From Natronomonas gomsonensis (GTDB lineage: Archaea > Halobacteriota > Halobacteria > Halobacteriales > Haloarculaceae): a stretch of 64,000 nucleotides of DNA. The number at the start of each line of letters is the position of its first letter. Within the stretch, counting starts at the first letter, position 1. A model generated the notes under the pieces. It saw nothing but the letters and a program-made list of their open reading frames with translations, ran no database searches and had not been told where the DNA came from. The stretch lies in the NCBI RefSeq assembly GCF_024300825.1, contig NZ_CP101323.1, positions 2,728,001 to 2,792,000 of the forward strand, written 5' to 3'. Made by a program: the position numbers and the translations under genes. Of this stretch, positions 1-64,000 are shown piece after piece.

Positions 1-263
1 TCCTCGAACTCGAGGACGTTGTCGCTGTCGACGAACCCGTGTTCGACGGCGACGCCGACCGCCCGGTCGCCGACGAGGTTTGCCACTGCCGCCCCCGAGA
101 GGCTGGCGACCACCTCTTCGACGGTCGCCTCCTCGCCGTCGTAAAAGTCCCGTTCGACGGTCAGCGACACCTCGCCGTTCTCGAAGGTTTCTCCGAGTAC
201 GTCGGCGTCACAGACGGAGACGAGCGTTCCCTCCTGTGTCGGCCGCTCCCGCAGTAGCATCAT
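1..263 (-). CDS. DUF424 family protein (partial, runs off left edge)
   Basis: The 87 visible codons read from an ATG-ATG start and include the block VCDADVLGETF, then an RDFY element and a GAAVANLVGD stretch, which is the pattern of archaeal DUF424 proteins (usually about 95-100 residues), so only the last ten or so residues are missing. The start overlaps the stop of the upstream TPR gene (ATGATGA), implying translational coupling. The biochemical function of DUF424 is not known to me. Family assignment is by motif recall; the start could be either of two adjacent ATGs. Confidence 0.8.
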   Translation of the reverse strand, partial: MMLLRERPTQEGTLVSVCDADVLGETFENGEVSLTVERDFYDGEEATVEEVVASLSGAAVANLVGDRAVGVAVEHGFVDSDNVLEFE

Positions 264-1006
264 CGCTCCCGTGACTCGACGAGTTCTTCCTCGGCGTTTT
301 GTCTGAGTTCCTCGGCCTCTTCGGCGACCTCCTCGGCGCGTTCGTCTTCACCCATCGCCTCGAGTGCGCGTGCTTTCTCCTCCAGTACGTCGGGACTGCG
401 GTGGCCCAATCGGAGCGCGTTGTCGAAACAGGAGACGGCGTCTTCGGCCAGTCCCCGTTCGAGCAGGAAGAATCCGCGGTTGTACCACCCCTGCGGGAAC
501 CGAGGGTCCAACTCGACGGCGCGTTCGGCGTGTTCGAGCGCCTGTTCGCTCTGGCCGGACTCCCACAGCGCGTAGGCGAGGTTCGTCTCCGCCGAGGCGG
601 CGTGTTCGGAGTCGTCGTCGATGGACAGGGCCTCTCGGTAGGACTCGATGGCTCGTTGGAACTCCTGTAACTCCGCGTGGGCGGCGCCCTTGTTCACCCA
701 CGCTTCCTGTTCGATGCCGTCGTCATCGGCGAAGTTCGCGACGCGCTCGAACGCTTCGGTCGCCTGCTCGTGGCGGTTGATGCGCATGTACTCCAGTCCC
801 ACGTCGAGGAGGCTCTCGGCGTCGACCTGGTCGGCCGGAATCTGCCGTCGGTCGAGCGTGTCGGCGACGACTCGAGAGTCCACGGGGTCTACCATCTCGG
901 GGTCGAGGTCGAGTTCCGGCGGGTCGAGGTCGAACCCCTCGTAGGGGTCATCGAACCCTTGGCCCTCTGAGAACTCGTGTGAGTCGTCGGGTTCCTCGTC
1001 AGTCAT
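260..1006 (-). CDS. Tetratricopeptide-repeat protein
   Basis: A 248-residue acidic protein. After an acidic N-terminal tail of about 50 residues it holds consecutive 34-residue TPR units, seen as the repeated pattern of A..E....A (for example EAWVNKGAAHAELQEFQRAI and the following AETNLAYALWESGQSEQAL), followed by a charged C-terminal helix. TPR arrays are protein-protein interaction scaffolds; the partner is not visible. I chose the ATG at 1006 because the reading frame upstream is arginine-rich and non-acidic, unlike haloarchaeal coding sequence. Its stop overlaps the start of the DUF424 gene, so the two form an operon. Confidence 0.88.
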   Translation of the reverse strand: MTDEEPDDSHEFSEGQGFDDPYEGFDLDPPELDLDPEMVDPVDSRVVADTLDRRQIPADQVDAESLLDVGLEYMRINRHEQATEAFERVANFADDDGIEQEAWVNKGAAHAELQEFQRAIESYREALSIDDDSEHAASAETNLAYALWESGQSEQALEHAERAVELDPRFPQGWYNRGFFLLERGLAEDAVSCFDNALRLGHRSPDVLEEKARALEAMGEDERAEEVAEEAEELRQNAEEELVESRER

Positions 1007-1077
1007 GGCCGGGAGTTGGCCGCGAGCGCGGTTAAGGCCTACGGGCCAGCGATGCCGGCGCTCGGCCGGCCGAACAC

Positions 1078-2259
1078 TCAATCCAGGAGCGCCGAGGATT
1101 TCGACTCGTTGTCGTAGCTGACGAGCTCTTCGAGTTCGTCTTCGGTCCCCTCCCGCTCCGTGTTCCAGATGAACTCCTCGGTCCGTATCGCCTCGGCCTG
1201 TACGTCGTCGATTCGGGGGATATCGGTCACACCCGAGAACACGACGACTGCGGCCACGCTGTCGGCGTCCGGGCGCGGATAGTCGCCGGTCCGAACCTCC
1301 AGACAGCCGGTCCGTTCTTCGAGCCAACTTCGCGCCTCTTCGATACCGTTTCGGTTGAGCTGTTCAGGTGGCCCTGAGACCACCAGCAATGCCCGCTTGG
1401 TGCTCTCGAGACCGCAGGGAACCGTGAGTTTTCCGAGCGTCGCTCGACGGACGAGCGAGGTGATTCGCCCCGCCGCGTCGCCCTCGGAGGCGATGTCCTC
1501 GTCGTCGGCTTTCAGTCGGTCGAGCAGTCCCGATTGCTCGGCGGTCAGTTCCTCGGCGGCGTAGCCGACGCTCGTGATGCCGCGGTCCCCGAGCGTGTTG
1601 ATGATTTCGGAGGCGTCGACGACCGATTCAGCGATTGTGTCGCCGAGGGCGTCGAGTTCACCCGCCGAGAACAGCGACCCGAAGCGAGTGACGATTTCGT
1701 CGTTAATGGCGGTGTATCCCTCCGCGAGGCTCTCGCCGGTGGCTTTGAACGCGTCGTTGTCGAACAACAGGAGGTTGTCGACGCTGTCGACGAACCGCTC
1801 TAGGGAGTCGGCGGCGTTGCGATTGTAGATGCCGCCCTCGCTTTCGGCCGGCAGGATGCCGAGTCCGTAGACGGGCTTGGTGTATATCTCTCGGAGGTGG
1901 TCGGCCAACACCGGACTGCCACCGCTGCCGGTCCCGCCGCCGAGGCCGGCGACGACGAGGAACGCATCGACCTCGCTCGTGGCACCGTCGAGGGCGGTCT
2001 GTATCCGCTGGAGGTCCGCCTCCGCACACTGACGCCCCAGCGACGGTTCGGTACCCGCGCCGTGGCCGTCGACGACCGTCTGCCCGATGAGCACGCGGTT
2101 TTCCTCCGGGACACACTCCAGACTCATGAGGTCGGTCTTTGCGGAGTTCACCGCGATGGCGTGGCTGACGACGCCCGTTCCTCGTTCGAGGTCGTACTCG
2201 AGCAGTCGGTCAAGCACCTTACCCCCCGCCTGTCCGAACCCGATTACCGCGAGTTTCAT
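1078..2259 (-). CDS. cetZ: CetZ tubulin-like cytoskeletal GTPase
   Basis: A 393-residue FtsZ/tubulin-superfamily protein. It opens with MKLAVIGFGQAGGK, the haloarchaeal CetZ N-terminus, and carries the tubulin signature GLGGGTGSGGSP near residue 100 (GTP phosphate binding) plus the CetZ blocks VYGLGILP and NLLLFDNDAF. CetZ proteins act in cell-shape control and motility in haloarchaea; which paralogue this is cannot be decided here. The ATG at 2259 is preceded by a strong Shine-Dalgarno (GGGGAGG about 10 nt upstream) and begins exactly at the family N-terminus; a longer frame to 2334 is rejected. Transcribed leftward, about 70 bp from the TPR gene. Confidence 0.93.
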   Translation of the reverse strand: MKLAVIGFGQAGGKVLDRLLEYDLERGTGVVSHAIAVNSAKTDLMSLECVPEENRVLIGQTVVDGHGAGTEPSLGRQCAEADLQRIQTALDGATSEVDAFLVVAGLGGGTGSGGSPVLADHLREIYTKPVYGLGILPAESEGGIYNRNAADSLERFVDSVDNLLLFDNDAFKATGESLAEGYTAINDEIVTRFGSLFSAGELDALGDTIAESVVDASEIINTLGDRGITSVGYAAEELTAEQSGLLDRLKADDEDIASEGDAAGRITSLVRRATLGKLTVPCGLESTKRALLVVSGPPEQLNRNGIEEARSWLEERTGCLEVRTGDYPRPDADSVAAVVVFSGVTDIPRIDDVQAEAIRTEEFIWNTEREGTEDELEELVSYDNESKSSALLD

Positions 2260-2347
2260 GTGGCTATACCTCCCCAAATCGACGATTGCTCCGTCTCCGT
2301 GACTGTTCGATAGTGGTGCGTCATCTGTAAACACACCTTCTGGATGG

Positions 2348-2364
2348 GCTTTATTTAATATAGA
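2348..2364 (-). promoter_or_regulatory. Candidate TATA box of cetZ
   Basis: Read leftward, the AT-rich stretch TATATTAAATAAA sits about 90 nt upstream of the cetZ ATG in otherwise GC-rich DNA. Together with the good Shine-Dalgarno this suggests a leadered cetZ transcript. Inferred from composition only. Confidence 0.5.
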
Positions 2365-2522
2365 TTCAGTTTCGATAAACGAAATCAGTACCTTTCTTTA
2401 TGTCAAACGAACCGTTCGAAACGGGGTCGATGGCGGCCGAACGCTCCGCGTAATCGCCTTTCAGCGGCCGGTTTCTCGCTTCTCACCCCTCGGCTTTTGG
2501 CCGTTCGGTCCCTAACTCCGAT

Positions 2523-3080
2523 ATGCGCCTGTTCGTGAGCGTCGACCTCGACGGTCTCGGCGAGGGGGTCGCCGAGGCTCAGGCACCGTTCGCCGACCTC
2601 CCCGGGTTGAACCCAACTGACCCCGAGAGTGCCCACGTCACGATGAAGTTCCTCGGAGACGGTCCGGAGGGTGGTCACGACCTCGATGCGCTGTCGACGG
2701 CCATCGAGTCGGCCGTCGAAACGGCCGACGTGGGTCCGTTCGACGCCCGATTCGAGGGACTGGGTGTCTTCCCGTCGCTGGAGTACATCAGCGTCGTCTG
2801 GCTCGGCGTCGAAACGGGAAGCACCGAACTCACGACGCTCCACGAGGCGCTGGAGGCCGAAACGACTGCCCTCGGCTACGACGCCGAATCCCACGAGTTC
2901 ACTCCACACGTCACGCTGGCACGGATGGACCACGCCGCCGCAAAGGAGACGGTCCAGGAGGCAGTCGAGGAAACCCACCCCGAAGTCGGAACGCTCCGCG
3001 TCGAGGAACTCCGTCTCACCGAGAGTACGCTGACGCCAGACGGCCCCGAATACGAGACCGCCGAGCGGTTCCCGCTGTGA
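2523..3080 (+). CDS. thpR: RNA 2',3'-cyclic phosphodiesterase (2H family)
   Basis: A 185-residue protein of the LigT/ThpR 2H phosphoesterase family, which hydrolyses 2',3'-cyclic phosphate RNA ends (older name 2'-5' RNA ligase). Both catalytic HxT motifs are present: HVTMKFLG near residue 39 and HVTLARM near residue 130, with an N-terminal RLFVSVDL strand typical of the family. Length is normal. It stands alone on the plus strand, divergent from cetZ, with an intergenic gap of about 260 bp. Confidence 0.92.
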   Translation: MRLFVSVDLDGLGEGVAEAQAPFADLPGLNPTDPESAHVTMKFLGDGPEGGHDLDALSTAIESAVETADVGPFDARFEGLGVFPSLEYISVVWLGVETGSTELTTLHEALEAETTALGYDAESHEFTPHVTLARMDHAAAKETVQEAVEETHPEVGTLRVEELRLTESTLTPDGPEYETAERFPL

Positions 3081-3158
3081 CCCGACGGCCTCGATGGTGA
3101 GTGAAACGGCTGTTTGTCCCTCACGAACGCTGATGTCGGCGGCGAACGACCGGCCCAC

Positions 3159-3542
3159 ATGAATCGAGTGACGGAGATGGCGACGAGCGCGCTGGCGGCG
3201 TTCTGTGTCGGTGTCGCCGTCTGGCCGCCGTGGAGTGAGGCCCTTTACTGGTCGGCGGTGGCCGATGCGGTCGGTACGATACCGACCCTTGCCGTCGTGT
3301 TCGCGGTGTGTGCGGTGGCCGGGGGCGCTGCCGCCCGTCTCGGGCTCTCCCTCGAGTCGCTCACCGCCGGCGGCGCCATCGCGTACGCCCTCGGGATGGC
3401 CGGTATCGAGGCCACGATGTCGCCGGACAGCCCCGTTCACTTCCTGCTGTACGCCGCGCTCCTCGGCTGTTTCCTCCTCGGTGCGTTGGCCACCAGCGCC
3501 GGCGTCGGCGAGGCCATCTCACGACGCCTCGCCGATGGGTGA
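3159..3542 (+). CDS. Small membrane protein, four predicted TM segments
   Basis: A 127-residue hydrophobic protein; I count four membrane-spanning stretches (about residues 8-25, 33-55, 61-82 and 90-112). The ATG at 3159 begins just before the first helix; an upstream in-frame ATG would add a hydrophilic tail and is less likely. I do not recognise a family. It follows thpR by 78 bp and may be co-transcribed. Confidence 0.7.
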   Translation: MNRVTEMATSALAAFCVGVAVWPPWSEALYWSAVADAVGTIPTLAVVFAVCAVAGGAAARLGLSLESLTAGGAIAYALGMAGIEATMSPDSPVHFLLYAALLGCFLLGALATSAGVGEAISRRLADG

Positions 3543-3728
3543 AGCGGTTGACTCTCGCACATCTCGTATGTCGTCACTCGCGCTGCTCGCTCGAACTCCC
3601 TTCGGTCGTCCTCGCAGCCTCCACGGCTCACTACGTTCGCCGTTCCGGTACGAGACCACTCCCTGCGGTCGGCGCCTCGCACTCAAAGGAACAAGAATTT
3701 AAACACCGCGAGGGAACACAGCGACACT
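3543..3728 (+). promoter_or_regulatory. Intergenic region with rpl39e promoter
   Basis: The gap before rpl39e contains a TATA-like TTTAAA at 3698-3703, about 28 nt before the rpl39e ATG, the spacing of leaderless haloarchaeal transcripts. The preceding 100 bp are rich in short TCGCTCG and TCGGTCG-like inverted pieces but form no perfect hairpin I can define. Confidence 0.5.
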
Positions 3729-3881
3729 ATGAGCAAGAAGTCGAAGGCCAAAAAGAAGCGGCTGGCCAAACTGGAGAACCAGAACAGCCGCGTCCCCGCG
3801 TGGGTCATCATGAAGACCGACCGCGACACGCTGCGCAACCACAAGCGCCGCAACTGGCGTCGGAGTGACACGGACGAATGA
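3729..3881 (+). CDS. rpl39e: 50S ribosomal protein L39e
   Basis: A 50-residue, strongly basic protein ([19 protein letters not shown] start, [10 protein letters not shown] near the end), which is the full and characteristic length of L39e, a small tail-like protein near the exit tunnel of the large subunit. It heads an operon with L31e, whose ATG overlaps this stop codon (ATGA). It is too short for many gene finders, but the match is unambiguous. Confidence 0.97.
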
Positions 3882-4150
3882 GCGCCGAATTCGACGAGCG
3901 CGTCATGACGGTCCCGCTCCGAGACATCCTCGCGGAGTCGAAGGGCCAGCGCGCCGATAAGGCGATGAGCCTCGTTCGCTCGCATCTCGCACAGCACTTC
4001 AACGTTGAGGAAGACGCCGTCCGTCTGGACCCCTCCATCAACGAGGAAATCTGGTCGCGCGGCCGCTCGAAACCGCCGAAGAAAGTCCGCGTCCGGGCCG
4101 CCCGCTTCGAGGAGGAGGGCGAGGCCGTCGTGGAAGCCGAAACCGCATAA
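3878..4150 (+). CDS. rpl31e: 50S ribosomal protein L31e
   Basis: A 90-residue protein recognised as L31e by [18 protein letters not shown] and the C-terminal [17 protein letters not shown] block. It is a component of the large ribosomal subunit near the tunnel exit. It is translationally coupled to L39e by a four-base overlap, and the aIF6 gene begins one base after its stop, the conserved archaeal order L39e-L31e-aIF6. Confidence 0.97.
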
Positions 4151-4151
4151 C

Positions 4152-4817
4152 GTGCTCCGCGCGGCCCTCTCCGGCTCCTCCTATGTCGGCGTCTTCGCGC
4201 GGGCCACGGACGACTGTCTGCTCGTTCGTCCAGACATCGAGGAGTCCCTACGCGAGGACTTCGAGGACGAACTCGACGTTTCCGCCGTCCCGACGACCAT
4301 CGCCGGCTCCTCGACGGTCGGTGCCCTCGCTGTCGGCAACGAGAACGGCCTGCTCGTCAGCCAGCGGGCCACCGACCGCGAGTGCGACCGCATCGAGGAG
4401 GCGACGGACCTCCCGGTCGTCGAACTCCCGGGCCGCATCAACGCCGCCGGCAACGTCGTGTTGGCGAACGACACGGGTGCGTACGTCCACCCCGACCTCC
4501 CGAGGAAGGCGATTCGGGCCGTCGAGGACGCCCTCGACGTGCCGGTCGAACGCGGGATGCTCGCGGACGTCCGAACGGTCGGCACCGCCGCCGTCGTCAC
4601 CAACGATGGCGTACTGTGTCACCCGAAGACGACCGACGAGGAACTCGACGCCTTAGAGGACGTCTTCGGCGTCTACGCCGACATCGGGACGGTCAACTAC
4701 GGCGGACCGCTGGTCGGTTCGGGCCTCGTCGCCAACTCCGCCGGCTACATCGTCGGCGAGGACACGACCGGACCGGAGTTGGGCCGCATCGACGACGCCC
4801 TCGGCTTCATCGACTGA
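4152..4817 (+). CDS. eif6: Translation initiation factor aIF6
   Basis: A 221-residue aIF6, the anti-association factor that binds the 50S subunit. The pentein-like repeats are visible as alternating blocks such as [31 protein letters not shown] and [16 protein letters not shown], and the C-terminal [19 protein letters not shown] start at 4152, one base after the L31e stop, gives the normal length and an N-terminus ([15 protein letters not shown]) that aligns with the family; an in-frame ATG upstream lies inside rpl31e and is rejected. Confidence 0.95.
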
Positions 4818-4826
4818 CGCCGGGAT

Positions 4827-5750
4827 TCAGAACTCCGACCCGAGCGTCGACTCGTTTTCCAGTTCCGGCACGACGCCCTCCAGCATCGACTCCCGGTAGA
4901 AGTACGCGAACAACAAAAACGGGATGAAGACGGCGAACGGCTGGACGAGGATGAGAAGCGGGAACGCCAGCAGAATCCCGACGACGGTGATGAGCAGGAC
5001 GAGGAACACCAACATCATCGCGAGGGTGATTCCGAACGTCGCGAGGAAGCCGAAGAGGAGTGCCTTCAGGTAGTTCGTCGTCTTGACGAACTCCAGAAAC
5101 CGGAGGCCGCTGTAGGTTCGGGTGACGCTTCCGGTCGCCATGAACGTCGGCAGGACGCCGCCGCCGACGTACAGCGTCGCCAGATACAGCGGTATCGCCA
5201 GCAGCATCACCGACGGCGCATCGAGGGCGGTCGACAGACCGACCGGAACCGCGATTGCGATGAGCATCGCGATGAACACCGGTATCCCGACGACCGAAAT
5301 CAGTAAGCCGTCGACGAACAGTCCGCCCCAGTCGCCGTACTCAGGTGGCCGATGGTCGCCACGGATGGCCGCCCGCCCGAGTCGGTAGGCGTAGCCGTAG
5401 ACGAACACGAACGGAAAGATGACCAATCCTGCCAGAAACAGCAGTCCGGCGCTTATGAGCATCTGCTCCCAGCCGTCGGCGACGGGGTAGGTGAGTGCGA
5501 ACCCCAGCGGGCCCTTCTCGAAGTAGTCTTCCCCGTCGTCGGCTTCTGTGGGCCGTGCCGTTTGCGGCCCCGAATGACCCTCTGGCGTTTCGGCGGGTTC
5601 GCCCCACCCCGAGGCGTCGGCGCCGCTGCCGGTCTCTCGCTCCGTTCCCCACTGGTCGCGGTCCGTCGACGGTTGGACGAGTTCGGACCCACAATCGGGA
5701 CAGTACCGCCCATCGTCGACGGTCTTGTCGCACTGTTGGCAGTATGGCAT
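4827..5750 (-). CDS. Zinc-ribbon DUF4013 membrane protein
   Basis: A 307-residue protein: an N-terminal zinc ribbon (CQQC and CPDCGSE, residues about 4-23), a hydrophilic linker, then about six hydrophobic segments beginning at the EKGPLGFALTYP motif that typifies DUF4013 haloarchaeal membrane proteins. The function is unknown. I chose the ATG at 5750, three codons inside the longest frame, because it starts directly at the zinc ribbon. It sits on the opposite strand between eif6 and rpl18a, genes that are usually contiguous in archaea, and ends 9 bp from the eif6 stop. Confidence 0.85.
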   Translation of the reverse strand: MPYCQQCDKTVDDGRYCPDCGSELVQPSTDRDQWGTERETGSGADASGWGEPAETPEGHSGPQTARPTEADDGEDYFEKGPLGFALTYPVADGWEQMLISAGLLFLAGLVIFPFVFVYGYAYRLGRAAIRGDHRPPEYGDWGGLFVDGLLISVVGIPVFIAMLIAIAVPVGLSTALDAPSVMLLAIPLYLATLYVGGGVLPTFMATGSVTRTYSGLRFLEFVKTTNYLKALLFGFLATFGITLAMMLVFLVLLITVVGILLAFPLLILVQPFAVFIPFLLFAYFYRESMLEGVVPELENESTLGSEF

Positions 5751-5900
5751 GGGTGACACTGTTGGACGACGATGTTAACCGTTCGGGTCGTATCGCGCGT
5801 CCGACCGCAGGACGGCGAACCGTTTTGTCGGTTTTAGCCATCGAGCCCTCGGAGGGAAGATGAGGAAGATACTTCCCGCTCGCGCGTCGTATCCCGTAGT

Positions 5901-6074
5901 ATGAGTGAGTTTACTGTCACGGGAACGTTCCCTGCTCGATTCGGCGAGCAGGCCTTCGAGAAGACGCTTGATGCGCCGAACGAAAACGTCGCGGTCGAGC
6001 ACGTGTACACCCAGTTCGGCTCCCAACACGGCCTGAAGCGCACGCAGATTTCCATCGACGAGGTGTCGGCATGA
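5901..6074 (+). CDS. rpl18a: 50S ribosomal protein L18Ae (LX)
   Basis: A 57-residue protein starting MSEFTVTGTFPARFG with a C-terminal KRTQISIDEV strand, matching archaeal L18Ae/LX in full length. It starts the second half of the translation/targeting cluster, and its stop overlaps the pfdA start (ATGA), showing coupling. Confidence 0.95.
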   Translation: MSEFTVTGTFPARFGEQAFEKTLDAPNENVAVEHVYTQFGSQHGLKRTQISIDEVSA

Positions 6075-6532
6075 GCCTCGGTGGTGGCGGTGGCGGCGGT
6101 GCGATGCAGCAGCTCCAACAGCAGCTACAGGCGCTCGAAGAGGAGAAAGAGGCCATCGAGGCCGAAATTCAGGGCGTCCGCGACGAGCAGTCCGAAATCG
6201 ACGAGGCCATCGAGGCCATCGAGACGCTCGACAGCGACTCGACGGTGCAGGTCCCGCTCGGCGGCGGCGCCTACGTCCGTGCCGAAATCGCCGACATCGA
6301 CGAAATCGTCGTCAGCCTCGGTGGCGGCTACGCGGCCGAACGAGACAGCGAGGGCGCAGTCGAATCCCTGAAGCGGAAGAAGGACACCCTCGACGAGCGC
6401 ATCGAGGAACTCGAAGCGGAAATCGAGGAGGTCGAATCCGAATCCGAGGACCTCGAAGAGCGAGCCCAGCAGATGCAGCAACAGCAGATGCAGCAGATGC
6501 AGCAGCAGATGTCCCAGCAGGACGACGAGTAA
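6071..6532 (+). CDS. pfdA: Prefoldin alpha subunit
   Basis: A 153-residue prefoldin alpha subunit, which forms a hexameric chaperone that holds nascent proteins with prefoldin beta. It has the expected layout: N-terminal coiled coil (about 12-55), central beta hairpins with VQVPLGGGAYVRAEI and VVSLGGGYAAE, and a second coiled coil (about 95-140), ending in a Gln/Met-rich tail of repeated QQMQ units. The tail is an unusual composition for a haloarchaeal protein. Its neighbours rpl18a (overlapping) and ftsY (6 bp away) are the conserved archaeal context. Confidence 0.95.
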   Translation: MSLGGGGGGGAMQQLQQQLQALEEEKEAIEAEIQGVRDEQSEIDEAIEAIETLDSDSTVQVPLGGGAYVRAEIADIDEIVVSLGGGYAAERDSEGAVESLKRKKDTLDERIEELEAEIEEVESESEDLEERAQQMQQQQMQQMQQQMSQQDDE

Positions 6533-6538
6533 GGCCCG

Positions 6539-7618
6539 ATGTTCGACGGACTGAAGGACAAACTCGGCCGCTTCAAAGACGACGTCGAAGAGGAGGCCGA
6601 GGACGGAGAGGCCGACGCCGCCGAAGAAGCGGCTGCTGAGGCCGACCCGGACACCGAGACAGCCGAGACGCCGGACGTCGTGGGTAATTCCGACGCCGAG
6701 AGCGACTCGGCGGAAGCCGACGACGACGGCCCTGGACTGGCGAAGAAGGCGGCGCTGGCGGCGACCGGCAAGACCATCATCACCGAGGAGGAGCTCGAAG
6801 AACCCCTCGAACAACTGGAACTGGAACTCCTACAGGGCGACGTCGAGATGAGCGTCGCCAGCGAAATCACCGACCGCATCCGCGAGCAGTTGGTCGGAGA
6901 GACTCGCAAACAGGTCGAATCCGGCGAGCAGGTCGTCGAGCGAGCCATCGCCGACGCACTGCGCGAGGTCATCGGCGTCGGCCAGTTCGACTTCGAGGGT
7001 CGCATCGCCGAGACGGAGAAACCGGTCGTCATCGTCTTCACCGGCGTCAACGGCGTCGGCAAGACGACCACCATCGCCAAACTCTCCGAATGGCTCGAAG
7101 AGCGCGGCCTCTCGTCGGTGATGGCCAACGGCGACACCTACCGCGCCGGGGCCAACGAGCAGATTCGCGAGCACGCCGAGAACCTCGACCGAAAGCTCAT
7201 TTCCCACGAACAGGGCGGGGACCCGGCGGCGGTCATCTACGACGCCGTCGAGTACGCCGAAGCCCACGACATCGACGTGGTGTTGGGCGATACCGCCGGT
7301 CGGCTGCACACCTCCAACGACCTGATGGCGCAACTGGAGAAAATCGACCGCGTCGTCGACCCCGACATGACGCTGTTCGTCGACGAAGCGGTCGCCGGGC
7401 AGGACGCGACAAACCGCGCCCGGGAGTTCAACGACGCCGCAGAAATCGACGGTGCGGTGCTCACGAAAGCCGACGCGGACTCACAGGGCGGTGCCGCGAT
7501 CTCCATCGCGCACGTCACCGGGAAGCCGATTCTCTTCCTCGGGACCGGCCAGGGATACGGGGACCTCGAACGGTTCGACCCGGACGTCATCGTCGACCGA
7601 CTGCTCCGCGAAGAGTAG
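6539..7618 (+). CDS. ftsY: Signal recognition particle receptor FtsY
   Basis: A 359-residue SRP-receptor GTPase that docks SRP-ribosome complexes at the membrane. It has a long acidic N-terminal A domain (about 1-75), the N four-helix bundle (about 80-150), and the G domain with GVNGVGKTTTIAKL (G1, near 165), DTAGR (G3) and TKAD (G4). Highly acidic A domains are normal in haloarchaea. It closes the rpl18a-pfdA-ftsY operon, and its stop abuts the stop of the next, opposing gene with no gap. Confidence 0.96.
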   Translation: MFDGLKDKLGRFKDDVEEEAEDGEADAAEEAAAEADPDTETAETPDVVGNSDAESDSAEADDDGPGLAKKAALAATGKTIITEEELEEPLEQLELELLQGDVEMSVASEITDRIREQLVGETRKQVESGEQVVERAIADALREVIGVGQFDFEGRIAETEKPVVIVFTGVNGVGKTTTIAKLSEWLEERGLSSVMANGDTYRAGANEQIREHAENLDRKLISHEQGGDPAAVIYDAVEYAEAHDIDVVLGDTAGRLHTSNDLMAQLEKIDRVVDPDMTLFVDEAVAGQDATNRAREFNDAAEIDGAVLTKADADSQGGAAISIAHVTGKPILFLGTGQGYGDLERFDPDVIVDRLLREE

Positions 7619-8422
7619 TCAGGCTGCGGCGTCCTCGTAGGGCACTTCTAGCAGCCTGTCGCCACAGTTCTCACAGCCGACGGCGACGACGGTATGGGAG
7701 CGACAGCAGGATTCGACGGTTTCGGTGTCGGCGGTGACGATGCCGCCGCAATTCGGACAGGTTTCGACGAACACCCGGAGACCGCTGAGCAACTGGCTTC
7801 GCGCCCGGGAATCGAGGCGGTCCCATTCGACCCACTCGGGGAGTTCCGTCGCCGCCGCGAGGTCCGCCAACAGCGCCGACCGCGACTCCCACTGGCCGAT
7901 TCGAGTCGTCTCGTTGCGAGCGAGGTAGGCGTCGCCGTGTGATTCGAAGGTGACTTCGCTGGCGTCGAGCCCCAGCTGTTCGGCGAGCTCGACTCGGAGC
8001 GCGTCGTCGTCGGCCATCGCGTCGATGTGGCGCCGCCACGCTCGCTCGAAGTCGTCCGTCAAACAGAGGTCCTCGTCCTCGCAGGGCTCGACGACGCCCG
8101 ATTCGAGCAGCACCGTCTCGGGGTCGAAATCCGCGGCCGATATCGGCTCGCGGTCGGGCGTCGGCGCCTTGTCGAACTTCGCCAGCAGCCACTCCGGGAA
8201 GTACCGCTTGGTCAACTCCGGCGTTCCGGGAACGAGATACCCGCGAAGCCAGATGCTTCCGACGGCGACGACGGCGAAGACTAGGGCTGCGGGCGGCACC
8301 AACACCGCGAGCGCCGCCGTCACCACCGCAGCGATGAGGAGGTTCGTCGTCGTACACGGCAGACAGCGGTTCTCGCCAGTGTACTCCGGACGACGGACTC
8401 GGTCGAGTACTCCCTGAGACAT
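7619..8422 (-). CDS. Membrane protein with C-terminal zinc-ribbon cysteines
   Basis: A 267-residue protein. Near the N-terminus a CLPC pair is followed by two hydrophobic segments (about 28-65); the rest is acidic and soluble, with CPNCGG near 220 and CENCGD near 250 separated by further cysteines, a likely metal site. No family recognised; it looks like a conserved haloarchaeal hypothetical. The ATG at 8422 is used because the upstream extension is Arg/Pro-rich and non-acidic. It is convergent with ftsY. Confidence 0.75.
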   Translation of the reverse strand: MSQGVLDRVRRPEYTGENRCLPCTTTNLLIAAVVTAALAVLVPPAALVFAVVAVGSIWLRGYLVPGTPELTKRYFPEWLLAKFDKAPTPDREPISAADFDPETVLLESGVVEPCEDEDLCLTDDFERAWRRHIDAMADDDALRVELAEQLGLDASEVTFESHGDAYLARNETTRIGQWESRSALLADLAAATELPEWVEWDRLDSRARSQLLSGLRVFVETCPNCGGIVTADTETVESCCRSHTVVAVGCENCGDRLLEVPYEDAAA

Positions 8423-8513
8423 GGGCGGAGATTCGTCCCGGACGGCAAAAGGATGCCGCACGGAACCGACGATTCTATATCGCAAATAGCGGTTTATTAT
8501 TCGATTCCGGGCG

Positions 8514-9266
8514 TCACTCCTCGTCAGGGACGCCTTCGCCGCTGCGGCCCGCTCCGCCGGCAAATCGGTCGGCTCCGGCCTCGGCCACGTCGAGCGCACG
8601 CGACCCGTGCCAGCCTTCGGCCGCCAACCCCTGTTCCAGCGTCGACCCGAGGCCGTCGTAAACCGCCTCCCGGTCGGTTCGGAGCGTCTCTTGTGGAAAT
8701 CCGGCGACGGTCTCGCCCAACTCGACGGCGGCATCGAGCGCTGTCCCCTCCTCGACGAGTCGATTGACCAGTCCCCACTCCATAGCGGTCTCGGGGTCGA
8801 CCTCCCGACCGGTGATTATCATGTCCAGAGCCCGCCCCAATCCGATGACGTGCGGGAGCCGTTGTGTACCGCCGTCGACTAACGGGACGCCGAAGCGACG
8901 CTCGAAACATCCGAAAACGGCGGATGAACTCGCAATACGGAGGTCACACCACAGCGCCATCTCCAGTCCGCCGGCGACGCAGTGGCCCTCGATGGCCGCG
9001 ATGGTCGGCTTCGAGACGCGCGTCCGCGTGAACCCGAGCCAGCCCTCCGGTCGGTCCTCCAAATCCATCGCCTTGAGGTCCGCCCCCGCGGAGAACGTCC
9101 CTTCGCTGCCGGTCAACACGCCGACGAGGGCGTCGTCGTCCCCATCGAAGCGCTCCCACGCGTCGCCGAGGGCTTCAGCGGTTTCGTTGTCGATGGCGTT
9201 ACGCCGCCCGGGTCGGTCGACCGTGACGACGGCGACCGGTCCCTCGAGTTCGTAATGGACTGCCAT
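8514..9266 (-). CDS. Enoyl-CoA hydratase/isomerase family protein
   Basis: A 250-residue crotonase-fold protein. The family signature is seen as RPGRRNAIDNET, the oxyanion-hole block FSAGADLKAMD, and IEGHCVAGGLEMALWCDLRIAS followed by FGVPLVDGGTQRLP. Crotonase enzymes hydrate or isomerise acyl-CoA thioesters. The conserved second catalytic Glu position reads PLVDGGTQ (Asp in place of the usual Glu), so hydratase activity is less certain than the fold. Monocistronic, leftward. Confidence 0.87.
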   Translation of the reverse strand: MAVHYELEGPVAVVTVDRPGRRNAIDNETAEALGDAWERFDGDDDALVGVLTGSEGTFSAGADLKAMDLEDRPEGWLGFTRTRVSKPTIAAIEGHCVAGGLEMALWCDLRIASSSAVFGCFERRFGVPLVDGGTQRLPHVIGLGRALDMIITGREVDPETAMEWGLVNRLVEEGTALDAAVELGETVAGFPQETLRTDREAVYDGLGSTLEQGLAAEGWHGSRALDVAEAGADRFAGGAGRSGEGVPDEE

Positions 9267-9397
9267 AGCCCACGGAGCGGCGGGAGTATAAAAAGAGTGG
9301 CGTCAGTTGTCTCCAATAAACTGTATGTCGGGATATCGAATCGGTACTCGTTGGTTCGACCCACGCATCTATACGCCCCCCACTCGAAGGGGTCGGC

Positions 9398-10798
9398 GTG
9401 TCAACCGTTCGTCCGCTCGCAGTCGTTTTCCTCGTCTGTGCGGTCGTCCTCGCCGGGTGTTCGGGTGCGCCCGTCTCCGTCGAGGATGATTCGACACCGA
9501 CGCCGGAGTCCGGTACCGTCTCGACCAACGGAACCGTCGCCGTCCACAACATCAACGTCGGCCAGTCGGTGAGTACGCTCGTCGTCGGACCGACCGGCGA
9601 GACGATACTCATCGACACCGGCCACTACAACGACGACGGTGAGTACGTCATCGACTACCTCCAGCGACAGGATATCGATCGCATCGACTATCTCGTTACG
9701 TCGCACAACGACGCCGACCACATCGGTGGCAACGCGGCCGTCATCGAGCACTTCGAGACCGAAGCCGACGGCGTCGGCGCGGTGTACGACCCCGGCATCG
9801 CCGCGAGTACCGCCACCTACGGGGAGTATCTCGACGCCATCGAGCGTCACGACGTGACGCTGTACGAGACGCGGGCCGGCGATTCGATTCCGTTCGACGG
9901 CGTCGAAACCGAGGTGCTCGGCCCGCCCGAACCTTACGTCGACGGCGAGGACCGAAACGAGAACAGCATCGTTCTCCGACTCTCCTACGGTTCGACGAGT
10001 TTCCTCTACACCGGTGACGCCGAAGGGGACGCCGAGCGACGACTCGTCGAGGAGTACGGTTCGGGGCTGGACTCGACGGTGTACAAAGCCGGCCACCACG
10101 GGAGCAGCAGTTCCAGCAGCGAGACGCTTCTCGACGCTGTCGACCCGAAGGCCGCTGTCGTTTCGAGCGCGTACGACTCCCAGTACGGGCATCCACACGA
10201 CGAGGTGCTTGAGGCGTTCTCCGAGCGGTCGATTCCGACCTACTGGACGGCGACTCACGGCAACGTCGTCTTCGTCACCAACGGCGAGGGCGTCTCCGTT
10301 CGAACACAGGCCGAGGCCCCGACGGACCCGCTGTCGATTCGAGACGCGGCGCCGGTCGCTCCCGGAACCACGACGCCGGTCGAAGAGCGCGCTCGAATCG
10401 GTGCTGCGCCGTCGGCAACGTCGACGCCGACCGAGACGGCGCGGGCCGACGGCGGCACCGAAACCGAGGGTGAACTGGTCGTCGAGACGATTCACGCCGA
10501 CGCCGACGGCGACGACCGTGAGAACCTCAACGACGAGTACGTAACCTTCCGCAACGTCGGGGACGGCCCGCTCGATTTGGGCGGCTGGACGCTTCGAGAC
10601 GAGGCCGACAAAACGTACACGTTCCCCCAACTGACGCTTTCGGCCGGCGAGACCGTCACCGTCTACACCGGAAGCGGCACCGACACCGACACCGAACTGT
10701 ACTGGGGGGCCGACGGCCCGGTCTGGAACAACGCTGGCGACACCGTAATCGTGACGAACGCGGCGGGCGAACGTGTCCTCACGGAGTCCTATTCATGA
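9398..10798 (+). CDS. Lipoprotein metallo-beta-lactamase (ComEC-like) with lamin-tail domain
   Basis: A 466-residue exported protein: a signal peptide ending in the lipobox LAGC (Cys about 21), a ComEC/Rec2-type metallo-beta-lactamase domain (about 48-300) with SHNDADHIGG, LYTGDAEGDA and KAGHHGSS metal-binding motifs, a low-complexity Thr/Pro linker, then a lamin-tail (LTD) domain (about 355-466; NDEYVTFRNVGDGPLDLGGW). Such proteins are probably extracellular nucleases or phosphoesterases; the substrate is unproven. It begins with GTG at 9398, giving an intact signal peptide. The DUF3006 gene overlaps its stop by four bases. Confidence 0.9.
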   Translation: MSTVRPLAVVFLVCAVVLAGCSGAPVSVEDDSTPTPESGTVSTNGTVAVHNINVGQSVSTLVVGPTGETILIDTGHYNDDGEYVIDYLQRQDIDRIDYLVTSHNDADHIGGNAAVIEHFETEADGVGAVYDPGIAASTATYGEYLDAIERHDVTLYETRAGDSIPFDGVETEVLGPPEPYVDGEDRNENSIVLRLSYGSTSFLYTGDAEGDAERRLVEEYGSGLDSTVYKAGHHGSSSSSSETLLDAVDPKAAVVSSAYDSQYGHPHDEVLEAFSERSIPTYWTATHGNVVFVTNGEGVSVRTQAEAPTDPLSIRDAAPVAPGTTTPVEERARIGAAPSATSTPTETARADGGTETEGELVVETIHADADGDDRENLNDEYVTFRNVGDGPLDLGGWTLRDEADKTYTFPQLTLSAGETVTVYTGSGTDTDTELYWGADGPVWNNAGDTVIVTNAAGERVLTESYS

Positions 10799-11085
10799 TT
10801 TCAGACGGGCGCTACGTCGCGGTGGTCGACCGCATCGAAGACGGGGTCGCCGCGGTGATACCCGAGGTCGACGGCGTCGGTGAGGAACTCCTCGTCGACC
10901 CCGAGGCGTTACCGGAGCGGGCCCGCCATGCCGACGCAGTCCTCGATGTCGTGGTCGCCGACGGTGAACTCAGCGAAGCGACGTACGACGCCGAGGAAAC
11001 GGAACGGCGAAAGGAGACGGCACAGAGCCGATTCGACAAACTCTCGAAACGACCACCGAAAGACGAGGAAGACGACGAGGAGTAA
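10795..11085 (+). CDS. DUF3006 family protein
   Basis: A 96-residue acidic protein with the DUF3006 layout: an early VVDRIEDGVAAVI strand, a GVGEELLVDPEALPERAR segment and a charged C-terminal helix. DUF3006 genes commonly accompany ComEC-like metallo-beta-lactamase genes in bacteria and archaea, and here the start overlaps the stop of that gene (ATGA), so the two are one translational unit. The molecular role is unknown. Confidence 0.88.
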   Translation: MISDGRYVAVVDRIEDGVAAVIPEVDGVGEELLVDPEALPERARHADAVLDVVVADGELSEATYDAEETERRKETAQSRFDKLSKRPPKDEEDDEE

Positions 11086-11109
11086 CGTCTTGCTCCGACG
11101 GACGAAACG

Positions 11110-12171
11110 CTACCCGTGGGCTTCGTCTAGTGGGTCCTCCAACTCGCCCATGACGGCTTCGAGGGCGTCGGTGGCGGTCATCAGACCGACGACTTCGCCG
11201 TCCCGTAACACCAAGGCGAGTTCCTGGCCTTCGGCCTGAAACTGGTCGAAGGCGTCGCTGATGCTCGTGTCGGCAGCGAGGGTCATCGGCGGCGCGGCGA
11301 TGTCCTCGAAGGTAACTTCCCCGGCCTGCAGGCGCTCGATGTTGTTCAGAATCGACGGCGCGTAGACGATGCCGCGGAAGTCGGTGGGCTCCTCGCCGAC
11401 GAGCGGGAATCGGGTGTGTGGCGTCTCCCGGATGCGCTCGAGGTTCGTCTCGATGGTGTCCGTCGTCGATAGGGCGATGACGTCCGTCGGGTCGACCATG
11501 ATGTCGCTGATTGGGAGTTCGTCCACCGCCAGAGCGTTGAGGACCTCCTCGCGGCGCTCGTCGTTGAGGTTGCCCTCGTCCAGCAGGCTATCGATGCGGT
11601 TTCGGAGGTCCGCACGGCTCTCGAGGACGTCCTCTTCGGTCTCCAGCCACGCGCCGGTCATCTCGATGCCGAACAGTTTCAGCGTCGCCTTCGCCACCCA
11701 GTCTCCGAGGGTGATTATCGGCGAAATCAGTGCGTTGAACCAGTACAGCGGCGTCGCGCCGTATCGACACACGAACCGCGAGCGCTCGACGCCGAGATAC
11801 GTCGGCGTCTGTTCGCCGTGGGTGAGATGGACGAGATTGATGATACCGAAGGCGATGATGGCGCCAGCGCCGACGGAGGCCAGCGCCGTGTTCGCGAAGT
11901 ACGGTTCGAACAGCGCCGCCAGCGCCGGCTCGGCGACGATACCCACCGCGATACTGGAGGCGGTAATGCCGACCTGACAGGTGGTCAGATATATCTCCAG
12001 GTTCTGTGTCATCTCCCAGGCACGCTCGAGTGCGGCCGTTTCGCCGATGAATTCTCCTCTGGTGAACTGCCGTGCTCGTGTCAGCGCGAACTCGATGGCG
12101 ACGAAGAAGCCGTTGGCGAGGATGAGCAACACGCCAGCGACTAATCGGAACGATATCTCCAGTGGAGTCAT
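11110..12171 (-). CDS. CNNM-domain membrane protein with CBS pair (CorC/HlyC-like)
   Basis: A 353-residue protein. Residues about 1-190 form a CNNM/DUF21 transmembrane domain (FRLVAGVLLILANGFFVAIEFA start; CQVGITASSIAVG) and residues about 210-340 a pair of CBS domains beginning at ISDIMVDPTDVIALS and ending VVGLMTATDALEA. CNNM proteins are linked to Mg/Co efflux or ion homeostasis, with CBS domains sensing adenine nucleotides; the precise substrate is inference. No C-terminal CorC transporter-associated domain is present. Convergent with the DUF3006 gene. Confidence 0.9.
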   Translation of the reverse strand: MTPLEISFRLVAGVLLILANGFFVAIEFALTRARQFTRGEFIGETAALERAWEMTQNLEIYLTTCQVGITASSIAVGIVAEPALAALFEPYFANTALASVGAGAIIAFGIINLVHLTHGEQTPTYLGVERSRFVCRYGATPLYWFNALISPIITLGDWVAKATLKLFGIEMTGAWLETEEDVLESRADLRNRIDSLLDEGNLNDERREEVLNALAVDELPISDIMVDPTDVIALSTTDTIETNLERIRETPHTRFPLVGEEPTDFRGIVYAPSILNNIERLQAGEVTFEDIAAPPMTLAADTSISDAFDQFQAEGQELALVLRDGEVVGLMTATDALEAVMGELEDPLDEAHG

Positions 12172-12226
12172 TCACGGGCGATTATCCCCAGGAAACTGAA
12201 ATATCCTCTGGCTCTCGGCGACGCCG

Positions 12227-13651
12227 TCACTCCAACTGCTCGCCGACGATGCGGTCGGCGTGCTCGATGAAGGTTTCCTCGGTGCCGGCCGGAATCGTCG
12301 CCCCGGCGGCCACGTCGTGACCTCCGCCGTCGCCGCCCGCTTTCTGACTCGCCTCTTTCATCACGACCGAGAGGTCCAGTCCCTCGCTCACGAGCGACCC
12401 GGTTCCGCGGCCCGACACTTTCGTCTCCTCGTCGTTCTTGCGAGCGAAGGCGATGATGGGTCGGTTCCGCGAGACGCCGTCGGCGCCCATCGACATCCCG
12501 GCGATGATGCCGACGATGGTCTCTCGAATCTCGTCGCCGGCATCGAACCACTGCAGGTTGTCTTCCTGCTCGACACCCCGCTGTTCGACCCACTCGATGC
12601 CCTCCGAGAGGTTCCGGCGGTGGTTTCGCAGGAGTTCTCGGGCGCGTTCGAGGGCCTCACCTCGGTCGCCGAGACACACGGCTAACCCTACGTCGGCGCG
12701 TTCGTACCGTGCGGTGGCGTTGAGCAGCGTCGAGAACTCGCTCGCGTCTCGGAGTTCCGTTCCGACCGCCTCCTCACGAAGGATGTAGGTCGTTCCGACG
12801 AGGCGGTCGATTTTGAAGGCGGGAACGCCACGCTTGACGGCGTGTTGGACGAGTGCGCTGGCGACCGACTGGCGTTCGTCGTCGGTGAGGTCGACCCACC
12901 GCTTCCAGTTTCCGTCCTCGCGGCACGCCACGTCCAAATCGGAGAGAAACGAGACGGCGCCGCGTTCGTCGTTCGTGATGCCCGGAATCCGTACGTCGGA
13001 GGCGTATTCGAGCAGTTTCGGTAGTGGCCGGGTCTGTTTCCCGTAGACGGCGAGGTCCTTCGTCTCTTCCAGCACCCCCGCCTCGACGCCGTCGGCGACG
13101 ATGGCGGCGTTGGCACCATGGAGTGCACCGCTTTTGGCTTGCATGTCCCCGACGGCACCGACGACCGCCAGTGCCGCGAGGTCACGGTTGTCGTGTGCGT
13201 CGCTCTCGGCTGCGAGTGCGCGCGCGAGGACGTACGCCGCGCCGGCCCCGGACATCTCCGAGGCGCCGTCGATACCCTCCAACAGCGGGTTGAGGTGGTA
13301 CTCCGTCTCGGCGTCTGCGGGCTGGTGGTGGTCGGCGATGACCGGCGTAAAATCGCCCGCGGCCTCGTGTTCGGCGATGATGTCGAGTTGGCCGCTGCCG
13401 AAGTCGGTGAACAACACGGTGTCGTACCCGTGTTCGGCGATGCCGGCTATCGACTCGGCGTCGAGTTGCTTTTCGAACACCGTCTCGAAGGGAAGCGACG
13501 CGCGTTCCAGCGCCGTCGACGCGACGCCGGCGCTGGTCAGTCCGTCGGCGTCGATGTGGGAGGCCAACAGCACGCGGTCGGCGTCGAGCAGGCGTTCGGC
13601 ACACGCCGCGGCGGTGGTCGCTAACTCCGGGACGGGTGCGTCGGCAGCCAT
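12227..13651 (-). CDS. DHH/DHHA1 family phosphoesterase (RecJ-like nuclease)
   Basis: A 474-residue protein with the DHH motifs LASHIDADGLTSAG (motif I, near 30), LFTDFGSGQ (motif II), IADHHQP (motif III, DHH) and a C-terminal DHHA1 domain with KAGGDGGGHDVAAGATIP. Haloarchaeal proteins of this type are annotated as single-stranded-DNA-specific exonuclease RecJ-like or GINS-associated nuclease; which activity applies is not decidable here. It is the last gene of the leftward hem operon, 27 bp after hemD, with no obvious functional link to tetrapyrroles. Confidence 0.88.
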   Translation of the reverse strand: MAADAPVPELATTAAACAERLLDADRVLLASHIDADGLTSAGVASTALERASLPFETVFEKQLDAESIAGIAEHGYDTVLFTDFGSGQLDIIAEHEAAGDFTPVIADHHQPADAETEYHLNPLLEGIDGASEMSGAGAAYVLARALAAESDAHDNRDLAALAVVGAVGDMQAKSGALHGANAAIVADGVEAGVLEETKDLAVYGKQTRPLPKLLEYASDVRIPGITNDERGAVSFLSDLDVACREDGNWKRWVDLTDDERQSVASALVQHAVKRGVPAFKIDRLVGTTYILREEAVGTELRDASEFSTLLNATARYERADVGLAVCLGDRGEALERARELLRNHRRNLSEGIEWVEQRGVEQEDNLQWFDAGDEIRETIVGIIAGMSMGADGVSRNRPIIAFARKNDEETKVSGRGTGSLVSEGLDLSVVMKEASQKAGGDGGGHDVAAGATIPAGTEETFIEHADRIVGEQLE

Positions 13652-13678
13652 CTACGGATTCGTACTGCGCTCTCGGGT

Positions 13679-14410
13679 TTAAACCTCCGGACCGACCCGT
13701 GTGAGGACCGCCTCTGCCAGCGCCTCGAATTCTGCGACGGTCGGGACCACATCGACGGTGATACCCGCGTTCTCGGCCGTTTCGCGGGTCGGTTCGCCGA
13801 TGGCGCCGACGACGGCGTCGTTCAACCCTTCGATGGCGTCGGCTCGGACGCCCCGTTCGGCGGCGGCCTCGAGGAAGTGCTCTACCGTGAGCGAGGAGGT
13901 GAAACAGGCGCCGTCGAGTCGGCCCTCCGCTGCAGCGACCGCCGATTTACCGGCTTCCGGTGGCCGACGGAGACGGTACAACACCGTCTCGTGGACGTAC
14001 GCGCCCGCGGCTTCGAGGCCGTCGGTGAGCACCGGCGACCCGTGGTCCGAGCGGGCGACCTCGATTCGGGCGCCGGGGGCGTCGGTTCGGAGTTCCTCGA
14101 CGAGTCCCGACGAGGAGTACTCCCCGGGGATGCGGTCGACACCGTATCCGGCCTGCTCCAGCGCCTTGGCGGTCGCAGAGCCGATGGCGACGATTTCGCC
14201 GGCCGGCTCCCACCCGGCGTCGGCGGTCAGTTCGACGCCGGTCTTGCTCGTCAGCACGGTAAACGCCGCATCGTCCCGCGGCGTCTCGCCGGTCGGTTCG
14301 ACGGTCAACATCGGGTCCGAAAGCGGCTCACCGCCGAGCGAGCGGACGATTTCGGCCGCTTCGGCCGCTCGCTCGTCGTCAGGTCGGAAGAACGCGACCG
14401 TCTCAGACAT
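13679..14410 (-). CDS. hemD: Uroporphyrinogen-III synthase
   Basis: A 243-residue HemD, which closes hydroxymethylbilane into uroporphyrinogen III. This family is poorly conserved, but the protein starts VAFFRPDDERA, has LTSKTGVELTADAG and AIGSATAKALEQAGYGVD typical of domain 1/2 hinges, and VGAIGEPTRETAENAG near the C-terminus, and it sits directly after hemC and sumT on the same strand, which makes the call firm. Length is normal. Confidence 0.92.
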   Translation of the reverse strand: MSETVAFFRPDDERAAEAAEIVRSLGGEPLSDPMLTVEPTGETPRDDAAFTVLTSKTGVELTADAGWEPAGEIVAIGSATAKALEQAGYGVDRIPGEYSSSGLVEELRTDAPGARIEVARSDHGSPVLTDGLEAAGAYVHETVLYRLRRPPEAGKSAVAAAEGRLDGACFTSSLTVEHFLEAAAERGVRADAIEGLNDAVVGAIGEPTRETAENAGITVDVVPTVAEFEALAEAVLTRVGPEV

Positions 14411-14467
14411 CGCTCACTCGGCCTCCTGTCGTCCTGTCAGTTCGCATTTGATATCGTATCATGTGGT

Positions 14468-15241
14468 TTATTGAGTGTTCTCTCTCGAGTCGGGTTCGTT
14501 CTCCAGAAACGCCAGTACACGCTCTCTCGTCGCCGCGACGCCGCCGATGACGGTAATCGCCGGCGGTTCGATATCGGCGTCGTCGCGAACGTCGACAATC
14601 GTTTCCAGCGTGCCGACGGCGACTCGCTGGTCGGGCCAGGTCGCCCGCTCGACCAGTGCGACCGGCGTTTCCGGGTCCATACCGGCCGCCAGCAGTTCGT
14701 CGGTGTACAGCGGGAGTTTCCCGACGCCCATCAGAACGACGAGCGTGCCGCCGGTCTCTGCCAGCGCGGTCCAGTCGATTGCGGACTCGTCTTTCGTGGG
14801 GTCCTCGTGGCCGGTGACGAACGACACCGATGACGTGTGTTCGCGGTGGGTCACGGGGATGCCGGCGACGCCGGCCCCGGCGATGGCGCTCGTCACGCCG
14901 GGAACGTACTCGAAGGGAATCTCGTTTTCGGCCAGATGTTCGGCTTCCTCGCCGCCGCGGCCGAAGACGAAGGGGTCGCCGCCCTTGAGTCGGACGACGG
15001 TCTTTCCCTCCTCGGCGAGTTCGACCAACCGCTTGTTCGTGTACTCCTGTGGCGTCCACTCGCCGCCGGCGCGTTTTCCCACGTCCTCGCGCTTCTCCGC
15101 CGGAATCGACGACAGTATCTCGGGGCCGGGGAGTTTGTCGTGAAGCACCACGTCGGCCTCGTCGATGAGCCGTCGGGCTTTCACCGTCAGGAGTTCGGGG
15201 TCGCCGGGGCCGCTGCCGACGAGGTACACTTTCCCGGTCAC
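14468..15241 (-). CDS. sumT: Uroporphyrinogen-III C-methyltransferase
   Basis: A 257-residue SUMT (also named cobA/cysG-A) that methylates uroporphyrinogen III at C2 and C7 to precorrin-2, the precursor of sirohaem, cobalamin and archaeal haem. The S-adenosylmethionine-binding motifs are clear: LVGSGPGDPELLT at the start, VVRLKGGDPFVFGRGGEE near 85 and YVPGVTSAIAGAG near 115. Its ATG overlaps the hemC stop by four bases. In this window its product feeds the sirohaem cofactor of nitrite reductase NirA. Confidence 0.96.
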   Translation of the reverse strand: MTGKVYLVGSGPGDPELLTVKARRLIDEADVVLHDKLPGPEILSSIPAEKREDVGKRAGGEWTPQEYTNKRLVELAEEGKTVVRLKGGDPFVFGRGGEEAEHLAENEIPFEYVPGVTSAIAGAGVAGIPVTHREHTSSVSFVTGHEDPTKDESAIDWTALAETGGTLVVLMGVGKLPLYTDELLAAGMDPETPVALVERATWPDQRVAVGTLETIVDVRDDADIEPPAITVIGGVAATRERVLAFLENEPDSRENTQ

Positions 15242-16296
15242 GTCTCCCTCCTGGCGCGTTCGATGAGTTCGGCCGCACCTTCCTCGGCTAACCCCTCGGC
15301 GAACTCCCGGGCGGCTTCGGGGTGGGTTTCGACCGGCAAATCGCGCGTGGCCGATATTTCCTCGGTGCCGTCCTGTGAGAGCACCCGGACCTTCGCGTGG
15401 ACGTACTCCCCTTGGATGACCGCGTGAATGCCGACTGGAGCGACACAGCCGCCGCCCAGTGTCCCCAAAATCGTCCGCTCGACGGTGGTTTCGACACGTG
15501 TCCGCGGGTGGTCGAGTTCGTGATTAATCGTCTGTGCAATCTCGCCGTCGCGGGCGGTGACCGCGAGGGCACCCTGTCCCGGTGCCGGAACGAAGGATGC
15601 TCCGAGGCGTTCGTGGTCGACGGAATCGAGCAAGTCGCTGCGTTCGAGGCCGGCTTCCGCGAGGACGATGGCGTCGAATCGCGTCTCGACCTCTCGGCCG
15701 AGCGCCTGCCGTTCGAACTCCGTGAGGTCGTCGAACCACTCCTCGGCGGTGCGGTCGTAGGAGGTGTCCGACTCCTCGGTATCGGCGTCCATCCGCCGTT
15801 CGTGTTCGGTCTGCAATTCCGGTGCGAGTAACTTCTGAACCCGGGTGTCGACGTTACCGCGAAGCGGCTGTACGTCGAGGTCCGGACGCTCGGCCAACAG
15901 TTGGGCTTTCCGCCGCAGACTCGACGTGCCGACCGTCGAGCCGCTCGGCAGGTCCTTGAGGGTCGCCCCGTCGGACGTCAACAGGAGGTCGACGGGCGAG
16001 GCTCGCTCGGGAACGCCCGCGACGACCAACTCCTCGGGGAACTCGGTCGGCATGTCCTTCATCGAGTGTACCGCGGCGTCTACGGTACCGTCGATGACCT
16101 TCTCATCGAGGCTGCGGACGAACGCACCCGTCTTGCCGAGTCGGTGAATCAGCTCATCGCGCAGTTCGTCACCCGTCGTGGATACCTCGACCAACTCCAC
16201 GTCGCGTCTGCGGTTCTGCAGGCGCTGGGCCACCGCCTGGGCCTGTCGCAACGCGAGGTCCGACCCCCGTGTCGCCAGCCGAATCGTCTCAGTCAT
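15238..16296 (-). CDS. hemC: Hydroxymethylbilane synthase (porphobilinogen deaminase)
   Basis: A 352-residue HemC that polymerises four porphobilinogens. Motifs: LATRGSDLALRQAQ at the start, VHSMKDMPTEFP near 75, GTSSLRRKAQL near 125, and the dipyrromethane-cofactor Cys in LGGGCVAPVG near 290. Compared with typical enzymes (about 310 residues) there is an extra acidic segment of roughly 45 residues between the RGNVDTRVQKLL block and FDAIVLAEAGLERS. First gene of the hemC-sumT-hemD operon. Confidence 0.95.
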   Translation of the reverse strand: MTETIRLATRGSDLALRQAQAVAQRLQNRRRDVELVEVSTTGDELRDELIHRLGKTGAFVRSLDEKVIDGTVDAAVHSMKDMPTEFPEELVVAGVPERASPVDLLLTSDGATLKDLPSGSTVGTSSLRRKAQLLAERPDLDVQPLRGNVDTRVQKLLAPELQTEHERRMDADTEESDTSYDRTAEEWFDDLTEFERQALGREVETRFDAIVLAEAGLERSDLLDSVDHERLGASFVPAPGQGALAVTARDGEIAQTINHELDHPRTRVETTVERTILGTLGGGCVAPVGIHAVIQGEYVHAKVRVLSQDGTEEISATRDLPVETHPEAAREFAEGLAEEGAAELIERARRET

Positions 16297-16734
16297 ACCC
16301 GAACCTCCGTCGCGGCGGTTGAAACGCCCTTCGGCTTCTCCGGACGTGATTTCGTGTGCCGGGACGGCCGCCGATTTCTCGACGATAAACCGCTTCTCGA
16401 TATACGAAATCGGGTGTGCGGTCGACCCACAGGTTCGGAAGGTAGATACCTACAAATCAAAATACCCTTGACAAATGTACAGGACTACGCAATCGACAAC
16501 CCTCGATAGCGTGGCACTGTCTAGTTAAGCCAGTTTGAGAAGCGAGCAGGATCGCTTCGCGACTGCACCGGTGGTCGGCTACGCTGCCGCGATCGCCGGC
16601 ATCACCGCCGCCTGCGCCATTCTCTGGCACCCCTCTGGCCGTCTATTGGGAAACGCGGGCGCGATTCTCTTCTTTCTGAGGGATCGTTTGTCGAGAGGTC
16701 GGTAATCAACAGATTTTCGGCTCAAAAGTCCTGT
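16297..16734. other. Intergenic region at the left edge of the accessory island
   Basis: 438 bp without an intact gene. The first 180 bp hold the hemC upstream region; composition then becomes AT-richer. At 16512-16528 lies GGCACTGTCTAGTTAAG, which resembles terminal repeats I associate with haloarchaeal insertion sequences, followed immediately by a start-less reading frame (16529-16705). I see no tRNA. Confidence 0.5.
16529..16705 (+). pseudogene. 3' remnant of a membrane-protein gene
   Basis: An open frame of 58 codons plus stop with no start codon. It reads ...SEQDRFATAPVVGYAAA, then a hydrophobic helix ITAACAILW, and ends FFLRDRLSRGR-stop, so it looks like the C-terminus of a membrane protein. 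The frame is blocked upstream by TAA inside an IS-end-like sequence, suggesting that transposition or deletion removed the 5' part. It could also be chance; the identity is unknown. Confidence 0.35.
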
Positions 16735-17484
16735 TTAGCCAAGCCAGATCGGCCGCCTAACCGTTGTATTATCTACATTGTGGTACGTGACATGGATGTC
16801 AACGGTTACAGGGCCAGCTGTCTGCGGTCCACGGCCCGTATATGTAATCCTGTATTCGTGAACGAATCCATCAGTGCCAATATAGGCATACAGTTCCGCG
16901 TTTTCAATCGTCTCGAACTCGGTGATTGAAGCAATATTCTTTTGATGGAAGTCAGTCGACTGCACTAAGAATACGTCCTGACTCTCTCGTTCAACCTGAC
17001 TGTTAACCGTGGTTTGGAATGAATCAAAAACTAGGTACAGGCGATCTCGCTTCGAAGAAACTCCACCATAGTCCGGAGCGGTTCCAGTGATGTTCTCGAT
17101 GGTTGTCTCTTCTGTTGTCGTCCGGGCGACCCACGTTTGAGTGCCATTCGAATAACTCTCGGTTCGAAGCGATTGGTTAGCTGCTGGCCGTGTTTGAGTG
17201 ATAACTGAATAGAAGACCGAGTGATTTGACGCGACTTTCGTAGTCGTGTTTGTGGCACCCACACGAGTTCCGTTTTCGTCAGACCGAATCTCTGTCCGGT
17301 TAAATGTATATGACGAGTTGTCAAGTATATCCGCGTGGGCCCTTGCTAGCTCATCGGGATCTTCTACCCCCGCACTATCTAACCCGGGCGCAGCCGTCGA
17401 TTGTCCGTTTGGCGACTCAAACACTGTACATCCAGATAGCGCTAAACAGACACACAGGATGAGGATCACTTGATGGGATTCCAT
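16735..17484 (-). CDS. Haloarchaeal lipoprotein (DUF7537-like)
   Basis: A 249-residue secreted lipoprotein: a signal peptide with lipobox LSGC (Cys about 19), then a DPDELARAHADILDNSSYTF block that recurs at the start of a large haloarchaeal lipoprotein family, and a beta-rich body with many N-glycosylation sequons (NSS, NRT, NGT, NTT, NHS, NQS, NIT). Function unknown. The ATG at 17484 is chosen because it starts a good signal peptide; nine residues upstream in frame are unlikely. Codon use is AT-richer than the flanking core genes. Confidence 0.8.
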   Translation of the reverse strand: MESHQVILILCVCLALSGCTVFESPNGQSTAAPGLDSAGVEDPDELARAHADILDNSSYTFNRTEIRSDENGTRVGATNTTTKVASNHSVFYSVITQTRPAANQSLRTESYSNGTQTWVARTTTEETTIENITGTAPDYGGVSSKRDRLYLVFDSFQTTVNSQVERESQDVFLVQSTDFHQKNIASITEFETIENAELYAYIGTDGFVHEYRITYTGRGPQTAGPVTVDIHVTYHNVDNTTVRRPIWLG

Positions 17485-17518
17485 AGATGGGTCAGGTGAA
17501 CCGATTGGCACGTTATCT

Positions 17519-17534
17519 TCTAAATAAATAATAT
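17519..17534 (-). promoter_or_regulatory. Candidate promoter of the lipoprotein gene
   Basis: Read leftward, ATATTATTTATTTAG lies 35-50 nt upstream of the lipoprotein ATG, between it and the stop of the Cys-rich gene, so the lipoprotein probably has its own promoter. Confidence 0.45.
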
Positions 17535-17547
17535 TTGGTCAAATAAT

Positions 17548-18273
17548 TCAGTCATCAGGGCACTGGCAAATTGCGCTGCAGGTACAAGAGCCAGTTGAGC
17601 AGTTATCTGTATGCCCCAAATCGTAGCAGGTATAGCTACCATCTCCATCTGGACAACATTCGTACTCGTGGAGCTTACAGCTGTAAGAACCATCAACCGG
17701 GTGACAACAAGCCCCAATGACACAACCGCTCGAAGCTGTCACTTCGGAATCATCACCACCGTAACTAGTGGCGCTTCCTTCAGGTTCAAACACTTTCCGT
17801 TCTCCTGAATCGTCCTTCGGATTGTAAACGGCGTATCGCCGGTTCGAATCGGGGAGGAGGATAATATTCAGGGTGGCGTCTGGCAAATCTTTTTTGATTT
17901 GAATAAGCTCTCTTCTCCCTCTTTCGCCATCTAATAGGACAGCACAAAGCCCATAATCACAGTCATTTTCAAACAGCGAATATACAGACTCGGCTTTAAT
18001 GCCAATGTCCTGAAATTCTGGACCGGAAATGACCTCGTAACTGTGGAGGAGTTCAAGAAGATCTCCAGCTTCTTTATCCACGTATTTAATCACATCATCT
18101 ACTGTGGAATATTGCTCGCTCTCTTCTGCTATTAATTGCTCTTCGTCGTCTTTTGATAACGCGGCTCCAGTTTGGGTTAGAGCCAACCCGCTTGCTGTTC
18201 CTGCTCCTAATGTTCTGAGCAGTTGTCGACGCTGTACATCAGCCGTGTCGTCGCTGGCACTATCTTGTGCCAT
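17548..18273 (-). CDS. Tat-exported protein with C-terminal 12-cysteine peptide (candidate microhalocin-like precursor)
   Basis: A 241-residue protein of unknown family. N-terminus: a twin-arginine motif RRQLLRTLGAG (about 16-26) followed by an Ala/Gly/Leu stretch. Middle (about 45-175): an acidic, mixed alpha/beta soluble region with two Cys (DCDYGLC) and no recognised motif. C-terminus (last about 60 residues): 12 Cys, several as CC, CxC or CxxxCC, separated by Gly/Ser/Asp. Tat signal, long leader and Cys-rich C-terminal peptide is the layout known for the halocin C8 precursor, but I see no sequence identity to halocin C8, so the bacteriocin idea is inference; a secreted metal-binding or disulfide-rich protein is the alternative. 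The ATG at 18273 is preceded by a TATA box at leaderless spacing. Confidence 0.75.
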   Translation of the reverse strand: MAQDSASDDTADVQRRQLLRTLGAGTASGLALTQTGAALSKDDEEQLIAEESEQYSTVDDVIKYVDKEAGDLLELLHSYEVISGPEFQDIGIKAESVYSLFENDCDYGLCAVLLDGERGRRELIQIKKDLPDATLNIILLPDSNRRYAVYNPKDDSGERKVFEPEGSATSYGGDDSEVTASSGCVIGACCHPVDGSYSCKLHEYECCPDGDGSYTCYDLGHTDNCSTGSCTCSAICQCPDD

Positions 18274-18298
18274 GCAAAACAAATGGGGGCCAGAAGGG

Positions 18299-18310
18299 AT
18301 TAATAATATC
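18299..18310 (-). promoter_or_regulatory. TATA box of the Cys-rich precursor gene
   Basis: Read leftward, TATTATTAA lies about 27-36 nt upstream of the ATG at 18273, the spacing of leaderless haloarchaeal transcripts. Confidence 0.55.
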
Positions 18311-18464
18311 TTCTAGGTAGTTTAAAAATATAGTTTCAGAAGTTGATTTTTGATTTTCATAACAAATAAATGAAATGTATAAGAAATTCGAGGGTTAACT
18401 CCGAGGCTGATACATACCAAGTCTTCAAATCCAATCCTGAGGTACTGATACGGCAAGAAATCGG

Positions 18465-18827
18465 CTATAGTAGCGTAGCCAACACCAATACCCATCCCCA
18501 CGCAACGGTGCTCGTCAAAATCACTAATATACGGACATATAATGGAAATTTATCATCAATAGTGTCTGAAGGACCATTTTCAGCGAAGCGAGACCCAGAA
18601 CGGAATAGCAATTCGTTTAGTGGGCTCGCTGCTCTCATTTTCCGGCCCCACCCGGCCACTATCGCCCAGAGCACTGACATCACGATTGTAAGACCAAAAA
18701 TGATATTTCCGAACACGACCCCGGACACTTCACTCACTACATAGACCCCGGTGAGGCAGATTGCGGGGACAATCAAGCCAAACACCGGTATCCCGAAACG
18801 GACATCCCCTATGGATTTGACCGCCAT
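18465..18827 (-). CDS. Small membrane protein of the accessory island
   Basis: A 120-residue protein with about three hydrophobic segments: GIPVFGLIVPAICLTGVYVV (about 12-31), VFGNIIFGLTIVMSVLWAIV (about 38-57) and a C-terminal ILVILTSTVAWGWVLVLA. A basic loop follows the second helix. No family recognised. It lies upstream of the Cys-rich precursor gene on the same strand, separated by 191 bp containing a separate promoter. Small membrane proteins near bacteriocin genes can be immunity or export factors, but nothing in the sequence proves that here. Confidence 0.6.
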   Translation of the reverse strand: MAVKSIGDVRFGIPVFGLIVPAICLTGVYVVSEVSGVVFGNIIFGLTIVMSVLWAIVAGWGRKMRAASPLNELLFRSGSRFAENGPSDTIDDKFPLYVRILVILTSTVAWGWVLVLATLL

Positions 18828-19060
18828 TGAATCACCTTCATAAAGAATTTACAGCGCAACAATAAAAAACCACCACTTGACAACCCGTGTTAAATCACAG
18901 TGAGTGGTGATTCGGTTTCTTTACCCAGAACTTCACCTGAAACTGAGTAGGACGATTCAATATGTACAGACCGCAGCCATTACGATAACTACAATTAAGA
19001 TTCGATATAATCAGCGAACTAATGATTACTTTTTTATATTTAATTTTGGTATGAAAAGAC
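18828..19060 (+). promoter_or_regulatory. Divergent AT-rich promoter region
   Basis: 233 bp of AT-rich DNA between the divergent membrane-protein and protease genes. TTTATATTTAA at 19033-19043 is a good TATA box for the rightward gene at 19061. A 7-bp inverted repeat (CACCACT at 18871-18877, AGTGGTG at 18903-18909) could be an operator or a weak hairpin. Confidence 0.5.
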
Positions 19061-19396
19061 ATGGGTAAACAAACTCCCCGCGATCTTAACAGATTGAACG
19101 AACACAAACTGACCCGCCGCCGGGTAATGAAGGCCGCAGCTGCCGCCGGGATGTCATCCGCAGCAGTGTTGACGATGACGCCCGATGATGTGAAAGCCGC
19201 TGATTCCGATCAAGTAACGATCCCGTTCGACACAGAGGGCGAAGAGAAGAAACAGATTGCAGCTGATGTCCTTGACTGGTACTACCGTGCCCGTGATGCA
19301 ACGGATAAAATCAAAGAAGCCCACTTCGGCAAAGATGGAGTCCATCGGGTCGCCACTCGCGGCGGAGGTCAACTGACAATGCTCATGTACACGTGA
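19061..19396 (+). CDS. Tat signal/propeptide part of a split serine protease
   Basis: 111 codons starting MGKQTPRDLNRLNEHK, then TRRRVMKAAAAAGMSSAAVLT, a twin-arginine signal, and an acidic propeptide-like region ending in GGGQLTMLMYT-stop. It has no protease motifs itself. The next frame (GTG at 19393, one base back) continues as a complete trypsin-like domain lacking any signal peptide, so the two are most simply one secreted protease gene separated by a -1 frame change near 19385-19395. The alternative is two coupled genes, since the stop and start overlap as GTGA. Confidence 0.65.
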   Translation: MGKQTPRDLNRLNEHKLTRRRVMKAAAAAGMSSAAVLTMTPDDVKAADSDQVTIPFDTEGEEKKQIAADVLDWYYRARDATDKIKEAHFGKDGVHRVATRGGGQLTMLMYT

Positions 19397-20196
19397 TTCT
19401 AAACAACGAGAAAGGAGAGGCCGACGAACGACGGGGCGAACTCCCTGAAGAAAGAAACGGAGTTCGAGTTGAGGTCGATACTACGGATACCGTAGAAACA
19501 AACGACCATTGTAACCCAAAGTGCTGGACCGACAAAGACAATTTCCCTGGTGGGCAAATAATAAGAACAATACAAGAAAATGGCGAAGGGACAATTTCGC
19601 CGCAACACTACCAAGGCGATCTTGAATGGTTCGGATGGACAACTGCCGCACACATCCTTCAGGATTGCTACACCGGCCAAAGCATGGAACACACAGCCTG
19701 TAGCACTCCCAAGGGTGTCGGTGAGGTGACAAAGATAGACAAGAAACGGGACATCGCCTGGATAACGCCCAATCAAGACGTGAGCCAAAGTCCGATGAAC
19801 TACCATCCCGAACACACAGAGAGCGTAGAAATCCTCGGTACCATCACCGAAGAGGGTTTTGTCACTATCAACCAAGAAAACCAGCCACTGTTCATCTACG
19901 GAATATCAAGCTGTAAATCCTCGATGAACCTCCAAGAGTGGAACGGAACCCACCAGAAAGGCGACTACTGTGTCTCCGAAAGAGTTGACCAGATGTATAG
20001 CGGACACGAAGTAGTTGGCGGAACCGAGAAAGGCGACAGTGGCGCCCTCTACACAGTTGAAGACCCAGGCGTAGACGGGAATTTCTACGCAATGGGAAGC
20101 CACAGCGGGGCCGATGTTTTTGGATTTAATACATACAATTACGGGGCGCAGGGCTTCTCCATCGAGAACATCTATGACCGCCGGTGGGACAACTAA
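19393..20196 (+). CDS. Trypsin-like (S1 family) serine protease domain
   Basis: 267 codons. The chymotrypsin-fold triad is visible: His in GWTTAAHILQDC (about His87), Asp in KKRDIAWI (about Asp120) and Ser in TEKGDSGALY (about Ser216), each in the usual local context. Several Cys pairs suggest disulfides, which fits an extracellular enzyme. The first about 30 residues resemble the linker of secreted haloarchaeal proteases rather than a true N-terminus, and there is no export signal in this frame. It is 10 bp upstream of a membrane-protein gene and divergent from the Cys-rich precursor; a role in processing that precursor is speculation. Confidence 0.72.
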   Translation: MILNNEKGEADERRGELPEERNGVRVEVDTTDTVETNDHCNPKCWTDKDNFPGGQIIRTIQENGEGTISPQHYQGDLEWFGWTTAAHILQDCYTGQSMEHTACSTPKGVGEVTKIDKKRDIAWITPNQDVSQSPMNYHPEHTESVEILGTITEEGFVTINQENQPLFIYGISSCKSSMNLQEWNGTHQKGDYCVSERVDQMYSGHEVVGGTEKGDSGALYTVEDPGVDGNFYAMGSHSGADVFGFNTYNYGAQGFSIENIYDRRWDN

Positions 20197-20205
20197 TCTT
20201 AGGGA

Positions 20206-20763
20206 GTGGAACTATCAACCAACACAATTGTCAAGAAAAAGATTATGAAAGGTATGAAAACCGTCTTACCAGATAAAGTATCAGGTCAGGTGTCACTAGA
20301 TGGAGTGGTCTATGTTCTGGCCGCTGTAACAACCGCGATCGGGATGTGGCTCGCACTCCACAAGTTCCTCCCGAAACCACCAGCAACAGAGGCTATTATG
20401 TGGGTAGGCGGCACTATTATCGCGCCATCGACAGCCATCCTAATCGGGTATAGGAACGGGCCGTTCAGTGCAGGTGCTCTCCTCGGCGGCCTCCCAGTTA
20501 TCGGCATAATGTTTGGTGGGTTCTTTCGAGGCTTTACGATCCGGGGCATTGAGAGCGCTATCGCCGCCGCATTCGTCCCTGCCAGCATTAGCCTCCCCGT
20601 CAGCGGTGGGCTCTATGTTCTCGGTATCGCCCTCCGACGCGACGGCACCTTCACCCGGCGCAGACGAGACCTCGCGATACGTATGGCCGTCGCCATCAGC
20701 ATCGGAATCACTCTCGGATTGATGGCTCAACTAGGTATCGTAGAGGTACTTGGCGACCAGTGA
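20206..20763 (+). CDS. Membrane protein downstream of the protease
   Basis: A 185-residue protein with four or five hydrophobic segments (about 31-52, 63-82, 88-112, 120-140 and 155-178) and a basic loop before the last one. No family recognised. The GTG at 20206 gives the longest form; ATGs at 20245 or 20254 are alternatives that still keep all membrane segments. It follows the protease frame by 9 bp, so co-transcription is likely. Confidence 0.6.
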   Translation: MELSTNTIVKKKIMKGMKTVLPDKVSGQVSLDGVVYVLAAVTTAIGMWLALHKFLPKPPATEAIMWVGGTIIAPSTAILIGYRNGPFSAGALLGGLPVIGIMFGGFFRGFTIRGIESAIAAAFVPASISLPVSGGLYVLGIALRRDGTFTRRRRDLAIRMAVAISIGITLGLMAQLGIVEVLGDQ

Positions 20764-21138
20764 TCGTGCCACAACAGTGCGAACCAAGTGACTCAAATTC
20801 TATTACATGATTGACCGGGTTGACGGAAGAGAATATCCCGAAGCTGGGCGTGCGTTCTCTCTAGAAACCGTCTTCGAAAGAGACACGCTTGTTAAGACGA
20901 TCGAGGCTTGTCTTAGCCCCCTCTGACTTATCTGGTTTGACAGGGATTCACGAAAACGGTGGCACCCTGCGATGCTGCTGTACACACGGAAGATCCCCAC
21001 TCGTTGACTACCTCGAGTACCCAACGTACCCAACAGTATAATTTGACCTGCTAAACACTCATTACACAGACGTACTCAACGCGAGTTTCATTCCATTGGG
21101 ATAAAGAAACCGTAATACCAACTACTGATATGCCGTCT
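20764..21138. other. Intergenic region with decayed coding traces
   Basis: 375 bp with no convincing gene. A 39-codon frame at 20807-20926 on the plus strand (MIDRVDGREYPEAG start) has coding-like composition but no RBS or recognised product, and may be a fragment of a lost gene. The rest is unstructured as far as I can see. Confidence 0.35.
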
Positions 21139-21564
21139 TCAGATTGTTTTATCGACATCAGTCAGTTTCTCGTCGGCCCGGTCAAGAAACGCCGTATATT
21201 TCGACTCAATCCGATCCTGAAGCGCCGCTCGCTCCGCAACCAACTCGTCAAGATCCCGACGCCCCAACCACTCCCCAAGCCACTCATACTCGTCTGTCAG
21301 TTTGTACACCTTCCGCTTCTCTCTACGTTCCTCTCGCTCGATGTACTGAATTTCCTCTTCCAGCATTCCCAGTTTGACACCCTCCTCCAACCGTGAGGTA
21401 AGCGTCGCCGAACTCACATCAACCAGCTCTTTCAAATCACTGAATCGTTTCGGAGCCTCACGCAGCTCGAGTAACAGTTCCATCACTCCCTTCTTTCTGA
21501 GATATTTCGTCCGAGCAACATTCTCTGAAGACCCCTCCGTGCCAGATCCAGTGCTTTCAATCAT
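21139..21564 (-). CDS. Winged helix-turn-helix transcriptional regulator
   Basis: A 141-residue protein. The MELLLELREAPKRFSDLKEL helix pair, followed by SSATLTSRLEEGVKLGML as the recognition region and a KVYKLTDEYEWLG wing, is the pattern of HxlR/ArsR-like winged-helix regulators; the C-terminal third is an amphipathic helix likely used for dimerisation. The effector is unknown. Repeated TTGAACT motifs lie just upstream of its start, consistent with autoregulation. It is divergent from the transposase and ends in the decayed region. Confidence 0.78.
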   Translation of the reverse strand: MIESTGSGTEGSSENVARTKYLRKKGVMELLLELREAPKRFSDLKELVDVSSATLTSRLEEGVKLGMLEEEIQYIEREERREKRKVYKLTDEYEWLGEWLGRRDLDELVAERAALQDRIESKYTAFLDRADEKLTDVDKTI

Positions 21565-21569
21565 TACTT

Positions 21570-21632
21570 CAACTTGAACTTGAGTTCACCATAACATTAA
21601 AACTCCCGCACCCAATACTTGAACTCAACTTT
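21570..21632 (-). promoter_or_regulatory. Operator-like repeats upstream of the winged-helix gene
   Basis: TGAAC-TTGA-GTTCA (21575-21588 region) is a perfect 5-bp-arm inverted repeat, and a second TTGAACTCAA lies at about 21619-21628, sharing the core TTGAACT. They flank the likely promoter of the regulator starting at 21564. Binding by this regulator is inference. Confidence 0.45.
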
Positions 21633-21758
21633 AGATTAAAGCCAACTCTAACATATCTCTCTCCGACTCACGACCCTTCCTAAACCCATCCACTCTCCCA
21701 TGATCTGTCGTCACCCACGCCGAGCCCTCCAGCGAACCGTTGAGGCACCGCCCACGCC

Positions 21759-23474
21759 ATGAGTGCTACCCCACCTAGCATCGCTTCGTCTATCGTCACT
21801 CACGCCAGCGCAGTCTGTAAACACGAAGACCACCTCTGGGATGTGATTAAACAACTCTCGATACCCACTGAGGAGGTCCACGACCAGCGCCAATCACACA
21901 AAACCACATACGAAACCGACTCTGTTCTTCGGGCATTTCTCTACCAGAACATACGAGGATTCAGCCAGGCCGAATTCGCCTCGCGACTCTCTCAGAGACC
22001 CATCTTGCTCAACTGCTTCGGCTTCGAATCCGCTCCAACCCAACAAACCCTCTCACATAGCTGGAATCAGCTTGACCAACAGGGCAAAGCAGTCATCGAA
22101 GCCGCTGCGACTGGAATTGCTAAAGAAGCTGCCGAGCACGGCATCATCTCGGAGGCACTCACCGTCGACACGCCAGACGACGGCGGGCCGCAACCGGACA
22201 AAGAACGCGATTATCGACGAACAAAGACGACCAAAACAATCCAGCTCGCCAGAAAACATGCGCTAACAGAATTCGACACAGGACGCGCCCCCCATCGCAC
22301 GTACTCGGATGCGGACATCTGGGATATGTTCGCTCGGCTCTGTGATCGAAACGGAAGTGCCCACGCCGAAAGCGAGTATGGCTGGCTCACTGCAGATGAC
22401 CTAACCTGTCATGGCTCGACCTTCCTCAGAGCAATTAAAAAAGCCGGCACACCCAAAGACAGCGAAACGCAACTCACGCTGGCTGACTTCGAACACGACG
22501 ACCCGCTGCCGCGAATCAATCGAATTCGAGACTCCCTCATGGAGTCGTTCGATGCAGCAACCCACAACATCATCAACTCAATTCGTGGTGATGACCCCTT
22601 CGACGACCGCAACACTGTCGCCGCAATCGACATTACACACGAACAATTCCACGCCTCACCATGGACGGACAAAGCCGCTGGGTCCGTGAAGGCAGACTTC
22701 CCAGCGATGGTGAGTGGATATAAGAAAGGCGGTGAGTACAAGCGAGGATACAAATATGCCACAATCACACTCGTTGGCGACCACGTGCCGATTATTCTTG
22801 GTATCGAGCCAGTCAAAGAGAACTCGAAATGGGAGCCTGCTGACTCATCGTCGTTCTCGAAAGCTGATCTCGTCGACCGACTCTTGGAGAAAGCCCAACG
22901 GTTTGTCGATCTCGATGAAGTGCTCTTCGACCGCGGCTTCTATAGTCACGACGTCTACGCAACGGTCCACGATCGGGGGCTAATCTACACCTCGCCGGTT
23001 CCAACGTACGAGGATGATTACGAAGTGATCGCGGATATAGAGGCTCATGAGACGGCTGATGCAGCGGTTAATCACGATGTGCCGTTCGGGCACGGTGGCG
23101 AGATTCATCACCACGCAGAGATGCTGTATGTCCCGAGTCAGAGCGATGATGCTGACGGGGCGTACGCGGTGTTCGTAACGAATCGTGACCGCGTGGAGCC
23201 CAACGAAATTCAGCGTGTGTGTAACGGCTACCGTCGACGATGGGATATAGAGAATCAGTACAAATCGATCAAGGAGTTCCTCCCGAAGACCTCCTCGAAG
23301 GACTACCGAGTCCGGCTCTGTAATTTCGCGTTTGCGTCATTGATTTACAATCTCTGGCGGTTAACGGATTACTTGGTGAAAGTGGGCCTGGACAAAGACA
23401 TTCGGTCATCACCGGTCGTGACGGCGAAGACATTTGTCCGAGCACTTGGGGAACACCTCCGCAAGTTCGGATAG
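21759..23474 (+). mobile_element. IS4-type DDE transposase gene
   Basis: A 571-residue transposase. The DDE triad appears as AAIDITHEQ (first Asp near 298), VLFDRGFYS (second Asp near 390) and the IS4 signature Y-x2-R-x3-E-x6-K within NGYRRRWDIENQYKSIKEF (Glu near 495). Full-length and uninterrupted, so possibly active. I could not find convincing terminal inverted repeats or a target duplication in the roughly 100 bp on either side, so element ends are not called. Its presence at the right edge of the AT-rich segment supports mobility of the island. Confidence 0.9.
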
Positions 23475-23780
23475 CTGTCCGTTCTCGTATTAGGGCCGCA
23501 CCTCCGGAGTGGCAACGCTTATTTGATTGTCGTTTAGTTTACTAGTTACTGACAGTTATCGTACTATTCTGGTGAGCGAATTCTCAACGAGCACATATTC
23601 GAACAGATCTGGCGCGAATCGAGCTGTCGTCGCTCCTGTCTCATTTGTTGGCTTATAACTCCTCTAAGAATGTGGTCGACGGACACGTCACTCACCGGTT
23701 CGACAGTCGATGTGGACCTCTCATGAGCAACGACCGACGGCGCAGCCGCTGTGGCGGGGCTATGACGACAAAAAGACCGT
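23475..23780. other. Intergenic region at the right edge of the island
   Basis: 306 bp between the transposase stop and the regulator stop. AT-rich near 23520-23560, then reverting to core composition. I see no gene, tRNA or hairpin worth naming; the IS right end must lie here if present. Confidence 0.5.
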
Positions 23781-24746
23781 TCAGGCCGGTTCTTCGAGTC
23801 CGGCGCGCTCGCGGATGATGTCCTCCAGTTCCTCGGGGTCGTCGATGCGCTCGATTTCCTCGCGTTCGATGAGCGCGGTTCCCTCGACGGACTCCTGTCG
23901 GGCACGGTCGACGACGTACACCGACCGGGTTCGGGTGACTTCCCCGACCGACGACATGATTCGGGCGCGCTTCTCGGCGGTGCGGTTGAAATCCGAGTGA
24001 CCGGTGAGCATCTTTCGCTCGCGGGCCTCGTCCTCGCTGACGGCTTTGAACGGCGCCCGCATCGTCGGGTGGACATCGAACCCGACGCGGGTAAGGACGG
24101 TGATGAGGTGTGCGTCGTCGGGGTCGGCCTCGGGTTCGCCGGGGTCGTCCATCTCGTCGCGGACCTCCTCGGCGCCTTCGAGTACCTCGACGGGGTTGGC
24201 AAGCGGGCGGTCGAATATCTCCTCCAGTTCCGCCGCGACTTCGACGCTCGCGCTCATGCCGTCCTCGTACTTCGAGACGGTTCGGCGGGAGACGCCGAGT
24301 TCGTTCGCGAGTTTGCCGAGCGACATCTCCTCCTCGGAGCGGACCTCCGAGAGCAACTCGCCGTCGATGTTGACGTACAGGCCGCCGGGTGCGGCGTAGA
24401 TGAGCGGTGGCACCTCCTCGATGAACAAATCCATCGCGGTGTCCGGCGAGAACACCGGGACGCCGTGGCGGAAGTAGATGACGCCAGGTTTGAGCTCCTC
24501 GTTTCGGGTTCGCAACCCGATGACCAGCGGTGTCGCGTCGAGGTACTCGCCGAGGCGGCGCATCTCAGCGCCGGTGTAGCCGTCGAAGGCGTCGATGTTG
24601 GCGAGCAGTTTCAACAGCAATACGTCGTCGCCGCGCCGTGCGGCGATATCGAAGCTTTTGGGACGGATTGCACACCGGTCGCTCACCGTGAAGCCTGCGT
24701 CCTCGAGCATCGCGGTGATGTTACCAACCAGTGCGGACCGTGACAT
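23781..24746 (-). CDS. Archaeal HTH-type transcriptional regulator (Cro/C1-type HTH)
   Basis: A 321-residue protein of the archaeal putative HTH regulator family. The N-terminal about 125 residues form a restriction-endonuclease-like or nucleotide-binding-like domain ([27 protein letters not shown]); the Cro/C1-type HTH follows at about 145-190 ([22 protein letters not shown]), and a C-terminal domain ends in acidic helices. The targets are not known to me. Length and layout match the widespread archaeal family. Transcribed leftward, ending about 300 bp from the transposase. Confidence 0.88.
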
Positions 24747-24883
24747 AGTGGTACATAAGCCATTCGCCAGTTAAATCGTTTTCCCCAGCGATACCGCCGC
24801 TATCTGGCGGTTGGGACAGCCAGTAACACGGCGTCGGAACGCCGACCGAAACCCCGTTAGGCGGTGGTGTCCTACCCCGGGGC

Positions 24884-26152
24884 GTGACAGTCATCGGGTT
24901 GGACGACACCGACTCCCGCGAGCGCGGGATGTGTACGACCTACGCCGCCGACACGGTCGCTCGGCGACTGACCGACGCCGGGGCGGCGGTCGAGCGAGTC
25001 TTACTCGTTCGGTGTAACCCGGCGGTCGAACACAAAACGCGCGGGAACGCGGCGCTCGCCGTCCACACCGATGCGTCGGTCGACACCGCCCTCGAGGTGG
25101 CGGCAAGCGTCGTCGACGGCGCGGCCGAAACCGGCGACGACCGAACCAACCCCGGCGTCGTCGTTGCGGCGGGGGCGCCCGAAGCAGTTCCCGAATCGGT
25201 CGCGGCCTTCGCTCGGGCGGCCGTTCGGGACCACCACGACCGCGCGGACGCAGTAAACCTCGCCGAGGAGGCGGGTTTCCGGGTTCGTCGCTGGAAGAAC
25301 GGCCGCGGCGTCATCGGCGCGCTTGCGGCCGTCGGCGCGTGGCGTGCCTTCGAGGAGTGGACCTACGAACACATCACCTACCGCGAGCGCCGGCGGTGGG
25401 GGACCGACCGCGATGTCGACGCCGAGTCCGTCTTCGAGGCCGCAGACGAGTACTACCCAACGGTGTGGGACACTGTCGACCGGGAAAGCGGCGAGGTCGT
25501 CTGTGTCCCCCGGACGCCGGGGCCGGTTCTGTACGGCATCCGAGGTGACGATGCGGCGGCCTGCCGTGCGGTCGCCGACCGAATCCGGAGTGAATCGGTC
25601 GACCGCGAACGGACGTTCGTGACGAATCAGGGGACCGACGGCCACCTCCGAGAGGGGGCCGTTTCGACTGCACGCGAGGGTCGTTCCTATCGACTCGACG
25701 CGACGGTCCGGACAGCTCCCGAGACGCGGCGGGGCGGCCACGTCTTCTTCCGGGTCGGCGACGGCGAGGCGGAACTCCGCTGTGCGGCCTTCGAACCGAC
25801 CAAGCGGTTCCGCGACCACGTGCGGGCGCTCCGTCCCGGCGACGAGCTCACCGTCTGTGGGGAACTGAAAGACGGGACCCTGAAACTGGAGAAGTTCGCG
25901 GTTCGGGACCTCGACCGCACGGAACTCGTGACGCCGACGTGTTCGTCGTGTGACCGGTCGATGGAGTCCGCGGGCCGGGGACAAGGGTATCGGTGTCGGG
26001 ACTGCGGGACGGTCGCCGATGGGAAGGTCGAGCGCCAACTCGACCGCGAACTATCTGTCGGGTGGTACGAGGTCCCGCCGCGAGCACGACGACACATCGC
26101 CAAACCTCTCGTTCGAGGTGGGTTTGACGCGCCGACGCATCCGGAATCGTAG
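24884..26152 (+). CDS. tiaS: tRNA(Ile2) 2-agmatinylcytidine synthetase
   Basis: A 422-residue TiaS, which modifies C34 of tRNA-Ile2 with agmatine using ATP so that AUA codons are read. It begins VIGLDDTDSRERGMCTTYAAD (TiaS kinase-like domain), has a central GVIGALAAVG block, an OB-fold segment (about 275-355; LRPGDELTVCGELKDGTLKLEKFAV) and a C-terminal zinc ribbon with CSSCDRS and CRDCG. A GTG start at 24884 places the family N-terminus correctly. Essential archaeal tRNA gene; monocistronic. Confidence 0.94.
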   Translation: MTVIGLDDTDSRERGMCTTYAADTVARRLTDAGAAVERVLLVRCNPAVEHKTRGNAALAVHTDASVDTALEVAASVVDGAAETGDDRTNPGVVVAAGAPEAVPESVAAFARAAVRDHHDRADAVNLAEEAGFRVRRWKNGRGVIGALAAVGAWRAFEEWTYEHITYRERRRWGTDRDVDAESVFEAADEYYPTVWDTVDRESGEVVCVPRTPGPVLYGIRGDDAAACRAVADRIRSESVDRERTFVTNQGTDGHLREGAVSTAREGRSYRLDATVRTAPETRRGGHVFFRVGDGEAELRCAAFEPTKRFRDHVRALRPGDELTVCGELKDGTLKLEKFAVRDLDRTELVTPTCSSCDRSMESAGRGQGYRCRDCGTVADGKVERQLDRELSVGWYEVPPRARRHIAKPLVRGGFDAPTHPES

Positions 26153-26208
26153 TGTGTCTCGTGTGAACGTTCCTCACTATTTATTAGCACACGCCGACAT
26201 GTCCCGGC

Positions 26209-26562
26209 ATGGCGAGTCGTTCAGCGGGCCGGCGTCGAACCGTTTGTGAAACGTGTGAGTTGCCGTTCTACGCTGATTCGGGGGCCTGTCCGTACTGCGG
26301 CACCGAAGAGTCGGCCGCCGATACCGACGCCGACGCTGGTGGCTTCGTCTTCGAGGTTTCGGAGACAACCCAACGAACGCGGACGACCTGTCCGGCGTGT
26401 GGACTCCCCCACTACGACGATGTCGAGGCGTGTCCCTACTGCGAACGCGCTGGCGGGACTTCCGTCGAGGCCGATAGTCCCGACGGACCGACCGAATCGG
26501 AACCGAGCGCCGACGAACCGAGCGGCCTGTTCGGCCGCATCAAGCGCGCGCTCGGGTTCTAA
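26209..26562 (+). CDS. Small protein with two zinc ribbons
   Basis: A 117-residue protein with four CxxC knuckles arranged as two treble-clef ribbons: CETCELP...CPYCGTE and CPACGLP...CPYCERA, separated by an acidic linker, with a C-terminal amphipathic helix GLFGRIKRALGF. It resembles haloarchaeal zinc-ribbon hypotheticals. Function unknown. Follows tiaS by 56 bp with its own AT-rich upstream stretch (TATTTATTAG). Confidence 0.78.
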   Translation: MASRSAGRRRTVCETCELPFYADSGACPYCGTEESAADTDADAGGFVFEVSETTQRTRTTCPACGLPHYDDVEACPYCERAGGTSVEADSPDGPTESEPSADEPSGLFGRIKRALGF

Positions 26563-27651
26563 CTACCCCTTCAGGCCGCTGCCCGAGAGTGGAACGACCA
26601 CGTCGTCGTCCGACTCGATGACGCCCCGATTTCGGTACACCTCCACTGCGGCAGGTGCGACCGCACACGTCGGTTCTGTGTAGAATCCGGCCGAGTGGAG
26701 GCGCTTCAGTTCCGAGGCGACGGCCTCCTTCGACAGCGCAATCGCGTCGCCGTCGGTCGCCTCGATTGCGTTGAGGATGGACGCTTTCTGTACGGGCTGT
26801 CGAATCTGGATGCCGTCGGCGACGGTGTTGTCCCCGACCACAGCGCTTTCTCCGTGGAGTTCGGCGGCGATGGGAGCGTATCCGGCGGCTTGTGCGCCGA
26901 GGAGTTTCGGCACCCGGTCGGTCCACCCGGCCTCTCTGAGCGCCCGGAAGCCGCGGTAGGCGCCGAGGAACATCGTGCCGTGACCGAGCGGCATCACGAC
27001 GGCGTCGGGAACCGACCAATCGCGATGGTGGGCGATTTCGTAGGCCATCGTCGCCGTGCCGGCGAAGAAGGCCGGGTTCCACGCGTGGCTGGCGTACCAC
27101 GCCTCGCCGTCGGTGACGGCGTCGATGCAGGCGTCGGTCACGTCCTCGCGGCTCCCCTCGACGCGAACCACGTCGGCGCCGGCGCGGCGAATCGCTTTCA
27201 CCTTCGACTCCTTGACGCCCGCGGGCACGTAGATTTCGGCGTCGATGCCGGCGCGGGCGGCGTAGGTGGCGATGGCCGCACCGGCGTTGCCCGAGGAGTC
27301 CTCGACGATGCGGTCGGCGCCGACCTCCTTTGCGCGCGTGAGCGTCGCCGTCGCCCCGCGGTCCTTGAACGATCCGGTGGGGAAGACGTACTCCAGTTTG
27401 AACGTCGCGTCCCACTCCGGGGCGTCGACCATCGGGGTGTACCCCTCACCCAACGTCACGCGGTCGGTCGGGTCGGCGCCCACCGGCAGGAAGTGCTTGA
27501 AGGCCCACAGCCCATCCCGTGGGTCGATGGCGGCGTCTTCGGGCGTTCCGGTCGGCGGCAGCGGCTGGTCGGTGAACTCCAGCGGCGCCCCACACCGACA
27601 GCGCCAGCGGTCGGCGTAGTTCTCGCCACACGCTGGACAGCGAAGGTTCAT
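26563..27651 (-). CDS. thrC: Threonine synthase (PLP-dependent)
   Basis: A 362-residue fold-type II PLP enzyme. It starts with a zinc-ribbon-like CPACGENY...CRCG segment typical of archaeal threonine synthases, then LGEGYTPMVDAP, the PLP-lysine motif FPTGSFKDRGAT (Lys near 115), EDSSGNAGAAIATYAARAG and the late GTMFLGAYRGF and PLSGSGLKG phosphate-binding blocks. It converts O-phosphohomoserine to threonine. The ATG at 27651 starts the zinc ribbon; the longer frame to 27726 is rejected. Haloarchaea often carry several paralogues, so the exact substrate is inference. Confidence 0.87.
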   Translation of the reverse strand: MNLRCPACGENYADRWRCRCGAPLEFTDQPLPPTGTPEDAAIDPRDGLWAFKHFLPVGADPTDRVTLGEGYTPMVDAPEWDATFKLEYVFPTGSFKDRGATATLTRAKEVGADRIVEDSSGNAGAAIATYAARAGIDAEIYVPAGVKESKVKAIRRAGADVVRVEGSREDVTDACIDAVTDGEAWYASHAWNPAFFAGTATMAYEIAHHRDWSVPDAVVMPLGHGTMFLGAYRGFRALREAGWTDRVPKLLGAQAAGYAPIAAELHGESAVVGDNTVADGIQIRQPVQKASILNAIEATDGDAIALSKEAVASELKRLHSAGFYTEPTCAVAPAAVEVYRNRGVIESDDDVVVPLSGSGLKG

Positions 27652-27732
27652 ATCGGACGGTCGGCCGCGGTCGCCGTGTCGGTTTCGGTGGGAGTGGGCA
27701 GAAGAGCAGCGCAAACGGCGTCCCACCCGGAC

Positions 27733-28689
27733 TCAGAACTGGTCGATGTCGGTACCGACCGAGCAGACGTACTCGCCGGTGGCGACCTGCGGGAGTCGCC
27801 GTCGCCGCCAGAAGATACCCTCCGAATCGGCGGTCACCTCGGCTTTGACGGCTCCGAAGGGGTCGGTAACCTCGAACAGCGTGTCGCCGCGGGAGACCTC
27901 GTCGCCGAGGTCGACGGCGAACTTCGTGAGGCCGCCGGCGGGGGAGCCGTACTGTTCGAAGCCGGTGGCCCGCGTCTGCGGCCGTGATTCGACACTTCCA
28001 TCGAGGAAGCCGTAGTGATGCAGGACGTTGAAGACGCCCTTGACGCCCTTCCGGATGGATTCGTCGTCCCAGCCGACCGCGCCGCCGAGTTCGGGGTCTA
28101 TCGTGGGAATCCCTTCGTCGGGGGCCGCACGCGCCAGCTGTCCGTCGGGACCCTTCTGGTCTAAGATGTAGCCACAGTCGAACACCTTCGCGAGTTCGAG
28201 ACAGTCCCGGTGCAGGCGGTGACGGGAGCCACAGCGGACGCGCGTCTCGTTGAGCATCCGGGAGGTCGACCCCTGATGGAGGTCGAGGATGAGGTCGGCG
28301 TCGCTCGCGGCCTCGAAGGTCGCTGCGGCGATTCGCTCCGAGGAGGTGCCGGTGGCGTCGCCGGGGTAGGTGCGGTTGAGTTTCGTGTCGTCGATGGGAT
28401 TGCGGTGTTCGGCGACTTGAAATCCGTAGTGGTTGACGATGCCGACGATACGTATCTCGCCGGCGATGTCGGCCGGGTCGAGTTGTGGAACGAGTCGCTG
28501 CAGGACGCCAAGCCCGTTGAGTTCGTCGCCGTCGGAGACGGCCTGCACGTAGAGCGTCTTCCCGTCGCGAGCGCCGTTTACGACCGCGACCGGGAGGCCC
28601 ACCTCGGAGCCGTCACGCGCCTCGCCGACCGACAGCCGCCCCGTATCCATCTCTCCGGGAGCGGCGTTCGCCGTACCGAGGGTAGTCAT
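27733..28689 (-). CDS. Succinylglutamate desuccinylase/aspartoacylase family protein
   Basis: A 318-residue M14-like zinc deacylase. Family blocks: LPVAVVNGARDGKTLYVQAV at the start, NHYGFQVAEHRNPIDDTKLNR, LDLHQGS (metal His) and a C-terminal barrel-sandwich GDEVSRGDTLFEV. The first metal motif, usually HGDE, reads SDGDE, so the first zinc His is replaced by Asp. Substrate unknown. The ATG at 28689 is taken over one three codons upstream. Leftward, 81 bp upstream of the threonine synthase gene. Confidence 0.83.
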   Translation of the reverse strand: MTTLGTANAAPGEMDTGRLSVGEARDGSEVGLPVAVVNGARDGKTLYVQAVSDGDELNGLGVLQRLVPQLDPADIAGEIRIVGIVNHYGFQVAEHRNPIDDTKLNRTYPGDATGTSSERIAAATFEAASDADLILDLHQGSTSRMLNETRVRCGSRHRLHRDCLELAKVFDCGYILDQKGPDGQLARAAPDEGIPTIDPELGGAVGWDDESIRKGVKGVFNVLHHYGFLDGSVESRPQTRATGFEQYGSPAGGLTKFAVDLGDEVSRGDTLFEVTDPFGAVKAEVTADSEGIFWRRRRLPQVATGEYVCSVGTDIDQF

Positions 28690-28810
28690 TATTATCACTC
28701 CTCTCCCGTTCGTTCTTAGGCTTACTGATACCCGCCGGGTTTTCCGTCTATCCGAAAAGTCGCCACGCCGAACCTGTACGGCTTATGTGGCTCCCCACGC
28801 TAGTTCGGGT

Positions 28811-29722
28811 GTGTCCGCCGACTCCGCCGACCGACCCGACCGTCCCGGCGTCGCCGCCCTCGTCGCCGAACTGGAGGTCCGTCGTCACGTCCGCACCGCC
28901 GCCGTCGCCGGCATCGGCTTTGCAGCCCTCGTGTTTTTGCTGTTCGCCTACCTCCCCGGCACCGACGAGTCGCTGCTGTACTGGGCGTCGCTTTCGTTCG
29001 TGCTCGCCTTCGCGGTCGTCTGTCTCGTCGCCGTCGTCCTCGTCGGCCGGGCGGCCTACCGGCGGACGCTCTCGGTCAACGGCATCGAACCGGGCGGCCG
29101 CTCGCCGACGACGGTTGCGGCCCTCCTCGGGTTGCTCGGGTGGGTCGTCGTCCCCGTCGTCGCGACGCTGGCCGTCAACGTTCCGAGCGACGCCTTCCGA
29201 CTCACCGTCGCGTTGCTGACCGGCGGGTTCGTCGTCCTGTTCGTCGGCGGTCTCGGAATAAAACTCGTCGCGGCGCTGTCGCTGGACCACGCGTGGCGGC
29301 CGCTCGATGCGGCCATCGGTGCGGCCGCCTACACCGCCGTCGTCGCCCTCCCGGCGGTCGGCTGTCCCGCCGGCGGGGCGTGTCTCGGCACGCCCGACCG
29401 ACTCGTCGCGGCGACCGTCGCTCTCGATTCGAGTCTCGTCGCGCCGGCGTACGCGGGCGTGGTCGTGGTCGGTGGGCTACTGGTCGGCGTCGCCCTCGGG
29501 ATTCGAGGCGCCGCGCCGTCACACGGCTTCTTCGCCGGCGTCGCCGCAGCGATGAGTACGCTCGTCGTCGTCGCTGCGGCGACCGGCCAGCCATCGGCGG
29601 TGCGTTCGACTGCGCTGTACCTGCCCGTCATACTCGGAGCGGTCGGCGCAGTCGGCGGTGCCGTCGCCACCGTCGGGCGTAGAAAGATGGCCGAAGAAAG
29701 CGGCGGGTTTCCGGACGAATAA
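28811..29722 (+). CDS. Membrane protein, about eight TM segments
   Basis: A roughly 303-residue protein with a hydrophilic N-terminus and about eight hydrophobic segments rich in Val/Ala/Gly, ending in a short acidic tail. No family recognised. The start is uncertain: GTG at 28811 (giving MSADSADRPDRPG) or GTG at 28787; I prefer the former because its N-terminus is acidic. It precedes the citrate synthase gene by about 60 bp. Confidence 0.68.
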   Translation: MSADSADRPDRPGVAALVAELEVRRHVRTAAVAGIGFAALVFLLFAYLPGTDESLLYWASLSFVLAFAVVCLVAVVLVGRAAYRRTLSVNGIEPGGRSPTTVAALLGLLGWVVVPVVATLAVNVPSDAFRLTVALLTGGFVVLFVGGLGIKLVAALSLDHAWRPLDAAIGAAAYTAVVALPAVGCPAGGACLGTPDRLVAATVALDSSLVAPAYAGVVVVGGLLVGVALGIRGAAPSHGFFAGVAAAMSTLVVVAAATGQPSAVRSTALYLPVILGAVGAVGGAVATVGRRKMAEESGGFPDE

Positions 29723-29783
29723 GCACTCACACGCCTGCCGTGAACGGTAACCCTTTTCTCCCGGGCATGGAAACCGGTAGCGT

Positions 29784-30917
29784 ATGACCGAGGAGCTCAA
29801 GAAAGGGCTGGAGGGTGTCCTGGTCGCCGAATCGTCGTTGAGTTACATCGACGGCGACGAGGGCAAACTCGTCTATCGTGGCTACACAATCGACGACCTC
29901 GCCGAGAATGCGAGCTTCGAGGAGGTCGTCTACATGCTGTGGCACGGCGAACTGCCGAACCGCGATGAACTCTCGGAGTTCAAGGCGGCGATGGCCGAGG
30001 AGCGCCACATCGACGACGGCGTCCAGCGGCTCGTTCGCGACCTCGCCGAAGCCGACGAGGAACCGATGGCCGCACTCCGCACTATCGTCTCGGAGCTGTC
30101 GGCGTACGACCCCGACGCCGACGCCGACCCGACCGACGAGGCCGCGAACCTCCGGAAGGGCCGCCGCATCACCGCCAAGATTCCGACCGCGCTGGCGGCG
30201 TTCGCCCGCATCCGTGACGGCGACGACCCCGTCGACCCACGGGAAGACCTAGACCACGCGGCGAACTTCCTCTACATGCTCAACGGGGAGGAACCCGACG
30301 ACGTGCTCGCCGACACCTTCGATATGGCGCTGGTGCTGCACGCCGACCACGGCCTGAACGCCTCGACGTTCTCGGCGACGGTGACGGCGTCGACGCTCGC
30401 CGACCTCCACTCGGCAATTACCTCCGCGGTCGGCACCCTCTCGGGGAGCCTCCACGGTGGCGCCAATCAGGACGTCATGGAGATGCTCAAGGAGGTCGAC
30501 GCCTCCGGCAAGGACCCCCTCCAGTGGGTCCAAGACGCAATCGAGGAGGGTCGACGCGTTCCCGGGTTCGGCCACCGCGTCTACAACGTCAAGGACCCCC
30601 GTGCGAAGATTCTCTCGAAGAAGTCCAAGGCGCTCGGCGAGGCCGGCGACATGAAGTGGTACGACTACTCCGTCGCCGTCGAGGACTTCCTCACCGACGA
30701 GAAGGGGCTGGCCCCGAACGTCGACTTCTACTCCGCCTCGACGTACTACCAGATGGGTATCCCGGTCGACATCTACACGCCAATCTTCGCGATGAGCCGC
30801 GTCGGCGGCTGGATTGCCCACGTCCTCGAACAGTACGAGGACAACCGCCTCATCCGACCGCGCGCCCGCTACGTCGGCCCCGACGACCGCTCGGTGCCGT
30901 CGCTCGAGGAGCGATAG
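29784..30917 (+). CDS. gltA: Citrate synthase
   Basis: A 377-residue type-II-like archaeal citrate synthase, condensing acetyl-CoA and oxaloacetate in the TCA cycle. Motifs: VAESSLSYIDGDEGKLVYRGY at the start, ADHGLNASTFSATV near 195 (substrate His), LSGSLHGGANQ near 220 (active-site His in LHGGAN), GFGHRVYNVKDPRA near 265 and the catalytic Asp region NVDFYSASTYYQMGIP near 320. Length is normal. Confidence 0.96.
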   Translation: MTEELKKGLEGVLVAESSLSYIDGDEGKLVYRGYTIDDLAENASFEEVVYMLWHGELPNRDELSEFKAAMAEERHIDDGVQRLVRDLAEADEEPMAALRTIVSELSAYDPDADADPTDEAANLRKGRRITAKIPTALAAFARIRDGDDPVDPREDLDHAANFLYMLNGEEPDDVLADTFDMALVLHADHGLNASTFSATVTASTLADLHSAITSAVGTLSGSLHGGANQDVMEMLKEVDASGKDPLQWVQDAIEEGRRVPGFGHRVYNVKDPRAKILSKKSKALGEAGDMKWYDYSVAVEDFLTDEKGLAPNVDFYSASTYYQMGIPVDIYTPIFAMSRVGGWIAHVLEQYEDNRLIRPRARYVGPDDRSVPSLEER

Positions 30918-30991
30918 CGGCCGAACCAACTCCCGTTTTCACGCCCTTTCAGCCTCGCGCCCGCGTCTCCGATTCCTGGTTTGGCCGACAC

Positions 30992-31627
30992 TCACAGCAC
31001 GCCGAGTCGAACCCCGAGAAACAGGAACAGCCCGGCAAGCCACGACTGGAACAACAGCGTCCCGAGTGCCGACAGCGCGATGAACCGCCGGTCACCCATA
31101 TCCGCGACGCCGGCCGGCACCGTCAACATCCCCCGCGTGAACAACAGCGCGTTGGAAATCGGGACCGCCAGCGGCCCCCAGCGGTCGAACCAGCCGTCGA
31201 AGCGGGCCAGCGACGACTCGCTGATACGGAACCACGACTGTTCGAGCAGGTACTCCCGGCCGGCGCGTTTGGCGACGGTGAACAGGACGAACTGACCGAT
31301 GGTCGCGCCGACGACGGCGACGCCGATGACCGTCGCGATGCCGAGGTAGTCGTCGGCACCGGCCGTCAGAAGCGCGATACCGGCGGGGACAAGTGCCTCG
31401 CTCGGCGCGAAGTACAGAAGCATCGCACCCTCCAACACGAGAATGAAAAACAGCGCCGCCAGGCCGTAGTTTTCGAGCAGTCGGGCGGCGACTTCCGGGT
31501 CCGCGAAGACGAGGAGATACACCCCGGCGGCCGCACAGACGAGTGTCAATCCGCCGGCGAGGTGGACTGCGTAGCGTTCGAGAAAGCTTCGAACGCGGTC
31601 GACAGCGGTTGGTCTGCCGAGCGACAT
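30992..31627 (-). CDS. DedA family (SNARE-associated) membrane protein
   Basis: A 211-residue integral membrane protein with the DedA/VTT layout: about five hydrophobic segments, an EALVPAGIALL re-entrant stretch near 80, and FDRWGPLAVPISNALLFTRGMLTVPAGVADM near 150, with a conserved FxRWG-type basic/aromatic motif followed by the R-x3-VPAG block. DedA proteins are probably lipid transporters (scramblases) or proton-coupled exporters. Convergent with citrate synthase, divergent from hemB. Confidence 0.85.
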   Translation of the reverse strand: MSLGRPTAVDRVRSFLERYAVHLAGGLTLVCAAAGVYLLVFADPEVAARLLENYGLAALFFILVLEGAMLLYFAPSEALVPAGIALLTAGADDYLGIATVIGVAVVGATIGQFVLFTVAKRAGREYLLEQSWFRISESSLARFDGWFDRWGPLAVPISNALLFTRGMLTVPAGVADMGDRRFIALSALGTLLFQSWLAGLFLFLGVRLGVL

Positions 31628-31716
31628 GTTCCTTCGTCGGTACAGGCGATATATAGGCGTTGTGTCGTCGCTTCGGGAGCGACGGGCCTTTGATGGCCCG
31701 GTTCGGAACGTCGGGT

Positions 31717-32697
31717 ATGAACCTCACGGACCGGCCGAGACGGCTCCGAACCGACGGCATCCGCCCGCTCGTCGGCGAGACGGACGTACGGCCGACGGAC
31801 CTCATCGCCCCGGTGTTCGTCGACGCGACGACCGACGAGCGCGTCGAAATCGAGTCGATGCCCGGCCACGAACGGGTGCCCGTCTCCGAGAGCGTCGCTC
31901 GCGTCCGGGAGATACAGGAGACGGGCGTCGATGCGGTGATGGTGTTCGGCATCCCAGAATCGAAGGACAGCGAGGGCTCGCGAGCGTGGGCCGACGACGG
32001 CGTCGTCCAGCGAGCAGTCGAACGAATCACAGACCGGACGGACTGCTACGTCATCACCGACGTGTGTCTGTGTGAGTACACCGACCACGGCCACTGCGGC
32101 ATCCTCGAAGACGGGGCGGCCGAGGAGCCGTGTTTGACGGTCGAAAACGACGAGACCCTGGAGTTACTCCAACGCATCGCCGTCTCGCATGCGGACGTGG
32201 GCGCGGATATGGTCGCGCCATCGGGGATGATAGACGGGATGGTCGGTGCCATTCGTGAGGCCCTCGACGTGGCGGGCCACGAGAACCTGCCGGTGATGAG
32301 CTACGCCGCGAAGTACGAGTCGGCGTTCTACGGGCCGTTCCGGGACGCCGCCGACGGCGCCCCTGCCTTCGGCGACCGAAGACACTACCAGATGGACCCG
32401 GCGAACGCCCGCGAGGCGATGCGGGAGGTCCGACTCGACGTCGAACAGGGCGCCGACGTGTTGATGGTCAAGCCGGCGCTGCCGTATCTCGACATCGTCG
32501 CCGACATCCGCCGGGAGTTCGACCACCCGGTGGCGGCGTACAACGTCTCCGGGGAGTACGCGATGTTGCACGCCGCAAGCGAGAAGGGGTGGCTCTCTCT
32601 GGAGGAAGTCGCCTACGAATCACTGCTGTCGATAAAGCGGGCCGGAGCGGACCTCATCCTGACGTACTTCGCCGAGGATATCGCCGAGCGCCTCTGA
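31717..32697 (+). CDS. hemB: Porphobilinogen synthase (delta-aminolevulinate dehydratase)
   Basis: A 326-residue HemB. It starts RPRRLRTDGIRPLVGETDV, has the metal-binding segment TDVCLCEYTDHGHCG (Cys-rich zinc site near 125), the catalytic-Lys blocks MSYAAKYESAFYGPFRDAA (Lys near 205) and DVLMVKPALPYLD (Lys near 258), so it is the zinc-dependent form. I use the ATG at 31717; upstream in-frame ATGs precede the family N-terminus. It supplies the hemC step encoded at 15-16 kb. Confidence 0.96.
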   Translation: MNLTDRPRRLRTDGIRPLVGETDVRPTDLIAPVFVDATTDERVEIESMPGHERVPVSESVARVREIQETGVDAVMVFGIPESKDSEGSRAWADDGVVQRAVERITDRTDCYVITDVCLCEYTDHGHCGILEDGAAEEPCLTVENDETLELLQRIAVSHADVGADMVAPSGMIDGMVGAIREALDVAGHENLPVMSYAAKYESAFYGPFRDAADGAPAFGDRRHYQMDPANAREAMREVRLDVEQGADVLMVKPALPYLDIVADIRREFDHPVAAYNVSGEYAMLHAASEKGWLSLEEVAYESLLSIKRAGADLILTYFAEDIAERL

Positions 32698-32738
32698 AAC
32701 GCCCCGAGGCCTTTTGTTGTCCGACTACTGTACGGCCC

Positions 32739-33032
32739 ATGGACGCACGTGAGGAGTCGTCCGAGTCGTCGGACGGTCGGTCGCTGGGGTGGGGATGGGC
32801 CGGGAGTCTCCTCGTGGTCGCTCTCGCTGCGGTCGTTCTCGTTGCGGCTGCGCTCCGAACGCCGGGCGGTCCCGCTTGTGAGGCGTACACCGCTTCGGGG
32901 CGGGCGCTGCTGTGTCCGTGGTATCGGGCGTACCTTCGGGAGGCGGCGCTGCTCTTTGCGGCCGTCGGGGTGGCAGCTATTCCGCTGGGATTAGCCGTCG
33001 GCTTCACCCGGGTGCTACTGGGCTCCTCGTAA
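32739..33032 (+). CDS. Small two-helix membrane protein
   Basis: A 97-residue protein with an acidic Ser/Glu N-terminus (about 20 residues), two hydrophobic helices (about 22-42 and 70-92) and two Cys in the loop between them. The ATG at 32739 follows hemB by about 40 bp. No family recognised. Confidence 0.6.
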   Translation: MDAREESSESSDGRSLGWGWAGSLLVVALAAVVLVAAALRTPGGPACEAYTASGRALLCPWYRAYLREAALLFAAVGVAAIPLGLAVGFTRVLLGSS

Positions 33033-33352
33033 CGCCCGTTCGGCCGGCGCGCGCTCCCGCGAGAAGAGTGAAATACGGCCAATTGGCAAGTGTTGCGATT
33101 GACGTTCGTCCAGAAAACGAGAATATTCCTCCCTGAACTCTTGACGCGAGACGACCTTATACAGATATTATCCTACCCCATTGCTGACGACCGTCCACTA
33201 AGGTCATACAGAAATTTTCAATTTCAACTGCAGGATTTATGTAGGGCTGTTCCATGAGGTTCTCCCGTGAGTTGGAAGACAAACATGGTGCAAATCAGAG
33301 AAAACATGGACGAACTTTCACAGAACTACGGAAGTAGTACGGAGGTCAAAGC
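33033..33352 (+). promoter_or_regulatory. Long leader region of the ammonium transporter gene
   Basis: 320 bp without an annotated gene. AT-rich TTATACAGATATTAT near 33155 and GGATTTATGTAG near 33232 are TATA candidates. A 24-codon frame at 33285-33359 overlaps the amt start, and GGAGGT lies 8 nt before the amt ATG, so amt is translated from a leadered mRNA. Confidence 0.5.
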
Positions 33353-33359
33353 ATGCTAG
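33285..33359 (+). CDS. Possible 24-codon leader peptide upstream of amt
   Basis: ATG at 33285 opens [18 protein letters not shown] and stops at 33359, seven bases into the amt gene, in a different frame. The amt Shine-Dalgarno lies inside its last codons, so translation of this frame would affect initiation at amt. No homologue is known to me; it may be chance. Confidence 0.35.
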
Positions 33360-35032
33360 ACGGATTCGCGATGCAGCTTGACCCGGCTGGCGTCGCTGGT
33401 GCGCTCAACTACACCTGGATACTGGTGGTGACGTTCCTCATCTTCTTCATGCACGCGGGCTTCGCGATGCTGGAGGCCGGACAGGTACGTTCGAAGAACG
33501 TCGCCAACCAGCTGACGAAGAACATGCTCACCTGGAGTGTCGGCGTCGTCGTGTTCTTCCTCGTCGGTGCGGGCGTGAGTAGTCTCGTCGGTGGCGGCGG
33601 GTTCAGCTGGGTCGCCGGCAACGACCCCGCCTCGTGGGCCGACGGCTGGCTCTACGGTGCGGTGTTCGCGATGACCGCGGCGACCATCGTCTCCGGGGCC
33701 GTCGCTGGCCGCGCGAAACTCCGTGCGTACGTCGGCTACACGATTCTGCTGGCGGCGGTCATCTACCCCGTCGTCACCGGTATCACCTGGAGCGGTGCCT
33801 ACGTTAGCCAGTACCTCGGTACCGGCTTCCAGGACTTCGCCGGTGGGATGATTGTCCACGGCATGGGCGGCATCGCCGGGCTCACGGCTGCCTGGGTGCT
33901 CGGCCCGCGCATGGACCGCTACAACGAGGACGGTAGCGTCAACGTCATCCCGGGTCACTCGATGACCTTCGCGGTGCTCGGGACGCTGCTCCTGTGTTTC
34001 GGCTGGTACGGCTTCAACGTCGGCACGGCGTCCATCTTCGTCGAAAACGCCGCCGGTGAGATGGTGTTCAACGGCGACGTGCTCGGTCGCGTCGCGCTGA
34101 CGACGACGCTCGCGATGGCGATGGGTGCGGTCGGTGCGGGTTCGGTCTCGGTGCTGAAGACCGGGAAAGTCGACACGCTGTACGTCGCAAACGGCCTGCT
34201 GGCCGGTCTCGTCGGCATCACCGCGATTCCGAACGTCGCCGCGTGGTGGGGCGCGCTGGTCGTCGGTCTGCTGGCCGGTGCCCAGCTCCCCATCGTCTTC
34301 GAGTTCGTCGAACGCACGCTCAAAATCGACGACGTGTGTGCGGTCTTCCCCGTCCACGGCTCCGCGGGCGTCCTCGGGACGCTGTTGTTCCCGTTCGTCG
34401 CCGCCCCGGGCGTCGTCGACAGCATCGCACAGGCGTTCCTCGCACAGCTCGTCGGCGTCGTCGCCATCACGGTGTGGACGGTCGCCGCGACCGCCATCGT
34501 CTTCGGCGCGTTCAAGGCACTCGGACAGGCCCGGGTCACTCCCGACCACGAGCGCGAAGGGCTCGACGTCGCCGAACACGGCGTCGACACCTACCCCGAG
34601 TTCGGTGGTCGTGACTCGCTGGCCACCGACGGCGGAATGGTCGAGAAGGACGGCATCGTTCGCCCCGACGGCGGCGTCGCCAACGACGGCGGCATCAGGA
34701 TGGTCATGGGCTTCATCCGCCCCGACAAGCTCTCGGATGTCAAGCAGGGTCTCGCCGAAATCGGCGCGCCCTCGCTGACGGTCACGAACGTCTCCGGCCG
34801 CGGCTCCCAGCCCGCAAAGAAGGGCCAGTGGCGCGGTGAGGAGTACAGCGTCGACCTCCACCAGAAGGTGAAAATCGAGTGCGTCGTCGCGGATATCCCT
34901 GCCGAGGATGTCGCCGAGGCAATCCGTGACTCCGCGAAGACGGGCGAACCGGGCGACGGCAAGGTGTTCATCCTGCCTGTCGAGAACGCCTACCAGATTC
35001 GTACCGGTGAGGTCGGAACGAGCGCGGTCTGA
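33353..35032 (+). CDS. amt: Ammonium transporter fused to a PII signalling domain
   Basis: A 559-residue protein. Residues about 1-410 are an Amt/Rh transporter with eleven hydrophobic segments and the family blocks [44 protein letters not shown] and [13 protein letters not shown] (pore His residues in VHGMGG and VHGSAG). A hydrophilic linker (about 410-445) leads to a complete C-terminal PII/GlnK domain (about 448-559): [20 protein letters not shown], the T-loop with Tyr in [14 protein letters not shown] and the ATP-binding B/C-loop [20 protein letters not shown]. In most organisms PII is a separate soluble trimer that plugs the channel; here sensor and channel are one chain. Promoter and Shine-Dalgarno lie upstream; an lrp gene follows by one base. 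Confidence 0.95.
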
Positions 35033-35033
35033 C

Positions 35034-35480
35034 GTGACCGAGTCGCTCGACAGGCAGATTGTCGCCGCCCTCTTTCGGGACGGCCGCGCCGACGTGCCGT
35101 CGGTCGCGGAAGCCACCGACGCGGTCGCGACGACGGTGCAGAAACGCCTTCGGGCGCTCGAAGACGACGGCGTCATCGCGGGCTACACCGCCCGCGTCGA
35201 CTACGACCGCCTCGGCTACGAGACGGCCATCGTCCGACTGGCGGTCGACCTCGATGCGATAGACGACGTGACGGCACGGCTCCGGGAACGCCCCGAGTTC
35301 GTCACCGTCTATCAGATGAGCGGTCCCTACACAGTCTTCGCCGTCGGGAAGTTCGAAGACGACGCGGCGCTGGCCGCCCAACTGCACGACCTGCACGACG
35401 ACCCCGACGTTCGGACCGTCGACACCTGCTCGGTCCGGTCGGTCGTCCGCGAGGGTGACCCGCCCGCCTTGGAGGACTGA
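35034..35480 (+). CDS. Lrp/AsnC family transcriptional regulator
   Basis: A 148-residue Lrp-like regulator with an N-terminal winged HTH (LDRQIVAALFRDGRADVPSVAEATDAVATTVQKRLRALEDDG, cut here into about residues 4-45) and a C-terminal RAM ligand/oligomerisation domain ending VRTVDTCSVRSVVREG. The GTG at 35034 is one base after the amt stop, so it is co-transcribed with the transporter and is probably its regulator or another nitrogen-responsive one. The ligand is unknown. Confidence 0.88.
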   Translation: MTESLDRQIVAALFRDGRADVPSVAEATDAVATTVQKRLRALEDDGVIAGYTARVDYDRLGYETAIVRLAVDLDAIDDVTARLRERPEFVTVYQMSGPYTVFAVGKFEDDAALAAQLHDLHDDPDVRTVDTCSVRSVVREGDPPALED

Positions 35481-35514
35481 GCGCCGTCGGGGCGACCGCG
35501 TTTCGGTTTCACGC

Positions 35515-35528
35515 GACGCTTTTTTCCA
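35515..35528 (+). terminator. T-rich terminator candidate after the amt-lrp operon
   Basis: GCTTTTTTCC about 40 bp after the lrp stop fits the oligo-T terminators of archaea. It lies in the convergent gap between lrp and the leftward nitrite-reductase transcript. Confidence 0.4.
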
Positions 35529-35643
35529 GCCGCTAATTCCAGTACCCCGAGTCGTTCGGGTGCGACACCGGTCTCTATCGTCGATTCGTCGATAGCGTCC
35601 CGTTCGCCGTCTGGGAACTCACAGCAAAAAAGACGTCCGACCG

Positions 35644-35742
35644 TCAGTCGTCGCCGTCGAACAGTTCGGGTGCGGCATCGAACGACGCTGCGGTCCCCCG
35701 CGGTTCGTGGTCGTCTCGTTCACGGCGCGCTCTCTCAGTCAT
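35644..35742 (-). CDS. 32-residue protein overlapping the nirA stop
   Basis: ATG at 35742 overlaps the nitrite reductase stop (ATGACTGA) and encodes a 32-residue, charged, acidic peptide (MTERARRERDDHEPRG start, ending ELFDGDD). Composition is haloarchaeal and the overlap implies translational coupling. No motif or family recognised; the chance of a spurious frame is real. Confidence 0.45.
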   Translation of the reverse strand: MTERARRERDDHEPRGTAASFDAAPELFDGDD

Positions 35743-37474
35743 CGGATGCCGCCTCCGCGGTCGGTGTCGGAGCCTCTTCCTCCTCGCCGAACGGGTACCA
35801 CGACTGCTTGGCGTCGTACAGACAGGGGTCGACGTAGTCGGTCTCCTCGCCCTCACAGAACTCCACGATAGGCTCGGTTCCCATCTGGTCGACCCACTGG
35901 CGGAACGACTGGCCCTCCTCGCGGTGGGCGGCGAAGGCCTCGACGAGGTTCTTGATTGCGCCCGGCATCTCGTCGGCGGGAACGCGTTGGTTGACCCACT
36001 CGACGAAGGTCGGTTCCTCGCCGATGCCGCCGCCGACGCCGATGTCGACGGCTTCGACCATCTCGCCGTCCTTGCGGGCGCGCATGCCCTGCAGGCCGAT
36101 GTCGGCGGTCATCGCCTGCCCACAGTCGGCCGTACAGCCCGAGAAGTGCATGTGGATGTGCTCGACGTCGTCGGGTAATTCGACGTTGTCACGCAGCCAC
36201 CGCAGGGTTCGGGCCATCCGCGCTTTCGTCTCGGTCAGCGCAAGCGAACAGAACTCGGTTCCGGTACAGGCGATGGCGCCGCGCTGGAAGGGGTTCGGTT
36301 CGGGTGCGTGTTTGTCGAGTAGCGGCTCCTCCAACAGGGCATGGAGTTTTCCCTCGGGCACGTCGACGATGAGTGGGTTCTGTCGACGGGTGAGCCGTAT
36401 CTCCCCGGAGCCGTACTCGAAGGCGAGGTCCGCCAACTCGATTGCGTCCTGTGCCGACAGCCGCCCGACGGCCACAGAGAGGCCGACGTACTTGTTGCCG
36501 TCGGCTTGCTCGCCGACGCCGACGTGGTCGGCACGACCGGCATCGGCCGGCAGGCCGGCGTTGTAGGTGTACTTCTCGCGGAAGTCATCGCCCGCGGACT
36601 CCAGCGGGCCGACGCGCTCTTCGAGTCGGTCCCGAATCCAGTCGGTGCCGTGTTCGTCGACGAAGAACCGCGCGCGGTTCTTGTTGCGGTTCTGGCGGTT
36701 GCCTTCCTCGAAGTACAACTCGACGAACGCACGGACAACCTCGTAGGCTTCCTCGTCGTCGCTGACGAAGATATCGAGAGCGCGAGCGCGCCGGGGCTGA
36801 CGGCCACCCAGACCGCCACCGACGCGGACGTTGAAGCCACGTTCGCCGTCTTTCTCGGCCGGTTCCAGCCCGATGTCGTTGATGGAATCCTGGGCACACC
36901 CCTCGTGACATCCCGTCGCCGAGATGTTGAACTTCCGGGGCATGTTCGCCAGTTCGTCGTCGCCGCGCAACTCCTCCTGAAAGCGGTCGAGCAGTGGTTG
37001 GGTTTCGACGTACTCCTCGCCTTTTCCGGCCAGCGGACAGCCGGTTATGTTCCGCATCGTGTCGCCGCCGGCCGATCTAGACGTGACGCCGACGGATTCG
37101 AGTTTCTCCCAGATTTCCGGTACGTCGTCCAGTTTCAGCCAGTGCAGTTGGATGGACTGTCGGGTCGTCAAATCGATGTAGCCGTTGCCGAACTCGGGAT
37201 TTTCGACCGGCCCGGTGGCGTAGTCGCGGGCGACTTCGGCGATGGCACGGAGTTGCCCGGGTTCGAGGACGCCGTTTGCGTTCGTCAGCCGCATCATGAA
37301 GTAGCTCTCCTGGCCGTCGCGTTGGTGGAACAGCCCCCAGAACTTGAACCGGGAGAACCACGCCGCCTTCTCCTCGTCGGGAATCGACTCGAAGCCAGTC
37401 GCCGCGAACTCCAGAATCTTCTCGCGAACCTCGTCGCCGTAGCAGTCGCTCTTGTACTCCTCTTTGCTGTGCAT
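35735..37474 (-). CDS. nirA: Ferredoxin-nitrite reductase (assimilatory)
   Basis: A 579-residue sirohaem/[4Fe-4S] reductase with the duplicated half-domains of the nitrite/sulfite reductase family. The cluster ligands are seen as CTGTEFC (near 412) and FSGCTADCGQ (near 453), and the first ferrodoxin-like half has GNGYIDLTTRQSIQLHWL and NITGCPLAGKG. Its place next to mobA and nitrate reductase argues for nitrite rather than sulfite. It reduces nitrite to ammonium using reduced ferredoxin. It has its own upstream region (about 217 bp) and overlaps a small downstream gene. Confidence 0.93.
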   Translation of the reverse strand: MHSKEEYKSDCYGDEVREKILEFAATGFESIPDEEKAAWFSRFKFWGLFHQRDGQESYFMMRLTNANGVLEPGQLRAIAEVARDYATGPVENPEFGNGYIDLTTRQSIQLHWLKLDDVPEIWEKLESVGVTSRSAGGDTMRNITGCPLAGKGEEYVETQPLLDRFQEELRGDDELANMPRKFNISATGCHEGCAQDSINDIGLEPAEKDGERGFNVRVGGGLGGRQPRRARALDIFVSDDEEAYEVVRAFVELYFEEGNRQNRNKNRARFFVDEHGTDWIRDRLEERVGPLESAGDDFREKYTYNAGLPADAGRADHVGVGEQADGNKYVGLSVAVGRLSAQDAIELADLAFEYGSGEIRLTRRQNPLIVDVPEGKLHALLEEPLLDKHAPEPNPFQRGAIACTGTEFCSLALTETKARMARTLRWLRDNVELPDDVEHIHMHFSGCTADCGQAMTADIGLQGMRARKDGEMVEAVDIGVGGGIGEEPTFVEWVNQRVPADEMPGAIKNLVEAFAAHREEGQSFRQWVDQMGTEPIVEFCEGEETDYVDPCLYDAKQSWYPFGEEEEAPTPTAEAASDD

Positions 37475-37691
37475 GCGTCACTCGCCTCCGTTAGACGATG
37501 ACCACTCGTCTACCAATACCGAGAATTCCTGTCCGAATATGCCGTTCATTACGTCCGGCCGTACCGTCCTTTCGCCCATAACGATGAGCGTTGACGAGCG
37601 TTCAGATAACTAGGGTACAGGAACCCGTTCGTGGCGTATGACAGGGAATATGTAGAATATAATCGCTTCAAACGGCGGCTTCTGTCCGGAG
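37475..37691 (-). promoter_or_regulatory. Upstream region of nirA
   Basis: A 217-bp gap between nirA and the end of mobA. ATTACGTCC (37548-37556) and GCGTTGACGAGCG (37588-37600) also occur, nearly identical, upstream of nitrate reductase; see findings. No clear TATA box at leaderless distance. Confidence 0.45.
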
Positions 37692-38291
37692 TTATTGAAC
37701 AGCCGTTCGTCCGCGGAGGGTGTCGTCGGCAGCAGTCACCTCGGTCGGGTCGTTGCAGTTGCGTATCGCGCGGGCGTCGGCGTCGACGGCGGTCACGTCG
37801 AGTCGACCGAGGGCGTCGACGAGACGGCGAGACCCACAGGCAAGCGTCGTCTCACAGGCCTGTCGGGCAGCGTCGACGCGGTAGGCTGCTCCCAACGGCT
37901 GGGTCGTGTCGTCGGTGTCGACGACGGCGGCCTCGGCGCCGTCCAGCGCCGCCAGCAGACGCTCGGCAGTCCGGCGGTCGAACATCGGCATGTCGCAGGC
38001 GACGGCGACGACGCGGTCGGCGGCGCTCACGCGGAGGCCGGTCAGCAGTCCCGCTAAGGGCCCGCGGTCGGGAATCGTGTCGACGGCGAACCGCAGGGAC
38101 AGTCCGCTGAAGGCCTCGGCCAGCGCCGCCCGCTGGTCGTTCCGACAGTTGACGACCAGTTCCTCGCCGGGTAATCCCTCGGCCGCCCGACGGCACATCG
38201 GTTCGCCGCCGACATCGGCCAGCGCCTTGTCACCGGGCGGATACCGCCGCGAGCGGCCGCCGGCGAGCAGGAGCGTCCCGACCTCAATCAT
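37692..38291 (-). CDS. mobA: Molybdenum cofactor guanylyltransferase
   Basis: A 199-residue MobA-like nucleotidyltransferase: LLAGGRSRRYPPGDKALADVGG (GTP-binding loop), DTIPDRGPLAGLLTGL and VVAVACDMPMF, with a C-terminal RNCNDPTEV. It attaches GMP to molybdopterin, making the bis-MGD cofactor needed by the nitrate reductase whose gene overlaps its start by eight bases. Length normal. Confidence 0.92.
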   Translation of the reverse strand: MIEVGTLLLAGGRSRRYPPGDKALADVGGEPMCRRAAEGLPGEELVVNCRNDQRAALAEAFSGLSLRFAVDTIPDRGPLAGLLTGLRVSAADRVVAVACDMPMFDRRTAERLLAALDGAEAAVVDTDDTTQPLGAAYRVDAARQACETTLACGSRRLVDALGRLDVTAVDADARAIRNCNDPTEVTAADDTLRGRTAVQ

Positions 38292-40368
38292 CGGCGCTCA
38301 CCACCGCCCGCTCGATGGCCTCTTCTCGTGTCTCGACCGGAGTGAGACGAACCGCACACTGTTTGAAGTTCGGTTCGCCGGTCGGGTCACGTTCGCGCGT
38401 CGTGAGTTCGTTCGTCGCGGGATGGTGAATCGGGAGCCACGCCATCCCTTCGGGGACCGCCTCGTCGCGGGCGACGACTGCGGTGACGACACCGCGGGGT
38501 GATTCGATGTCGACCGCTTCGCCGTCGTCGACGGGTGCGCTCTCGGGGTGGGCCCGCACCGTCACCGTCTCGGGGTCGACCGACCGCGAGCGGATACCCG
38601 TGTTGTAGCCGTCCTGTTGGCGGGCCGTCGTCAGTGTCAGCGGGTACTCTTCGGAGACGGGTTCGGCGACGCCCTCGAACGTCGCCGTCGAGAACCGCGC
38701 CTTCCGGGAGGGTGTCGGAAACGACCACTCGCCGGCGAGGCTCCGGGCCTGGGGGTCGTAGTAGCGATACCCCCCGCGCGATGTCGCGTTCGGCGCCGGC
38801 CACCGAACCGCATGCTCGGCGTCGAGCCGTTCGTAACTGATGCCCGAGCAGTCCGCGAGCGTCCCACGCGTGAGCGCGGCGAACTCATCGAAGACGGCCG
38901 CCGGGTCGCTCGACGGGAAGAGCCCGTCTTCGAGCGCGTTGCCGATGGTCGCGATGATATCGAGGTCCGTCCGAACGCCCGATGGCGGGTCGGTAACCCG
39001 GCGGACCCGCGAGACGGTCCGCTCCATGTTCGTCGTCGTTCCCTCGCTTTCGCCCCACGTCGCGGCGGGAAACACCACGTCGGCGAGTTCGGTCGTCTCG
39101 GTGTGGAAGGCGTCCTGTACGACGAGGAACGCGTCTTCGAGGGCTTCGCGGGCGGCCGTCGCGTCGGGCATCCCGGCGGCGGGGTTCGTGGCGACGGCGT
39201 AGATGGCTTCGACGTCCTCGCCGACGGCCTCCAAGGTTCCGACGGGGCCGGGGCCGGGGTCGTCGGGCAGGCGTTCGGGTGGCACCTCCCATGCGCTCGC
39301 CACGTCCCGTCGGGCGGCAGGGTCGTCGAAGTCGCGATGGCCGGGCCAGGTCCCCTTCGAGGAACAGATGCGGGTTCCCATCGAGTTGGCCTGTCCGGTC
39401 AGCGAGAAGGGGCCCGTCCCCGGACCCATGTTGCCGGAGGCGAGACACAAATCGATGAGCGCCGCGGCCGTGTCGGTGCCCTGGACGTGTTGGTTGATGC
39501 CCATCCCCCAGTACAGAAGCGTCGGATCCGCGAGAGCCTCACAGAGGTGGTCGACGGTTTCGGGGTCGACGCCCGCCGTCTCGGCGGCGTCTTCGGCTTC
39601 GGGTAGCGTCTCGCGGAGTTTCTCGAACCCTTCGGTGTGTTCGGCGACGAACTCGCGGTCGATGTCGCCGCGGTCGAGGAGTCGCGCGAGGACGGCCCGG
39701 GCCAACGCGAGGTCCGTTCCCGGGTCGGGTGCGACGTGGGTGTCCGCGGCCTCGGCCGTCTTCGTCTCGACGGGGTCGACGACGAGTAGTTCGCCGTCGT
39801 CGTCGCCGGCCGAGGCGTGTATCCACCGGAACATGACGGGATGGGCGACGGCGGGGTTGGCGCCCCACACGAGGTGCGTGTCGGCCTCGGGGATGTCGTC
39901 GTACGTCGGCGGGGGCGCGTCGCTGCCGAAGGCGTCGTAGTAGGCGGCGACGGCGCTGGCCATACACAGCGTGGTGTTGGCGTCGTAATACCGCGTGCCG
40001 ACGGCGCCGCGGGCGAACTTCCCGAGGGCGTAGGCGGCTTCGTTGGTCTGTTGGCCGCTGCCGAGGACGGCGAGGCTGTCGGGGTCGTTCTCGACGCGCT
40101 CGCGGAACCCGGTGATTGCCTCCCCCAACGCCACGTCCCACGTCGTCGGCACGAGGTCGCCGTTCCGGCGGACCAGCGGCCGGGTGAGCCACTCGCCGTC
40201 GGGGTCGGTGCTCTCGGTGATGCCGCGGCCGCAGGCCAACCCCTCGTTCGTGGGGTGGGCGGGGTCGCCGCGTGCCACGTCGACGCCGACGCCGATGTCG
40301 GCACCACGGTGGACATGGCCACAACCGACCGCACATCGCATACACGTCGTCGGAACGGGGTCGCTCAC
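38284..40368 (-). CDS. nasA: Assimilatory nitrate reductase catalytic subunit
   Basis: A 694-residue molybdopterin oxidoreductase. N-terminal [4Fe-4S] ligands CMRCAVGC...CGRG (about residues 9-47), the Mo-ligand Cys in DANTTLCMASAVAAYYDAFG (near 133), QANSMGTRICSSKGTWPGHRDF cut into the typical GQANxMG block near 335, and a C-terminal MGD-binding DUF domain (about 580-690; LTTARQQDGYNTGIRSRS). It reduces nitrate to nitrite in the cytoplasm, feeding NirA. First gene of nasA-mobA. No nitrate transporter gene is in the window. Confidence 0.92.
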   Translation of the reverse strand: MSDPVPTTCMRCAVGCGHVHRGADIGVGVDVARGDPAHPTNEGLACGRGITESTDPDGEWLTRPLVRRNGDLVPTTWDVALGEAITGFRERVENDPDSLAVLGSGQQTNEAAYALGKFARGAVGTRYYDANTTLCMASAVAAYYDAFGSDAPPPTYDDIPEADTHLVWGANPAVAHPVMFRWIHASAGDDDGELLVVDPVETKTAEAADTHVAPDPGTDLALARAVLARLLDRGDIDREFVAEHTEGFEKLRETLPEAEDAAETAGVDPETVDHLCEALADPTLLYWGMGINQHVQGTDTAAALIDLCLASGNMGPGTGPFSLTGQANSMGTRICSSKGTWPGHRDFDDPAARRDVASAWEVPPERLPDDPGPGPVGTLEAVGEDVEAIYAVATNPAAGMPDATAAREALEDAFLVVQDAFHTETTELADVVFPAATWGESEGTTTNMERTVSRVRRVTDPPSGVRTDLDIIATIGNALEDGLFPSSDPAAVFDEFAALTRGTLADCSGISYERLDAEHAVRWPAPNATSRGGYRYYDPQARSLAGEWSFPTPSRKARFSTATFEGVAEPVSEEYPLTLTTARQQDGYNTGIRSRSVDPETVTVRAHPESAPVDDGEAVDIESPRGVVTAVVARDEAVPEGMAWLPIHHPATNELTTRERDPTGEPNFKQCAVRLTPVETREEAIERAVVSADD

Positions 40369-40929
40369 GGCAGTCCCCCGTTTCGACGCGGCTTCGTCGA
40401 CGATTCGACCGAGAGAGATGAACGAACGTCTACCGCAGCGGCCGATTCGAGTCCGAACGGAGTATCCATCGTCAGTCGATTCGACGAACTATCGTGCAAA
40501 AACCGTACGCGTTGACGAACGGCCACTACAAACGATTCAAACTGACTGCGTGGCGGGTTTCTAATGGCGTATTACGTCCTTAATTACGCAACGTCGGATT
40601 GAACTGGACGGTCGTCTCACGCACTAAAAAGCGGTTTCGGCCCGGAGGGGCCGACCACGGAAACCGTCGGATGCCAGCCGTTCGGTTCGTTCCTGAGCGA
40701 TGCACACCGGAGACCACGAGGGTCCCGCGGTGTCTCGACGAACGAATCGGTGTCGTAATATCGCATCGGGAGCGGCAATATCTGAATACTATGGTGGAAA
40801 TATTGCTTGAATGTCCTCTTATAGACGAATATTTTAGTCGAATGTTGTCTGCCACCGAATCGCTGTCCCTGCGATACCGTTCGACTGCGGACGGTAACGC
40901 CTTTCGGGCCGGCAGTCGAATCGGCGCGC
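40369..40929. promoter_or_regulatory. 561-bp divergent region between nasA and hemL
   Basis: Contains near-copies of the motifs seen before nirA: GCGTTGACGAACG at 40509-40521 and ATTACGTCC at 40571-40579. A nested hairpin lies at 40632-40666. AT-rich AATATCTGAATACTATGG and GAATATTTTAG (about 40778 and 40828) are possible hemL promoters, about 100-150 nt upstream of its ATG. No protein gene seen. Confidence 0.5.
40632..40666 (+). ncRNA. Nested hairpin in the nasA-hemL gap, possible structured RNA
   Basis: CGGTTT (40632-40637) then CGGCCC (40638-40643), a GGAG loop, GGGCCG (40648-40653), a 7-nt bulge and AAACCG (40661-40666): two stacked 6-bp stems, preceded by A5. It lies upstream of both divergent genes, so it is not an ordinary terminator of either. 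Whether it is transcribed is unknown. Confidence 0.35.
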
Positions 40930-42270
40930 ATGAACCACGAGACATCGCGGTCGCTGTACGACCGGGCGCTGTCGGTCCTGCCGGGCGGCGTCAACTCTTC
41001 GGTGCGCGCCGCGCCACAGCCGTATCCGGTGTTCGCCGACCACGGCGAGGGCGGCCACGTCGCCGACGCCGACGGCAACCGCTACATCGATTGGATTCAG
41101 GGTCTCGGACCCCTGCTTCTCGGCCACGACATGCCCGAGTCGGTTCAGGCCGCGGTCCAGTCCCGCGCCGCCGAGGCGCCGATGTACGGCATGCCGACCG
41201 AAATCGAGGTCGACCACGCCGAATTCGTCTGCCGACACGTCCCGTCGGTGGAGATGATTCGGTTCGTCAACAGCGGGACGGAGGCGACGGTGTCGGCGGT
41301 CCGACTCGCCCGCGGGGTCACCGGCCGCAACAAGGTCGTCGTCATGCAGGGTGGCTACCACGGCGCCCAGGAGTCGACGCTCGTCGAGGGCGACGCCGAC
41401 CACCCGAAACCCTCCAGTTCCGGCGTCCCGCAGTCGTTCGCCCAACACACCCTCCCGATTCCGTTCAACGACGAGGCCGCCGCCCGCGAGGTGTTCGAGG
41501 AACACGGCGACGACATCGCGGCCGTCCTCGTCGAACCGATACAGGCGAACATGGGCATCGCCTTCCCGGAGAGCGGATACCACGAGACGCTGGAGGCGCT
41601 GTGTGAGGACTACGGCGCACTGTTCATCTTCGACGAAGTCATCACCGGGTTCCGAATCGGCGGTCTGCAGTGTGCACAGGGCCGCTTCGATGTCGACCCG
41701 GACCTCACGACGTTCGGCAAAATCATCGGCGGCGGCTTCCCGGTCGGCGCCATCGGCGGCAAGACGGAGTACATCGAGCAGTTCAGTCCCACCGGCGACG
41801 TGTTCCAAGCCGGCACCTTCTCGGGACACCCCGTGACGATGGCGGCCGGACTGGAGACGCTGAAGTTCTGCGCAGAAAACGACGTTCACGACCACGTCAA
41901 TTCGCTCGGCGAGCAGTTACGCGAGGGACTGGCCGACATCGTCGCAGACCACGCCCCCGCCTACACCGTCGTCGGCACCGACTCCATCTTCAAGGTCGTC
42001 TTCTCGCGGGCCGAAAGCGACCCACAGGGCGACCCCTGTTCGAACGGCTGTCGGCAGGACCCCACCTGCGGTCGCTACGGCGAGTGCCCCAAACGCGGCA
42101 CCGACGTGGCCGACGCCGAAACCGAACGCTACGCGCGACTGTTCCGCCCCGCGATGGTCGAACAGGGCGTCCTCGTCTCACAGAACCAGTTCGAGGCCAA
42201 CTTCGTCTCCTACGGCCACACCGAGGAAGACGTCGAGGAGACGCTCGAAGCCTACAAAGAAGCGCTGTAA
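40930..42270 (+). CDS. hemL: Glutamate-1-semialdehyde 2,1-aminomutase
   Basis: A 446-residue class-III PLP aminotransferase converting glutamate-1-semialdehyde to 5-aminolevulinate. It starts [19 protein letters not shown], has [30 protein letters not shown] and the PLP lysine in [16 protein letters not shown] (near 260). Near residue 365 there is an inserted stretch with four Cys (DPCSNGC...TCGRYGECP) not found in typical GSA aminotransferases. ATG at 40930 gives the family N-terminus. Supplies HemB. Confidence 0.95.
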
Positions 42271-42276
42271 CGCGAT

Positions 42277-42525
42277 TCAGGCGCCGTAGGTTTCTTCGAG
42301 ATATTGGACGATGTCGTCGGACTCGGCCATCCCGTCGACGCCGTGTTCCTCGTCGACGATGACTGGGACGCCGGTCTGACCGCTCACTTCCTCGACGTCG
42401 GTGCGTTCCCCGTGGGCGCGCGGCACCTCGATGCTGTCGTACTCCAGACCGAGTTCGTCCAGTTTGTCGATGACCTTCGCACAGTACGGGCAACCGGGCA
42501 GTTCGTACAGCGTAATGTTCGCCAT
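42277..42525 (-). CDS. Glutaredoxin-like protein
   Basis: An 82-residue thioredoxin-fold protein with the active site LPGCPYCAK (near 11-15), the cis-Pro motif GVPVIVDEE (near 53) and a C-terminal DIVQYLEETYG helix. It is a complete glutaredoxin of normal length, probably reducing disulfides in the cytoplasm. Convergent with hemL, six bp after its stop. Confidence 0.93.
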   Translation of the reverse strand: MANITLYELPGCPYCAKVIDKLDELGLEYDSIEVPRAHGERTDVEEVSGQTGVPVIVDEEHGVDGMAESDDIVQYLEETYGA

Positions 42526-42600
42526 CGGTCTCCCGTAGGTCTCGGAGGATTAAGAGCGCGGCGGTGGTGTGTCCGCCCGGCGTCCACTCGGCCGTCTCGG

Positions 42601-44025
42601 TCAGTCGCCTCGCCGTGACGTGATTGCGGTGGCGAGTCGCTCCCGGCGGGACAGTGCTTCCCCGAGGCCCCACCCGACCGCGAGCAACACGCCGAGCACC
42701 GCCGAGAGGAACGCCCACGACCCCATCCAGACGGGCCGGAACCACGGCTCGATGTGCGAGTATCGGGTCGCCAGTCCGTCGAAGGTGCCTTCGACGGGCG
42801 TGTAGCTTCCGAAGTCGGCGATGGCATCGGCGACGTGGTACCGTGCTGCGGGGCCGCCGTCGCCGCCACCGGAGACGGTGTAACTGCCGGTCGTGCCGTG
42901 GTCGGCCATCGTCGGGCCGTTGCTTCCCTTCTCGCCGCGTTCGGCGTCGTACGGCGCCCACGCCGCGTAGAACTCCCAGACGACCTCGCCCTCTGGCGTT
43001 ATCTCGACGACACGATGGTTCAGCGTGTCGGTGACGAGCGTGTTGCCGTTCGGCAGGCGGTCGGCGTCCCGCGGCCAGTTGAACCCGCCGACACTCCAGA
43101 CGAGTTCCCACTCACAGGACTCCGGCGGCGTGTCGGCGCCGAGGCGAGGGTCGGCGCCGGCGCAGTCGCGTTCGTACTCGACGATGCGGTCGTTTTCGCT
43201 GTCGGAGACGAGGATGACCGGCGTGCCGTCGTCGCGTTCGAGGTAGTCGGGGTTGTGCTGTTCGAACAGCGTGCCGTGGTCGTTGTCCCGTCCCAGTCGC
43301 ATCACGATGTCGCTGTCCGAACGGTCGACGAGAATCACCTGGTCGAAGTTCCGCGGGGAGGCCAACACGTAGCCGTCGTCGGGGCCGACCACGTCGACGT
43401 CGTTGACGTGGGTCCAGTCGGCGTCGAAGCCGCCGTCGGTGCCGTTGGGGTAGTGCTCGCGAAACAGCCACTCCCACTCGGCGTCGCCGGTGGTGGTGTT
43501 CTCGACGTAGAGACGGTCGTCGCTCACGCCGTTTCGGGTGTTCCGCATGTGGGCGACGAGGATTCGGTCTTCGCTCAGGCGCGTCGCGTCGTGGGTGTCG
43601 AGTCGCCCCGGCATGTCGTGGCGCCACTCGACGGCCTCGGTTGCGGTGTCGTACTCGAAGACGACGGTGCCGCCCTCGTAGGTGGACGTGACGAAGAGGT
43701 CGCCGTCGGCCGTCGGGTCGATGTCGTAAAACCACCGCGCTCCGACCTCCTCGCCATCGAAGCGCCACGCGACGCTGCCGTTTCCGTCGGCGGCGACGAG
43801 GCGGGCCGGTTTCTTGGGCTTCCCGTAGCCCGCGAAGTGAAAGCCCTGCACGCTGACGTAGGTGGTCTCGGCGGCCGGCTCCTCGACGGTCCCAGCGCCG
43901 AGTTCGAGGCTTTGGGGGTTGACTGCGGCGTAGGCGGCCGGCAGAAGGAGGACGAAGACGAGAACCGCGAGGGCGACCCGCAGCGTCACGCGACGTGACA
44001 ACGAGTCGACTCGCGGAAGGTCCAT
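42601..44025 (-). CDS. Arylsulfotransferase (ASST) family membrane-anchored protein
   Basis: A 474-residue protein with N-terminal (about 17-40) and C-terminal (about 435-458) membrane helices and a long exported beta-propeller body. Repeated blocks with His, such as RFDGEEVGARWFYDI, WTHVNDVDVVGPDDGYV, GFNWPRDADRLPNGNTLVTD and NHRVVEITPEGEVVWEF, match ASST-family propellers, which move sulfuryl groups between phenolics; the activity here is inference. The ATG at 44025 starts just before the first helix; an upstream frame to 44094 lacks acidic bias. Confidence 0.8.
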   Translation of the reverse strand: MDLPRVDSLSRRVTLRVALAVLVFVLLLPAAYAAVNPQSLELGAGTVEEPAAETTYVSVQGFHFAGYGKPKKPARLVAADGNGSVAWRFDGEEVGARWFYDIDPTADGDLFVTSTYEGGTVVFEYDTATEAVEWRHDMPGRLDTHDATRLSEDRILVAHMRNTRNGVSDDRLYVENTTTGDAEWEWLFREHYPNGTDGGFDADWTHVNDVDVVGPDDGYVLASPRNFDQVILVDRSDSDIVMRLGRDNDHGTLFEQHNPDYLERDDGTPVILVSDSENDRIVEYERDCAGADPRLGADTPPESCEWELVWSVGGFNWPRDADRLPNGNTLVTDTLNHRVVEITPEGEVVWEFYAAWAPYDAERGEKGSNGPTMADHGTTGSYTVSGGGDGGPAARYHVADAIADFGSYTPVEGTFDGLATRYSHIEPWFRPVWMGSWAFLSAVLGVLLAVGWGLGEALSRRERLATAITSRRGD

Positions 44026-44068
44026 GTTCCGTCCAGAGGAGTCCGCAAGGAATACCTTGCGGTTGGGC

Positions 44069-45553
44069 TCAGAAGGAGGGGAGGAGTCCGGCACTCGCCG
44101 CGAAGAAGACGGCGAAGTAGACGACGAAGATGACCGCCAGCGTCCACTGGCCGAGCGAGACGTCGTCGGCCTCGCCGACGGCGGCCTTGACGATGGGGTA
44201 ACTCATGATGCCGGCCGCGAGGCCGTTGGCGATGGAGGTCGTAAGCGGCATGACCGTGATGGTAAGACCGGCGGAGATGGCCCACGCGGGGTCCTGCCAG
44301 TCGATGTCGGCGACGCCTTGCAGCATGATGATGCCCACGACGACCAGCGCGATGTAACTCGCGTACGTCGGAATCGCCGAGATGAGCGGCACGACGAGCA
44401 GCGACAGCGCGAACAGCGCACCGACGACGAGAGCGGTGAAGCCGGTTCGGCCGCCCTCTTCGACGCCGGTCGCGGATTCGATGAACGTCGTCACCGTCGA
44501 GGTGCCAATCATCGCACCGAACGTCGTCCCGATGGCGTCGGCCATCAGCGGCTTGTTGATTTCGGGGAGGTCACCGTTCTCGTCGAGGAAGCCGGCAATC
44601 TGAGAGACGCCAATGAGCGTGCCTGCGGTATCGAAGAAGTCGACGAAGAAGAACGTGAACACGACGAGCGCGAACACGACGGGGTCCTCAAGGATGAGTC
44701 CCAGTCCGTCGACGAAGCCGTAGACGAGCGGGGTGAAGTCGTACTGGACGCCGAACAGAAGCGAGCCGATACCCTCGCTTTCGACCTGTGAAACCGTTCC
44801 GGGTTCGAGGACGCCACGGTCGACGACGCCGGCCAGCGTCAGCGCGTAGCCGGCCAGCGCCGTCCCGATGATGCCGATGACGATAGAGCCCTTGATGCCG
44901 CGGGCGTAGAGAACGAAGGTGACCGCGAGTCCGAGCAACGACAGTGCTGCGACCGGGCTTTCGAGGACGTTCCCGAGCGTGGTGAGCGTCGCGGGGTCCG
45001 TGACGACGATTTGCATCTCCTGAAGGCCGAGGAACAAAAGGAAGACGCCGATACCAGCCCCGACGGCGAACTTCACCGGTTCGGGGAACAACTGGATGAT
45101 ATACTCTCGTGCCCCGACGGCCGTCAGCGCGATGAATATGAGTCCCTCGACGAACACCGCGGCGAGGGCCACCTGCCACGGGACGCCCAGCGTCAACACG
45201 ACGGTGAACGCGAAGAAGGCGTTCAGTCCCAGTCCCGGCGCGAGACCGAACGGACGGTTCGCGTACAGCGCCATCACGACGATGGCGACCACTGAGGCGA
45301 TGATGGTGACGACGGTGAGCATCTCGACGACCTGGAAGAAGTCGTAGGTCGCCCCCGCGATTTCGGTCGTCGGCGTCGGCTCGCCTTCCTGTGGCGACCC
45401 GCCGACGATGGCCGGCGCGAGGATGCTCGGATTGACGACGATGATGTAAGCCATCGCCAGGAACGTCGTCAATCCGGCGACGCTCTCGGTTCGTACGTCG
45501 GTGTCGTGTTCCTCGAACTCGAAGTACTCCGCCAGCGTATCAGTAACAGCCAT
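44069..45553 (-). CDS. NCS2/AzgA-like purine permease
   Basis: A 494-residue transporter with about 12 hydrophobic segments and the AzgA-type markers TESVAGLTTFLAMAYIIVVNP at the N-terminus, GLAPGLGLNAFFAF near 105, VDFFDTAGTLIGVSQIAG near 300 and GTSTVTTFIESATGVEEGGRTG near 355. These fit proton-coupled adenine/guanine/hypoxanthine uptake. Leftward, downstream of gfcR and pyrE, suggesting a nucleobase-salvage cluster. Confidence 0.92.
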   Translation of the reverse strand: MAVTDTLAEYFEFEEHDTDVRTESVAGLTTFLAMAYIIVVNPSILAPAIVGGSPQEGEPTPTTEIAGATYDFFQVVEMLTVVTIIASVVAIVVMALYANRPFGLAPGLGLNAFFAFTVVLTLGVPWQVALAAVFVEGLIFIALTAVGAREYIIQLFPEPVKFAVGAGIGVFLLFLGLQEMQIVVTDPATLTTLGNVLESPVAALSLLGLAVTFVLYARGIKGSIVIGIIGTALAGYALTLAGVVDRGVLEPGTVSQVESEGIGSLLFGVQYDFTPLVYGFVDGLGLILEDPVVFALVVFTFFFVDFFDTAGTLIGVSQIAGFLDENGDLPEINKPLMADAIGTTFGAMIGTSTVTTFIESATGVEEGGRTGFTALVVGALFALSLLVVPLISAIPTYASYIALVVVGIIMLQGVADIDWQDPAWAISAGLTITVMPLTTSIANGLAAGIMSYPIVKAAVGEADDVSLGQWTLAVIFVVYFAVFFAASAGLLPSF

Positions 45554-45660
45554 AATTCACGTTCGAGCATACCACAGGTTGGTGACTTAATAGTTACCGT
45601 CGAAAACGACCGATTCTGTGCACGTATGTGCGTATCGGTGGCAACGCGACCCGAAACATG

Positions 45661-46374
45661 TCACTCCCGCGTAACGAGTGCGCCCACCGGGGCGTCGGTA
45701 TGAGCACGGGCGCGGTCGATGCCCTCGTCGCCGACCGCGATGAGCGCGAACACGCCGGCCACGTCGGCGCCGGCCGACGCCGCGATGTCGAGCAGCAGTT
45801 CCTGTGTCTCCCCCGACCGGATGAGGTCGTCGACGACCAGCACGGACTCACCCGAGGCGATGGCGTTGGCGGGGAGGTAGTAGTCGATTTCGATGCCCGA
45901 GGAGAGTCGCTGTCGGGCCTCGATGAACTCCTCGACGGCGGTCTCACGTGACTTCTTGGCGTAGGCACACCGCGACCCGAAGTAGCGGGCCATCGCCGCC
46001 GCGAGGGTGATGCCGTCGGTGGCCGCGGTCAAAACGGCGTCCGGCGGTTCGATATCGAGCGTTTCGACGGCGACGGGCGGGACGAGCGACAAAAGCGACT
46101 GGTCGAAGACGACCCGGGAGTTGTCGACGTACCCCTCGTCATCGACGACGATGCGGGCGTCGAGTTCGGATGCCAGCAACTCGGAGCCGACCCCCTCGAC
46201 CACCTCGCGGGCGCGGGCCTCACTCGGGAGGACGTGCCCGTTGACGTAGCGGTTCAGGTCGCCGGCGGGCAGTCCGGTTTCGGCGGCCAACTCCTCGTAG
46301 GTGCGCGTCTCCTTCAGCGTCCGCAACACGTCGACGGCGCGCAACTGGAGGGCGGCCTTCTCCGAACGGTTCAT
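45661..46374 (-). CDS. gfcR: GfcR-type regulator (HTH plus phosphoribosyltransferase-like domain)
   Basis: A 237-residue protein: an N-terminal HTH (ALQLRAVDVLRTLKETRTYEELAAETGLPAGDLNRYV, described as residues about 9-45) followed by an orotate-phosphoribosyltransferase-like domain with the PRPP loop VLVVDDLIRSGET near 175. In Haloferax GfcR regulates glycolysis genes; the same family is widespread in haloarchaea. It lies between pyrE and the purine permease, so a link to nucleobase supply is possible here. Confidence 0.88.
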   Translation of the reverse strand: MNRSEKAALQLRAVDVLRTLKETRTYEELAAETGLPAGDLNRYVNGHVLPSEARAREVVEGVGSELLASELDARIVVDDEGYVDNSRVVFDQSLLSLVPPVAVETLDIEPPDAVLTAATDGITLAAAMARYFGSRCAYAKKSRETAVEEFIEARQRLSSGIEIDYYLPANAIASGESVLVVDDLIRSGETQELLLDIAASAGADVAGVFALIAVGDEGIDRARAHTDAPVGALVTRE

Positions 46375-46450
46375 GCCTCCAAGGCGTCACTGCATATGTA
46401 TGAATACTTCGGTGTGCTACCGAGAGGAAATAGACACGGGAGTGGATACT

Positions 46451-46981
46451 CTACGCGCGGTCGGCGTCGGCCAACAGCTCCGAGGCCGTCAACAGCGACT
46501 CCAACTCGATGTCGTGTTCGGCGAGGTTCTCGCGGGCGCCCTCCTCGCGGTCGACGACGACGAGTACGCGGTCGACGACTGCACCGGCGTCTCGGAGTGC
46601 TTCGACGGCGTCGATGGCGCTTTGGCCAGTCGTGGCGATGTCCTCTAGCACAACGACCCCCTCACCGTCCTCGAAGTCGCCTTCGATTTGGTTGCCAGTG
46701 CCGTACTCCTTGGCTTTCTTTCGGACGATGACGTAGGGGTTACCCGTCTCGACGGCCGTCGCGGCGACCAGCGGGACGGCGCCCAACGCGACGCCGGCGA
46801 GTTTCGAGTCACCGACCCGTTCGGCGAACGCCTCGGCGATGAGTTCCAGACAGTGTGGGTCGGTCTCGAAGACGTACTTGTCGACGTAGTACTCGGAGGT
46901 GCCGCCGTGGGAGAGTTCGAACTCCCCGAACTTCACCGCCTCCGCGTCCCGGAGCGCGTCGATGAGTTCCTGATTGACCAT
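46451..46981 (-). CDS. pyrE: Orotate phosphoribosyltransferase
   Basis: A 176-residue PyrE, converting orotate and PRPP to OMP in pyrimidine synthesis. It begins [20 protein letters not shown], with [43 protein letters not shown] and the PRPP-binding loop [14 protein letters not shown] near 122. The ATG at 46981 is the only start that gives the family N-terminus. First gene of a probable pyrE-gfcR-permease unit. Confidence 0.95.
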
Positions 46982-47127
46982 ACACGCTCCTCGCCCGTCC
47001 GGGTAAAAAGCGGCGCGGAATCGCGGGGGCGCCTGTCTCCCACCGATTGGCCTTCCCTCGACAAAATACGAACAATGATAACAAATATCACGAAGTGGCC
47101 CATACCCTTTAGCACGGAGTGGTGGCA

Positions 47128-47406
47128 ATGGTTACGAAACACACCCCAGAATCGCTGTGTGAGTGCTCAGCGGGCAGCGTGTGTGTCGGGCGAATTCAGC
47201 ACTACACGTGTGCGGTTTCCGGGTTGGTGGCGGCTGTCGTCGTGGTTTCGCTAGTCGCGCCCGTGTTGTTCGCCGCCACCCAACCGCTTCAGTTCCTGTC
47301 GTCTACGGTGGTCGTGTTCGTCCTCCTTCTGTCGTGGCTCCTCGTCGCCATCGCCTTGGAACTCCTCTGGGAGTGGCGGGTGGAGGGACTCGACACCGCC
47401 GGGTGA
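47128..47406 (+). CDS. Small membrane protein with four N-terminal cysteines
   Basis: A 92-residue protein: a soluble N-terminus with CECSAGSVC and one further Cys (about 13-30), then two hydrophobic helices (about 32-54 and 58-80) and a short acidic end. No family recognised. The ATG at 47128 is preferred over two GTGs just upstream. Its stop nearly meets that of the opposing SWIM gene. Confidence 0.6.
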
Positions 47407-47408
47407 GA

Positions 47409-47756
47409 TTACAGGAACTCCCTGACTTCGGAGTACCACATGTCGTGGTGGTCCAGCGCATCGATGTGGCGGGCGATTTTCGTGGCGATAGCGTGCCAAC
47501 AGAGCTCCGTTGGGTCCTCTGGGTCGAGGTTGTAGCGGGAATCCTCACACTCGCAGGTGCCGTCCTCGACGACGTGTTCCTCGGAATGGCCGACGACGAC
47601 GGTGAAATCGCGGTACTCCTTGACCCGCTCTTCACCGACGGCCTCGATGGCTCGGACTCCGCGGTCGCCGTGGGTGGCGATGATTCGGTCGACGGCGTCG
47701 CTGGTGAGTTCTCCGTCGGCTTCCAGTTTCGCCTCCCACTCCTCGACCGGGTTCAC
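47409..47756 (-). CDS. SWIM zinc-finger protein
   Basis: A 115-residue protein whose second half contains CEC...14 residues...CWH (about 70-90), i.e. CxC-xn-CxH, the SWIM zinc-finger pattern, followed by a helix ATKIARHIDALDHHDMW. SWIM fingers bind DNA or proteins; small single-domain versions are common haloarchaeal hypotheticals. The upstream half is acidic with a helical EAVGEERVKEYRDFTVVVGHS segment. Confidence 0.8.
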   Translation of the reverse strand: MNPVEEWEAKLEADGELTSDAVDRIIATHGDRGVRAIEAVGEERVKEYRDFTVVVGHSEEHVVEDGTCECEDSRYNLDPEDPTELCWHAIATKIARHIDALDHHDMWYSEVREFL

Positions 47757-47796
47757 TCCCGACTATTTTCGGGGACGTGGGAAAATCGCTTCGCTC

Positions 47797-47932
47797 CGAA
47801 CTTTTTCATCGTCGGGTTCGCGCGAAGCGCGAACCACTCCTCGAAAAACTTCGATGAAAAAGGCGCGACCGAGGGCCGGAGGCCTGAGGTCGCGTGAACC
47901 GCGCGCCGTAGGCGCGCGGACGTTCGTGCTCA
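47797..47932. repeat. Three-hairpin intergenic element, copy 1
   Basis: Hairpin A: GGTTCGCGC (47815-47823), GAA loop, GCGCGAACC (47827-47835). It is enclosed by CTTTTTCATCG (47801-47811) and its perfect complement CGATGAAAAAG (47852-47862). Hairpin B: CGCGACC (47864-47870) with GGTCGCG (47888-47894) around an inner GGCC-GGA-GGCC. Hairpin C: CCGCGCGCC (47899-47907), GTA, GGCGCGCGG (47911-47919). It lies upstream of the leftward SWIM gene and downstream of the leftward gene at 47974-48969. Confidence 0.75.
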
Positions 47933-47973
47933 CCGCGGCCGCCAACGCTTACTCCTCCCTTCTTGACGCTTGA

Positions 47974-48969
47974 CTACAGCGCCAACAGAGCGATTCCCGC
48001 CGCCCCGAGCCCTGCCAGCACCGCCCCAATCCAGAGGTTTCGACCGGTCGCCTTCCGCAGTCCCGCGGCGACCTCCTCGTAGGGACCGCGAGCGACGAAC
48101 GCCCCCTCGCGTTCGCATGTGAGGAGCGGTCGGCCGTACTCCCCGCCGACGGTCGCCTCGCCCGCGACGACGACGCTCTCGCCGGGTTCGACGACGTTCT
48201 CTTTGAATCGGAGTTCCCGCTCGGCCCGGCCATCGGTGGTCAGTGGGAGGTTCGGGAACGGTGCGCGGTCGCCACGGAGATGCTCCGGTACTGGTTCGCC
48301 TTCCTCGACGACGAGTTCGTGTTCCGCCGGCCCGCCGGTCGTCGTCCCCTCGGGGAGGTTTTCGGTGTCGGTCGGACTCCCCGCTGCGAGGCTGAGCCAC
48401 GCGCCCTCTGGGTCGACGTTGGCGGTCCCGTCGTCGGTCTCGACCGCGAAGGGCGTCCGCTCGATAGTGAAATCGGTCGTGAAATATGTTCCGTAGGGTC
48501 GCAACGGCTGTTGTTTGTACTGGGCGACGGAGGCGGTGTAGCAGACGGCGTCCCGTCCGGTGACGGGCGTCGTCAGCGTCTCGCCGTCGGCAGCGGCCGT
48601 TCCACCGACAGCACTGGGACCGCTCGTTGGGAGGCCGTCGCCGCTGCCCGCTTCGAGGAGGTTCGCCCGGGGACGGTTGGCGATAGCCGTCGCGCCGACA
48701 AGCAGGCCGCCGGCGAAGATGCCGGTGACGGCGGCCCATCCGAATCCGACGCTGTCCGGGCCGTTGGTCACGACCGGGACCAGCGAAAGCGAGGCCACCA
48801 AGACCGCGGGGAGCGTTTCCCGTCGAGAGACGCCGGACTCGTAGGCTCGGAAGGTGAGCGTGGCGGCCAACGCACCGTCCGGGAGCCACCGAGACAGAAC
48901 CCACCAGAAGGCGCCACCGACGAGGACGGCCGCGACGGCGTATGTGAATCCGTCGACGGGTTCGACCAT
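47974..48969 (-). CDS. Membrane protein with GIDE-like domain
   Basis: A 331-residue protein with N-terminal hydrophobic segments (about 8-27 and 45-95) and a C-terminal TM (about 310-330). Between them, [23 protein letters not shown] followed by [26 protein letters not shown] (paraphrased positions about 125-200) recalls the GIDE domain of MUL1-type membrane proteins, later followed by [23 protein letters not shown]. There is no RING finger. Function unknown. The ATG at 48969 is used because the extension to 49062 is basic and non-acidic. Confidence 0.7.
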
Positions 48970-49070
48970 GCTGTCGGCTCTCCATTCCCCGACGACAAAA
49001 ATCGACTGCTCGATTCGGTCGGCGATACGCAAACGTATCCCTTTTCGGGGGCCACCCCACAACGGAGGGT

Positions 49071-50171
49071 ATGGAAGTCCGCGAGGGCGGCGTGAGAATC
49101 GAGGTGCCCGAGGAGCGCCACGGCGCCAGCGAGGGCGCCGGGTCGGGGGTGTTCTACAACCCGGTCCAGGAGTTGAACCGCGACATCACCGTCGGCGTGT
49201 TGCGGACGGTGTCCGACGACTGTGACTCGTATCTCGATGCGATGACAGCAAGCGGCGTCCGTGCGGTTCGGGCCGCCAACGCGGGCTACGACGTGACCGC
49301 CTGCGATGTCGACACCGACGCCGTCGAGTTGGCCCGCCGCAACCTCGACGGAAACGACCTCGCGGGCGAGGTCCACCACCGGAACGTCAACGCTCATATG
49401 TACGAATCACGGCACGACGTAGTCGATTTGGACCCCTTCGGGACGCCCGTACCCTTCCTCGATGCGGCGTTTCAGAGCGCCGGGCGATACCTCTGTGTGA
49501 CCGCGACCGACACCGCACCGCTGTGTGGCGCTCACTTCGAGAGCGGCGTCCGGAGTTACGGCGCGGTCCCGCGGAACACGGAGTTCCACCCCGAGATGGG
49601 CCTGCGCGTGTTGCTGTCGGCGCTGGTCCGAACCGCCGCACGCTACGATATCGCCGCCCGGCCCGTGTTGAGCCACGTCTCCAGTCACTACGTTCGAACC
49701 TACGTCGAACTGGACCACGGCGCCCGCGCCGCCAACGACTGTATCGAGGGGTTGGGCTACGTCGACCACTGTCAGAAGTGTCTCTGGCGCGACAGCGAGG
49801 CGACGCTCATCGCGGAGCCGACGAAAACGTGTCCGAACTGCGGGCAGTCGACGTGGACGGCTGGCGCCATCTGGCTTGGGCCGGCCCACGACGCCGGATT
49901 CGTCGAATCCGTTCGGGAGTCGATTCCCGACTCCTTCGGCGAGGCATCGAAAGCCGATCGCCTCTTGGAGACTGTCGCCGGCGAACTCCACGAACCGACC
50001 CACTACGACCAACACAAACTGTACAAGCGATGGGGCGAACCGAACATCGCGATGGACGAGTTCCTCGAGGAACTCCGAGCGGCGGGCTACGAGGCCTCAC
50101 GGACGCACTTCGGCGGAACGACGTTCAAGACCGACGCCGATGTAGTGGCGATTCGAGAAGCGGTATTGTAG
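49071..50171 (+). CDS. trm1: tRNA (guanine(26)-N(2))-dimethyltransferase
   Basis: A 366-residue Trm1 that methylates G26 of tRNA. It starts [13 protein letters not shown], has [19 protein letters not shown], the SAM-binding [16 protein letters not shown], the catalytic [16 protein letters not shown] (near 118) and a C-terminal zinc-binding CQKC...CPNCGQ (near 235-265). Length is normal for archaea. Confidence 0.95.
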
Positions 50172-50222
50172 GCGGTGACGGTGCTGTGTCGGCCTCGCTA
50201 TCGACGGCTTCCCACCGATTAT

Positions 50223-51518
50223 ATGTATGGTTCGCCCATAGCCGGGTTCGTGAAGGGGTATCTCGCCCGGGTCACGACGGTGACTCGGGGCGTCGTCAAC
50301 GGCGCCCAATCGGACCGAATCACGTTCATCGCCGGGAGCCTCGCCTATTACGCGTTCATTTCGCTTCTGCCCCTGCTGTTGCTCGCCTTGGTCGCGGCGT
50401 CGACGTTCGGTGACGCCGGAACCGTCGAGGCGCTCGTCGCTCGGGCCACCGAAACGCTCGGCGAACAGGCGGGTGTCGTCGTCCGCGATGCGCTGACCGG
50501 TGCGACCGGACGGGGCGGCGCGACCCTCCTCGGCGTCGCGGTGTTGCTGTGGTCGGGGTTGAAACTGTTTCGGGGTCTCGACATCGCCTTCTCGGAGGTG
50601 TACGGCCACCCCGGTCCGGAGTCGATTGTCGACCAATTCCGCAACGCCACCGTCACGCTCGGGGCGGTCGGCGTCGCCGTCGCGGCGACGGTCGCCGTCG
50701 GCGCGCTCATCTCCCTTTCCGGCGTCGGTGGCGTTCTCGAAGGGGTCGGCGGCGCGGGCGCCGTCGCGGTGCTGGGCACGCTCACCCTCGTTGCCGGACT
50801 CACTGCCGCCTTCCTGCCGCTGTACTACCTCTTGCCGGGGACCGACGTTTCAGTCCGGGAGGCGCTTCCGGGCGCCGTCTTCGCCGCCGTCGGCTGGACG
50901 CTCCTCCAGACCGGATTTCGGGTTTACGCCGAATTCGCGGGCAGTTACGAGGCCTACGGCGTGTTGGGCGGCGTTCTGCTGCTCCTCACCTTCCTCTATT
51001 TCGGTGGCCTCGTGTTGCTTCTCGGCGTCGTTCTCAACGCCGTGTTGGCCGGCCGCGCCAACGAGGAGACGGGGCTCGCCGAATCCGAGGAACCGACGCC
51101 GGAACCGACCGCTGTACTCGAAGGAATCATGACACGGGACCGACTCGACGACGAGGTATCGGACGCTGAACTCCGCGAGGAACTCGAACGGCTGTACGAC
51201 GAACTCGACCGCTTCGAGGAGCGCGTCGACGACCGGACCGTCCACCGCGAGGAAATCGAGAGCGACCTCAAGCGGTACGTCCGCAAGCAGGTCCGCCGCG
51301 GGAAGGCCCGTGGCTGGGGTCCGTACCTCGTGTTGCTGTACGGGACGGCCATGACGCTCGGGGCGTTCGTCGCGCTGTCGGGCGGGTGGGCCATCCTCGC
51401 GATGCTCGTCATCTGGCTGTCGACGCTCGGGTTGTACGTCCTAATGTTGCTGGTCGGGACGACGGCGACCGTCGCGGGGCTTCCCGGACGGCTCAAAGAC
51501 CGCCTCGGCGACCGATGA
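50223..51518 (+). CDS. YihY/virulence factor BrkB family membrane protein
   Basis: A 431-residue protein with about six hydrophobic segments and the family markers ITFIAGSLAYYAFISLLPLLLL near the N-terminus, LWSGLKLFRGLDIAFSEVYG near 115, and ALPGAVFAAVGWTLLQTGFRVY near 225, plus a charged cytoplasmic tail (about 300-380) and two further C-terminal helices. The transported substrate of this family is unclear. The ATG at 50223 is used; the frame extends to 50175. The PAP2 gene overlaps its stop. Confidence 0.87.
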   Translation: MYGSPIAGFVKGYLARVTTVTRGVVNGAQSDRITFIAGSLAYYAFISLLPLLLLALVAASTFGDAGTVEALVARATETLGEQAGVVVRDALTGATGRGGATLLGVAVLLWSGLKLFRGLDIAFSEVYGHPGPESIVDQFRNATVTLGAVGVAVAATVAVGALISLSGVGGVLEGVGGAGAVAVLGTLTLVAGLTAAFLPLYYLLPGTDVSVREALPGAVFAAVGWTLLQTGFRVYAEFAGSYEAYGVLGGVLLLLTFLYFGGLVLLLGVVLNAVLAGRANEETGLAESEEPTPEPTAVLEGIMTRDRLDDEVSDAELREELERLYDELDRFEERVDDRTVHREEIESDLKRYVRKQVRRGKARGWGPYLVLLYGTAMTLGAFVALSGGWAILAMLVIWLSTLGLYVLMLLVGTTATVAGLPGRLKDRLGDR

Positions 51519-52405
51519 GTCGCGGTCTCGGCGAACTTGCCGCCGTTGGTGAGTTGCCGTCGTGGCTCGTCGCGCTCGCGGCACTCGTCACCCAACTCGG
51601 CGACGTGTGGTTCGTCTTCTGTCTGCTCGGGGCCTTGTATTGGTTTGGCAATGCCCTTCCGGGGCCGCTGTCGCTTTCCCGGCGGCACGCGATGTTCGCC
51701 GTCGCGCTCGCACTCGTCGCCCGCGCCGTGACGACGACGTTCAAGGAACTGTTCGCGCTGCCGCGACCACCCGGTGCCGACGAGGCTATCGGGGTCGAAC
51801 TCGTTCCGGTCGTCGTCGAACCGCTGTACGTCTCGGCGGCGACCGCCGACGGCTTCGGGTTCCCGAGTGGCCACGCCACCGCAGCCATCCTCGTCTACGG
51901 GGGGTTGGCGCTGCTCGTCGACTCACGCCGCGGCTACGTCGCCGCCGGCGCGCTCGTCGCCGCGATTCCGGTGTCACGAGTCGTTTTGGGCGTCCACTAC
52001 CTCGTCGACATCGCGGCGGGGCTCGCCTTCGGCGGAGCGTTCCTCGCGGGCGTCTATCTCCTGTGTGGCCGCGGTGACAACCCCGGGCGGGCGCTGATGG
52101 TCGCCGTCGTGCTCTCGCTTCTCGGTGCGGGGGTCGTGTACAACTTCGATACGATGGCGGCGCTCGGTGGTGCCCTCGGAGCGCGAATCGCGTGGGGGAG
52201 CCTCGGCGACGCCGTGGTCCACGAGACGACGACCCGGGTGGGTGGTGCGGTCGCCGTCGCGGTTGGATTGCTGTTCGGCGCGATGTTCGGCGGTATTTAC
52301 GCGCTAGAGCCGGCGCCGGCGGTCGGCTTCCTCGGGATGGCTGTCGTGTTGGCGGGCGTCATCGCCGCGCCGCTGGTCGGCGAAGCGGTCGCTCGGCGGA
52401 TTTGA
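51515..52405 (+). CDS. PAP2 superfamily membrane phosphatase
   Basis: A 296-residue integral membrane protein with the phosphatase triad: KELFALPRP (K-x6-RP, near 78), FPSGHAT (near 117) and SRVVLGVHYLVD (SR-x5-H-x3-D, near 155), plus a further C-terminal block of four TM segments. It probably dephosphorylates a lipid pyrophosphate or phosphatidate at the extracellular face. Coupled to the BrkB-like gene by an ATGA overlap. Confidence 0.92.
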   Translation: MSRGLGELAAVGELPSWLVALAALVTQLGDVWFVFCLLGALYWFGNALPGPLSLSRRHAMFAVALALVARAVTTTFKELFALPRPPGADEAIGVELVPVVVEPLYVSAATADGFGFPSGHATAAILVYGGLALLVDSRRGYVAAGALVAAIPVSRVVLGVHYLVDIAAGLAFGGAFLAGVYLLCGRGDNPGRALMVAVVLSLLGAGVVYNFDTMAALGGALGARIAWGSLGDAVVHETTTRVGGAVAVAVGLLFGAMFGGIYALEPAPAVGFLGMAVVLAGVIAAPLVGEAVARRI

Positions 52406-52425
52406 GAACCGAGACGGGAGTCGAC

Positions 52426-52881
52426 CTACTCGAAGTCGAGGTCGAACTGCTCGTTTTCGGTGACGGTGTTGAGCACGACCGAGGTGTTGGACTCCTTGAT
52501 GTCGGGGTCGATGAGGAGCTCCTTGATTTGCTCGTTCATATGGTCGGTGTCGGTGAACTTTCCGATGGCGATGATGTCGTGGTCGCCGGTGACCTCGTAC
52601 ACCGACACCATGTGTTTGTGGTCCGCGAGTCGGTCGGTGATTTCGGGGAGGGCACTCCCCTCGACTTTCATCTGGATGACTGCGGTCACGTCGTACCCCA
52701 ACTCGCCGTAGTCGACGGTGGGTGCGTACCCCTGGATTATCCCCTCGTCTTCGAGGTCGGAGATGTGGTTGGAAACGGTCGTCACCGACACGTCGAGGTC
52801 CTCTCCGAGGGAACGAAGCGAGGCGCGGCCGTCGTCTAAGAGTGCGTTCACCAACTTGCGGTCGAGATTTTCGTACGTCAT
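52426..52881 (-). CDS. lrp: Lrp/AsnC family regulator beside glnA
   Basis: A 151-residue Lrp-like protein: HTH at about 5-50 ([42 protein letters not shown]) and a RAM domain (about 65-145) ending [14 protein letters not shown]. In Halobacterium an Lrp gene next to glnA regulates it; the divergent arrangement here fits that role, though the link is inference for this strain. TATA-like TTATA lies about 40 nt upstream. Confidence 0.92.
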
Positions 52882-52917
52882 TACATCCCAGTACCGACTG
52901 GAGGCTTTAGAAGTTTA

Positions 52918-52928
52918 CGATTATACAG
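52918..52928 (-). promoter_or_regulatory. Candidate promoter of lrp
   Basis: Read leftward, TGTATAATC sits about 40-45 nt before the lrp ATG in the lrp-glnA divergent region. Confidence 0.45.
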
Positions 52929-52969
52929 TTCTATGTGCAATGAGGTGAGGTTTGCGCAGAGCAGCAAGG

Positions 52970-52981
52970 TTTTAGTATAGG
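52970..52981 (+). promoter_or_regulatory. Candidate TATA box of glnA
   Basis: TTTTAGTATA lies about 30 nt before the glnA ATG, the typical spacing of a haloarchaeal core promoter. The lrp promoter faces away 40 bp further left, leaving room for Lrp binding between. Confidence 0.5.
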
Positions 52982-53006
52982 CACTCATCCGCATAGACGA
53001 CGAGAA

Positions 53007-54380
53007 ATGACGAACGACAACGTAGCAACCGACGGTGGTCTCACCCCGGAAGCACAGAGCGTCCTCGACGAAATCGAAGAGAAGAACGTCGACTTCCTTC
53101 GCCTGCAGTTCACCGACATCCTCGGTACGGTGAAGAACGTCTCCGTTCCCGCCGAACAGGCCGAGAAAGCCTTCACCGAGGGTATCTACTTCGACGGCTC
53201 CTCTATCGAAGGGTTCGTCCGCATCCAGGAATCGGACATGCGGCTCATTCCCGACGCGAGCACCTTCGCGGTGCTGCCGTGGCGGAACACCGACGAGCAC
53301 GCTTCGGCCCGGATGATTTGTGACGTGTACAACACCTCGACGGGCGAACCGTTCGAGGGTGACCCGCGGTACATCCTGAAGCAGGCCCTGCAGCGTGCCC
53401 ACGACATGGGATATAAGGTCAACGCCGCCCCCGAACCGGAGTTCTTCCTGTTCGAGGAGGACGAAGACGGCCGCGCGACGACGAAGACGAACGACGCCGG
53501 CGGCTACTTCGACCTCGCGCCGAAGGACCTCGCCTCCGACGTTCGCCGCGACATCATCTACGGGCTGGAGGACATGGGCTTCGATATCGAGGCCTCCCAC
53601 CACGAGGTCGCACAGGGCCAACACGAGATCAACTTCGAGTACGACGACGCCCTGACGACGGCCGACAACGTCGGCACCTTCCGGACGGTCGTCCGCGCCA
53701 TCGCGGCCCAACACGACCTCCATGCGACCTTCATGCCGAAACCCATCGCCCGAATCAACGGCTCGGGGATGCACACCCACATCTCGCTGTTCACCGAGGA
53801 CGGCGAGAACGCCTTCCACGACGGCGACGACGAGTTCGACCTCAGCGAGGAGGCCAAACAGTTCACCGCGGGCATCCTCGAACACGCCCCGGCGATTACG
53901 GCCATCACCAACCCGACGGTGAACAGTTACAAGCGTCTCGTCCCCGGCTACGAGGCCCCCGTCTACGTCGCGTGGTCCGACCGCAACCGCTCGGCGCTCA
54001 TCCGCAAGCCGGCCGCCCGCGTGCCGGCCGCCTCCCGCATCGAGGCTCGCTTCCCCGACCCGTCGTGTAACTCCTATCTCGCTTTCGCCGCGCTCATCCA
54101 CGCCGGTCTCGACGGCATCGAGCAGGGACTCGACTGCCCCGACCCGGTCCGGGAGAACATCTACGAGTTCGACGAGCAGAAACGCGAGGAGTACGGCATC
54201 GAGACACTGCCACAGAACCTCGGCGAGGCCGTCGAGGCGCTCAAGGAAGACGAAGCGATTTACGGCGCGCTCGGCGACCACATCGGTCCGAAGTTCGTCG
54301 AGGCCAAAGAGGCCGAGTTCAAGGAGTACCTCGTCGAGGTCTCCGAGTGGGAACTCGACCAGTACCTCGAGACCTTCTGA
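53007..54380 (+). CDS. glnA: Glutamine synthetase
   Basis: A 457-residue type-I glutamine synthetase, which assimilates ammonium into glutamine with ATP. Markers: [37 protein letters not shown] (near 65), [13 protein letters not shown] (near 140), [18 protein letters not shown] (near 197), [17 protein letters not shown] (near 245, ATP site), [24 protein letters not shown] (near 310) and [21 protein letters not shown]. No adenylylation-site NLYDL-type motif is seen at the usual Tyr position. It ends just before the second three-hairpin element. Confidence 0.97.
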
Positions 54381-54382
54381 AA

Positions 54383-54510
54383 CGAACTTTTTCCGCCTCG
54401 GGTCGCGCGGAGCGCGACCCCTCGGCGCAAAAACTTCGATGAAAAAGGCGGCGACTCGCTTCGCTCGTCGCCGTGAACCGCGCGCCTGCGGCGCGCGGAT
54501 GCTCCGCTCT
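54383..54510. repeat. Three-hairpin intergenic element, copy 2
   Basis: Hairpin A: GGGTCGCGC (54400-54408), GGA, GCGCGACCC (54412-54420), enclosed by CTTTTTC and GAAAAAG. The linker AAAAACTTCGATGAAAAAGG is identical to copy 1. Hairpin B: CGGCGAC (54449-54455) with GTCGCCG (54467-54473). Hairpin C: CCGCGCGCC (54478-54486), TGC, GGCGCGCGG (54490-54498). Begins three bases after the glnA stop. Confidence 0.75.
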
Positions 54511-54711
54511 CTGTTCTGTTGAACTCATCTGCGAGAGATATATTTGGACTTCGGCTTCGGTCAGTACAGGTAATCCACATATCGTCACACAGTACGGGTC
54601 TACCTACATTGCGTCAGAAACCCCGTGGGAGATACAGAGGGTGTAGTCAGCAAGCCAGTGATTTTGTTTTGTTAAATAAGTTATAAAAAGCCACCAGGGA
54701 GTACTGCAAAA
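54511..54711. other. AT-rich gap after the repeat
   Basis: About 200 bp between the repeat and the end of the winged-helix gene, AT-rich in the last 70 bp (TTTTGTTTTGTTAAATAAG near 54661). With the preceding repeat the gene-free stretch is 331 bp. I see no gene in it. Confidence 0.5.
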
Positions 54712-55149
54712 TTACTGTTCTTCGATTTCGTTATTACCGTTAACTTTGTCCGCAGTCGAATCGGTTGACCTGCCGTGTTTTCGCATTGACCAACGATAGA
54801 GATATTGAAGAACCGGTTGAAGTTCGGACGCACCTTCCGTCGCTGTATACTGTACATAGGGTGGTACTGTCTCGCGTACCTCTCGCGTGAGCAACCCGAA
54901 CTCTTCGAGCTCCTGTAGTCGTCGGGTCAACGTATTCGGTGGGATACTGAGCTGAGTCTCAAGTTCCTTGAATCGCCATGGACCAGCCTCGTCGGCGAAC
55001 TGGGCAAGGACTTCAAGTCCACGCGACCGGCTGAGTACCTCGAACAACTCCAAAATCGTTGGGCCTTCCGAACGGATTTGTTCGCAACTCACGTCTCCGA
55101 TCTGCTCTGCGCTGAAATCTGTCTCTGAAAGTGTAGCTCTATCGCTCAT
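54712..55149 (-). CDS. HxlR-like winged-helix regulator
   Basis: A 145-residue protein with the winged HTH of the HxlR/ArsR type: ELFEVLSRSRGLEVLAQFAD, WRFKELETQLSIPPNTLTRRLQELEEFGLL (positions about 60-95) and a YVQYTATEGASELQPVLQYLYRW wing and dimer helix. The ATG at 55149 is used; the longer frame includes the operator. It is divergent from a MaoC-domain gene and an exact palindrome lies between them. AT-richer than core genes. Confidence 0.82.
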   Translation of the reverse strand: MSDRATLSETDFSAEQIGDVSCEQIRSEGPTILELFEVLSRSRGLEVLAQFADEAGPWRFKELETQLSIPPNTLTRRLQELEEFGLLTREVRETVPPYVQYTATEGASELQPVLQYLYRWSMRKHGRSTDSTADKVNGNNEIEEQ

Positions 55150-55187
55150 AGTTGCAGAGAGGTCCCGAGAGACAAATACATCACGCC

Positions 55188-55213
55188 ACTTCCAGAGGTG
55201 GAAGTCACTTCCA
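55188..55213. promoter_or_regulatory. Triple ACTTCCA operator between the regulator and maoC genes
   Basis: ACTTCCA (55188-55194), GAGG, TGGAAGT (55199-55205), C, ACTTCCA (55207-55213): a perfect 7-bp-arm palindrome plus a third half-site. It lies 38 bp upstream of the regulator start and about 20 bp upstream of the maoC TATA box, where a repressor or activator of both genes would sit. Confidence 0.6.
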
Positions 55214-55232
55214 GTGATGGGATCTCGCACAC

Positions 55233-55241
55233 CATTATATG
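55233..55241 (+). promoter_or_regulatory. TATA box of the MaoC gene
   Basis: CATTATATG lies about 31 nt before the ATG at 55268, giving a leaderless or nearly leaderless transcript. Confidence 0.55.
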
Positions 55242-55267
55242 GTCACTCTACTGCAATCTGCACGCGG

Positions 55268-55726
55268 ATGAAGTACTTCGAGGATTACGAGGTTGGAGAC
55301 ACGAAGACGGTCGGGTCGTTCTCGCTATCGAAGGCGGAAATTGTTGACTTTGCCGAGCGATTCGACCCGCTCTGGCTGCACACCGACGAAGAACGGGCCG
55401 AGCGGGAATCACCCTTTGGCGGAATTATCGCAAGCGGGTGGCACACTATATGTTCGTGCCACGGGATGGTAGTTCAAGACGCCGGAGCGGATTCAGCAGC
55501 AATCGGGTCACCTGGGGTAGAGGGAGTTTCGTGGGAAAACCCAGTATTTCCGGAGGACACGATAACAGTCTCCCGAACAGTCACCGGGAAACGACCCTCA
55601 GAAAAGTTACCTGATCGTGGGCTTCTTACTGTCGAGATATCCGGGAAAAATCAACGGGGACAGAAGGTTGTCACCTATACACCACAAATGTATTACATGA
55701 AAGGTGATCTCTCGGAATCTGGCTGA
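55268..55726 (+). CDS. MaoC-like (hot-dog fold) dehydratase
   Basis: A 152-residue protein with the R-hydratase/MaoC pattern: YFEDYEVGDTKTVGSFSLSKAEIVDFAERFDP at the start (positions 3-34), PFGGIIASGWHT with the catalytic-type Gly/His region near 58, and VSWENPVFPEDTITVSRTVTGK near 98. It probably hydrates enoyl-CoA or a related acyl thioester. The regulator across the operator may control it; its substrate is unknown. AT-richer than neighbours. Confidence 0.87.
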   Translation: MKYFEDYEVGDTKTVGSFSLSKAEIVDFAERFDPLWLHTDEERAERESPFGGIIASGWHTICSCHGMVVQDAGADSAAIGSPGVEGVSWENPVFPEDTITVSRTVTGKRPSEKLPDRGLLTVEISGKNQRGQKVVTYTPQMYYMKGDLSESG

Positions 55727-55915
55727 AGGCGTGGTATGACCGACGCCCGCGCTGTATCTCGCACGGCCATCGGTACATCTCGTTGAGATGATAGAAACCT
55801 CAACCCTCAATCTGCAGTCCTACGTACGGCCCTTTGATTGAGAACAGAGTCTAACGAATAGGTTCCAACAACGCCGCTCTTTCCGCCCTTCGGTACTGAT
55901 GACTCGGCGATATCG

Positions 55916-56563
55916 TCACCGCTCGATACAGTAGTCGACGAAGTTCCGCAGGATGCGGAGCCCCGTCTCGCCGGATTTCTCGGGGTGGAACTGCGTGCCG
56001 AAGACGTTACCCGCTTCGTTTGCGACGATGGCTGGGAAGTCGATATCGTAGTCGGTCGTCGCGACGACGGCCTCGTCATCGTCGGGGGCGGCGTAATACG
56101 AGTGGACGAAGTAGGCGTAGTCGCCGTCAACGCCCTCCGCGATGGGGTGCTCACGCTGGACGGACAGTTCGTTCCAGCCCATGTGTGGGACTTTTTGCCC
56201 CTCGTCGAAGCGGACGTTGCGGCCCGGAATCAAATCGAGTCCCTCCACGTCGCCCTGTCCGACGTGTTCGGCCTCTTCGCTGGAGGTCAGAAGCATCTGC
56301 ATCCCGAGACAGATGCCGAACAGCGGTTTGCCCTCGGCGGCGGCCTCGACGAGTGGCTCACGGAACGGGCCGGCGTTGTCCATGCCTTCGCTGAACGCGC
56401 CGACGCCCGGCAGGACGATGCCGTCGGCGGCATCGAAGTCGGCTGGGTCGTCGGTCAGCGTCACCTCGGCGCCAGCGCGTTCGAGCCCCCGGGTCGCACT
56501 CCGGAGGTTCCCGAGCCCGTAGTCGACGAGGACGACCTCGGCGCTCCGTTGGGTGGTGCTCAT
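55916..56563 (-). CDS. hisH: Imidazole glycerol phosphate synthase, glutamine amidotransferase subunit
   Basis: A 215-residue class-I glutamine amidotransferase that gives ammonia to HisF in histidine synthesis. It starts VVLVDYGLGNLRSATRGLE, has GIVLPGVGAFSEGM, the nucleophile Cys in LFGICLGMQMLL (near 85), VPHMGWN, and the His/Glu pair in FGTQFHPEKSG near 190. The ATG at 56563 is taken; a 13-residue upstream extension is unlikely. hisF is not in the window. Confidence 0.95.
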   Translation of the reverse strand: MSTTQRSAEVVLVDYGLGNLRSATRGLERAGAEVTLTDDPADFDAADGIVLPGVGAFSEGMDNAGPFREPLVEAAAEGKPLFGICLGMQMLLTSSEEAEHVGQGDVEGLDLIPGRNVRFDEGQKVPHMGWNELSVQREHPIAEGVDGDYAYFVHSYYAAPDDDEAVVATTDYDIDFPAIVANEAGNVFGTQFHPEKSGETGLRILRNFVDYCIER

Positions 56564-56697
56564 ACTCGTTCGTGGGCGGGCGGGGGCAAAGTGGGTTTCC
56601 ATCCCTCAAGAGTCGATGTCCGAGCGCAGGCGCGGGGGTGCGCTGGCTGAAAAACTCGTTTGTGCGTTCGTCGATTTTCCCTCAGTAAACCGTATCT

Positions 56698-57282
56698 CTA
56701 AAACTCTCCGAGCCGGGATTGGCCGTCGCTTCCCTCGTCGTCGACGAGGGCGAGCGCCTCGTCGAGGGCGTCGTCGAAGGTCTCCCGCTGGCTGGGGTCG
56801 TACAGCGTTGCCGCGGGGTGGACACAGACGAGAAGCCGTCGCGTCGACCCGGCGATGCGGGCGTCGTGGAGCGTGCCGGCTTCCTTCGTCACCGCGACCG
56901 ACCGCTCCAGCAGATGTTCGGAGGGAACTTTTCCGAGCGTCACGACGACGGCGGGGTCGACGGCGTCGATTTCTGCTTCGAGGTACTCACGGCAGTTCTC
57001 CCGTTCCTCGACGGTCGGGTCGCGGTTCTCCGGCGGCCGACAGCGGACGCAGTTGGTGATGCGAACGTCCCGGCGTGCCAGTCCGCGATCCCGGAGCGCC
57101 TCGGTCAGCACGTCACCGGAGCGGCCGACGAACGGTTCGCCCTCGGCGTCCTCCTGTGCCCCCGGTGCCTCGCCGACGAACAGCAACTCGGCATCGGTCG
57201 CTCCGACGCCGTTGACGATGCGACTCCGGGAGGCACACAACTCCTCACACCGGGTGCAGTCGTGAACTGCGATGTCGTCCAT
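56698..57282 (-). CDS. udg: Type-4 uracil-DNA glycosylase
   Basis: A 194-residue [4Fe-4S] uracil-DNA glycosylase. The first iron-cluster Cys appear as CTRCEELC (about 9-16), the active-site motif is LFVGEAPGAQEDAEGEPFVG (near 34), the remaining cluster Cys are in NCVRCRPPENRDP and ENCREYL, and the second catalytic motif is VCVHPAATLY near 152. It removes uracil from deaminated DNA. A related repair gene follows. Confidence 0.94.
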   Translation of the reverse strand: MDDIAVHDCTRCEELCASRSRIVNGVGATDAELLFVGEAPGAQEDAEGEPFVGRSGDVLTEALRDRGLARRDVRITNCVRCRPPENRDPTVEERENCREYLEAEIDAVDPAVVVTLGKVPSEHLLERSVAVTKEAGTLHDARIAGSTRRLLVCVHPAATLYDPSQRETFDDALDEALALVDDEGSDGQSRLGEF

Positions 57283-57306
57283 GGCGGTCGGTCGCTCCCG
57301 GGCGAG

Positions 57307-57897
57307 TTAATCCCGCCGGAACCCGCCGCCGTCGGCCCCACCGCGGACGGCGTCGACGCGTCGTGCGGCCCGCTTCGCCACCCGAAGCGGCTCGGGCCGC
57401 CGTTCGTAGGTGTAGTCGGCAACGATGCCATCGGCTTCCGCGGCGTCGATGCCGACGCTCCGAACGAAGAGGTCCCGACCGTCGACGGTGACTCGACGGC
57501 GCTCCGGCAGCGCTCGATAGCTGTCGAGGCGGTGTTCGCGCTCGGCGCCCTCGAAGGTGTCTTTGATGGCGTCGGAGAGTCCCTCGCTGTCCTCGAAGGA
57601 GACGGCGACGACGGGTCGGTCAGTCGCCTCGTGAATCGTATCGAGATCGAGGATGTTGTACCACGCCAGCGCGACACCGGCGAGGAACACGTACCGTACG
57701 TCCGGGCGGTCTAAGCGACGCCAGCAGTCGATAATGGCGTCGGTGGCGTCGCTGCCGCCGACGGTACACGACCCGAAAACGAAGTCGTCGACGACTCGGT
57801 TAGCGCGAACCACCGCGCCACCGAGCGTGCTGCTCGCGCCGTCGTCGGTGCCGCGGTAGGACTCCGCGATGCCGAGCGCGCGGCGGCCGGGTTTCAC
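57307..57897 (-). CDS. DUF99 family protein (endonuclease dU-like)
   Basis: A 196-residue protein. KPGRRALGIAESY at the start, TLGGAVVRANRVVDDFVFGSCTVGGSDATDAI (about 23-54) and VRYVFLAGVALAWYNILDLDTIHEATDRPVVAVSFED (about 67-103) are DUF99 (UPF0215) blocks; DUF99 is structurally related to endonuclease V and some members cut DNA at deoxyuridine. It sits upstream of the uracil-DNA glycosylase gene on the same strand, 25 bp away, which fits a deamination-repair pair. Confidence 0.88.
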   Translation of the reverse strand: MKPGRRALGIAESYRGTDDGASSTLGGAVVRANRVVDDFVFGSCTVGGSDATDAIIDCWRRLDRPDVRYVFLAGVALAWYNILDLDTIHEATDRPVVAVSFEDSEGLSDAIKDTFEGAEREHRLDSYRALPERRRVTVDGRDLFVRSVGIDAAEADGIVADYTYERRPEPLRVAKRAARRVDAVRGGADGGGFRRD

Positions 57898-57898
57898 C

Positions 57899-58072
57899 TC
57901 AATGCCCTTTGATTTCCTCGAACGTCTCCAGGAGGTCTTCGCTGGAGGCGTCGTCGTACTCGAATTCGACCTCGCCGTCGTGAGTGGGCAGCGTCGATTG
58001 GTCGGGTTCCTCGATGTCGGTGTCGATTTGCTGGGACTCCTGTTCGGATTCGTCGTAACTGCCGAACCCCAT
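57899..58072 (-). CDS. Small acidic haloarchaeal protein (DUF5786-like)
   Basis: A complete 57-residue, very acidic protein: MGFGSYDESEQESQQ start, a central HDGEVEFEYD and a C-terminal amphipathic helix SEDLLETFEEIK. It matches a small conserved haloarchaeal family whose function is unknown. It ends one base from the DUF99 start and is probably in its operon. Missed by length-filtered ORF calls; the ATG at 58072 is the only plausible start. Confidence 0.82.
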   Translation of the reverse strand: MGFGSYDESEQESQQIDTDIEEPDQSTLPTHDGEVEFEYDDASSEDLLETFEEIKGH

Positions 58073-58165
58073 AGCCACCCGTGGGTACGTGTTACATGAT
58101 TGTAAATGATACGCCGACGGGGACGACGCCGCCAGCATCAATACGGCGGCCCTCCACCGGCGTGT

Positions 58166-58777
58166 ATGGACGTAACCAACGTGACAACGGACGCGGAGAC
58201 GTTCACCTGCAACGCGTATCTCGTCGAGGGCGACCGAACGGTGCTCGTCGACGCGGGTGCGATGGACGGGGTCGTCGACGTCATCCGGGCGCACACCGAC
58301 GGTCTCGACGCCGTCGTGTTGACCCACCAGCACGGCGACCACGTCGCCCAACTCGATGCGGTGTTGGACGCCTTCGACGCACCGCTGTACGCCTACGCCG
58401 ACCACCCGCGTCGGGCCAGCAACCTCGACGACGGCGAGCAGGTGTTCATCGGCGACGAGGCTTTCGACGTGGTGTACACGCCGGGACACGCCGACGACCA
58501 CGTCTCCTTCGTCTCGGAGACGATGCTGTTCAGCGGCGACGTGGTGGTCCACGACGACGGCGCCTTCGACTACGGCAGTTTCGGCCGTACCGACATGGCC
58601 GGCCAATCGCGGGAACGACTCATCGAGAGCATCGAGACGTTACTCGACCGAATGGGCGATGGCGTCGAACACATGTACGCCGGCCACGGCGAGGAGTTCC
58701 ACGGCGACGTTCGCGACGTAGTGGAGACGGCGCTCGGTCGCGCGGAGAAACGCGAACCGAAGTACCCCGAAGAGTAG
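58166..58777 (+). CDS. Metallo-beta-lactamase fold hydrolase (glyoxalase II-like)
   Basis: A 203-residue MBL-fold enzyme with THQHGDH (HxHxDH, near 58), YTPGHADDHVSF (His near 115), FSGDVVVHD (bridging Asp near 131) and a C-terminal YAGHGEEF His. Size and motifs fit glyoxalase II-like or general thioesterase hydrolases; the substrate is unknown. The ATG at 58166 is used because the upstream extension is basic. Confidence 0.9.
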   Translation: MDVTNVTTDAETFTCNAYLVEGDRTVLVDAGAMDGVVDVIRAHTDGLDAVVLTHQHGDHVAQLDAVLDAFDAPLYAYADHPRRASNLDDGEQVFIGDEAFDVVYTPGHADDHVSFVSETMLFSGDVVVHDDGAFDYGSFGRTDMAGQSRERLIESIETLLDRMGDGVEHMYAGHGEEFHGDVRDVVETALGRAEKREPKYPEE

Positions 58778-58846
58778 CGTCTCCAATCACGACGACGACG
58801 AACCGGCGGCTATCGGACGCGATTGACGAGAGAAACGGGTGCCGGC

Positions 58847-58996
58847 TTAGGCCGCGCGGCGTTCCTTCGCCTTCGGACGGAGGTTCTTGTAACCGCACTT
58901 GCGGCATCGTTTCGCTCGCTTGGAGTTTCGGGCGTTACAGCGCATGCAAATCATCTTCTCGAGGGTGCGCTTTTCCGCCTCTTCGAAGTTAGCCAT
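58847..58996 (-). CDS. rpl40e: 50S ribosomal protein L40e
   Basis: A complete 49-residue protein, [15 protein letters not shown]... with zinc ligands CMRC...CRKCG and a basic C-terminus [10 protein letters not shown]. It is the short, ubiquitin-free archaeal L40e, a component of the large subunit. Too short for the ORF filter; the identity is unambiguous. Confidence 0.95.
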
Positions 58997-59099
58997 ACGC
59001 GTTCGGAGGCGGTCGCTACCGTTTAACCTTTCCCTTCGTCGGCGCTCGCGGACCGTCCCGTTCGTGTGGATTTAGGTGGCGCCCCGCTGAAGCCGGGGT

Positions 59100-60137
59100 A
59101 TGTACGACCGCCTTGCGGACCTACGGCTCGTCGTCGACGGTTACGACCTCGAGGCCGCCCAACGCGACGTATCGAGCGGATTCACGCGTGTTTCCACGAC
59201 GATTTCGCTGTTCGGCGACGGCGAGACCGGTCGCGGCGAGGACGTGGGGTACGACGCCGACGACCAGCGCCTGTTTCAGAACACCTACGAAGACGGCGGC
59301 CTCGACCTCTCGGGAGAGTACACGCTCGATTCCTTTTCGGCCCACCTCGATTCACTCTCGCTGTTCCCCGAACCGCCGACCAACGAGGCGGATGCCCACT
59401 ACCGGCGGTGGGCCTTCGAGAGCGCGGCGCTGGATTTGGCGTTGCGGCAGGCCGACACCGACCTCGGGAGCGTCTTGGACCGGCGTTACGACCCGGTCCG
59501 GTTCGTCGTCAGCACGCGTCTGGAGTCGCCCGAGCGCCTCGATGAGATTCGTGCGGTCGCTCCCGACGCCGAGTTCAAACTCGACCCCACCGAGGAGTGG
59601 GACGAGGCGTTCTGTGCCGCGGTCGCCGAACGCGGCGGCGTCCGGACGCTGGATTTGAAGGGTCACTACGAGGGGACCGACGTCGACGGCTCCGTCGACC
59701 CCGACCTCTATCGACGGGTCGCAGAGACGTTCCCGGAGGCCGTCATCGAGGACCCCGCGGTGACCGACGAAACCCGATCCATCCTCGAATCGGTTGCCGA
59801 CCGCCTGTCGTGGGACGCACCGATAACGAGCGTCGAGGACATCGAGGCGCTGCCGTTCGAACCCAACTGGCTCAACATCAAGCCCTCGCGGTTCGGCACA
59901 GTCGAGTCGCTTTTGGCCGCCATCGACTACTGCGAGAGAAACGACATCTCGATGTACGGCGGCGGGCAGTTCGAACTCGGCGTCGGTCGCGGACACATCC
60001 AACTGCTCGCCTCGCTGTTCTATCCCGAGACGCCGAACGACGTGGCGCCGGGAGCGTACAACGCGACGGACCTCGACGAGGATCTGCCGACGAGCCCGCT
60101 CGACGCACCCACTTCCCCCGTCGGGTTCCGGTGGTAA
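59100..60137 (+). CDS. Enolase-superfamily protein (OSBS/epimerase-like)
   Basis: A 345-residue protein with an N-terminal capping domain and C-terminal barrel of the enolase superfamily. Barrel signs: FKLDPTEEW, TLDLKGHYEG, VIEDPAVTDE (metal Glu-Asp), APITSVEDIEALPFEPNWLNIKPSRFGTVES (positions about 240-270, Lys in NIKPSR) and a closing GGGQFELGVGRGHIQ. Metal-binding Asp/Glu are less complete than in characterised muconate or OSB enzymes, so activity and substrate remain open. Confidence 0.78.
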   Translation: MYDRLADLRLVVDGYDLEAAQRDVSSGFTRVSTTISLFGDGETGRGEDVGYDADDQRLFQNTYEDGGLDLSGEYTLDSFSAHLDSLSLFPEPPTNEADAHYRRWAFESAALDLALRQADTDLGSVLDRRYDPVRFVVSTRLESPERLDEIRAVAPDAEFKLDPTEEWDEAFCAAVAERGGVRTLDLKGHYEGTDVDGSVDPDLYRRVAETFPEAVIEDPAVTDETRSILESVADRLSWDAPITSVEDIEALPFEPNWLNIKPSRFGTVESLLAAIDYCERNDISMYGGGQFELGVGRGHIQLLASLFYPETPNDVAPGAYNATDLDEDLPTSPLDAPTSPVGFRW

Positions 60138-60138
60138 T

Positions 60139-60648
60139 TCACTCCTCGCCGCGGTCGAGGTACTCCGACTGGACGGCGACGACTTCGGCCGAATCCGCAC
60201 AGTCGGCGTAGCGCCGGAGGGGTTCGTCGTTCAACTCCAAGAAGGTGTGTCCCCACCGGAACTTCCCGAGCAGTTCCTCTGCGTGGTCGCGCTCGCCGAG
60301 GATACACAGCGCCGCGGCGAACGCCTCGACTGTGTTCAACTGGAACGGCGTCCCGTAGTTGACCGGGTTGGCGGCGACGAGGAAGGGCAGCGCCCGATGG
60401 GGGCCGTCGAGTTTGAACGCCTCGGCCTCGGCGGTTTCCCACGAGCAGTCGAGGACGACGAGGGTATCGCTTTCGTCGGCGTCGGCCGGCGACAGCGCCT
60501 GCTCGGCGTGGGGGTCGAGCACGATTCCGGGCGGGGCCGCCCGCGCCGAGCGATGGAGGGAAACGAGGTCGAAGCGCGCGAGCTTTCGAGCCGAGCACTT
60601 CTCGGGGTCGTCGTCGCCCTCGTATCTGACGTGGAGGTCCACATCCAC
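60139..60648 (-). CDS. tsr3: 18S/16S rRNA aminocarboxypropyltransferase (Tsr3/DUF367)
   Basis: A 169-residue Tsr3 protein. [23 protein letters not shown] begins the family (GTG start at 60648, or the next GTG at 60642), then [28 protein letters not shown] and [26 protein letters not shown] cut here as the SAM-binding C-terminal half. It adds the 3-amino-3-carboxypropyl group to a modified uridine of small-subunit rRNA. An ATG-initiated longer frame is arginine-rich and rejected. Convergent with the enolase-like gene, one base apart. Confidence 0.9.
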
Positions 60649-60682
60649 TCCAGCGGGTCGGCGAAGAAAAGTCGCTCGGCCC

Positions 60683-61906
60683 TCAGATGCGCTCGCGGTC
60701 CAGCGTCCCGGCGGCCCGAGCGTCGCCGTCGACGGACCGGCGACTCGGTGACCCACCCGACTTCACGATGTCGAGGGCGGTCATCACGTCGGTTCGGGAG
60801 AGTAGGCCGACGAGTCGCCCGGTCGCCTCGTCGGTTTCGCCTTCGATGACGAGCAGGCGACCGACGCCGTTCTGTTGCATCGTCTCGAAGGCGTCCATCA
60901 CCGACACGTCCGGTTCGACGGCGTGGATGTCGTGGCTCATGATGTCCTCGACGCGGTAGGCGTCGCGTTCGACCGAGTCTATTTCGCGGGCGTCGTCGAG
61001 GGTGACGACGCCGGCGACGCGGTCGCCCTCCATGACCGGGTAGCCGGTGTGGCGTTCACGGAACATCCGTTCGACCAACTCGGCGACAGTCGTCTTCGGG
61101 GAAACCACGTCGAGTCGGTCCCGCGGGGTCATCACGTCGCTGACGGTGACGCCCTCGAAGGCTGCGTTCATCACCGTTCGCGTCGATTCCGAGGCGGCGG
61201 CGATGTAGATGAAGAACGCCAGCACGATGAGCAGCGGATTGAAGTTGATGAGCAGGCCGAACAGCCCCAGGAGGATGGCGAACAGTTGGCCGACGCGGGC
61301 AGCCTGCTGGGTGGCTTGGGCGTGTGGCCGGTTCCGGGCCAACAGTGCCCGGAGGATGCGGCCGCCGTCCATCGGAAAGCCCGGGAGCATGTTGAACACC
61401 GCCAGCACGATGTTCATGATGGCGAGATACGCGAGCGTGAACTGGGCCGCTTCCAGCAGGAAGCCACCGTCGGGAACGATTCGGAAGGCGAAATACGAGC
61501 CCATGCCCGCCAACACCGAGACTATCGGTCCGGCGATGGCGATGTTGAACTCCTGTTTCCAGTCTTCGGGAATCTCCTGCATCTGTGCGATGCCGCCGAG
61601 CAGCCACAGCGTAATCGAGTCGATGTGGACGCCGTAGCGACGCGCCACCAGCGAGTGGCCGAACTCGTGGAGGACGACACAGAAGAACAGCCCCAACGCC
61701 GCGGCCAATCCGATACCGAAGCGGGTCACCGCCGAAGCCGCCAACACCGCGGCGTCGAACTCGACGGTGAACTGCGCGTTGAGGAGGTCGACGAGACTCT
61801 CCAACTGGATTCCGATGAGATAGGCGAACACCGGCAGAATCAGCAGGAACGTCAGGTCCAATTTGATTGGTATCCCGAAGGCGCTGCCGACGCGGAAGTT
61901 CTTCAT
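60683..61906 (-). CDS. Site-2 protease (M50) with CBS domains
   Basis: A 407-residue membrane metalloprotease. Zinc motif [13 protein letters not shown] (near 85) and the second metal motif [14 protein letters not shown] (near 175) lie among about six TM segments; a C-terminal CBS pair (about 255-385; [38 protein letters not shown]) follows. Site-2 proteases cut within membranes, often releasing regulators; CBS domains suggest adenine-nucleotide control. The ATG at 61906 is chosen; the long frame upstream has a different composition. Confidence 0.93.
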
Positions 61907-61981
61907 GGGTGTTTGTGGGTCCGCGAACCTATTAAAAGACTGACCGACGGGTTCGTACTCCCCCGGTTCGTAGCCGCGGGT

Positions 61982-62368
61982 ATGTCCGAACCGGAATCCG
62001 AATCCGACCGACCGCTGGTCCGCCGCGACGACGACATCGAGTACGAAGCCGTCTCGGCCGCCGAGGGCCTTTCGAAGGGCGTCCTCGTCGGCCCCGAACA
62101 TGGCGCGCCGAACCTCGCGTTGCGGCGCTTCGTCCTCGAAGCCGGCGCCGAGGTGCCGAAACACACCAACGACATCGAACACGAACAGTACGTCCTGAAA
62201 GGCGAGTACACCGTCGGACTCGGTGACGAGGAGTACACCGTCTCGGCGGGCGACTCGCTGCACATCCCCGCCGGAACGGTCCACTGGTATCGCAACGAAA
62301 GCGACGACCCGGGAGCGTTCATCTGTGCGGTGCCGAACGGCGACGACGCTATCGAACTGCTGGAGTAA
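61982..62368 (+). CDS. Cupin-domain protein
   Basis: A 128-residue single-domain cupin. Motif 1 is PKHTNDIEHEQYVLKGEYTV (metal His and Glu near 60-66) and motif 2 GDSLHIPAGTVHWYRN (His near 101). It is a small beta-barrel that may bind a metal; the substrate is unknown. Divergent from the site-2 protease with 75 bp between. Confidence 0.9.
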   Translation: MSEPESESDRPLVRRDDDIEYEAVSAAEGLSKGVLVGPEHGAPNLALRRFVLEAGAEVPKHTNDIEHEQYVLKGEYTVGLGDEEYTVSAGDSLHIPAGTVHWYRNESDDPGAFICAVPNGDDAIELLE

Positions 62369-62401
62369 GCGCGTCGACGCACCGAGGCGGTGAGGCTCTC
62401 C

Positions 62402-62698
62402 TCACGCCAGTTTCTCGACGACCTCCTCGTCCCACTCGGCTTCGGTGAACGCCGGCAGGGTCTCGACGCTGGTGTTGCCCTCGCCGCGGAACGTGATGGC
62501 GGCGCGTGCGGCCGCGCCGTCGTCCGGGTATTCGGCGACGGCGACCACGTCGTACCGGCCGAACGTGTAGTACATCGACAGCAACTCACCGCCGTGGTCG
62601 GCGACCATCTCGCGGGCGGCCTGCCGTCTGTCCGGACTCCGCTCCATCGTTTCGAGGCTCTCCTTGCCGAGTTCCATCAGGTGGACGTAGGTTGACAT
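62402..62698 (-). CDS. GYD domain protein
   Basis: A 98-residue protein with YVHLMELGKESLETMERSPDRR, a GGELLSMYYTFGRYDVVAVAEYPDD strand with the GRYD motif (near 48) that names the GYD family, and a closing TLPAFTEAEW. The family is a small alpha/beta barrel of unknown function. It has a good Shine-Dalgarno (GAGGAGGG) and a strong hairpin just upstream. Convergent with the cupin gene. Confidence 0.88.
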   Translation of the reverse strand: MSTYVHLMELGKESLETMERSPDRRQAAREMVADHGGELLSMYYTFGRYDVVAVAEYPDDGAAARAAITFRGEGNTSVETLPAFTEAEWDEEVVEKLA

Positions 62699-62712
62699 TG
62701 GTTTCCCTCCTC

Positions 62713-62738
62713 GTCCTCCCGACTCCGAGCGGGAGGAC
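62713..62738 (-). promoter_or_regulatory. Leader hairpin upstream of the GYD gene
   Basis: A perfect 9-bp inverted repeat, GTCCTCCCG (62713-62721) and CGGGAGGAC (62730-62738), with an 8-nt loop. On the minus strand it lies 15 nt upstream of the GYD ATG, immediately before the Shine-Dalgarno, so it would sit in the mRNA leader. Confidence 0.6.
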
Positions 62739-62852
62739 AGTGTGTTAGAGTACCACATGCTCGATATTATAGGTTGGTCGCCCATTCGCCGGTTGCCATC
62801 CGTTTGCATCCGTCCCGGACGACTGAAATACCCCGATACACTACACTCCCCC

Positions 62853-64000
62853 GTGTCACAGCAGGTCGCCGAGGTCGACACGCTGTTCCTCCACGAGGCG
62901 CGTGACGATTTCACCGTGGTCGCACGCCGCGACGGCGAGCGACTGCTACAGGGTCGCCTCGATTTAAAAGAGACCAGCGCCGGTCCCCGCCCCGGCCGTT
63001 TCCGTGTGAAGGACGGCGACGACGAGATACCGCGCCGTCCCGAGCAGTTCGTCGAGATGGCCCGCCGCGCCGGCCGCATACGTATCTCCCAGCAGACCTC
63101 TCGGGAGGGTCGCCGGGACCTCGAGGCCATGCTGGAGGGGTATCAACTCGACGCCAAACAGGTCCGGACCTGCCGCATCTGTGCGGGCAAGGGCCGGTAC
63201 TCGCCGTTGACCTCCGAGACGGCCATCAAATACGACAACGAACACATCTGTCTCGACTGTGCGAAACGGGAACTCGAACGGGAGGCGAACTACCGGGGCC
63301 TCCGTTCGGGTGCCCGGGACCGTCTCGAAGACCTCCTGTTGGAGGTCGGCGACCTCGAACGCGTCGCGAACCTGCTTTCGGGACAACTCGACCCCGAACT
63401 GACGAAGTTCGACGAAATCTCGGCGACGACCGACGACATCGACCTCGTTCCGACGAGCGACATCGACGTACATCCGGAGTTGAAAACGCGACTCGAGGAG
63501 TTCGACACCCTGCTGCCCGTTCAGAGTCTCGCCGTCGACAACGACCTCTTGGAGGGACGCGACCAGCTCGTCGTGAGCGCCACCGCGACCGGCAAGACGC
63601 TCGTCGGCGAACTCGCCGGCATCGACCGCGCGCTCAAAGGCGAAGGCAAGATGCTGTTTCTCGTTCCCCTCGTCGCGCTCGCAAACCAGAAACACGAGGA
63701 CTTCGAAGACGATTACGGCGACTTACTCGACGTGACGATTCGGGTGGGTGCCTCCCGCATCAGGGATTCGGGGAACCGCTTCGACCCCCAATCCGACGTC
63801 ATCGTCGGTACCTACGAGGGCATCGACCACGCGCTTCGGACCGGCAAGGACCTTGGCGACATCGGCACCGTCGTCATCGACGAGGTCCACACGCTGGGCG
63901 AGGAGGAACGCGGCCACCGTCTCGACGGCCTCATCTCCCGACTCAAACACTACTCGGAAACGAACGACTGCGACACCCAGTACGTCTACCTCTCCGCGAC
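62853..64000 (+). CDS. DEAD/DEAH-box helicase with zinc-binding N-terminal region (partial, runs off right edge)
   Basis: At least 382 codons from a GTG at 62853, open at the window end. Before the helicase core there is a CRIC...CLDC zinc-binding segment (about 108-140). Helicase motifs: VSATATGKTLVGE (Walker A, near 245), VIVGTYEGIDHALR (motif Ia/Ib) and VIDEVHTLGEE (DEVH, Walker B, near 343), with LSAT-type motif III beginning at the edge. It resembles haloarchaeal Ski2/Hel308-like or RNA helicases; the C-terminal half needed to decide is outside the window. Confidence 0.88.
   Translation, partial: MSQQVAEVDTLFLHEARDDFTVVARRDGERLLQGRLDLKETSAGPRPGRFRVKDGDDEIPRRPEQFVEMARRAGRIRISQQTSREGRRDLEAMLEGYQLDAKQVRTCRICAGKGRYSPLTSETAIKYDNEHICLDCAKRELEREANYRGLRSGARDRLEDLLLEVGDLERVANLLSGQLDPELTKFDEISATTDDIDLVPTSDIDVHPELKTRLEEFDTLLPVQSLAVDNDLLEGRDQLVVSATATGKTLVGELAGIDRALKGEGKMLFLVPLVALANQKHEDFEDDYGDLLDVTIRVGASRIRDSGNRFDPQSDVIVGTYEGIDHALRTGKDLGDIGTVVIDEVHTLGEEERGHRLDGLISRLKHYSETNDCDTQYVYLSA

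Follow-up and report, generated by a model that had tools for sequence, protein, structure and literature searches.

A dispersed multi-hairpin intergenic repeat of haloarchaea, a candidate bidirectional transcription terminator

Two intergenic sequences in the window (the whole stretch of 64,000 nucleotides of the Natronomonas gomsonensis genome that was analysed) are copies of a real haloarchaeal repeat family, which is undescribed as far as the searched literature reaches. We propose that this dispersed repeat serves haloarchaea as a bidirectional transcription terminator or insulator. The probability of this reading is put at about 0.6, with termination activity predicted from the layout of the element and its place beside genes.

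Architecture and distribution of the family

Both window copies lie on the plus strand, copy 1 at 47797..47922 (the end is approximate; covariance model 49.8 bits, E = 2.3e-10) and copy 2 at 54383..54503, running from CGAAC to GGATGCT (50.6 bits, E = 1.5e-10). The original prediction of a common architecture was borne out. Each copy begins with CGAAC and a T5 tract (47797..47806 and 54383..54392), followed by hairpin A, whose apical stem is GGTTCGCGC-GAA-GCGCGAACC in copy 1 (47815..47835) and GGGTCGCGC-GGA-GCGCGACCC in copy 2 (54400..54420). The conserved linker AAAAACTTCGATGAAAAAGG comes next (47844..47863 and 54429..54448); read on the minus strand it is CCTTTTTCATCGAAGTTTTT, with two T5 tracts. 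Hairpin B (47864..47894 and 54449..54473) carries in copy 2 a TC/TC internal loop, which is GA/GA on the minus strand. The spacer GTGAA then leads to hairpin C (47899..47919 and 54478..54498), behind which copy 2 closes with the end motif ATGCT. As first described, the copies differ in hairpin A by one pair changed on both sides (GGTTCGCGC versus GGGTCGCGC), and in hairpin C by the loop, GTA in copy 1 and TGC in copy 2, between identical arms CCGCGCGCC and GGCGCGCGG. The folding z-scores of both copies ranged from -4.4 to -5.7, with none of 200 shuffles as good, and this held for both strands. The hairpin C frame, GAACCGC...GCGGATGC, is also matched on its own at 59370-59395 of the window, where the other parts of the element are absent.

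Across the family, the consensus reads CGAAC-TTTTT-(hairpin A)-AAAAACTTCGATGAAAAA(G)-(B module)-G(n)GAACCGC-(hairpin C)-GCGGATGC(T), and the multi-hairpin element is about 130-200 bp long. B modules are of several types, beginning with GACAC, TAGCGGC, GCGGCGGCGGG or, as in the window, GGCGGCGAC. A longer form with additional hairpins in the B module is the commonest, and the window copies are short variants. Among 84 distinct aligned sequences, standard pairs filled 94.8% of pair cells, double-sided changes occurred at 15 of 20 pairs and the covariation score reached 0.313, where shuffles scored 0.077 and slid controls no more than 0.033, in an alignment that was fitted to the covariance model and thus leans towards it. 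The pairs of the T5 tract were almost invariant across these copies, and T5 tracts are found on both strands. The outer stem had been drawn as CTTTTTC with GAAAAAG; its 11-bp extension is present in copy 1, but pairing with the second A5 does not hold generally. The general outer stem is CGAA-C-TTTTT(G/C)(C) paired with the first A5 (AAAAA-C-TTCG), in which T5 faces A5, CGAA faces TTCG and the C/C between them is mismatched. This re-pairing is backed by double changes in the 84 sequences (9 of CG to GC, 9 of GC to AU and 10 of GC to CG).

Further copies beyond the window pair were recovered by searches of the genome and of haloarchaeal relatives, among them searches with a covariance model built from hairpin A and the linker. 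Of the named relatives, Natronomonas sp. CBA1123 and N. gomsonensis had the same flanks. A strict hairpin A pattern found 7 copies in the genome and its reversed control none, a slightly looser pattern found 9, and the covariance model, at E ≤ 1e-4, raised this to 21 or more separate loci (23 rows, 2 of them reverse-strand echoes). Copy-rich congeners gave about 30 to 80 model rows each at E ≤ 0.01, counts that include reverse-strand echoes of the palindrome and therefore exceed the number of distinct loci. The strict pattern was present in 63 of 391 genomes of a class sample. In a phylum sample, 16 of 197 genomes had matches, all within several families of the window's own order, and no family member was found in the non-haloarchaeal genomes sampled. 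Loose-pattern matches in bacteria were taken as chance and excluded by a G+C filter. An Rfam scan of the window gave no match above the gathering score, and no description was found in the literature on haloarchaeal repeats, terminators and the linker sequence, in which subscription papers were only partly covered. The view that no named family fits therefore stands.

Placement at gene ends and the strand that folds

The position of the element was assessed at 96 independent sites, 62 with a plus-strand and 34 with a minus-strand left neighbour. At 37 of the 62 plus-strand sites the distance from the stop codon to CGAAC was only -2 to 5 nt, and at 37 of the 62 no more than about 10 nt lay between the stop codon and the start of the left T5; of 298 control genes, only 24 had a T5 in the 12 nt next to the stop. 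Copy 2 is a case in point. It starts 2 nt after the stop codon of the glutamine synthetase gene glnA (53007..54380, plus strand; PF00120, E = 8e-138). An HxlR-type regulator gene at 54712-55230 faces glnA, with copy 2 between them. For minus-strand left neighbours the main distance peak lay 38-42 nt upstream of the start codon, which in a leaderless haloarchaeal gene would be just upstream of BRE and TATA. Copy 1 is flanked by two minus-strand genes, lying on the stop side of 47974-49062 and 40 nt upstream of the start of 47409-47756. These sharp distances were not seen at 25 of the 62 plus-strand and most of the 34 minus-strand left neighbours, in part because the gene calls are crude, resting on codon usage with no gene finder.

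Among spaces between neighbouring genes, convergent ones were enriched (31/81 element sites versus 50/267 control gene pairs, p = 5e-4) and divergent spaces depleted (8/81 versus 61/267, p = 0.01), with p-values that are optimistic because copies share ancestry. The controls were gene pairs of the same loci; the quoted p-values use all pairs, and both contrasts grew stronger under stricter controls. Non-coding RNA genes are also among the neighbours. The SRP RNA gene stands directly left of the element in three SRP matches, with an orthologous flank in three more genomes, and this site carries the element in six genomes of the genus; at another site the element begins a few nucleotides after tRNA-Met.

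These placements agree with what is expected of T-tract terminators, namely a T5 at the expected transcript end, gene 3' ends favoured and divergent promoters avoided. A Haloferax reporter showed termination of 95% of transcripts with a T5C tract and of 59% with one hairpin (PMC7237163). In the plus-strand direction, transcription of the left gene would stop at the T5 tract a few nucleotides past the gene end. In the minus-strand direction, transcripts coming from the right gene would cross hairpins C and B, both GC-rich, before stopping at TTTTTCATCGAAGTTTTT, and the reading order of that strand, hairpin C, hairpin B and TTTTTCATCGAAGTTTTT, is the layout of an intrinsic terminator. Where the left gene is on the minus strand, the element would end just upstream of its core promoter and may block read-through into the gene. 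Against a terminator, a T5 that lies near the stop codon and ahead of hairpin A makes the plus strand differ from bacterial intrinsic terminators. Further, both neighbours are on the plus strand at 21/81 sites and divergent at 8/81, so the minus-strand terminator is not always needed. Of the roles that had been suggested for the element, a 3' end element comes closest, with the context indicating termination; the suggestion of a dispersed haloarchaeal element with covarying stems and regular placement relative to genes was likewise supported.

The loops of the hairpins indicate which strand folds. In hairpins B and C, plus-strand triloops counted over independent sites were TNC in 38 cases and GNA in 6 (p = 9e-7). 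Internal loops of the two hairpins on the plus strand were TC/TC in 118 cases, with GA/GA not among the classes listed (one representative per site), and over all 137 copies there were 201 TC/TC and 3 GA/GA. The minus strand therefore bears GNA loops and tandem GA, both of which stabilise hairpins. From these features, hairpins B and C are predicted to be built for the minus strand. Together with position, the strand-specific GNA loops and tandem GA suggest that the structure is under selection.

A folded minus-strand RNA is also what a structured regulatory or processing domain in 3' UTRs, bound by protein or cut by an endonuclease, would present instead of a terminator. We consider such a domain quite improbable: with its stem rewritten and its loop inverted, hairpin A retains no sequence-specific site, the neighbours are unrelated, with SRP RNA and tRNA among them, and Rfam offers no matching family. 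Hairpin A behaves differently from B and C. Its triloops were GNA or TNC in 46 of 64 cases, a share that fell to 6 of 31 among the remaining triloop palindromes in the window, and its strand bias was not significant (29 versus 17, p = 0.1). Both properties would be expected of DNA minihairpins, and hence of a structure acting at the DNA level (a cruciform, or a nucleoid or replication-related site) in which hairpins work as single-stranded DNA. Nevertheless, the strong strand bias of B and C and the tight link to gene ends fit RNA better, and a DNA-level role seems highly improbable. Read as a terminator or insulator, the element is a candidate, and a recognisable one, for how haloarchaea keep neighbouring transcription units apart, the SRP RNA gene included.

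Hairpin turnover at orthologous sites

Orthologous sites were defined by their flanks, which grouped into 15 clusters, 14 of which span different genomes. At five orthologous sites in sister genomes the arms of hairpin A were equal and the loops exact reverse complements of each other (AAC/GTT, TGT/ACA and, three times, TGC/GCA); at a sixth, GGA/TCC loops were accompanied by an arm mutation. For differing loops, the chance rate of reverse complementarity is 0.096 (p about 2e-5). The change of a loop into its own reverse complement between perfect arms, as seen here in hairpin A, is a reported mark of template switching (PMC8794818, PMC8604942).

Larger replacements were found as well, and turnover of the hairpins at fixed sites was unusually fast overall. 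Whole hairpins or B modules were replaced at orthologous sites at which, as with the loop inversions, the linkers and most flanks were 90-100% identical, and B modules of unlike type occupied the same site in sister genomes. Copy 1, for instance, has a different B hairpin at the orthologous site of the related genome G252. At the SRP site, genomes G000 and G252 had flanks 99.0 and 97.5% identical, linkers 100% identical and the next 96 nt 100% identical, but the 26-nt core of hairpin A was just 62% identical. Loop inversions and replacements of this kind are what template-switch mutation, combined with exchange among copies, would be expected to leave. By the first route, short-range template switching would invert loops and equalise arms; by the second, hairpin or B-module cassettes would be swapped with other copies via the conserved linkers. 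A non-homologous module placed between shared linkers would need exchange with another copy, and the presumed cassette donors are indistinguishable because arm types such as CGGCGCGC are common to the three sister genomes.

Assembly bears on some of these comparisons. In G252, a draft, contigs C2, C14, C35 and C55 (loci L208, L209, L214 and L217) end at or beside elements; it seems that hairpins interrupt its assembly, and some copies may be hidden. Hairpin assembly error is accordingly a caveat for G252, and the inversions between G000 and G391 come from two assemblies of two contigs each. In G391, the glnA flank and a copy of the element appear twice in the same surroundings (C1:17134/C2:1747986 and C1:26296/C2:1757148), which reflects either a recent duplication or overlapping scaffolds. 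At one locus, L027, about 159 bp containing the element are duplicated in tandem (positions 1500 and 1659).

The original prediction had taken covariation to imply selection on a folded structure. The covariation itself is confirmed, but this step is not supported in that form, as the double-sided changes are largely unit events at orthologous sites (inverted loops, replaced hairpins or modules), of a kind that template switching or conversion can yield with no stepwise compensatory selection, and therefore covariation alone is no proof of selection on the stem. Stepwise compensatory evolution was rejected as sole cause, since arms and loops change as units. Tentatively, and with somewhat less than even confidence, we suggest an undescribed family of modular two-way terminators with exchangeable stems, in which pairing and linkers are kept and, at fixed sites, inversion or swapping of hairpins outpaces the divergence of the flanks; the covariation would then be mostly made by mutation and not by stepwise compensatory selection. 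The family also makes it possible to count loop inversions and stem replacements over a series of naturally replicated hairpins. It bears on whether compensatory stem changes prove selection or are often single template-switch events, and RNA discovery can be misled by covariation alone.

Mobile repeats and comparison with known systems

A selfish mobile repeat, similar to PATE, REP or MITE, could also account for dispersal, with a transposase supplied in trans, hairpins serving transposition and gene borders representing tolerated insertion. Within one genus, some species have 0-4 matches and others tens, and occupancy differs at some orthologous sites, both in keeping with mobility. Some Natrialbaceae copies are nested in a MITE-like unit bounded by GTGCTGAATACAGAG on the left and CTCTGTATTCAGCAC on the right (L150, L098, L113, L135 and L144); GTGCTGAATACAGAG forms a 15-bp terminal inverted repeat in L150, with similar ones in the other four, so a transposase may carry copies there. 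We nevertheless regard a selfish repeat as unlikely. The spacing of -2 to 5 nt is not given by insertion tolerance alone, and occupation of the SRP site is shared by six genomes of the genus. A search with joined flanks at orthologous sites yielded neither a clean empty site nor a clean insertion that had duplicated its target, and element-free orthologous sites bear other sequence after the stop codon. At copy 5 (G000:C1 2278824; L195:1999-2490), two facing elements of about 490 bp in total stand in place of a short stretch present in G391 and G252. An IS605/PATE origin was rejected, because none of the 23 TnpA/TnpB matches (13 OrfB_IS605 and 10 Y1_Tnp) had a copy, by model R1 or end motifs, within about 1.5 kb.

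The PATEs of Haloquadratum (PMC3119063) are likewise short, non-coding, heterogeneous and haloarchaeal, with palindromes near both ends, as hairpins A and C are here. Their palindromes, however, match IS605-type transposon ends (PMC3119063), a link that was not found for the present element, whose position is tied to gene ends. In Natronomonas copies the ends, CGAAC and GCGGATGCT, are not inverted repeats, which sets them apart from MITEs. REP and BIME sequences of bacteria are also dispersed intergenic palindromes, but our element is a larger three-part unit in which linkers are conserved and stems are not; no association with RAYT (Y1) was found, as the copy-rich genome G288 has one Y1 match with no element nearby. 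Hairpins ascribed to template switching in rRNA genes (PMC8794818) and yeast genes (PMC8604942) are alike in loop or spacer inversion and paired changes of the two arms, whereas here such changes are repeated within one archaeal intergenic family and joined by whole-cassette replacement. The T-tract terminators of Haloferax volcanii (PMC7237163) resemble the element in the T5, often T5C, after gene ends, and hairpins occur upstream there too. Those terminators are T stretches, some with upstream hairpins, whereas the element described here is a multi-hairpin unit with T5 tracts on both strands, repeated genome-wide.
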